Virus record (IMG/VR): IMGVR_UViG_3300030333_002204
Location: 1-27,534 of that record
Strand: one strand, 5' to 3'
Length of the DNA: 27,534 nt
Source: a virus
The notes below the pieces were generated by a model. It saw only the letters and a list, made by a program, of their open reading frames with translations, searched no databases and was not told the origin of the DNA. Each line of letters begins with the position of its first letter. The first letter of the stretch is position 1. Shown in pieces: positions 1-27,534 of this stretch. The position numbers and the translations under genes were made by a program.

Positions 1-1029
1 TGTAGTGAACCTATTGTCGTGGAAGTACCTGAAGAAGTTGTAACTACTACAACCACTACAACGACTACAACTATACCTCCAACAGAAGAAGAATTAAATT
101 TTTTAGAAACAGGTATATACGAAACTGACAAAGAGAGAGCAGACAGAGAAGAAGCTGAACGCCTTGAAGCTGAAAAAGAAGCTGAGATAAAAGATGAAAT
201 AGAAGAACTAGATTTAGATATACCTGAAGAAGAACTAGAAGAGTTTGTAGAAGTAGTTAAAGAAGTAGAAGAGTTTGTAGAGTCTATTGTTATAGAAGAA
301 GAAATAATAGAACTACCAGAAGAGATTATAATTATTGTAGAAGAGGTAGAAGAAGATGACATTGTTATTGTGGTGGAAGATGAAGAAGTGGTCGAGGAAG
401 TTTTGGATGAGCCAATACAGGAAGATGTTGAGGAGAAACCTGCAGAAGAACTTTCTGAAGAAGAAGTCGTTGAAGCAGTATCTGAAGTTGAAGAAATCGT
501 TGAAGAAATTATCGTTGAAGAAGCTACCACAGAAGAAGTTATAGAAGTTATAGAACAAGTTAATGATGTTGGTGTACAAAACCTAGACAAAGCAACAGAA
601 GAAGTACAAGAGATAGTACAAGCAGTAGTAGAGGAAGCTATTGCAGATGTAGAAGAACTTACAGAGGAACAAGTAGAGGTTGTTGCTGAAGTATTGCAGG
701 TAGAAGCAGAGGATGTTGAGATTATTGCAGAAGCTGTAAAGGATGATGAGGTAATTGCAGAAGCAGTAGAAGAATATGTAGAGAGAGCTGTAGAGAATGC
801 AGATGTAGAAAACTACACCCTTGCGGATGTTGTTACAGAGGTACAGTACGAAGCATTTATTGAAAATCCTATAGAAGTTTTTGTTGATGTAGATTTTGAA
901 GGAATAACACTAGACAACATAGGAGATGACATGACACAAGACCAAAAAGAAAAAGCACAGGAGGTCGTAGTTCCTGTAATCTTGACTAGAATAGCTAGTA
1001 TGGCTGCATTTATATTTAGGAGAAGCTAA
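1..1029 (+). CDS. Very acidic poly-Thr protein, 5' end cut by window
   Basis: The frame is open to the left edge, so the GTG at 19 is probably not the start and the gene begins upstream. The first visible residues are Cys-Ser-Glu-Pro, followed by ten threonines (codons 15-24) and Ile-Pro-Pro. The remaining ~300 residues are dominated by Glu, Val and Ile with hardly any Lys or Arg until the end. The C-terminus turns hydrophobic (VVVPVILTRIASMAAFIF) and ends RRS, a possible membrane anchor. A Cys just before a Thr linker fits the mature end of a lipoprotein, but the signal peptide would lie outside the window. The stop overlaps the next ATG (TAATG) at the head of a lysis-like cluster. The function is unknown; a surface or envelope-associated role is inference. 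Confidence 0.75.
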   Translation, partial: CSEPIVVEVPEEVVTTTTTTTTTTIPPTEEELNFLETGIYETDKERADREEAERLEAEKEAEIKDEIEELDLDIPEEELEEFVEVVKEVEEFVESIVIEEEIIELPEEIIIIVEEVEEDDIVIVVEDEEVVEEVLDEPIQEDVEEKPAEELSEEEVVEAVSEVEEIVEEIIVEEATTEEVIEVIEQVNDVGVQNLDKATEEVQEIVQAVVEEAIADVEELTEEQVEVVAEVLQVEAEDVEIIAEAVKDDEVIAEAVEEYVERAVENADVENYTLADVVTEVQYEAFIENPIEVFVDVDFEGITLDNIGDDMTQDQKEKAQEVVVPVILTRIASMAAFIFRRS

Positions 1030-1217
1030 TGATTAAGAAGTTATGGTCTTGGTTAGTAACAATAATTAAGGAAACACTAAACCTTAGCTGGACGTTGGTG
1101 GGTCTGGTGATTGCGACACTTACTTTAACAGGAAGCGCGCAGCAAATCACAGGTTTAGCTACTATAATAACTTTAGGCATATGGTTATTGACCATAGGTT
1201 TTAGAAAAGGAGAATAA
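1029..1217 (+). CDS. Small two-TM membrane protein
   Basis: This 62-residue protein starts on the A of the preceding TAA (TAATG). A basic, Trp-containing N-terminus (MIKKLWSWL) is followed by two hydrophobic segments, roughly residues 19-34 and 42-57, and a polar tail FRKGE. The size and topology suit a small holin or antiholin, and it lies two genes before a DUF5675-like protein and close to a second holin-like gene. No family-specific motif is visible, so the holin assignment rests on topology and context. Its last codons carry the Shine-Dalgarno (AAAAGGAG) for the next micro-ORF. Confidence 0.6.
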   Translation: MIKKLWSWLVTIIKETLNLSWTLVGLVIATLTLTGSAQQITGLATIITLGIWLLTIGFRKGE

Positions 1218-1218
1218 T

Positions 1219-1257
1219 ATGGACTGCTGTGGTAGTGGTTGCTGTGGTGGTTCTTAA
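1219..1257 (+). CDS. 12-residue Cys/Gly micropeptide (candidate)
   Basis: A very short ORF encodes MDCCGSGCCGGS, with two Cys pairs separated by Gly-Ser-Gly. It has a strong Shine-Dalgarno (AAAAGGAG, about 1206-1212) at good spacing. It starts one base after the previous stop, and its own TAA overlaps another ATG (TAATG). The spacing and signal argue for translation; the length argues for caution. Paired cysteines could bind a metal or form disulfides, but no family is recognised. It could also be only a coupling ORF that feeds ribosomes to the next frame. Confidence 0.35.
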   Translation: MDCCGSGCCGGS

Positions 1258-1361
1258 TGTGCATATCATATATTGATGAAAAACAAACTCATATTAATAT
1301 ATGTGATTGCAAGTTTGGAGATATAGGTGAAATTACAAGTTGTAAGAACGCAGCTAGGTAG
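1257..1361 (+). CDS. Hypothetical 34-aa Cys-containing peptide
   Basis: An ATG overlapping the micro-ORF stop opens a 34-codon frame that fills the otherwise unexplained 1258-1326 gap. It runs 35 bases into the next gene, ending at TAG 1359-1361. The peptide contains four Cys (positions 2, 16, 18, 29) including a Cys-Asp-Cys. A G-rich stretch (GGTGG) lies at Shine-Dalgarno distance. The long overlap with the DUF5675-like gene lowers confidence, and the frame could be fortuitous. Confidence 0.3.
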   Translation: MCISYIDEKQTHINICDCKFGDIGEITSCKNAAR

Positions 1362-1881
1362 AGATGCAACCAATGGTTTGTTATTTATTGATGGCATCTT
1401 TGAATGTTATACGTTAGAGGACCAGTATCAATCAGTAAAAGTTATGCATGAGACTTGCATACCAGAAGGTACATACGAAATAAAGTTTAGAACTGTAGGA
1501 GGATTCCATACTAGATATAAACAACGTTATGGTGCAGACCATTATGGCATGTTGTGGTTACAAGATGTACCAGGATTTGAGTATATACTTATACATACAG
1601 GAAACACTGATGAACATACAAGTGGTTGTTTAATTGTAGGTGACACACAACAAGATTTAGATGTAAACTTTAACGGCATGGTAGGCAGCAGTAAAAATGC
1701 GTACGTCAAGTTATATAATAAAGTTGCAAAACAATTATTAATAGGTAACAAAGTGACTATAGAGTACAGCAAGATACAACTAGAAACACAAGAACCTAAT
1801 GATGTGTACGAGAAACTGCAAGAGATTAACGGTAATGTCTTACAGACACATGCTATGCTAAGAGGAAGAGTAATAAGATAA
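1327..1881 (+). CDS. DUF5675-like protein, probable lysis or wall-active
   Basis: This 184-residue protein uses a GTG start with a good Shine-Dalgarno (TTGGAG at 1315-1320). The core matches what I know of DUF5675: an N-terminal strand (LQVVRTQLG...), C-x-L-E-D, P-E-G-T-Y, and the signature I-H-T-G-N (about residues 89-93) followed by S-G-C-L-I-V-G. The His and Cys spacing recalls an L,D-transpeptidase-like fold, and such genes sit in phage lysis or tail-tip regions. The ~45 residues after the core are charged and may be a linker or coiled coil. It lies between a two-TM gene and a holin-like gene, which supports a lysis role. Catalysis is not demonstrated. Confidence 0.7.
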   Translation: MKLQVVRTQLGRDATNGLLFIDGIFECYTLEDQYQSVKVMHETCIPEGTYEIKFRTVGGFHTRYKQRYGADHYGMLWLQDVPGFEYILIHTGNTDEHTSGCLIVGDTQQDLDVNFNGMVGSSKNAYVKLYNKVAKQLLIGNKVTIEYSKIQLETQEPNDVYEKLQEINGNVLQTHAMLRGRVIR

Positions 1882-2149
1882 TGTTTGAAAGATTTAAAAG
1901 AGCAAGAAACCAGGATGGTACATTCAAGAAGGATGTATGGTGGACACCTTGGTCCGATTCATGGGAGTATAAAATGAGTGATGACCTTAAAGATATGATT
2001 GAGCGTACTGCTTGGACATTCGTAGAGGCGTTCATTGGTGCATTAACAGTGGTGTAGAAGCTGAAACTTTACAGTTAGCTGCACTTGCTGGTGGTGGTGC
2101 TGCACTTGCAGTCATTAAAACATACGCAAAAAAACAAATTACTAAGTAA
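1881..2149 (+). pseudogene. Holin-like gene split by a -1 frameshift
   Basis: The ATG overlaps the previous TAA. The first frame (1881-2057) gives 58 residues: a charged, Trp-rich head, then the start of a membrane helix (TAWTFVEAFIGALTVV), then TAG. The -1 frame continues without a gap as GVEAETLQLAALAGGG and a second hydrophobic helix ending in KTYAKKQITK and TAA at 2147-2149. Together they make one ~88-residue two-helix protein of the layout common in actinophage holins, so one base appears to be missing around 2046-2054. There is no classical slippery heptamer (the site reads A-TTA-ACA), so a natural mutation or an assembly error is likelier than programmed frameshifting. Confidence 0.65.
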
Positions 2150-2167
2150 TTTTTAAACCATAACTTA

Positions 2168-2202
2168 CCCTGTTGTAACTATGTATAATGGTTATAACAG
2201 GG
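2168..2202 (+). promoter_or_regulatory. Operator-like inverted repeat over a -10, before the phosphoesterase
   Basis: CCCTGTTGTAAC (2168-2179) and GTTATAACAGGG (2191-2202) are complementary over 12 bp with one mismatch. The 11-base centre contains TATAAT (2184-2189). The right arm ends in the Shine-Dalgarno region GGGAGG of the gene at 2213. The element could be a repressor operator straddling the -10, or an RNA hairpin that hides the ribosome site. No convincing -35 is seen. Confidence 0.55.
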
Positions 2203-2212
2203 AGGTTAATAT

Positions 2213-3388
2213 ATGACTAATAATGTTCCAGAAGAATGGGGTAATAACTTCTATAAATCTGGATGGCAACCTGGATTAGAAGTTAACGAAGCTACTGGTC
2301 AAGGTGAAATCACACACGTTGGAACAGACCCAAACTACAGAAATAAGTTTGATGATATTCTGCGTGACTGGGGGTTTGACCCCAAGCTGTATGAAATTGT
2401 AGATACAGTTAAAGCTAGCAGTTGGAACGTACAATTAAAAGGTGGTAGAACAGAAACCTTTTTTGCATTTAAAGGTGTAGTACGTAAGAAGAATCCTGGT
2501 CAAGATAAATACTTCAAAGCATTATTCAAACAAGCAGGTAGAAAACCACCTCTTAAATTAAAAACTCATGGTGGTGACACAGCATTCTTATTCTTTATGG
2601 CTGATTGGCAGCTAGGTAAGAAGGACTTTGGAGTAGAGAATACTATTAAACGTTATGACATAGCGCTGCAAGATGCAGTCAACAGAATCAAAGAGCTGCG
2701 CAAGTCTGGTGTAATGATAGATGAAATATATATGATAGGATTAGGTGACCTCACAGAAAATTGTACTCCACATTTTTACGAGAGTCAGCCACACAATGTT
2801 TCTCTCTCACTGATTGAGCAATACGCATTAGCTAGGTCAATGATTATGAAAACAATAGATACATTCTTACCACATGCAGATAAATTAATACTTGCAGGTG
2901 CGCCAGGTAACCATGGTGAGATGTCCAGGACCAGCAAAGGTCAAGTTGCTACTAGCAGATTAGATAACTCTGATACCATGCACCTACAGATATGTGAAGA
3001 GATTATGTCTGCTAATAAAGAACGTTACAAGAATGTAACAGTTGATGTACCAGATGGTTTTCACCAGGTAATGACTATCAAATCAATACCATGCGGCTGG
3101 ACACATGGACACATGACTGGTGGCAGCGGTGGTAATCCAGAGAATAAAATAGAGAACTGGTGGAAGGGTCAGATGTATGGATTCTTACCGATGAGTGACG
3201 TACAAATTTTAATTACGGGTCACTATCATCACTTTCGTGCAAAGCAACAAGGTGATAGAACTTGGTTTCAATCTCCTAGCTTAGATAAAAGCATAGACTT
3301 TACAGCTAGGTCTGGTCTTTGGTCCCATCCAGGTGTACTTACATTTACTGTAAATAAAAAAGGATGGGATAACCTAAAGATTCTTTAG
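2213..3388 (+). CDS. Calcineurin-like metallophosphoesterase
   Basis: This 391-residue protein has the metal-binding motifs of the metallophosphoesterase superfamily in order: Asp131-x-Gln in a hydrophobic strand (FFMADWQ), Gly178-Asp179, Gly232-Asn233-His234, His298-x-His300, and Gly336-His337-x-His339. The N-terminal ~120 residues resemble no domain I know and may bind a partner or DNA. Relatives in phages are annotated as nucleases or phosphodiesterases of unknown substrate. It starts at ATG with a GGGAGG ribosome site. Its stop overlaps by 4 bases the stop of the convergent gene at 3385, with no terminator between them. The fold is confident; the substrate is unknown. Confidence 0.85.
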   Translation: MTNNVPEEWGNNFYKSGWQPGLEVNEATGQGEITHVGTDPNYRNKFDDILRDWGFDPKLYEIVDTVKASSWNVQLKGGRTETFFAFKGVVRKKNPGQDKYFKALFKQAGRKPPLKLKTHGGDTAFLFFMADWQLGKKDFGVENTIKRYDIALQDAVNRIKELRKSGVMIDEIYMIGLGDLTENCTPHFYESQPHNVSLSLIEQYALARSMIMKTIDTFLPHADKLILAGAPGNHGEMSRTSKGQVATSRLDNSDTMHLQICEEIMSANKERYKNVTVDVPDGFHQVMTIKSIPCGWTHGHMTGGSGGNPENKIENWWKGQMYGFLPMSDVQILITGHYHHFRAKQQGDRTWFQSPSLDKSIDFTARSGLWSHPGVLTFTVNKKGWDNLKIL

Positions 3389-3600
3389 CCACCTGCTGGT
3401 ACATTAAACTTAGGGTCACCGTATGCACGTGTCAAAGTTAATAGATAAGAGAATATCTCTTGTGTTTGTGTATCAGTTATGCTGTCAGAGTGTTCAATAA
3501 ACAACATAAGGTTACGCAGCAGTGCGTGTACCCTGGGATTGTTTATCTCCCACATCTTAGATTCTTTTATAGCATCTTCTAACATCATATCTAATACCAT
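3385..3600 (-). CDS. Hypothetical 71-aa protein, last gene of minus block
   Basis: A small, probably helical protein with no recognised motif. Its ATG overlaps the TAA of the gene upstream (TAATG at 3600), indicating translational coupling. It is the distal gene of the run that starts at the promoter near 5642-5672. Its stop overlaps the convergent phosphoesterase stop. Confidence 0.6.
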   Translation of the reverse strand: MVLDMMLEDAIKESKMWEINNPRVHALLRNLMLFIEHSDSITDTQTQEIFSYLLTLTRAYGDPKFNVPAGG

Positions 3601-3782
3601 TACTCTTCCTCTTCTGTTGTATCTAGCTTCATCTCTACTGCAGCCATAATTCCTAAGAGTTGTACTCTTCCATCCTTAGCAGTTATAGTTGCTTCTCTAA
3701 ATAGGTTTACCTTGTTAGGTGTTTGTCTTGTTAATAACTCCTTGATTAATTCAAGTGTCTCTACGTTTTTTAAATCCGTCAT
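3600..3782 (-). CDS. Hypothetical 60-aa protein
   Basis: The start overlaps the stop of the preceding gene (3782) and the stop overlaps the following start (3600), so it is coupled on both sides. It is Leu- and Lys-rich in the first half and ends in an acidic tail (TTEEEE). No family is recognised. The tight overlaps and ordinary codon use support it as a real gene. Confidence 0.6.
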   Translation of the reverse strand: MTDLKNVETLELIKELLTRQTPNKVNLFREATITAKDGRVQLLGIMAAVEMKLDTTEEEE

Positions 3783-4054
3783 TAGAACGGTGCCTCCTCA
3801 TCATCTGTTAATCTATACATAGCTACATTACCTCTATGATTGTGGTTCCAAAACATGTGGTCTCTACATTGTGCAGCTTCAATACCATAACCCATCTTGC
3901 GTAGGTCAGCTACGCGTTGTGCGTATGTAGGTAAATACATTTGTTGAAATGTAGTTCCACATACCCAGTCCCAGTTAGCTTCTCTTAGCTTCTCCAGGAC
4001 TCGGTGTGAATCGGTCCCTTCATTAGGTATCTTCTTCACTCTCATGTACTGCAT
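3782..4054 (-). CDS. Winged-helix (HTH_39-like) protein
   Basis: A 90-residue protein starting at ATG 4054, one base after the TAA of the upstream gene. A longer version from a TTG at 4102 would overlap that gene by 47 bases and is less likely. The pattern of a Gly-Thr-Asp-Ser helix, R-V-L-E-K-L, a Trp pair, then Y-L-P-T-Y-A-Q-R-V-A-D-L-R-K-M-G-Y-G-I-E resembles small phage winged-helix proteins with a 'RI..LR..Gy.I' recognition region, followed by C-x2-H. It probably binds DNA and regulates transcription or replication. It sits beside the annealing-like gene, which fits a DNA-metabolism set. The family match is from memory of the pattern only. Confidence 0.55.
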   Translation of the reverse strand: MQYMRVKKIPNEGTDSHRVLEKLREANWDWVCGTTFQQMYLPTYAQRVADLRKMGYGIEAAQCRDHMFWNHNHRGNVAMYRLTDDEEAPF

Positions 4055-4055
4055 G

Positions 4056-4952
4056 TTATGAACCGTCTTTAAGTGACCAAGTATCTGTGTCAACCCAGTC
4101 AAATATATTACCTTTAGTTATCTTACCGCTTGACAATGCTGCTTTAGCTTTTGCTGCTAGCTCATCGTCTCCGTTGTCAATAGCTTTATTAACACAATTA
4201 TTAAATGTGTTAAGTTGCTTCTCACTAGGTGCGTCCTTCTCCCAGTCTCCGCTTGGTATGTCTGCCATGTCGTCTCCTTCTTTTACTTCTACGTCACCAT
4301 CAAATGTTTCAATGATGGTATTTATTACATCTGAATTACCTTGACGTTCTTCAAATGTTTTCTTTTGTTTATCAATGTACTTAGATGCAACATCAATAAA
4401 AGTTTTTTGGTCATCTTCTGTGTAATCTACTATGCTCTCTGGCATACCTGGTTTGACCTTAACTCTATCAGTTGTGTACTTCCATACATTAGTAGCAAAA
4501 TCTTTATCCTTGCCACACATATCTAATATGATTTGTTTAAGTTCATTAGAAGGGGATGTCACCTTCTCTTGTACTATAGGTTTTTTTTTAGGTGCAGCTG
4601 GTTTACTGTCAGATACTTTGCTCATCTCTTCTCTGCTTGGTCTAGGTTTATTGCTGCCCTGGTATTTCCAGTTAGCTAAAGCTCTACCTATTGCAGAAGT
4701 CTCGCAGTTCTCCATCCATGCGTCAGCATTAGCAAAGCCACCTTGACCTTTAGTCTCTTGTGCTGTACCAGTGGTCACTGGTCTTGCATCTGTTAGGTCC
4801 TTGTATAGTTCTGCTTTAATAGTTACACATGTACCGTCAGTAGTTATATGTACTATATCTGTCTCTATTCTTCCGTCTGGATTATCCTTCCAGAATAGTT
4901 TTAATCTATCTTCTACTGTCTCGTAGTTTTCTAAATTAAACTTCGCCATCAT
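4056..4952 (-). CDS. Putative single-strand annealing / recombination protein
   Basis: This 298-residue protein begins MMAKFNLENYETVEDR. Its N-terminal ~120 residues carry a segment (E-N-C-E-T-S-A-I-G-R-A-L-A-N-W, then P-S-R-E-E-M) that I recognise as recurrent in actinobacterial phages, where it is left hypothetical or linked to Erf/Rad52-like annealing proteins. A Lys/Pro-rich linker (about residues 125-135) leads to a mixed helical region and an acidic C-terminus. The two-part layout, core plus acidic tail, suits a single-strand-DNA-interacting protein. It overlaps the HTH gene upstream by 17 bases and lies next to a winged-helix gene. The family signature is moderately sure; the annealing function is inferred. 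Confidence 0.55.
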   Translation of the reverse strand: MMAKFNLENYETVEDRLKLFWKDNPDGRIETDIVHITTDGTCVTIKAELYKDLTDARPVTTGTAQETKGQGGFANADAWMENCETSAIGRALANWKYQGSNKPRPSREEMSKVSDSKPAAPKKKPIVQEKVTSPSNELKQIILDMCGKDKDFATNVWKYTTDRVKVKPGMPESIVDYTEDDQKTFIDVASKYIDKQKKTFEERQGNSDVINTIIETFDGDVEVKEGDDMADIPSGDWEKDAPSEKQLNTFNNCVNKAIDNGDDELAAKAKAALSSGKITKGNIFDWVDTDTWSLKDGS

Positions 4953-5151
4953 TACCTTCCTTGTTTACTATTGTGTACACATGCTTACGTGATACACCTG
5001 CTGCTTCTGCTATATTTTCTACTGTCATTTTTGTTGTACTCCTGGCATCAAACAAATGTGTAATCATGTTGTTACGTGATTGTGTTTTCTGTTTGATAAG
5101 TTCAGCAGTCATCTTTAAATCCTGCAGTAATAACTCTTCATAACTCTGCAA
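4936..5151 (-). CDS. Small helix-turn-helix DNA-binding protein
   Basis: A 71-residue protein starting at TTG 5151, directly after the TAG of the upstream gene and behind a strong Shine-Dalgarno (GGAAGGAG). Residues ~43-63 form a clear helix-turn-helix (T-V-E-N-I-A-E-A-A-G-V-S-R-K-H-V-Y-T-I-V), preceded by a ~40-residue helical, possibly dimerising region. It could be a repressor or activator of this block. The 3' end overlaps the annealing-like gene by 17 bases. There is no ATG near the start, so TTG is the best choice. Confidence 0.7.
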   Translation of the reverse strand: MQSYEELLLQDLKMTAELIKQKTQSRNNMITHLFDARSTTKMTVENIAEAAGVSRKHVYTIVNKEGNDGEV

Positions 5152-5271
5152 CTATCTTCTCCTTCCTCTTTTAAGTTCTTTAATTAAATCCTGGACCGTG
5201 TCATTGACAGTCAGTTCTAATTCTAATTCTGCAAGCAGTCTGTTAAGACTCTCTTCGTCCCACTTAGACAT
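5152..5271 (-). CDS. Hypothetical 39-aa Leu/Glu-rich peptide
   Basis: An ATG at 5271 lies one base after the TGA of the upstream gene and opens 39 codons ending in TAG directly before the TTG of the HTH gene. It begins MSKWDEESL, continues with an amphipathic Leu/Glu helix and ends K-R-G-R-R. It exactly fills an otherwise empty gap, and its 3' end contains the next gene's ribosome site. No function is recognised. Confidence 0.55.
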   Translation of the reverse strand: MSKWDEESLNRLLAELELELTVNDTVQDLIKELKRGRRR

Positions 5272-5272
5272 G

Positions 5273-5620
5273 TCATGCAGATTGTGGTGCTAACATACCT
5301 ATTTGTTTGTATGCTAAATCAGATAGTGCATAGTACACAGCTTGTTGGAATCTGTACTGTTCATATATCTGATAACCCAGGTCCTTTAATAAAGAATCAA
5401 GATGTTCTTTTATCTCATCTTTAGACTTACCTTTGTTATTCATGTTGATTGCATCCAACACAGCTGTCTCACAGTAGTTCATAATCTTAGTTGTACCTAC
5501 AGTGTTAATTGGTCTGCCGTGTTCTGCACGTCCAGTATTTTCTTTACTGTATATGATTCCTTCCTCAACAAAATTTTTCATTATGCTGGGTCTTAGTCCT
5601 TTAATTACATCTAAAGCCAT
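5273..5620 (-). CDS. Hypothetical 115-aa protein, first gene of its unit
   Basis: It starts at ATG with a strong ribosome site (AAAGGGAGG) about 21 bases after the -10 of the promoter at 5642-5672. The protein is mixed polar with a Tyr/Gln-rich C-terminal half (Y-E-Q-Y-R-F-Q-Q-A-V-Y-Y). No motif is recognised. It heads a run of seven genes (5620 down to 3385) joined by overlaps or one-base gaps, so it probably acts early with the HTH and annealing-like proteins. Confidence 0.65.
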   Translation of the reverse strand: MALDVIKGLRPSIMKNFVEEGIIYSKENTGRAEHGRPINTVGTTKIMNYCETAVLDAINMNNKGKSKDEIKEHLDSLLKDLGYQIYEQYRFQQAVYYALSDLAYKQIGMLAPQSA

Positions 5621-5641
5621 AGCTTTACCTCCCTTTGTCTT

Positions 5642-5672
5642 GTTAGACTCTTCTAGTTATTAATTGGTTACA
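5642..5672 (-). promoter_or_regulatory. Promoter: TGTAACC-N18-TCTAAC
   Basis: Read on the minus strand, TGTAACC (5672-5666) is followed after 18 bases by TCTAAC (5647-5642). The ATG of the gene at 5620 follows 21 bases later with its ribosome site in between. This is one of seven copies of the same element in the window. The -35 half overlaps the end of the upstream zinc-finger gene. Confidence 0.65.
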
Positions 5673-5808
5673 AATAAATTGCGTTATTTGTAATAGTTAC
5701 TTGTGTTACTTGTGGCACTAAATACATCTTGCATAAATCATTCATGCAAACATGCCTGGCATTCACTAAGTGAGTGTGTCTGCCGCACATCATACAAATG
5801 CTTGACAA
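5668..5808 (-). CDS. 46-aa zinc-finger-like protein
   Basis: A TTG start at 5808 sits 5 bases behind a near-perfect Shine-Dalgarno (AAGGAGG at 5820-5814). The peptide begins M-S-S-I-C-M-M-C-G and has Cys5-x2-Cys8 followed by His11, His13, His19 and Cys21-x4-Cys26. This looks like a small zinc ribbon or knuckle. The C-terminal 20 residues are Thr/Val/Gln-rich. It is too short for routine ORF filters, but the Cys spacing and ribosome site are convincing. Nucleic-acid or protein binding is inferred. Confidence 0.6.
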   Translation of the reverse strand: MSSICMMCGRHTHLVNARHVCMNDLCKMYLVPQVTQVTITNNAIYL

Positions 5809-5813
5809 CGTAA

Positions 5814-5862
5814 CCTCCTTCTACGTTACTTAGTATATATTATACACGTTACTACATGTTAC
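5814..5862 (-). promoter_or_regulatory. Promoter/operator with GTAAC repeats before the zinc-finger gene
   Basis: On the minus strand, GTAACATG (5862-5855), GTAACGTG (5852-5845) and GTAACGTA (5829-5822) repeat around a TATAAT (5844-5839). The first two are one helical turn apart. The Shine-Dalgarno of the 5808 gene ends the region. No -35 matching the TGTAAC-N18 spacing is present, so this looks like a different, regulator-bound promoter. Confidence 0.4.
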
Positions 5863-5986
5863 GCATGTGTTTTTTTGCATGACGATAACCTCTCCATCTC
5901 TGGAAGTTAAAGTATGCAGCAATTAGTATGAACACTACAATGAACGCAGTCATTGTAAGTAGAATAAATCCTTGCCAACTACACAT
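5852..5986 (-). CDS. 44-aa single-span membrane protein
   Basis: ATG 5986 follows a very strong ribosome site (GGAAGGAGG, which overlaps the upstream stop). The peptide has a short head (M-C-S-W-Q-G), one transmembrane helix (about residues 7-26, rich in Phe, Ile, Leu and Val) and a basic tail with Arg, Lys and His. Positive charge after the helix predicts the C-terminus in the cytoplasm. No family is recognised. Small membrane proteins in early phage blocks often alter the host envelope or block superinfection, but that is speculation here. Confidence 0.6.
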   Translation of the reverse strand: MCSWQGFILLTMTAFIVVFILIAAYFNFQRWRGYRHAKKHMRNM

Positions 5987-5989
5987 GAG

Positions 5990-6256
5990 TCACCTCCTTC
6001 CTATTTCTAATAGCACTTTGTCTCTGTCGGGGTTAAACAATGTAGAAGTACAACCACCACCAAATGCTGGACTGATGTCTGCCATGTTGTCTGGCATGCC
6101 AGCTTGTATCTCGTCATACTTCTCACAAAAATAATTACCTGGTCCATCACCACCAAGATATATACAAGCTAAGTTATCTTCGCTTGTTGGTTTACCGAAC
6201 GGACATGGTCTCTGCTTGCAGCAGAAACCAGACCGAACACAAGAAGCAAACTCTAT
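5990..6256 (-). CDS. Cys-rich phage protein, apparent ATA start
   Basis: An 88-codon frame with seven cysteines: Cys6, Cys12-Cys13, Cys18 in a C-P-F-G context, Cys31, Cys44 and Cys69. Motifs such as G-F-C-C-K-Q-R-P-C-P-F-G, P-G-N-Y-F-C-E-K-Y-D-E-I and S-P-A-F-G-G-G-C-T-S-T-L-F-N recall a Cys-rich family, probably metal-binding, seen in many phages. There is no ATG, GTG or TTG at the 5' end. The frame opens after a TAA at 6268-6266, and the first plausible codon is ATA 6256-6254, five bases behind a perfect AAGGAG. A rare AUA start or a point change from ATG would explain this. It overlaps the 6253 gene by 4 bases. Confidence 0.65.
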   Translation of the reverse strand: MEFASCVRSGFCCKQRPCPFGKPTSEDNLACIYLGGDGPGNYFCEKYDEIQAGMPDNMADISPAFGGGCTSTLFNPDRDKVLLEIGRR

Positions 6257-6549
6257 TGTTGCTCCTTAGCTAGCAACTTGTTGCATGCCTCGTACACAAT
6301 CAAGTGGCTGTTGTTTTTATATACTTGTAGTGCATCACCTAGCATGCAGTATTCTGTATAACCCATGAACTCATGCGCTTTTGTTTTATCTGCAACTAGC
6401 TCTGTACCTAGTATCTCATCGCTGTAACCGATGATGTCTAAGAATAATGTAGCTGGTGTTTTACCTGGGTCAAAGTTTTTACTCCAGTCAAACAATGGCT
6501 GCAGCTTGTCCATTACTATATCTATTTGTGTTACTATTGTTTTAGGCAT
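6253..6549 (-). CDS. Hypothetical 98-aa protein
   Basis: It starts at ATG behind AAAAGGAGGG and about 27 bases after the -10 of the promoter at 6577-6606, so it is first in its unit. A segment (F-L-D-I-I-G-Y-S-D-E-I-L-G, then L-G-D-A-L-Q-V-Y) resembles small uncharacterised proteins I have seen in actinophages. The rest is helical with no catalytic motif. The unit continues through the Cys-rich, membrane and zinc-finger genes. Function unknown. Confidence 0.65.
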   Translation of the reverse strand: MPKTIVTQIDIVMDKLQPLFDWSKNFDPGKTPATLFLDIIGYSDEILGTELVADKTKAHEFMGYTEYCMLGDALQVYKNNSHLIVYEACNKLLAKEQQ

Positions 6550-6573
6550 CTTGCCCTCCTTTTATTGCGTACA

Positions 6574-6765
6574 TTATTTAGACTCCACATCGTGAGAAAA
6601 GTTACACTCACAATCCAAAAAACTTTTATAGATTGTGCGCAAGTGTTGCATCTCTCTGTACTTGTGTATGTCTAAACCTTCATTCATTATCCTGGTTCTT
6701 AGCTGGTCAACGTGACACTGGACCATTTCGTGTAATGATTCGTGTCCGTATTTATTCTTCTTCAT
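6574..6765 (-). CDS. Hypothetical 63-aa protein ending VESK
   Basis: The start is uncertain: ATG 6765 gives 63 residues and a 14-base overlap with the upstream gene; ATG 6780 would add five. The protein is His/Arg/Leu-rich and helical with two Cys near the end (D-C-E-C). Its last codons TCT-AAA-TAA coincide with the -10 of the next promoter, so the C-terminal Ser-Lys is probably dictated by promoter sequence. No family is recognised. Confidence 0.5.
   Translation of the reverse strand: MKKNKYGHESLHEMVQCHVDQLRTRIMNEGLDIHKYREMQHLRTIYKSFLDCECNFSHDVESK
6577..6606 (-). promoter_or_regulatory. Promoter: TGTAACT-N17-TCTAAA
   Basis: On the minus strand, TGTAACT (6606-6600) and TCTAAA (6582-6577) are 17 bases apart. 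The -10 lies inside the final codons of the 6574 gene. It reads toward the gene starting at 6549, leaving a short leader that carries its ribosome site. Confidence 0.65.
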
Positions 6766-6970
6766 CCACAACAACTTCAATAAAATTTATTTCTTGATGA
6801 TAACTTGAACGTATTTCATTCTTGTTATATGTACCACGATTGTAGTCTGATAACCACAAAGATTGCACATGTTCATCTTCTTGTAAATCAAATATTTCAC
6901 GGTCTGAATATCCATCTACTACAAATGTATCAACCTTTGTTGTGATAACTTCAAATTTTATCTTTGGCAT
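6752..6970 (-). CDS. Hypothetical 72-aa protein with acidic tail
   Basis: It starts at ATG 6970 behind AGGAAGGAAG, 12 bases after the previous stop. The N-terminal half alternates hydrophobic and polar residues as in beta strands (K-I-K-F-E-V-I-T-T-K-V-D-T-F-V-V), and the end is acidic (V-V-V-D-E-E-E). No family is recognised. It overlaps the following gene. Confidence 0.6.
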   Translation of the reverse strand: MPKIKFEVITTKVDTFVVDGYSDREIFDLQEDEHVQSLWLSDYNRGTYNKNEIRSSYHQEINFIEVVVDEEE

Positions 6971-6982
6971 TCTTCTTCCTTC

Positions 6983-7345
6983 CTATGCTGCCACCGCAGC
7001 ATCTTCTACTCTCTCAACTTCCAAGTAAAAATCTATCTCTGCATCATTAAAGAATCTGTAATCAACAAAGTATTTATTCCAATACTTGTATGGTTGAAGA
7101 GGATATTTTTTGTTGTAATAAGCATCACTGTAACCATCCTTCTTTGGAAACTCTTTGGTTACCCACTTACCACCGATGTCTTTGTAAACATCTATCTCAT
7201 CCCATAGTTCTTGCAGCTCCTGCTTTGTACCATACTTGACCCACTGTGTACCTTCCTTAACAAACCCCAGGTCTTTTAAGAACGCAGCTTTAGTTGGACC
7301 AAGCACTGGCTTGACTGCATACAACTTCGCTATCTCCTGCATCAT
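6983..7345 (-). CDS. Hypothetical 120-aa Tyr/Lys-rich protein
   Basis: First gene after the promoter at 7370-7400; ATG-ATG at 7345/7342 follows GGTGGTG. The protein is rich in Lys, Tyr, Trp and Phe (for instance D-A-Y-Y-N-K-K-Y-P-L-Q-P-Y-K-Y-W-N-K-Y-F) with a small Ala/Val-rich tail. No motif is recognised. Aromatic and basic content would suit a nucleic-acid or protein binder, but that is weak inference. Confidence 0.6.
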   Translation of the reverse strand: MMQEIAKLYAVKPVLGPTKAAFLKDLGFVKEGTQWVKYGTKQELQELWDEIDVYKDIGGKWVTKEFPKKDGYSDAYYNKKYPLQPYKYWNKYFVDYRFFNDAEIDFYLEVERVEDAAVAA

Positions 7346-7366
7346 TCACCACCTTTTTTTATCACG

Positions 7367-7753
7367 TTACTTAGACACCTGCTCTTCTAATTTAGTTACA
7401 TCTTTTTTTTCACGATACTTACCATACTCAAACTGTGGTTCAGGATTTGCTTTGACTGTTGCCTTCATATCTTCTAATACTTTTATGAACGCATCAATCG
7501 TATGCAATACATCTGACGTACCGTAAGCTATTGCACCAGACTGGCTGGTATAGAATGTCCAAAATGTTTTTCCAAATAATTTTTCTAACTCTTCACGTGG
7601 ATGAAAGTCATAATCCGCATCAATTCTAAATGGAACTGACACATCCTTAGCACATGATTGATTCCAAATTTTATATTCGTAATCAACACCACGCTCTAGC
7701 ACTTCATCATTGTCATTACTAGACCATCTGTAATTTACTTTTTTGTTATACAT
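7367..7753 (-). CDS. Hypothetical 128-aa protein ending VSK
   Basis: The ATG overlaps the TAA of the gene upstream (TAATG at 7753). The protein is acidic and aromatic, with a central F-G-K-T-F-W-T-F-Y-T-S-Q-S-G-A-I-A-Y-G segment and a charged end. Its final codons TCT-AAG-TAA coincide with the -10 of the promoter at 7370-7400, and the Asp-Val-Thr codons supply the -35. No family is recognised. Confidence 0.6.
   Translation of the reverse strand: MYNKKVNYRWSSNDNDEVLERGVDYEYKIWNQSCAKDVSVPFRIDADYDFHPREELEKLFGKTFWTFYTSQSGAIAYGTSDVLHTIDAFIKVLEDMKATVKANPEPQFEYGKYREKKDVTKLEEQVSK
7370..7400 (-). promoter_or_regulatory. Promoter: TGTAACT-N18-TCTAAG
   Basis: On the minus strand, TGTAACT (7400-7394) is followed after 18 bases by TCTAAG (7375-7370), which abuts the stop codon of the 7367 gene. 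It reads toward 7345. The bases after it, TAACGTGA, are identical to those after the promoter at 7979-8009. Confidence 0.65.
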
Positions 7754-7956
7754 TACTTACCTTCCTTTGCTTCATCCATTACACCTTGTACAAACTTAGT
7801 TGCATCATCTTCACCCATCGCCATGAATAACAATCCAATTAATATATCTATTGCTTTACCAATACCCATTACGGAATCTGCAATAGTTGTATCAAGTTCT
7901 AATTCAACCGCTTTAGTTTTAAGTTTTCTTAAAACTTCATTCCTAGTTTCAATCAT
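7753..7956 (-). CDS. Hypothetical 67-aa protein
   Basis: ATG 7956 follows GAAGGAAGGAAG and is chosen over an in-frame ATG at 7992 that lies inside the upstream gene and has no ribosome site. The protein is helical (residues 1-30) with a hydrophobic middle (G-I-G-K-A-I-D-I-L-I-G-L-L-F-M-A-M-G) and an acidic/basic tail ending K-E-G-K. It may be membrane-associated but has no clear full span. It is first in the unit that also contains the 7367 gene. Confidence 0.6.
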   Translation of the reverse strand: MIETRNEVLRKLKTKAVELELDTTIADSVMGIGKAIDILIGLLFMAMGEDDATKFVQGVMDEAKEGK

Positions 7957-7975
7957 GTTTCTTCCTTCCTTCACG

Positions 7976-8497
7976 TTACTTAGACTCAACATCTTCTGAA
8001 TCGGTTACATCTTCTGCCATCTTTTTTAATTTCTCCCAGTGTGGTTCAAACGTAGGAAGAAAATAGTTCTTCATGTAATCTGCATGGCTGTCATACCCTG
8101 GAAATCTTGCAGCAAATTCTTTTGGTTCTAAAGACCACATCTCTTTTGCAAGATGGAATGGACTGTGATACTCATTCTCAAATGTAATCATGTTGAGTTC
8201 CTTCATAGTATATTCTTTGTAAACGTAGTCACCTTCTGTTAGTACATAAGTTTTATCTACGTACTCTTGGAATGGCATGCCGTCAACAACACCGTCAACA
8301 TTACCGTCAATATATTTTGCGCTGACTGAGTCATCGTAAACTGTATTTGTTTTTTTGTTTAACAAGAACGCATGACCACCGTAATGTGCAGCACCCTTGA
8401 ATATATCTCTTAGTGCATGGACCACAACCCAGTCATCACCTTTTGATGGGTCATTGATTGCATTCCATGCAGCTGGATAGCAGTTACCAGCACCCAT
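7976..8497 (-). CDS. Papain-like (C/H/D) protein, function unknown
   Basis: A 173-residue protein starting M-G-A-G-N-C-Y, its ATG overlapping the stop of the upstream gene (TAATG). Cys6 in N-C-Y-x-A-A-W, His42 in G-G-H-A-F-L-L and Asp55 in V-Y-D-D-S are spaced like the Cys-His-Asp triad of NlpC/papain-like or transglutaminase-like folds. No signal peptide is seen, so it should act in the cytoplasm, perhaps on a host protein. The last ~70 residues are helical and charged. It ends in Val-Glu-Ser-Lys, coding sequence that doubles as the promoter at 7979-8009. The fold is a pattern-based guess; activity is untested. Confidence 0.5.
   Translation of the reverse strand: MGAGNCYPAAWNAINDPSKGDDWVVVHALRDIFKGAAHYGGHAFLLNKKTNTVYDDSVSAKYIDGNVDGVVDGMPFQEYVDKTYVLTEGDYVYKEYTMKELNMITFENEYHSPFHLAKEMWSLEPKEFAARFPGYDSHADYMKNYFLPTFEPHWEKLKKMAEDVTDSEDVESK
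7979..8009 (-). promoter_or_regulatory. Promoter: TGTAACC-N18-TCTAAG
   Basis: On the minus strand, TGTAACC (8009-8003) is followed after 18 bases by TCTAAG (7984-7979), directly before the TAA stop of the 7976 gene. It reads toward ATG 7956, 22 bases beyond the -10, with GAAGGAAGG between them. Confidence 0.65.
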
Positions 8498-8652
8498 TAT
8501 CTTTTACCTTTTGTTGGTTGAGTTTTATCCATTCTGTAAATCACACCTTCATTGATTTCTGCTGTGACATACGCATCTTCAAAGTGTGTTGGAGCAGAGA
8601 CTCTGATGTCTCCGTTTGCTTTCCAGTAAATAACTCTATAGATTTCTTTCAT
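8497..8652 (-). CDS. Hypothetical 51-aa protein
   Basis: ATG 8652 lies one base after the TAA of the upstream gene, behind GGAAGGAG, and the frame ends in a TAA that overlaps the ATG of the 8497 gene. The peptide begins M-K-E-I-Y-R-V-I-Y-W-K with beta-like alternation and ends basic (T-K-G-K-R). No family is recognised. It completely fills the gap and has normal codon use. Confidence 0.6.
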   Translation of the reverse strand: MKEIYRVIYWKANGDIRVSAPTHFEDAYVTAEINEGVIYRMDKTQPTKGKR

Positions 8653-8653
8653 G

Positions 8654-8857
8654 TTAAGACTCCTTCCTTTTTTCCTTTATGATTTTCTTAACATCACTTT
8701 GCAATCTAATTAACTCAATAAAGCTATTGCCATCAAGAACATTGAACACTTCCGCATCTAATGTAGTAACTCTTTGAAGCGCAGTTTTAAACACTTCTAA
8801 TTCTGCAATAGTTCCTTGTTTTAGTTTTTTATCTAACATCTCTTTTGTAAATGTCAT
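8654..8857 (-). CDS. Hypothetical 67-aa helical protein
   Basis: The chosen ATG 8857 follows GAAGGAAGGAAG. An in-frame ATG at 8875 would place the ribosome site inside the gene. The protein (M-T-F-T-K-E-M-L-D-K-K-L-K) is Leu/Lys/Glu-rich and likely helical, ending E-K-R-K-E-S. It is first in a unit of three genes after the promoter at 8880-8910. No function is recognised. Confidence 0.6.
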   Translation of the reverse strand: MTFTKEMLDKKLKQGTIAELEVFKTALQRVTTLDAEVFNVLDGNSFIELIRLQSDVKKIIKEKRKES

Positions 8858-8879
8858 ATCTCTTCCTTCCTTCATATTT

Positions 8880-8910
8880 ATTAGACCATTACCTTTACGA
8901 TTAAGTTACA
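8880..8910 (-). promoter_or_regulatory. Promoter: TGTAACT-N18-TCTAAT
   Basis: On the minus strand, TGTAACT (8910-8904) is followed after 18 bases by TCTAAT (8885-8880), which contains the TAA stop of the kinase gene. It reads toward ATG 8857, 22 bases beyond the -10. Confidence 0.65.
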
Positions 8911-9480
8911 TAGTTTTTGTAAGAATTTTGATTTGACTGAATTGAACCCTGGTAATTCTTGATAGTCAATGTAACCAGTAGCTGCTAATTCTTGCAGTTT
9001 TTCTGCAGTGTATTCTGTACCCCCGAAGTCTTTTGCGCATACTGATAAGAACATTTTGCGCTTGCTTGTTTGGTTACGTCTATGCACATTATAAAGGCAG
9101 CTTGCTAAATCATTCTTGACATATACAAAGCGCACTTGCAAGCCAGCTGATTTTGCAGCTGTAATCCTAGTTAATACTTTTGACCAGTTTTTGCCGCGGT
9201 TATCAAAGATAACTGTTTTACATTTATAGCTATCTAAAAATGAATCTTGATTATAAAAATAACTGAATAGCAGAGATTGTGATAACTCTGAAGCTGCGGG
9301 GTGCAGCTGCGCATTAGTATCAGAATCTACTGGCATCTGATTATTGAAAGCTAGCTTGATAGCATCCGCATCTATAATAAAGGCATCTTGCTGACCAGCT
9401 AATTCTTTGGCATATCTTGACTTACCGCTACCGCTAGCACCGATAAGAAATGTAATTGTGTTCTGTGTTTTTGTGTTCAT
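8881..9480 (-). CDS. Zeta-toxin-like P-loop kinase
   Basis: A 199-residue protein with a Walker A loop (G-A-S-G-S-G-K-S, residues 14-21) right behind the first beta strand, then I-I-D-A-D-A-I-K (about 35-42) as in zeta-toxin and polynucleotide-kinase relatives. A Walker-B-like strand T-V-I-F-D-N-R-G (about 89-96) and a basic lid region V-H-R-R-N (132-136) follow. It should phosphorylate a small molecule, nucleic acid or sugar nucleotide; the substrate is unknown. The only possible ATG lies 4 bases after the -10 with no Shine-Dalgarno, so the mRNA may be leaderless. No antitoxin-like partner is recognised next to it. Confidence 0.65.
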   Translation of the reverse strand: MNTKTQNTITFLIGASGSGKSRYAKELAGQQDAFIIDADAIKLAFNNQMPVDSDTNAQLHPAASELSQSLLFSYFYNQDSFLDSYKCKTVIFDNRGKNWSKVLTRITAAKSAGLQVRFVYVKNDLASCLYNVHRRNQTSKRKMFLSVCAKDFGGTEYTAEKLQELAATGYIDYQELPGFNSVKSKFLQKLCNLIVKVMV

Positions 9481-9484
9481 GTTA

Positions 9485-9515
9485 ATTAGAGCTAAATTAG
9501 TTACAAAAGGTTACA
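9485..9515 (-). promoter_or_regulatory. Promoter: TGTAACC-N18-TCTAAT, leaderless gene
   Basis: On the minus strand, TGTAACC (9515-9509) is followed after 18 bases by TCTAAT (9490-9485). The kinase ATG (9480) begins only 4 bases later, unlike the 21-27 bases seen at the other copies in the block, and there is no ribosome site between. Transcription would start at or next to the ATG. Confidence 0.6.
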
Positions 9516-9620
9516 CAATATTTAGAATTATTTTATTATGGGATATCTATCAATCCTTCTCAATTAGACCCATGCCATATTCATTTTAAAAAAATCCTGG
9601 GGTATTTTGTAGCATACCTT

Positions 9621-9663
9621 GATATAAGCTGTAATTGCTGGATATATGCTGTAAATGCTTGAT
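9621..9663. repeat. Two 20-bp tandem repeats plus partial third (iteron-like)
   Basis: Two adjacent 20-base units with consensus GATATAWGCTGTAAWTGCTK occupy 9621-9640 and 9641-9660, and a third begins GAT. They lie in a gene-poor, A/T-rich stretch just upstream of the minus-strand block. A 12-base perfect palindrome (ACTATATATAGT, 9779-9790) lies nearby. Such iterons can bind an initiator or repressor; no initiator gene is recognised in the window. Confidence 0.5.
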
Positions 9664-9807
9664 TTTATTAACCTACTAACGCAACATAATAGGTATTATA
9701 GGACAACAAACGGGAATGTAAATTTGCGTGGGGTGTATTCGTATTCGTAACACTACAGTTAGTTAATGCCAATTTATTACTATATATAGTGTGTTATATA
9801 AAAACTA

Positions 9808-9930
9808 CTATATCTTGTGTTTATATATTATCTTTGTAGATAAAGTACATACATTAGGTGAACTATCACAGTAATAACCGTTAGTCTTTTCAACTTGCTT
9901 TAAAGTGTTTTTACACTCTTTACATTTCAT
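9808..9930 (-). CDS. 40-aa zinc-ribbon protein
   Basis: The frame begins M-K-C-K-E-C-K-N-T-L with Cys3-x2-Cys6 and a second pair Cys21 (G-Y-Y-C) and Cys28 (N-V-C-T-L). It looks like a minimal zinc ribbon with a basic tail. There is no Shine-Dalgarno, and an A/T-rich TATTAT lies immediately upstream, so the start may be leaderless. It is isolated in a regulatory region, which would suit a DNA-binding role. It is short, but the Cys pattern is unlikely by chance. Confidence 0.5.
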   Translation of the reverse strand: MKCKECKNTLKQVEKTNGYYCDSSPNVCTLSTKIIYKHKI

Positions 9931-10006
9931 ATATAATATTTATTTTATTAGGGGTCTTTTAGGATATAGCGGGCTATTTTTTTTATATATTTAAATTTGA
10001 ACTAGG

Positions 10007-10150
10007 ATGTTTCGCTTGACCTTGGGTATCTCACTTGTCTGTCTAGTTGGTCTTACTGGCTGTAAGGTGAGACTTTTGTACTCCCGATGTCCGCTTTACC
10101 TGTATCTTGCTACTTGCTCCTGGTTGTTTGTAGTTTGCTAACTTTATCAT
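10007..10150. other. G/C-richer island with competing short ORFs; possible ncRNA
   Basis: This stretch is visibly richer in G and C than its flanks. On the plus strand, ATG 10007 to TAA 10141 gives 44 residues with a lipoprotein-like start (hydrophobic, then L-T-G-C at 16-19) but codon choice unlike neighbouring genes and a poor ribosome site. On the minus strand, ATG 10150 to TAG 10043 gives a 35-residue hydrophilic peptide with more typical codons and no ribosome site. A short dyad TCTCAC...GTGAGA is present. A structured RNA is a third option. I cannot choose between them. Confidence 0.3.
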
Positions 10151-10159
10151 AAAGGATAA

Positions 10160-10248
10160 TCTAAAACAATTTAGAGAAAAAAATTTTTTTTTAGCTCGCT
10201 TTGCTCGCAAGTATCTATATAATAAATTTATCTTGGGATGGTCCCAGG
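10160..10248. other. Intergenic hairpins, A/T tract and GCTCGC repeats
   Basis: TCTAAA-ACAA-TTTAGA (10160-10175) is a perfect 6-bp hairpin, followed by seven A and nine T residues (10177-10192). GCTCGC is then repeated at 10194-10199 and 10203-10208. CTTGGGA-TGG-TCCCAGG (10232-10248) is a second hairpin with a 7-bp stem including one G-T pair. These may be protein-binding sites, a termination region or part of an origin. No gene is seen here. Confidence 0.4.
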
Positions 10249-10250
10249 AG

Positions 10251-10278
10251 TTAGTTATAAATAAATATGTATAACTAA
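10251..10278. promoter_or_regulatory. Perfect 9-bp inverted repeat, operator-like
   Basis: TTAGTTATA (10251-10259) and TATAACTAA (10270-10278) are perfect complements around a 10-base A/T spacer. Half-sites about 19 bases apart, nearly two helical turns, suit a dimeric repressor. Its GTTATA core recalls the dyad at 2168-2202, but the two sites are not identical. Confidence 0.45.
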
Positions 10279-10355
10279 AAGAAAAGAAAAATGCTTTTCA
10301 TCATATAGAGATATGTGGGGAATGAATAAGTTATTTTTTTATTCTTTCATACCAA

Positions 10356-10374
10356 ACAGTATTGGACATACTGT
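10356..10374. promoter_or_regulatory. ACAGTAT-N5-ATACTGT dyad
   Basis: A perfect 7-bp inverted repeat with a 5-base centre lies just before the terminator at 10381. It resembles an operator for a small HTH repressor. The arms point outward relative to a LexA box (ACAG...CTGT rather than CTGT...ACAG), so LexA is unlikely. Confidence 0.4.
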
Positions 10375-10380
10375 ACGTGA

Positions 10381-10416
10381 ACAAAAACCTACTTCTTGCC
10401 CGAAGTAGGTTTTTGT
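10381..10416 (-). terminator. Strong 15-bp stem terminator
   Basis: ACAAAAACCTACTTC and GAAGTAGGTTTTTGT are perfect complements around TTGCCC. Each strand ends in a T-rich run, so it can act both ways. On the minus strand it overlaps the last codons and stop of the zinc-binding gene at 10389 and probably ends that transcript. Confidence 0.8.
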
Positions 10417-10604
10417 TTTGTCGGGTCTATATTTCTACCTTTGATTCTTGGATAACTTTTAGGTTTGTGTTTATGACAATATTTATATTTGTTATATTGA
10501 GATAAGATGGTAGTACAAGCAGAATGCACGCAGGTTCGGTTTTTCTGATACTGCGTATTCTTTTTGAAGTTCGGGTACTTGTTACCCGATATGTATTCTG
10601 CCAT
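10389..10604 (-). CDS. 71-aa zinc-binding protein (C-x4-C...C-x2-H)
   Basis: The protein contains Cys25-x4-Cys30, then L-S-Q-Y-N and Cys43-x2-His46, flanked by Lys/Arg-rich segments. The C-x4-C, LS-x-YN, C-x2-H pattern recurs in small proteins of actinobacteria and their phages. The ATG at 10604 has no Shine-Dalgarno but sits 6 bases after a TATAAT on the same strand, typical of a leaderless transcript. The 3' end overlaps a strong terminator. It is divergent from the plus-strand packaging genes. DNA binding is likely by charge; function unknown. Confidence 0.65.
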   Translation of the reverse strand: MAEYISGNKYPNFKKNTQYQKNRTCVHSACTTILSQYNKYKYCHKHKPKSYPRIKGRNIDPTKQKPTSGKK

Positions 10605-10625
10605 AATTAAATTATAGGAGGACAG

Positions 10626-10694
10626 ATGCCAGGTAAAGGATATTCATATAAAAAAGGTATGAAAAAAAACAAGAGCAGAAAACGTAAGAAGTAA
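10626..10694 (+). CDS. 22-aa Lys-rich peptide
   Basis: ATG 10626 follows AGGAGGACAG, a strong ribosome site, and the TAA overlaps the next ATG (TAATG at 10694). The peptide starts M-P-G-K-G-Y-S-Y-K-K-G and ends in a run of Lys and Arg; half of its residues are basic. Similar tiny G-Y-x-K-K-G peptides occur in marine phages. It heads the plus-strand packaging operon. It may bind DNA or be packaged with it, which is inference. Confidence 0.6.
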   Translation: MPGKGYSYKKGMKKNKSRKRKK

Positions 10695-10951
10695 TGGCTG
10701 AATATAGGGGAATGAAGGTAAAGTTAAATTCACCTTCTGCAATACGAAAAGGTGAACCAGGGTATGGTCGCAAAAAATCTAAAGTCTTTGTAATGGATAA
10801 TGGCAAAGTAAAAAAGATTATGTTCGGTGACCCCAATATGGCTATAAGAAAAAACAATCCAAAAGCTAGAGCTTCGTTTCGTGCTAGACACAAATGTAGT
10901 ACAGCTAAGGATAAAACAACAGCAAGATATTGGTCTTGCAGAGCATGGTAA
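10694..10951 (+). CDS. Conserved basic phage protein (DUF5872-like)
   Basis: An 85-residue basic protein with a recognisable conserved end: K-K-I-M-F-G-D-P-N-M-A-I-R-K-N, then A-R-H-K-C, D-K-T-T-A-R-Y-W-S-C-R-A-W. I know this pattern from many marine phages, where it lies near terminase or capsid genes. The DUF number is from memory. The two Cys and the His may bind a metal. It is coupled to the peptide upstream and has high Lys/Arg content. Function unknown. Confidence 0.65.
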   Translation: MAEYRGMKVKLNSPSAIRKGEPGYGRKKSKVFVMDNGKVKKIMFGDPNMAIRKNNPKARASFRARHKCSTAKDKTTARYWSCRAW

Positions 10952-10960
10952 GGAGTAAGA

Positions 10961-11107
10961 ATGGCAGCTAAAAAAGGTTTATATCATAATATAAATAAAA
11001 GAAAAAAAGCTGGGACAAGTAGGTCAAAGAAAAATTCTACAATTAGTCCTAAAGCATACGCAAACATGAAAGCTGGATTTCCAAAAAAGAAGAAAAAAAA
11101 GAAGTAA
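10961..11107 (+). CDS. 48-aa Lys-rich protein
   Basis: ATG 10961 follows AAGGAGTAAGA. The start M-A-A-K-K-G-L-Y-H-N-I-N-K-R-K-K-A-G matches a small-protein pattern (G-L-Y/W-x-N-I-x-x-K-R) common in marine phages. The C-terminus is seven lysines in a row. It is the third consecutive tiny basic gene before the terminase, which starts three bases after its stop. Role unknown; nucleic-acid binding is likely by charge. Confidence 0.6.
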   Translation: MAAKKGLYHNINKRKKAGTSRSKKNSTISPKAYANMKAGFPKKKKKKK

Positions 11108-11110
11108 GTA

Positions 11111-13006
11111 ATGGCAAATCTTAAAACAGTTGCATGCCCGCACTGTGGAGATAAGTTTAAACAAGCACATGGGAGACAAAAGTATTGTAAGATACAATGC
11201 ACTAAAGCTGCTAATGCTAGACAGAGAACTGCTGCTAAAAAAGAAGAAAAGAAACTAGCAACAGAATCTAATGCACGTGCTAGTCGTGGTGAACATTATT
11301 TATATTTTGTTGAGAACTATGCAGCAGAATTAGTAGAAGGTTTATTTACACAAAAGTTTGTAGCAGAAGATATAGGAGTTGACCAAAGTGTTGTAGCAAG
11401 AATGTTACTTGCATACAAAGAAGATAAAGCTGTAGCTGAAGCAAGAGAAGGTTGGGATATACCAGAAGAAGCTAAAGAAGCATTAACATCTTTTGAAAAA
11501 TTTAGAGATAGATACTTCTTAACAGAGATGGGTAAACCGTATGAGACTGCTAAGTTTCATAAAAACTGGATTAAAAACATTTTAAAATCTATAAAGAACG
11601 GTACGCAGCTTATGATACTGTCACCACCTAGACATGGTAAAACAGATTTACTTACACATTTTGCAGTATGGCAAGTATGTAAAAATCCTAACATCAGAAT
11701 TATGTGGGTAGGTGGTAATGAAGATATTGCAAAGAATGCAGTAGGTGCTGTGTTAGACCACTTAGAAAACAACGAAAAATTAATAGAAGATTTTTGTGGT
11801 CCAGGAGAAACATTTAAACCTAAGAGTAGAACTGGTAAGACTTGGAGTTCTGGTCAGTTTACAGTTAAAACTAGAACAGTAACTGGTATTAAATCACCTA
11901 CTATGGTTGCAGTAGGTAAAGGTGGTAAGATTCTATCACGTGACTGTGACTTGATTATTGCTGATGACATTGAGGACCATGGTACAACTATACAACCTAG
12001 TTCACGTGAACAAACAAAGAGATGGTGGACTACAACATTGTCATCACGTAAAGAGGAACATACAGCAATAGTTGTTATTGGTTCTAGGCAGCACCCAGAC
12101 GATTTATATAATTCTTTAATAGACAATGATGAGTGGCATAAGATAATAGAATCTGCACATAGTTTAGATATTCCTATAGATTCTGGAGAACCTAAAGACC
12201 ATAAAAAACACATGCTATGGTCTAGTAAAAGAAGTTACAAGTGGCTCATGGCACAAAGGAGAAACGCACAAACAACTGGTGGTCTTGCAATATTTGAGAT
12301 GGTGTATCTAAATAGACCATTTTCAGAAGGGCTGCAAATGTTTAAAGTAGATTCCTTAGATGCTGCAAGAGATGATTCCAGGAATATCGGTCATGTACCA
12401 GCAGGCACAAGACTTATTGCTGGACTTGACCCAGCTGCAACTGGTTACCAGGCAGCATTCTTATGGGCATATCATGTAGAATCTGGCAAGTTGTACATGG
12501 TAGATATAGAAAATACAAAAGGTGGTGGCATACCACAAGCATTTAAAACTATAAAAGAATGGTATGCAAAGTATCAATGTTCTCATTGGATAATAGAAGA
12601 AAATGGTTTTCAACGTGCTATTAGACAAGATAGAGAATTAAAAGAATGGACATCAACAAAAGGCATACACTTAGAAGGACATCAAACACAAAAAAATAAA
12701 TTTGACCCATACTTTGGTGTTGGGTCCATGAGTGAGTTGTTTGACAAAGGATTAGTAAATCTTCCTTATGGTAGTGCAGATTCACAAAATAAGAGTAATA
12801 TATATCGTAGGCAGCTTTTGTATTTTTCAAATGCTGCTAACAAGGCAAGTAGCAGGGGTTACAAGTCAGATATAGTTATGGCTAGTTGGTTTCCTATAAA
12901 GATTGTAAGGAGATTACAAAAGGAGTTTATCGCAGAGATGGGATATGATTACCAACCAAGTTATGGCAATTTTGATGTAAGTAGCATGAACTCTGCACCA
13001 TGGTAG
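11111..13006 (+). CDS. Terminase large subunit with N-terminal Zn ribbon and HTH
   Basis: A 631-residue packaging ATPase/nuclease that cuts and pumps DNA into the prohead. Residues 9-30 hold Cys9, Cys12, Cys26 and Cys30 (a zinc ribbon), followed by a basic helix and an HTH-like segment (about 80-100). The ATPase has Walker A S-P-P-R-H-G-K-T (171-178) and Walker B L-I-I-A-D-D-I-E (281-288). The nuclease has Asp440 (A-G-L-D-P-A), Glu496/497 and Asp587 (S-D-I-V-M-A). The N-terminal ~120 residues are an extra DNA-binding-type region. No separate small terminase is seen, so it may be supplied in cis. The portal starts 4 bases downstream. Confidence 0.9.
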   Translation: MANLKTVACPHCGDKFKQAHGRQKYCKIQCTKAANARQRTAAKKEEKKLATESNARASRGEHYLYFVENYAAELVEGLFTQKFVAEDIGVDQSVVARMLLAYKEDKAVAEAREGWDIPEEAKEALTSFEKFRDRYFLTEMGKPYETAKFHKNWIKNILKSIKNGTQLMILSPPRHGKTDLLTHFAVWQVCKNPNIRIMWVGGNEDIAKNAVGAVLDHLENNEKLIEDFCGPGETFKPKSRTGKTWSSGQFTVKTRTVTGIKSPTMVAVGKGGKILSRDCDLIIADDIEDHGTTIQPSSREQTKRWWTTTLSSRKEEHTAIVVIGSRQHPDDLYNSLIDNDEWHKIIESAHSLDIPIDSGEPKDHKKHMLWSSKRSYKWLMAQRRNAQTTGGLAIFEMVYLNRPFSEGLQMFKVDSLDAARDDSRNIGHVPAGTRLIAGLDPAATGYQAAFLWAYHVESGKLYMVDIENTKGGGIPQAFKTIKEWYAKYQCSHWIIEENGFQRAIRQDRELKEWTSTKGIHLEGHQTQKNKFDPYFGVGSMSELFDKGLVNLPYGSADSQNKSNIYRRQLLYFSNAANKASSRGYKSDIVMASWFPIKIVRRLQKEFIAEMGYDYQPSYGNFDVSSMNSAPW

Positions 13007-13010
13007 GAAT

Positions 13011-14738
13011 ATGAATACAGCTGAATTACAAGATAAGATAACGCAATTACATTACGATAATCAAGAGAATCATGCGATGCGTGGTCGTATTCGTTCCATT
13101 ATGAACGGTGGTGCTAGTGGTATTTTAGCTTTACTAGGTGACCAAGTAAAAGGATTCCAGGACTGGCAAGTACCTATGCCAAACCTTATGATGTCTGGAT
13201 TAGAACACCTTGCGCAAAAGATAGGACGTATTCCTAATTTAAAAGTAGATGTACCTAACAATAAAGATTCAGAACGTGCAAGACAACGTGCAGATAAAAT
13301 TGCACGAATAATTACTGCATACGATGATGTACAAAGATTAGATTTACAAATGCCACAAGTTGGTAGATGGTTACCAGGTTATGGTTTTGCTGCATGGATT
13401 ATAAAAGAAAAGAAGGATGCTAACGGCACACCTTATCCTATTGCAGAATTAAGAGACCCGTATAATTGTTTTCCAGGGTATTTTGGTGCAGACCAAACAC
13501 CTAAAGAAATGTCATGTGTACGTAGAGTTCCTAAAGATGCATTAGCTAAAATATATCCAAAATATGCAGAAAAAATTAAAAAAGAAAAAAATGTAATAAA
13601 TGTAGCAAGCGGATATGCTTCTGCATACCAGGACGCATATAACGGTTCCTGGGCTAACTCAAATAACGAAGGTGATTTAATATCTGAATATTATAACGAA
13701 GAAGGTACTTATGTTTATCATTTAACTTCTGGAACTATATTAGATTTTATTCCTAACCCAATTAAATCTGGTCCGTCTTTTGTAGTAGCTAAGAAATTTA
13801 GTTTTGACCAGATGCAAGGACAGTATGACCAAATTATAGGACTTATGGCTTCTATGGCAAAAATTAATGTTATGTCAATTATTGCGATGGAAGATGCAGT
13901 CTTTACAGAAACAAACATAACTGGTGAATTAGAATCTGGACAATACAAAAAAGGTAGATTTGCAGTTAATTATTTTTCTCCAGGTAGCACAGTTTCTAAA
14001 CCAGCATCTAACATACCTTATCAAATATTCCAACAGATAGACAGAATAGAGAGACAACTACGTGTAGGTGCTTCTTATCCTGCAACAGACGATTCACAGT
14101 CACCACTTAGCTTTGCTACTGGTAGAGGATTAGAAGAACTAGGTGCATCTATGTCACTTATGATTAGAGAATATCATACAGTAATGGCAGATGCTATAGA
14201 ACAGATAGACTCTAAGAGACTTGAATGGGATGAAAACATGTACGGTGGTCAAACAAAAGAACTATCTGGCTATAGAGATAATAAATTTTTTAGTGAAACA
14301 TACGAACCAAAAAGAGACATACAAAGTTCTTATAAGACTAGAAGAGTTTATGGAGCTATGGCTGGTTACGATGAACCACAGAAAATTGTAACAGGGCTAC
14401 AGCTTCTTAGTTCTGGTGTTATTGACACACAAACCTTACAAGAAAACTTAGACGGTTTAGATGATTTAAGTAGAGTAAACGAAAGAATTACAAAAGAAAA
14501 GATGGATAAAATATTAGAAGATACTTTATTACAACAAGCATCTGCTGGTGACCAAAAAGCTGTTATGGCTGTGGTACAAATCAGAGCTAACCCATCTGCC
14601 AAACAATCAATACTAGATAAATTTTTTACAGCAGAACAACCCGAAATACCCCAACAAGAAGCAGCGTTGATTGAAGGTATGGGTCCTACACCACCTGGAC
14701 CCGCACCTTCTATACAACAAGTATTAGGAATGGGATAA
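13011..14738 (+). CDS. Portal protein
   Basis: A 575-residue protein immediately after the terminase, with typical portal length and layout. It has an N-terminal helical region, a D-P-Y-N-C-F-P-G-Y-F-G motif near residue 150, a mixed core, a long helix around residues 380-420 and a Gln/Pro-rich tail (P-G-P-A-P-S-I-Q-Q-V-L-G-M-G). It should form the dodecameric ring at the capsid vertex through which DNA enters and leaves. The assignment rests on position, size and the D-P-x-N-x-F-P motif seen in related portals. Its stop overlaps the next ATG (TAATG). Confidence 0.8.
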   Translation: MNTAELQDKITQLHYDNQENHAMRGRIRSIMNGGASGILALLGDQVKGFQDWQVPMPNLMMSGLEHLAQKIGRIPNLKVDVPNNKDSERARQRADKIARIITAYDDVQRLDLQMPQVGRWLPGYGFAAWIIKEKKDANGTPYPIAELRDPYNCFPGYFGADQTPKEMSCVRRVPKDALAKIYPKYAEKIKKEKNVINVASGYASAYQDAYNGSWANSNNEGDLISEYYNEEGTYVYHLTSGTILDFIPNPIKSGPSFVVAKKFSFDQMQGQYDQIIGLMASMAKINVMSIIAMEDAVFTETNITGELESGQYKKGRFAVNYFSPGSTVSKPASNIPYQIFQQIDRIERQLRVGASYPATDDSQSPLSFATGRGLEELGASMSLMIREYHTVMADAIEQIDSKRLEWDENMYGGQTKELSGYRDNKFFSETYEPKRDIQSSYKTRRVYGAMAGYDEPQKIVTGLQLLSSGVIDTQTLQENLDGLDDLSRVNERITKEKMDKILEDTLLQQASAGDQKAVMAVVQIRANPSAKQSILDKFFTAEQPEIPQQEAALIEGMGPTPPGPAPSIQQVLGMG

Positions 14739-14929
14739 TGCACGAACTTTTTGAAGAGATAGTTAATAATAGTTTATGGGAATTAGACGAAAATGGTGAT
14801 GACATCATCATGGAAGATTTTATAAAGAAACAACAATTTAATAAGTTTCCTAGAATAATATCAAGATTTTTTGTAACAGAAATAATACATTTGGATGAGG
14901 ATGATATAAATGGCAACAAGAATTACTAA
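14738..14929 (+). CDS. Small acidic hypothetical protein
   Basis: A 63-residue protein coupled to the portal by TAATG and overlapping the next gene by 20 bases. It is acidic (E-L-D-E-N-G-D-D-I-I-M-E-D) with an aromatic/basic middle. No family is recognised. Its place between portal and virion genes suggests an assembly role, which is inference. Confidence 0.55.
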   Translation: MHELFEEIVNNSLWELDENGDDIIMEDFIKKQQFNKFPRIISRFFVTEIIHLDEDDINGNKNY

Positions 14930-15251
14930 AAGAAACAATGCTGTAAAACCAGCATCTAATAATTACATAGACCAAACAAGAATGACATACGGTGAAAAGG
15001 AACCTCTTAAAAACTTAAATAGTGAAGTACAGAATTTAGATTTACCACAACAGACACCTATGCCAGCTGCAGCACCGCAACCATCACCAAAGGTATTTGC
15101 ACCAACAAATCAACCTATGAGACCAGTAGAAGATGGTTTACCTTTTGGTCCTGGAGTAGGTGCGCAAGAAGCAATAGATACTACAGAATCTTTAATACAA
15201 CAATTTTATGACCTAACTGGTGACCCGCTTTTAGCTAGATTAATAAGATAA
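14910..15251 (+). CDS. Pro/Gln-rich probable virion-associated protein
   Basis: A 113-residue protein, mostly disordered: basic N-terminus, Pro/Gln/Ala-rich middle, then R-P-V-E-D-G-L-P-F-G-P-G-V-G-A-Q-E-A. A segment such as F-A-P-T-N-Q-P-M-R-P-V-E-x-G-x-x-x-G-P-G is common in small proteins between portal and virion genes of actinophages. A C-terminal helix follows. It is probably an assembly or connector protein; no catalytic motif is seen. Confidence 0.55.
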   Translation: MATRITKRNNAVKPASNNYIDQTRMTYGEKEPLKNLNSEVQNLDLPQQTPMPAAAPQPSPKVFAPTNQPMRPVEDGLPFGPGVGAQEAIDTTESLIQQFYDLTGDPLLARLIR

Positions 15252-15252
15252 C

Positions 15253-18200
15253 ATGTCGTACAGTGTATTTGATGCGGCATCCTTCCAAGATGATTCAGAG
15301 ACTAAAAGAGCTATAAGCAAAGCTGTGGCACCTTCTTCTGTTAACCAGGAGCAAGCACAAAGAGCATCAGCAATAGTTAAACGTTATCCAACAATAAGTA
15401 AAGGTTCTTTAGTTGGTGCAGTCAAACTAGGTATTGCAGCAGATGACCCAAGACTGCAGCAAATAGTTATGAAAGAATCTGTGTTAAAAGAAGAAGAAGG
15501 AGAAGGTAAATTAAAAAGCGCAATACGTAGGTCAGTTCGTGGAACATTTATAGGTTTCCAAAACTTATGGGAAATGGCATTACCAAGAGGTGTAAGATAT
15601 TTAGAAGGCAGACAACAAGGTATGTCTCACGAAGAAGCAAGTCAAAAGAGTAAAGCTACGTTGCTTGGTGAGATAGACACAGCTAAAGCTGCAGGTAAAG
15701 ATATAGATTTAGGTCAAGGATGGTTTTTAGGCAGCACTGACCCAACACAAACATCTGAATATAAAAACCTATTAGCATCTGGTGTTGACCCACTAGAAGC
15801 AAGAGAATGGGTTAGAGATAATATTTTAGGTGTACAGATATACGAAGAACAAAAGAAAAAAGCAAATCAAATACAATTTGTTGGTGAACGTGCAGAAAAA
15901 TTTAGAGCTGCAGGTTTAGACCCTACAGTTACTATTGGTAGATATTTATTTAAACCAGTAGATGACATTATAGAACCAGGCACAAAAGCATATAATTATA
16001 TGACTGGTGCTATAGATATAGTTGCACAAATATTTGGTGACCCTACCGCACTAGCAACATTAGGTGTAAGTAAAATACGTAAAGGAGCATCTACATTTAG
16101 TGAGTTAGAAAATCTAAGTGGAATGGCTAAGATTTTTGAAAATACTGGATTATTACAAGGTGCTAGAAAAACTGTGTTTGGTCCAACTGTCCAGGAGTTT
16201 CTGGCTGGTAAAGCTGGTATAGCATTTAAAAAATTTTTATGGGAAAACTCAACAACAGATATTATTGCTGCATCTAAAAATAACATTGATGATTTTAAAT
16301 TTTACGATGAGTTAGATAAATTTAAAGCAAAAAATAAAGGTAAGTCATTTGAAGAAATAGATGCAGACTTAACAGAAAACTTAGTTAAGAAAAATTTACT
16401 TATAGAAGCTACGCAAAACAATTTACCTACAGTTAAAAGAAAAGGCAACAGATTGACAGGTATGTTAGAGAGAACATACGGTACAAGATTAGTTACAGAA
16501 AACAAAGACGATGCTTTTGTTAAATTAAATAGATTTATTAGATTAGCTACTTCTGGATTAGAAGAAACTAAAAAAGTAAAAGTAAGAGATAAATTTATGT
16601 CAGATGCAATAAAAGCACTTAATGCTGCAGATGCACCTACAGAAACAGCTAAGTTAGTAGGTAACTTTATACAACGTCAATTTAGACCACAAGTTATAAA
16701 AGCATTAGGTGGTAGAGATAAGCTAACTAAGTTTCAAACAGAATTAGTAGATAAAGGTTTAGAAGTACAAGCTAAATTTATTGGCACTGCACAAAGACAA
16801 AAAGGTATAGTTAGAAGTTATGCAATAGATTCTACTGGAGAAAACTTACCAGTAACACAAGTGCTTAGACAATTACAAGGTGGTAAATTAGATGGAATTG
16901 CAGAACTTGTGGACCCAGTTACTGCTGTGCAGCTAGCAGATGAAATATTTTTACCAAATGCTAGACAAGTAGTAAGAGCTGCTAAAACATTAGATAAAAA
17001 TTTTGGCAAGATAGGCAGCAAAATATTTGCAGGTGATAAAGCAGAAACTGTTACAAGATTTATGGACTGGTATTATGGTTCGTTATTTAAACCATTAGTG
17101 CTGCTAAGACCAGCATGGACAGTTCGTGTTATTGCAGAAGAACAAATAAGGTTATTAACCTCTGGTGTTACAAATGTTATTGACCATCCAGCAGGTATGA
17201 TTGCAAGAATTATAGGTAAAGAAAAAGAATCTAAAAATACTTTGTTAGGAACATTTGAAGATAATGCACAGTTTATAGATGTCACACTTAACGGTGCTGG
17301 TACTCCTAGTGCAGTAAGAAGAGGGTATGGTAATACTGGTGAGTTTACAACTGTTACAAGACAAGAAAATAAAAGAGCATGGTCAGAAGCTGTATTTAGA
17401 AACTTTATGCAGCATAAGTTTGACCCATTGTCTAGGAGACTTGCACAAATACAATTAGAACCTAGCGCTGCTAAAAGAAAACAATTACTTGCTGCAGTAA
17501 TAAAAGAAGCGCAAACACAAGGTAATGCGTTAAATAAACACATTAGAAAAGTTACTGGTGCAGAAGGTCACGCATTTAAAGGTGCAGGTTTTTCTAGTAA
17601 CCCAGGTAAAGCTAAAGCAGAAGAGTTTGTACATTATGTAAATGCTGCAGTTGCACAAGCTACAGGTGGTAAAGTTCTTACTTCTACTGCTAAAGGTTCA
17701 CCTAGACTTGCTAGAAACTGGATTGATGAAAACGGTAATGAAGATTTATTAAAAGCATTAGCAGATGAAAATATGTCTGCACAAGAGTTAGTAGGTTTAG
17801 AAAACGTTAACTTAGATAAATACTGGAAAGGAGAACTGTCTCCAGATGAATATACATCTATAACTACAACACTTAGAAAAAATCAAGAAAACATGAAAAA
17901 GGAATTTGTTAAAAAACATTTAGATGCATTACCAGAATCTGCACGTGGTGAATTAAAAAATGCAATATCAAGAGAAACAAGAATACTTGATGACTTTGTA
18001 GATGACATGTTTAATTTTTTAATGACGGTACCAACAAAAAAACTATCACGTGCGCCAGCATTTAAGTTTCATTACTGGAATAAAGTAGGAGACTTTGGTC
18101 AACATCTAAACGCAGCAACTCTTAAAAAAGTAGTCAAACTTGCAGAGGATGCTGGTCTAGCTACTGGTACTGCCAGAGAAAAGAAAATACTTAAAAAATT

Positions 18201-19920
18201 ACAATCTTATAAAGGTGTTACTGGTGGTGTAAATGATGTAAAGACAATAGATAAAGTTGCATCTTCACATGCACTTACAGAAACTAAAAAACTTTTATAT
18301 GATGTAACAACTAAAACTAGATTAGGTAATGCAACTAGAGCTATATTTCCATTCGGTGAAGCATACGTAGAAATATTTTCTACATGGGCAAGATTAATAA
18401 ATTCAGAAACACTTAGACCACTAAGACGTGTGGACCAAGTAGTACAAGCTGCACGTAAACCTAATCCAATATTTGATGATGAAGGACAAAAAGGTTTCTT
18501 TTACAAAGACCCTAACAGTGGAGAAGAATTATTTGGTTATCCAGGAGAAGGTTTAATAAAGAAATTTATGTTTAAAGATTTAGAAGAAAACGGAGTAAAA
18601 GTTAATTTACCAGTGTTTGCACAATCACTTAACATAGCTGGCAATATTATTCCTGGTTTTGGTCCAACTATAACCGTGCCAGCTGCAATTATTAATAAAC
18701 ATTTTAATTTATTAAGACCAGGAGAAATAGAAGAACAAATATTATTTGGAGACTTTTCACCTCCTAGAGTAGATAGTGCAGCAGAAATTCTTAAAGGTTT
18801 AACACCAGTACCGTCATGGTTGAATAAAACTTTAACAGCTTTTGAAATTGGTGGAGCAGAAGCTAAAAGACAATTTGCTAACACACAAATAGATGTATAT
18901 AAAGCATTGTTATATGCAGGACAAATAGATGATAGCAGTCCAGAAGGTGTCAATGCAGGATTAGAATTAGCAGGTGATTATGCAAGAAAAATATTCCTTA
19001 TTAGGTCTGCATCACAAGCTATTGGACCATCTGGTGCAGTAAGTCCTAAGTATGAAATATCTGATAAAACTGGGCAAATGTATTTGTTTGAAACTCTTGC
19101 ACAAGAATACTGGAATATATCTAATGCAGTAGAAGATAGTTCAACAGCAGTAAAAGTATTTACAGATAGATTTGGATTTGACCCAGTTGCATTAGCTACT
19201 GGTAGAACTATGACTGTAAAGAAAAGACCAGTAACAGAAGATGGTGCTGTATGGGAGAGAAAAAACCCAGAGTTAGTAGAAAAATTTGACTTAACATACG
19301 CATTCCTTATAGATGAAACAGATTCAGAATTTATGTATGAAAGTTATTTAGCACAGTTAATTAGTGGAGATAGAGTACCAAAGACACCAGAACAATGGGT
19401 ACAGTCTAAAAACATATTGCTTGGCAACATAGAGTATGAAAACTTTTTAAAGAAAAACAATTTACTTACTAGAAATGACAAACAAGCAGTCATAGCTAAA
19501 AGAAATAAAAAAGCAGAGATAGCTATGAGATACCCTGGGTATGGTAGAAGCATAGATTATTCACCAACTAAACCAGAGATAGATGATTTAATTGACGAAC
19601 TATATACCTGGATTAATCCAGTTACATACGTATTAGACCCAAGACTTGTTGGCAATCCAGCTGCAGAAGGATTAAAAGAATATTTACAACTTAGAGATAA
19701 AGTTATTGCAGAAACAAAAAGAATAGACCCAACATACTCTGATACATCATTTAGACGTGCAAACAAATTAGCACCATATAGAACCTTGTTAAGAGATAAG
19801 ATTAAAGCTATATTGGTTACAAAGCCAGAATTTGCACCGTTAGCTAAAGAAATCTTTGAAAGAGAGTTACGAGAAGCAGAAGAGGATATAGAATTATTAA
19901 AGGGATTATATGACAGTTGA
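15253..19920 (+). CDS. Giant 1555-aa probable internal virion protein
   Basis: By far the largest gene in the window. The protein is Lys/Ala/Leu-rich and mostly helical, with no signal peptide and few Cys. Recognisable stretches include a G-A-I-D-I-V-A-Q-I-F-G-D-P-T motif (about residues 257-270) and a hydrophobic segment around K-P-L-V-L-L-R-P-A-W-T-V-R-V-I-A-E-E (about 615). The latter is seen in large structural proteins of actinophages. It lies between portal and scaffold genes, an unusual place for a tape-measure or ejection protein. A virion role, perhaps ejected with DNA, is likely; the exact role is not. Its stop overlaps the next gene by 11 bases. Confidence 0.6.
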   Translation: MSYSVFDAASFQDDSETKRAISKAVAPSSVNQEQAQRASAIVKRYPTISKGSLVGAVKLGIAADDPRLQQIVMKESVLKEEEGEGKLKSAIRRSVRGTFIGFQNLWEMALPRGVRYLEGRQQGMSHEEASQKSKATLLGEIDTAKAAGKDIDLGQGWFLGSTDPTQTSEYKNLLASGVDPLEAREWVRDNILGVQIYEEQKKKANQIQFVGERAEKFRAAGLDPTVTIGRYLFKPVDDIIEPGTKAYNYMTGAIDIVAQIFGDPTALATLGVSKIRKGASTFSELENLSGMAKIFENTGLLQGARKTVFGPTVQEFLAGKAGIAFKKFLWENSTTDIIAASKNNIDDFKFYDELDKFKAKNKGKSFEEIDADLTENLVKKNLLIEATQNNLPTVKRKGNRLTGMLERTYGTRLVTENKDDAFVKLNRFIRLATSGLEETKKVKVRDKFMSDAIKALNAADAPTETAKLVGNFIQRQFRPQVIKALGGRDKLTKFQTELVDKGLEVQAKFIGTAQRQKGIVRSYAIDSTGENLPVTQVLRQLQGGKLDGIAELVDPVTAVQLADEIFLPNARQVVRAAKTLDKNFGKIGSKIFAGDKAETVTRFMDWYYGSLFKPLVLLRPAWTVRVIAEEQIRLLTSGVTNVIDHPAGMIARIIGKEKESKNTLLGTFEDNAQFIDVTLNGAGTPSAVRRGYGNTGEFTTVTRQENKRAWSEAVFRNFMQHKFDPLSRRLAQIQLEPSAAKRKQLLAAVIKEAQTQGNALNKHIRKVTGAEGHAFKGAGFSSNPGKAKAEEFVHYVNAAVAQATGGKVLTSTAKGSPRLARNWIDENGNEDLLKALADENMSAQELVGLENVNLDKYWKGELSPDEYTSITTTLRKNQENMKKEFVKKHLDALPESARGELKNAISRETRILDDFVDDMFNFLMTVPTKKLSRAPAFKFHYWNKVGDFGQHLNAATLKKVVKLAEDAGLATGTAREKKILKKLQSYKGVTGGVNDVKTIDKVASSHALTETKKLLYDVTTKTRLGNATRAIFPFGEAYVEIFSTWARLINSETLRPLRRVDQVVQAARKPNPIFDDEGQKGFFYKDPNSGEELFGYPGEGLIKKFMFKDLEENGVKVNLPVFAQSLNIAGNIIPGFGPTITVPAAIINKHFNLLRPGEIEEQILFGDFSPPRVDSAAEILKGLTPVPSWLNKTLTAFEIGGAEAKRQFANTQIDVYKALLYAGQIDDSSPEGVNAGLELAGDYARKIFLIRSASQAIGPSGAVSPKYEISDKTGQMYLFETLAQEYWNISNAVEDSSTAVKVFTDRFGFDPVALATGRTMTVKKRPVTEDGAVWERKNPELVEKFDLTYAFLIDETDSEFMYESYLAQLISGDRVPKTPEQWVQSKNILLGNIEYENFLKKNNLLTRNDKQAVIAKRNKKAEIAMRYPGYGRSIDYSPTKPEIDDLIDELYTWINPVTYVLDPRLVGNPAAEGLKEYLQLRDKVIAETKRIDPTYSDTSFRRANKLAPYRTLLRDKIKAILVTKPEFAPLAKEIFERELREAEEDIELLKGLYDS

Positions 19921-20932
19921 TGAATTTTTTAACCGAATAGAACAGTTAATTATACAAGTTAATGATAGTGCTACATTAGGACAGAATAAGATAGGTATAA
20001 CTACAGAGCAAAGACTAGATATATTAAATGCTAATACCATAGACGATGCTTCTAAATATCTTATTGCTGCAGGAATACCACAATACATTGTTGACTTTGC
20101 TATATCTGGAACTGATATAAGCGGTATAACTGGTGATGATGCTGCATTAGCAGCAGCTGCAGAACAAACTGGATTGTTTGGTAATCAAGATGCAATCATA
20201 GGTGTACCAGCTAATTACTTACCACCAAGAGAATCAGCTACAGATTTTTATACAGAAAACGATTTAGTCAATATGTTTGCTGGAATAGAAGAAGAACAGA
20301 TAGCAGCAATACAGGCAGACTTAATTAATGCTAAGTTACTTAGTGTTGGTGATGGATTTATTCCAGGAGATTGGGATGGTCCTACACAAAGAGCATTTAC
20401 ACCAGTATTAGCTAGAGCAAACAGAGGTGGTGTTACAGAGTTTGAAAAACAATCTGGTGCAGCATGGAGGAATGTATTAGAAGAATACGTAGCTAATCCA
20501 GTTCCTACTATCCCAGATGACGATGTATTTTTACCAGAGGACCCAGCAACAAATGCACAAGTTATAAAGTCTTATTATGCAAGAGAGTTAAACAGAGACC
20601 CATCTCCTTATGAATTAAAGTTATTGTCTAATGAGTTATATAAACAAGCAGAAGCTGCTTATGCACAATCACAAGAATTAGGACAAGTAGCACAAGCACA
20701 ACCAGCATTTACAGGTGAAGATTTAATGGCAGGTAATTATGGTAATTATGCTGCAGAAAATGTACAAGAAACAATAGACAATCAAGGCATGACACAGATA
20801 GACCCGCAAAGTAGAATGAAAGAAAAGTTTGATGCAATAACATTAAAAGAACAAGATAGGTTAGGAGAAAATTATTCTGCACGTAATACTAGGACTGCTA
20901 TTCTTAATGCCGTTACAGGGAGACCAGCATAA
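19910..20932 (+). CDS. Virion protein with a peptidoglycan-binding-like segment
   Basis: A 340-residue acidic protein. It has N-terminal helices, a middle region with V-G-D-G-F-I-P-G-D-W-D-G-P-T-Q-R-A-F-T-P-V-L-A-R-A-N that resembles a peptidoglycan-binding/tail-module repeat, then a Y-x-R-E-L-N-R-D-P-S-x-x-E-L segment and a Gln/Ala-rich end. These pieces occur in actinophage virion genes. It precedes the transglycosylase, so together they may form a wall-penetrating device. The first ATG overlaps the previous stop. Confidence 0.55.
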   Translation: MTVDEFFNRIEQLIIQVNDSATLGQNKIGITTEQRLDILNANTIDDASKYLIAAGIPQYIVDFAISGTDISGITGDDAALAAAAEQTGLFGNQDAIIGVPANYLPPRESATDFYTENDLVNMFAGIEEEQIAAIQADLINAKLLSVGDGFIPGDWDGPTQRAFTPVLARANRGGVTEFEKQSGAAWRNVLEEYVANPVPTIPDDDVFLPEDPATNAQVIKSYYARELNRDPSPYELKLLSNELYKQAEAAYAQSQELGQVAQAQPAFTGEDLMAGNYGNYAAENVQETIDNQGMTQIDPQSRMKEKFDAITLKEQDRLGENYSARNTRTAILNAVTGRPA

Positions 20933-20933
20933 C

Positions 20934-21647
20934 ATGAGTCAAGAATTAGTAGCATTTATGGAATCAATAAAGCAGCAAGAAAATGCTGGTGGTAATTATC
21001 TTTTAAAACATAAACCAACAACAATCATGGGATATGACGGTAATCCAGTTAAAGTCCAGGCATTAGGTGCCTATGGAATATTAGATATAAACTGGGATAA
21101 ATGGGCAGAAGAAGCAGGTTATAAAGGTGCGGACTGGAGAGTACCAGAGATGCAAGATATTGTAGCTGCATATAAGTTTACAGAATATTACAACACATAC
21201 GGTAGCTGGGATTTAGTAGCAGTTGCTTGGTATGGAGGACCTGGAGCAGCTAACACAGCAAAAAATCTAGGTATGGAATCTGTAGCTAATATAGGAAATA
21301 TAGAGAGTTTTGGTCCAGCGATGTCAGAGTATGTTAATAGTGTTATGGAAAACTACGCAGATAACTTAGAGTCTGCTTCTAATCCAACTGTAGATAGTTA
21401 TGTATCTCAAACAGAAACACAGACAATAAAACCTAATCTACAAACACAAGATGATGGTATGACACCTACTACAAACCCAACAGAAAAATATGCTGCAGAA
21501 TTAATATCTGCATTAGTTCCTAGAAATTTAGAGTTTGAGTCACAAGTACCACAACAAGCAGGTAATGAAAATGTTGCACAAGTTAAAACTAAAGTTAACC
21601 GAGAAGATGACATAACAATGCAAGATGTATTGGATGCTATAGAATGA
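20934..21647 (+). CDS. Lytic transglycosylase (SLT-like) virion protein
   Basis: ATG 20934 is chosen because the ATG at 20907 lies inside the previous gene and has no ribosome site. The 237-residue protein has a lysozyme-like fold signature: Glu16 in K-Q-Q-E-N-A-G-G as probable catalytic acid, then A-L-G-A-Y-G-I-L (about 43-50) and A-V-A-W-Y-G-G-P-G-A-A near residue 95. It should cleave glycan strands in the cell wall during DNA entry. The C-terminal 120 residues are a Thr/Gln/Pro-rich linker and an acidic tail. Its place among virion genes argues for an ejection rather than a lysis role. Confidence 0.75.
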   Translation: MSQELVAFMESIKQQENAGGNYLLKHKPTTIMGYDGNPVKVQALGAYGILDINWDKWAEEAGYKGADWRVPEMQDIVAAYKFTEYYNTYGSWDLVAVAWYGGPGAANTAKNLGMESVANIGNIESFGPAMSEYVNSVMENYADNLESASNPTVDSYVSQTETQTIKPNLQTQDDGMTPTTNPTEKYAAELISALVPRNLEFESQVPQQAGNENVAQVKTKVNREDDITMQDVLDAIE

Positions 21648-21751
21648 AACCTATAGAGCAAATGTCTAATGCAGAACAAAAACGATTGTTTTTTTTAAAT
21701 CACGCAAGCAAAAGAAACAGATATAAAAAGATATTTACTGGTAAAAAATAA
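21644..21751 (+). CDS. 35-aa basic hypothetical peptide
   Basis: An ATGA overlap with the transglycosylase stop opens a 35-codon frame: M-K-P-I-E-Q-M-S-N-A-E-Q-K-R-L-F-F-L-N-H followed by a Lys/Arg-rich end. It fills the gap before the next gene, which starts two bases after its TAA. No family is recognised. Confidence 0.45.
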   Translation: MKPIEQMSNAEQKRLFFLNHASKRNRYKKIFTGKK

Positions 21752-21753
21752 CC

Positions 21754-23643
21754 ATGGAACAAGAAGAACTTGTTGAACTTGGTGCAGTATCTACAGCAGT
21801 AGCAGCTCCTTTAGATGTATCAAGAAGGTCTATAAATTATTTAATGAATTATGACCCAGGTATAATTTACAAAAACAATTATCAAGTAAAAGACCTAGAT
21901 AATCTATTAAATATATACGATGATGTAATTAGATTTTTAGGAGAGGACCCTAAAGTATTTGATAAAAAAATTATAGATGATTTATTAGATGGTATTGGAA
22001 CTTTAAACAAAACACATATGGATATAGCAGATAAAGCAGAAAATGTTTTGACAGATGTGTTTGTACAAAAAAACCCTTTAGATGCAGAAAGAAATATAGG
22101 AAAAGTATTAACTAATTTAATAGAATTAGAAGAAAGTGTATCTGGACCAATACTAAAGTTTAGTGCTTCTGGTGTAGATGCACATGGATTAAGTGTGTTT
22201 GAATCTGCTAATGATTCTTTAAGTCATGTTATAGACCAGTCAATAGATAATCTAAAAAAACTATCTAATCAACCAAGCGCAACACCGTTAGATATTGCAA
22301 AACAATTACAAGATGGTAAATTTTCAAACATAGTTGGTGCGCAACAAGAAGTGTTTGATATTGGTAGAACTCTTATAGGAGAAATTACTTGGGCAAAAGT
22401 AGGAACAATAACTAGAGGTGTAGTTATAGAGACTGCTATATATACAGATGTATTAAATGTATTAACTAATTTATCTAAAGAAGAATTAAAAACAATAGAC
22501 AAATTAACAGAAGAAATAAAACCTGGTTTTAAATTTTATATATTTGATGATATGAAAAATATACCAGTTACAAGAAATAAAAGCATCACTATGAACAATT
22601 TAGAATCTATGCAAGATAATCTTAAAGATTTTATAAATACTAGATATGATTCATATTTAGCTAGAGATGCAGATTTTTATTGGAGAATTAATCCAAAAAT
22701 TATAGAAAAAGAAGAACGTGCAATATTTGCTATGGGTGATTACATGAGAACTTTAAGCACTGTATTACCAGGAGGAATGAATAGACAATTATTTTTACCA
22801 CAACAATATGATTACACAGCAGATATACCAGTTAGTAAATATTTAAACAAAGAATTAGGTCCTGGATATGAGGCACCATCTAAACAACCAGGTATGCAAT
22901 TTGCAGATGATGCAGTATTGTTGAAAGCTCCAGACGCTTCATTTAATAAATTAGGTAGATACCACATGACACCAGCTGCAAAGATAGCTTCAATAGCTAA
23001 TGATTTAAACATAAACTTATCTGTATATAGCAGTAGAAAACAAGGATTAGTTCCTTTATCAGTTATTAATTTAGTTAACACAGATGACAAATTAGAAATA
23101 TGGAAAGGTCCTGGAACTACAGATGAAGATTTAGCAAAGTTTGTAGATGCTGTAAAAGATAAACCTTTAGACAACCAAGGTTTTAAATTAACGATAGAAG
23201 AACCAGAAGTTAAAAAAGAATTAAAGAAACCAATAGTACAACAAGTGCGGCAGACATTTGTAAACAATCATACACCAGAAGCTATTAAAGCTGCAGACAA
23301 TGTAGTAAAAACAAATCCTAAATTTGCTACAAAACTATTTAATAATTTAAGTAAGTTAGATGTAGGTCAAGAGGTTATAGAAAAAGGATTAGCAAAGATT
23401 GGAACTAAGTATGGTGCTGCTAGTCTTACTGGACCAGCTGCGGCAGCTTTAGCATTCTATGAAACATTAGTACTTGTAGCAGATGTAACCAGTGCTGCTA
23501 CTAAAGCTATTGATAAAGATGTAGATTTCTTTGACAACTTTGGCAAGATAGACGATAAGTATTCTATTACATATAAATTAACAAAACCATTTTATGAAAA
23601 CGTATTTAAAGGAATACGTGGTATAAGTTCAGACAATAAGTAG
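21754..23643 (+). CDS. Hypothetical 629-aa virion protein
   Basis: Acidic, mainly helical, with no catalytic motif that I recognise. A hydrophobic, Ala-rich stretch near the C-terminus (T-G-P-A-A-A-A-L-A-F-Y-E-T-L-V-L-V-A-D-V, about 560-580) could insert into a membrane or pack in a bundle. The size and order between transglycosylase and poly-Thr protein suggest one of the proteins loaded inside the capsid. A 34-base gap separates it from the next gene and contains that gene's ribosome site (AAGGAAAGAAG). Confidence 0.55.
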   Translation: MEQEELVELGAVSTAVAAPLDVSRRSINYLMNYDPGIIYKNNYQVKDLDNLLNIYDDVIRFLGEDPKVFDKKIIDDLLDGIGTLNKTHMDIADKAENVLTDVFVQKNPLDAERNIGKVLTNLIELEESVSGPILKFSASGVDAHGLSVFESANDSLSHVIDQSIDNLKKLSNQPSATPLDIAKQLQDGKFSNIVGAQQEVFDIGRTLIGEITWAKVGTITRGVVIETAIYTDVLNVLTNLSKEELKTIDKLTEEIKPGFKFYIFDDMKNIPVTRNKSITMNNLESMQDNLKDFINTRYDSYLARDADFYWRINPKIIEKEERAIFAMGDYMRTLSTVLPGGMNRQLFLPQQYDYTADIPVSKYLNKELGPGYEAPSKQPGMQFADDAVLLKAPDASFNKLGRYHMTPAAKIASIANDLNINLSVYSSRKQGLVPLSVINLVNTDDKLEIWKGPGTTDEDLAKFVDAVKDKPLDNQGFKLTIEEPEVKKELKKPIVQQVRQTFVNNHTPEAIKAADNVVKTNPKFATKLFNNLSKLDVGQEVIEKGLAKIGTKYGAASLTGPAAAALAFYETLVLVADVTSAATKAIDKDVDFFDNFGKIDDKYSITYKLTKPFYENVFKGIRGISSDNK

Positions 23644-23677
23644 TAAATGAAGTACAATAAATTAAGGAAAGAAGTAA

Positions 23678-25609
23678 ATGGCATATACAGGTGAAAAATA
23701 CGTAGGTGATTTAGCACTCTACTACATAGCAAAAAAATTAGAATCTGGTAAAACTACAGGTACTGTTAAAGAAGCTATTTCGCAAAGCGATATTAATAAA
23801 CAATTATTAGGACTTCGTAATACTGAAACTACTGTTGGAGATACTTTAGGTTTGCCATATAATCAATTACAGGGTAAAGCAACAAAATTTACACAAGGAG
23901 AAATAGAAACTGCTTTATCTATAGCAGATAGACTATACGCCTCTACTAAAAGAGTTGGTCCGACACCTGTAACAGAACAAAATATTTATAAATTTGCAGA
24001 AGAAGAAACAAAAAAAATAAGTAACATTGAAGAAAATGTAAAAGAATTTGCTGGTCCTAATGATGTAACTTTTGATTTTGCACCTAATAAACCAATAGAA
24101 GTAGTTATTAAAGATTCTAAAGGAGCAAAAGACCCAGTATATACAGGTATTACTTTTGACTTTGCACCTGGTAAAGACCCTAAAGATGTTATCGCAGAGG
24201 CACAGATTGCATCTAATTCAGGTATTGATGCTTCATTTGACCAACCACAAACAACCATAGACGATATGGGGTTTGTTCCAGGAACACCAACTGACCCAGT
24301 CTCAACACCAACTACAACAACCACACCAACTACAACTACTACCACAACTACAACTACTACAGTTCCACAAGAACAAGTTATTAACCCTAACAAAAATGTA
24401 TTTAACAACATACCAGAAGGTGCAGACTTAGTAGATGTAGAAGGACAACTGTATTTACGTTATGCAGTTCCTGGTGCAGGTGAGTTGTACGAAGGTAGCA
24501 CATTGTTTATGTTTTATGAGGTTAGATACAATGACCCAGTTGAAGCTGGTTTTGTAACTCCAGGACAAGAATATTATATCAACGCAAAGTTTAGCAATAA
24601 AGATTTAGATTTAATGGGAATAGTTGCAGGTAACAGTGCAGACTTACCAGGTAATGACCCAAGAACAGGTAAAGCACCACATCCATTTACATCTTTTGCA
24701 GAAACAATAGCTACTGAAGCAACAATTAAACCATGGATATTAGACCCAGATTCAATAGCATTATTAGCTGAAGCTGCATTAGAACAGAGAGAAGTTACAG
24801 AAGCAGAATGGTTTAGCACTAATTGGTACGACACACACACAGAATCAGAACGTGCATGGCTGCGTGAATATTATAAAGACCCAGTTACAGCAGAACAAAA
24901 AGCTAATGACTACAAGATACAAGTAGCATCTGCACTTAGAGCTGCTGGTGTATCTGGTGGATATGACACAGAAACTAATCAAGAGTTAGCAGCACCAGAT
25001 GCTTTGTCACAATGGATAGCTAACAAGTGGGTTACTGGTTCTTGGTCCGAAGCATACACAACAGAACAGTTAGCTTTGTTTGCTGACCCATTTAGAAGCG
25101 GTGAAAGAGATGCAGACTTTACACAATACATTAACACAGCTGGACTCGGTGGATTAAACAGAAGTGCAGAACAAGAAGATAGAATTAAAGGTTTATACAC
25201 ACAATGGTTAGGACCAGTGTTTGGTAAGTTAACAGATGCAGAAGCTGCAGAAAAAGCTGGTAGGTTACGAAACAATCCAGACTATGAACAAGCATTAGTA
25301 GAGAGTTTAAAGACAAGTAGGTTAGCTTTGTTTCCTAAATATACAAATACAGAATTAACATACGATGATATTGTATCTCCTTGGAGAGGATTAACTAGAC
25401 AAGTATGGGGTCAAGAAGCAGATGAGACACAAGGATGGTGGCAAGATATGGTAGCTACTAATGATTATGAAGCTGGTCAAGAATTACTTAGAACTAAAGG
25501 ATTAGAACAAGACATAGGACAAGTTACAGTAGAAGCAACACAAGCGCTGCAGCAAGCATTAGGTGGAGCTGCAGGTTCTGTAGAAACTAACTTAGGAGTT
25601 AATCAGTAA
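23678..25609 (+). CDS. 643-aa virion protein with poly-Thr linker and FDFAP repeats
   Basis: The N-terminal ~120 residues are helical. Two copies of T-F-D-F-A-P follow, at 131-136 and 159-164, 28 residues apart. A poly-Thr/Pro linker (about 209-229) leads to a folded C-terminal half rich in Trp, Asp and Gly. The linker uses mixed Thr codons (ACA, ACT, ACC), so it is not a simple trinucleotide expansion. Thr-rich linkers may carry O-linked sugars in actinobacterial hosts. It probably spans from the virion to the host surface or inside the capsid; function unknown. The stop overlaps the next ATG (TAATG). Confidence 0.6.
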   Translation: MAYTGEKYVGDLALYYIAKKLESGKTTGTVKEAISQSDINKQLLGLRNTETTVGDTLGLPYNQLQGKATKFTQGEIETALSIADRLYASTKRVGPTPVTEQNIYKFAEEETKKISNIEENVKEFAGPNDVTFDFAPNKPIEVVIKDSKGAKDPVYTGITFDFAPGKDPKDVIAEAQIASNSGIDASFDQPQTTIDDMGFVPGTPTDPVSTPTTTTTPTTTTTTTTTTTVPQEQVINPNKNVFNNIPEGADLVDVEGQLYLRYAVPGAGELYEGSTLFMFYEVRYNDPVEAGFVTPGQEYYINAKFSNKDLDLMGIVAGNSADLPGNDPRTGKAPHPFTSFAETIATEATIKPWILDPDSIALLAEAALEQREVTEAEWFSTNWYDTHTESERAWLREYYKDPVTAEQKANDYKIQVASALRAAGVSGGYDTETNQELAAPDALSQWIANKWVTGSWSEAYTTEQLALFADPFRSGERDADFTQYINTAGLGGLNRSAEQEDRIKGLYTQWLGPVFGKLTDAEAAEKAGRLRNNPDYEQALVESLKTSRLALFPKYTNTELTYDDIVSPWRGLTRQVWGQEADETQGWWQDMVATNDYEAGQELLRTKGLEQDIGQVTVEATQALQQALGGAAGSVETNLGVNQ

Positions 25610-26436
25610 TGGCAACATACTTAGAAGAAGCACAAGCATTATATCCAAACTTATCTGCAACTTTACTTAACTTGTTTGCAAATGAATGGGCAAAGTCTGG
25701 TAATCCAGTTACTGCTATACAACAAGTTAGACAGACAGATGAATACAAAACAGAGTTTCCTGGTAACTACAATGAAGCTACTGGTCAAGTTAGATACAAT
25801 GAAAACACATACAAAGCATTAGAACAATCTTACATTGGTACACTCCAGGAGTATGGCATACCAGAACAAACATCAAGAGTATTACTCGCTGAAAGATTTG
25901 TAGGTTTACTTGAAGGTGAAGTATCTGCTAGAGAATTTCAACAAAGAGTTAGTGCAGCATACGAAGGTATTGTAGATAATATACAAGGAGTACAAAACTT
26001 TTTCTCTACAAACTACAATGTTGACTTAACACCAGAAGCTATATTTATGGGAGCATTGGACCCATCAATAGGAGAAGCATTGGTACAAGGTGATATTACT
26101 GCAGCACAGATTGGTGGAGAAGCTGCAAGAGCTGGGTTTACTATTAGTAGAACAGAAGCAGAAGGATTAAGAAGAGCTGGTCTTACACAACAACAAGCAA
26201 GACAACTATACAGCGCAGCACAAAGAGATTTACCAAGATTAAGAGATATACAACAAAGAGTAGAACCAGACCAAGAACAATTATCTTTAGAACAATTTAC
26301 ACAAGCTGTTGTATTCCAGGACGCAGATGTGCTAGAGGATATAAGAAGATTAGAAGCAGAAGAAACTTCTATGTTTACACCACAAGTAGGACCCGCTAGA
26401 CGAGGCAGCAGAGTTACTGGACTTCAAGAACAATAG
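25609..26436 (+). CDS. 275-aa virion protein, Gln/Ala/Glu-rich
   Basis: Starts on the overlapping TAATG. A T-D-E-Y-K-T-E-F-P-G-N-Y-N segment, then R-Y-N-E-N-T-Y-K-A-L-E-Q-S-Y, resembles a module found at the end of large actinophage structural proteins. Most of the rest is helical with many Gln and Arg. It ends the first plus-strand structural run and is followed by a terminator hairpin. It is likely an internal virion or connector protein. Confidence 0.55.
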   Translation: MATYLEEAQALYPNLSATLLNLFANEWAKSGNPVTAIQQVRQTDEYKTEFPGNYNEATGQVRYNENTYKALEQSYIGTLQEYGIPEQTSRVLLAERFVGLLEGEVSAREFQQRVSAAYEGIVDNIQGVQNFFSTNYNVDLTPEAIFMGALDPSIGEALVQGDITAAQIGGEAARAGFTISRTEAEGLRRAGLTQQQARQLYSAAQRDLPRLRDIQQRVEPDQEQLSLEQFTQAVVFQDADVLEDIRRLEAEETSMFTPQVGPARRGSRVTGLQEQ

Positions 26437-26486
26437 CAAAAACCCCAACTGATGAACACAGAAACAGTTAGGGCTTTGCTTTAATC
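26435..26486. terminator. Imperfect hairpin terminator after the virion run
   Basis: AGCAAA-AA-CCC-C-AACTG pairs with CAGTTAGGGCTTTGCT across a 13-base loop, with a small bulge and one mismatch. On the plus strand it is followed by TTTAATCTT; on the minus strand its own GGGGTTTTTGC supplies the T run. It should stop plus-strand transcription after 26436 and also any minus-strand transcript from 26501. Confidence 0.6.
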
Positions 26487-26500
26487 TTACGCTTACATTA

Positions 26501-26530
26501 ATTAGACTACTTAGAAAAAAAAAGGTTACA
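26501..26530 (-). promoter_or_regulatory. Promoter TGTAACC-N17-TCTAAT with no gene: short RNA?
   Basis: On the minus strand, TGTAACC (26530-26524) is followed after 17 bases by TCTAAT (26506-26501), the same element as in the minus-strand block. No gene lies downstream; an ATG at once meets TAA. The terminator hairpin at 26435-26486 would end a transcript of roughly 60 bases. A small RNA is therefore possible. Confidence 0.45.
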
Positions 26531-26610
26531 TGTTTATTTTTATGATATACTTAAACAAAGGATTCTTCTCTAGCAATAGATAAGTATAACCTTCCTTTCG
26601 TGTACGTATA

Positions 26611-26640
26611 AAAATAGTGGGTGTAAAAACCCACTATTTT
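26611..26640. terminator. Perfect 12-bp hairpin terminator
   Basis: AAAATAGTGGGT and ACCCACTATTTT are perfect complements around GTAAAA. The plus strand continues ATTTAT and the stem ends in T-rich sequence on both strands, so it could act in either direction. It insulates the scaffold/capsid transcript from upstream transcription. Confidence 0.7.
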
Positions 26641-26652
26641 ATTTATGTAGTA

Positions 26653-26873
26653 TATAATTAGAGTATCGGATTGCGGCTGTCTCCGAGTATAAATGGATGC
26701 TGCACCTTCCAGCTTATAGCTGACGTGTAAGCTGCGTATTACAATTCGTCTAGTATCTCAACAGTCTGAAGTGGCTGGCAATTCTCATTGTTGTTTAATT
26801 ATTATTTGTCGCGTATCGCATCATTAACCCAAGGATGATGTAGTTAATACCAACACTTGGAGTAGGAGATAAA
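26653..26873 (+). promoter_or_regulatory. Structured leader of scaffold/capsid genes
   Basis: After a TATAAT (26653-26658, no clear -35) about 215 bases precede the scaffold gene without an ORF. Stems visible are TCGGA/TCCGA (26666-26670 with 26682-26686), then CAGCT/AGCTG (26710-26714 with 26718-26722), which competes with CAGCTTA/TAAGCTG (26710-26716 with 26728-26734). Near the start codon, ATTAAC (26823-26828) pairs with GTTAAT (26843-26848) while CCAAG (26829-26833) pairs with CTTGG (26856-26860), an interleaved H-type pseudoknot. It ends 2 bases before the TAGGAG ribosome site. CATCAT/ATGATG (26819-26824 with 26835-26840) is an alternative hairpin. It is a candidate for translational control of the capsid genes. 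Confidence 0.4.
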
Positions 26874-27332
26874 ATGGAGAACGAAGTAGAAAATACAGTA
26901 GAAGAAGTACAAGAAGATAATAATGCTATCAAGTCAATGCGTGAACGCATTAAAGAACTTGAATCAGTAGAGAAGGAATATAAATCTGTACAGATGGCAA
27001 ACGCTATCAAGGATGCAGGTTTTGACCCAGAGACTGGTCCAGGTAAAGCATTAAAAGACTTGTATAAAGGTGAGTTACAAGGGGATGCAATAAAAGAATT
27101 TGCTTCTCAATATGGTTGGGGAGATGCTCCAGCTGAACCCACACAAGATGAATTGCAACGACAAAGAGTTGTTTCTAGTCAAGACAATTTAGATACTGTA
27201 ATTGAAGCATCAGTACCAGTAGAGCCAGTTGGCTTAGATGACCAAATTGCACAAGCGCAGCAAGATGGTGATTGGCAAACTAGCGCAAATCTCAAAGCAG
27301 ATAAATTAAGAAATTTAACCCGAGAAAAATAG
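26874..27332 (+). CDS. Probable scaffolding protein
   Basis: A 152-residue acidic, helical protein directly before the capsid gene, with Glu/Val-rich head, a coiled-coil-like segment (I-K-S-M-R-E-R-I-K-E-L-E-S-V-E-K-E-Y) and a Gln/Asp-rich disordered second half. The size, composition and position match phage scaffolding proteins, which guide capsid assembly and are then lost. The ATG follows AGTAGGAGATAAA and lies downstream of a structured leader. No sequence-specific signature is visible, so the call rests mainly on context. Confidence 0.6.
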   Translation: MENEVENTVEEVQEDNNAIKSMRERIKELESVEKEYKSVQMANAIKDAGFDPETGPGKALKDLYKGELQGDAIKEFASQYGWGDAPAEPTQDELQRQRVVSSQDNLDTVIEASVPVEPVGLDDQIAQAQQDGDWQTSANLKADKLRNLTREK

Positions 27333-27347
27333 TAAAGGAGATTTAAA

Positions 27348-27534
27348 ATGGGTGCAGTAAGCGGATTGGGAGACTCGTATGACCTCCCGAATTACGTGGG
27401 TGAGTTATTTAATATAACTCCAAATGATACACCGTTCCTTTCTGCTATTGGTGGAATGACTGGAGGTAAATCAGTTACCTCTAAACAATTCACCTGGCAA
27501 ACAGTTGACAATGCATCAGCTGCTCAAACAGTAG
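27348..27534 (+). CDS. Major capsid protein, 3' end outside window
   Basis: ATG 27348 follows AAAGGAGATTTAAA, the best ribosome site in the region, as expected for the most abundant protein. The 62 visible residues (D-L-P-N-Y-V-G-E-L-F, then T-P-N-D-T-P-F-L-S-A-I-G-G, then F-T-W-Q-T-V-D) match the start of SU10/DUF5309-type major capsid proteins. The gene runs off the right edge. It probably forms the HK97-fold icosahedral shell. Confidence 0.8.
   Translation, partial: MGAVSGLGDSYDLPNYVGELFNITPNDTPFLSAIGGMTGGKSVTSKQFTWQTVDNASAAQTV

Follow-up and report, generated by a model that had tools for sequence, protein, structure and literature searches.

ECF-like promoters heading exchangeable phage gene cassettes probably depend on the only ECF sigma factor of a marine actinobacterial host

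Introduction

Which factor directs transcription from a strict two-block element that recurs on one strand of a phage genome? The question is raised by the IMG/VR virus record IMGVR_UViG_3300030333_002204 (G000), studied here as a window of 27,534 bases that comprises the whole stretch of DNA analysed. A preliminary description had listed six near-identical TGTAAC(C/T)-N17/18-TCTAA promoters on the minus strand between positions 5,642 and 9,515, and had suggested that a dedicated phage or host sigma factor, or a phage activator, could co-regulate the small genes behind them.

A repeated element on the minus strand

All six sites were recovered on the minus strand, although the −10 ends had been placed one base too low and a seventh exact match on the same strand (26530-26502) had been missed. 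The window holds seven exact matches to TGTAACY-N17/18-TCTAA, compared with 0.08 expected, and none of these is on the plus strand. The motif is therefore commoner than chance would allow, and a chance origin is rejected by the controls: the largest count in 100 dinucleotide shuffles of the window was one, and a reversed pattern gave no matches. The reported spacers of 17 or 18 nt hold, with TGTAACY and TCTAA separated by 18 nt at five of the six noted sites and by 17 nt at the other. Five sites do lead to a ribosome site and a start codon, at 22-28 nt after TCTAA rather than the 21-27 nt first given.

Promoter 1 (TGTAACCTTTTGTAACTAATTTAGCTCTAA; positions 9486-9515, minus strand, as are all features that follow) is assigned to a P-loop kinase-like gene (AAA_33 or zeta-toxin-like; 8881-9480), which is the first gene of the block. 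Promoter 2 (8881-8910) lies within the 3′ end of this gene, such that its TCTAA contains the kinase stop codon, and precedes a small gene for 67 amino acids (8654-8857) whose place is occupied by other gene families in relatives. Promoter 3 (7980-8009) lies within the 3′ end of the MGAGNCYP gene, where it encodes the tail DVTDSEDVESK, and is followed by another small gene for 67 amino acids (7753-7956). Similarly, promoter 4 (7371-7400) encodes the tail DVTKLEEQVSK at the 3′ end of the ORF at 7753-7367 and stands before a gene for 120 amino acids (6983-7345), while promoter 5 (6578-6606), whose spacer is one nucleotide shorter, lies within the 3′ end of the ORF at 6765-6574 and precedes a gene for 98 amino acids (6253-6549). 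Promoter 6 (5643-5672) precedes the ORF at 5620-5273 (115 amino acids), and promoter 7 (26502-26530) is located within the late operon. Four sites overlap the 3′ end of the preceding ORF, with the stop codon in or just after TCTAA. Upstream of the block there is also a conventional, sigma-A-like promoter (TTTACA-N16-TATAAT; 9695-9722), which is found as well in relatives that lack the motif and is likely the entry promoter of the block. Rfam and tRNA scans returned no matches.

Architecture of the element and its predicted start site

A sequence logo was built from 21 distinct (non-redundant) sites from relatives. These were collected with a pattern containing AAC, and this −35 core is accordingly present in 21/21. 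TGTAAC is preceded by A-rich positions and followed by C (19 sites) or T (two sites) and then by A/T-rich sequence. TCTAA is preceded by (A)G, the G being present in 18/21 sites and giving a GTC core to the −10 region; the remaining three have CTC. Beyond TCTAA there is a conserved A at +3, a pyrimidine at +5 (19/21) and a purine at +6 (20/21). Given that a pyrimidine-purine pair is the usual signature of a start site, transcription is predicted to begin 6 nt after TCTAA. The complete element thus consists of an A-tract, TGTAACCWWTT, a spacer, GTCTAA and, 6 nt further, the pyrimidine-purine start site. Among the 76 sites of the family, the gap from TGTAACY to GTC is 17 nt in 60 and 16 nt in 16, and 62 lead into a ribosome site with an ATG after it. 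We consider it nearly certain that the sites form one promoter class.

At promoter 1, the ATG of the kinase-like gene (9480-8881) begins only 5 nt after TCTAA, as it does in 8/8 distinct sequences of this site, and the gene is therefore predicted to be leaderless. The RTG that occurs at start sites was considered as a second in-frame translation start and rejected, since 16 cases are in frame and 11 are not; we read it instead as an initiator preference.

The constancy of TGTAACC recalls the middle promoters of phage T4, where MotA and AsiA act, the temporal class depends on an unvarying stretch of the −35 region, and the TATAAT sequence is kept. A phage activator that binds TGTAACC and positions host polymerase carrying the primary sigma factor could likewise account for the element, and the inverted GGTTACA in some spacers of unrelated phages has the look of a dimer site. 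However, a primary sigma factor needs A at the second position of the −10 region, whereas GTCTAA has an invariant C there and a TATAAT-like sequence is absent. The two halves of the element are also equally constant, TATAAT promoters exist separately in these phages, and we found no regulator gene common to the motif-bearing lineages. An activator of this kind is consequently an improbable explanation.

Resemblance to ECF promoters

The preliminary description had compared TGTAAC with the −35 region of B. subtilis sigma X promoters, and had set TCTAA aside as not typical of an ECF −10 region. The first comparison is close, as the −35 region is ECF-like, but the second judgement was mistaken. 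When the −10 region is read as GTCTAA, the element has the core AAC-N18-GTC and fits an ECF sigma factor. The E. coli sigma-E promoter is GGAAC...GTC with GTC as its −10 core, and actinobacterial sigma-E of C. glutamicum uses GGAAC-N18-19-GTT (PMC10012870). Furthermore, the AACC-TTT portion of the phage element resembles the −35 region of B. subtilis sigma-W promoters, ATTGAAACCTTT (PMC8103513). The suggestion of co-regulated, ECF-like alternative promoters is thus upheld, and it is very likely that these promoters are of ECF type. They share with known examples the AAC and GTC/GTT cores, the spacing and a T-rich stretch after AAC, and differ in that the phage copies are many per genome and unusually strict in both TGTAACC and GTCTAA.

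Exchange of genes behind the promoters in related phages

Terminase searches yielded 52 loci. Among the 29 larger related records, 20 carry the motif, and the reversed control gave none. The motif almost always lies on the strand opposite the terminase gene; the sole exceptions are an orthologous match within coding sequence that two records share. The strand bias and the position before genes seen in the window extend to relatives. One relative (G010) wraps on itself and is taken to be a complete genome of about 37.4 kb. Cultured relatives are distant, with terminases only 22-32% identical, the best matches being to Streptomyces phages.

Different genes follow one and the same promoter across relatives, with six clusters behind the kinase gene and four behind the MGAGNCYP gene, and the same gene can be found behind different promoters. 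The promoter DNA encodes a common tail, DVTxxxxVESK, on unrelated upstream proteins. In relatives, the counterpart of the site at 26530 drives an exchangeable minus-strand cargo gene that is absent from the window. Each site would thus head a small cassette, and genes swapped in behind it would stay under the same control. T4-related phages and cyanophages likewise exchange small gene cassettes at intercistronic promoters, in their PeSL elements. Those elements carry sigma-70 early promoters and a terminator stem-loop, whereas the present promoters are ECF-type and often lie inside the preceding gene.

That exchange occurs exactly at the sites, and that hairpins occur in some spacers of other phages, might suggest that the repeats serve in recombination or act as RNA elements rather than as promoters. 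The two-block layout with its free spacer, the pyrimidine-purine signal, the A-tract and the ribosome sites all speak against this, as do the leaderless gene at the predicted start and the presence of the same architecture before host rpoD (see below), and we regard such an origin as very improbable.

A sister clade, with terminases about 91% identical, lacks the motif (G004, G005, G006, G007, G008, G019 and G020). Where they can be seen, the corresponding promoters of these phages use TATAAT, both for the kinase gene, which is likewise near-leaderless, and for the second block, and in G004 for the same cargo gene. Because conventional promoters stand at equivalent places, the promoter class is exchangeable as a set, and the factor that reads it is not essential for this type of phage. 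Directly before the −10 region, some minus-strand promoters of G004, G008 and G019 have a near-palindrome, TACACA-N2-TGTGTA, which is perhaps a repressor operator.

The same element in unrelated phages

Scans of IMG/VR with the exact pattern also brought up records that do not resemble the family at the nucleotide level. The motif-rich ones among them carry 7-21 copies each, compared with none for the control: 21 in the 52-kb G074 (19 on one strand), 18 in the 40-kb G075, 17 in G073, 10 in G078 and seven in the 65-kb G076. Given these copy numbers in dissimilar phages, and that sites are kept while genes are swapped, we view the element as a mobile promoter class. Certain cassettes recur between the lineages together with their leading promoter, such as one for a 59-amino acid protein with two CxxC pairs that is 60% identical.

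In G074, G075 and G080 (loci L400-L405 and L414-L415), the spacer contains an inverted copy of the −35 region, TGTAACC-N5/6-GGTTACA. At some of these sites there is a long palindrome or a UUCG-type hairpin, and the promoter overlaps the stem-loop. Another small protein, zinc-finger-like (C-x4-C...CxxH; 10604-10389 in the window), is present in nearly all members of the family and in the unrelated G076.

Search for a phage-encoded factor

Some phages do encode sigma factors, as do those of the phiEco32 and 7-11 kind (PMC4331800). There too a single class of alternative-sigma promoter (TAATGTATA) runs a block of phage genes, with the difference that the sigma factor is phage-encoded and the promoter has an extended −10 region without a −35 region, which is present here. 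Pfam, PHROG and six-frame searches of the phages revealed no sigma gene. The ORFs of the complete G010 include no recognisable sigma factor or polymerase, a further 16 records with the motif, which represent several lineages, showed no Sigma70_r2, and no WhiB was found in the phages. The dedicated phage sigma factor proposed at the outset was therefore not found in any of these 17 records.

A strongly diverged sigma or sigma-like protein that profiles fail to recognise might nevertheless read the promoters, and the near absence of the exact phage consensus from host chromosomes would be in keeping with this. Two genes for 71-amino acid proteins could be candidates. The first (3385-3600), a possible accessory factor, belongs to a family (WE[IV]NNPR) that occurs in this phage lineage only where the motif is present (12 records), the distant G080 and G083 included, and not in the motif-minus clade. 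It thereby follows the motif within the lineage; however, the family is absent from unrelated motif-rich phages, and since it follows the motif in one lineage only, we rejected it as a universal regulator. Its structure model is of low confidence. The second (4936-5151) is a helix-turn-helix protein with a sub-threshold match to Sigma70_r4. It occurs both with and without the motif, its family has no credible match in unrelated phages, and its model (pLDDT 91) gave only generic helix-turn-helix matches, none of them significant, so that it was rejected as a sigma region 4. Together with the missing Sigma70_r2 and the architecture shared with host rpoD and fabD, these observations make a diverged phage sigma factor unlikely, though less so than an activator.

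The likely host and its sigma factors

A marine Actinomycetota MAG of 1.1 Mb contains binned relatives of the terminase (54% identical), and a terminase search of 42 genomes of the order found only this already known MAG. Candidatus Actinomarinales have genomes of about 1.1 Mb, a GC content of 32.5% and two sigma factors (PMC7771536). We judged the order of the MAG to be this one from the size (about 1 Mb), GC contents (0.32-0.35) and number of sigma factors of its genomes. The most likely host is thus a marine actinobacterium with low GC content, of the Actinomarinales type, with the caveat that the binning of MAGs can be wrong.

None of 29 genomes of the inferred host order encodes more than a single primary and a single ECF sigma factor. 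The latter, as sought by the preliminary description, is present in most of them as a protein of about 195 amino acids of the SigW/SigM/RpoE type, encoded between rpmG and secE-nusG. The protein encoded after it carries an HxxxCxxC motif like that of zinc anti-sigma factors, and Pfam assigns it no name. No copy of the motif was found near the ECF gene in 20 loci, as might be looked for with autoregulation.

Promoters of similar architecture in host genomes

When host sequences were searched with a looser AAC...GTC pattern, and only then, sites emerged upstream of rpoD. All 20 rpoD loci carry [T/G]GTAAC[T/G]-N17-GTCAAA (equivalently [T/G]GTAAC-N18-GTCAAA) 3-7 nt before the ATG. The loci comprise 12 distinct sequences, which differ in the spacer but all have GTAAC and GTCAAA at an invariant distance. 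The identity of rpoD was checked by its regions 1.2, 2, 3 and 4, and 40 other host loci lack a site of this type. Transcription of rpoD in the host order therefore seems to come from an ECF-type promoter and to leave the mRNA almost leaderless. The two versions differ, with GTCTAA and TGTAACC in phages versus GTCAAA and usually TGTAACT or GGTAACT before rpoD.

Host chromosomes are otherwise poor in such sites. The 29 host genomes show no enrichment of the exact phage consensus (four matches versus nine for the control), and a sigma-W-like variant is not enriched in host genomes either. Some 800 kb from two host chromosomes gave no site of phage strength when scanned with a weight matrix of the phage sites and, rpoD aside, no phage-like site. 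A very strict phage pattern was found in 3/395 genomes of the class: two different genomes have it before fabD, and an Actinomarinales genome has it beside an integrase gene. At unselected fabD loci in the wider class, 13/29 carry TGWAACY-N17-GTC, about 65-135 nt before the gene, versus 0.6% of random windows; the nominal P = 1e-21 is overstated because the genomes are related. The motif precedes fabD in 0/8 loci of the host order itself. In Bacillus, sigma-W controls fatty-acid genes, of which the conserved ECF-type promoter before the fatty-acid gene fabD in many members of the class is reminiscent. One Actinomarinales locus (L447, G046) has a single strong phage-type promoter before genes for a VWA-domain protein and an integrase, and is probably a mobile element.

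The original proposal of a phage or host sigma factor can accordingly be narrowed: with no phage sigma factor found, the architecture common to the rpoD and fabD promoters favours the ECF sigma factor of the host. From these sequence comparisons, the recognising factor is likely host-encoded, and we put the probability that the single ECF sigma factor of an Actinomarinales-type host reads the ECF-type phage promoters at roughly two in three. Infection or envelope stress may free this factor from its zinc-type anti-sigma factor, after which it would read the phage cassette promoters and, through the same ECF-type architecture, the promoter of rpoD, the primary sigma gene.

Implications

Phages are known to use the host primary sigma factor or to bring their own sigma factor or polymerase. 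If unrelated phages instead share a regulon that relies on an ECF sigma factor of the host, this would be a third strategy; our literature search found no earlier report of a host ECF sigma factor acting at phage promoters, which does not prove that there is none. In a wider scenario, for which we see the odds as even, unrelated marine phages have placed their cassettes under the host ECF sigma factor that drives rpoD, and relatives leave this regime via TATAAT promoters. If true, phage genes and the transcription capacity of the host would be on one switch. Such an arrangement would account for how small phage genes are swapped without loss of regulation and would offer a simple sequence test for the hosts of uncultured marine phages. 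It would also provide the first candidate regulon for the sole ECF sigma factor of these very small marine actinobacteria, in which rpoD is predicted to be under ECF control.
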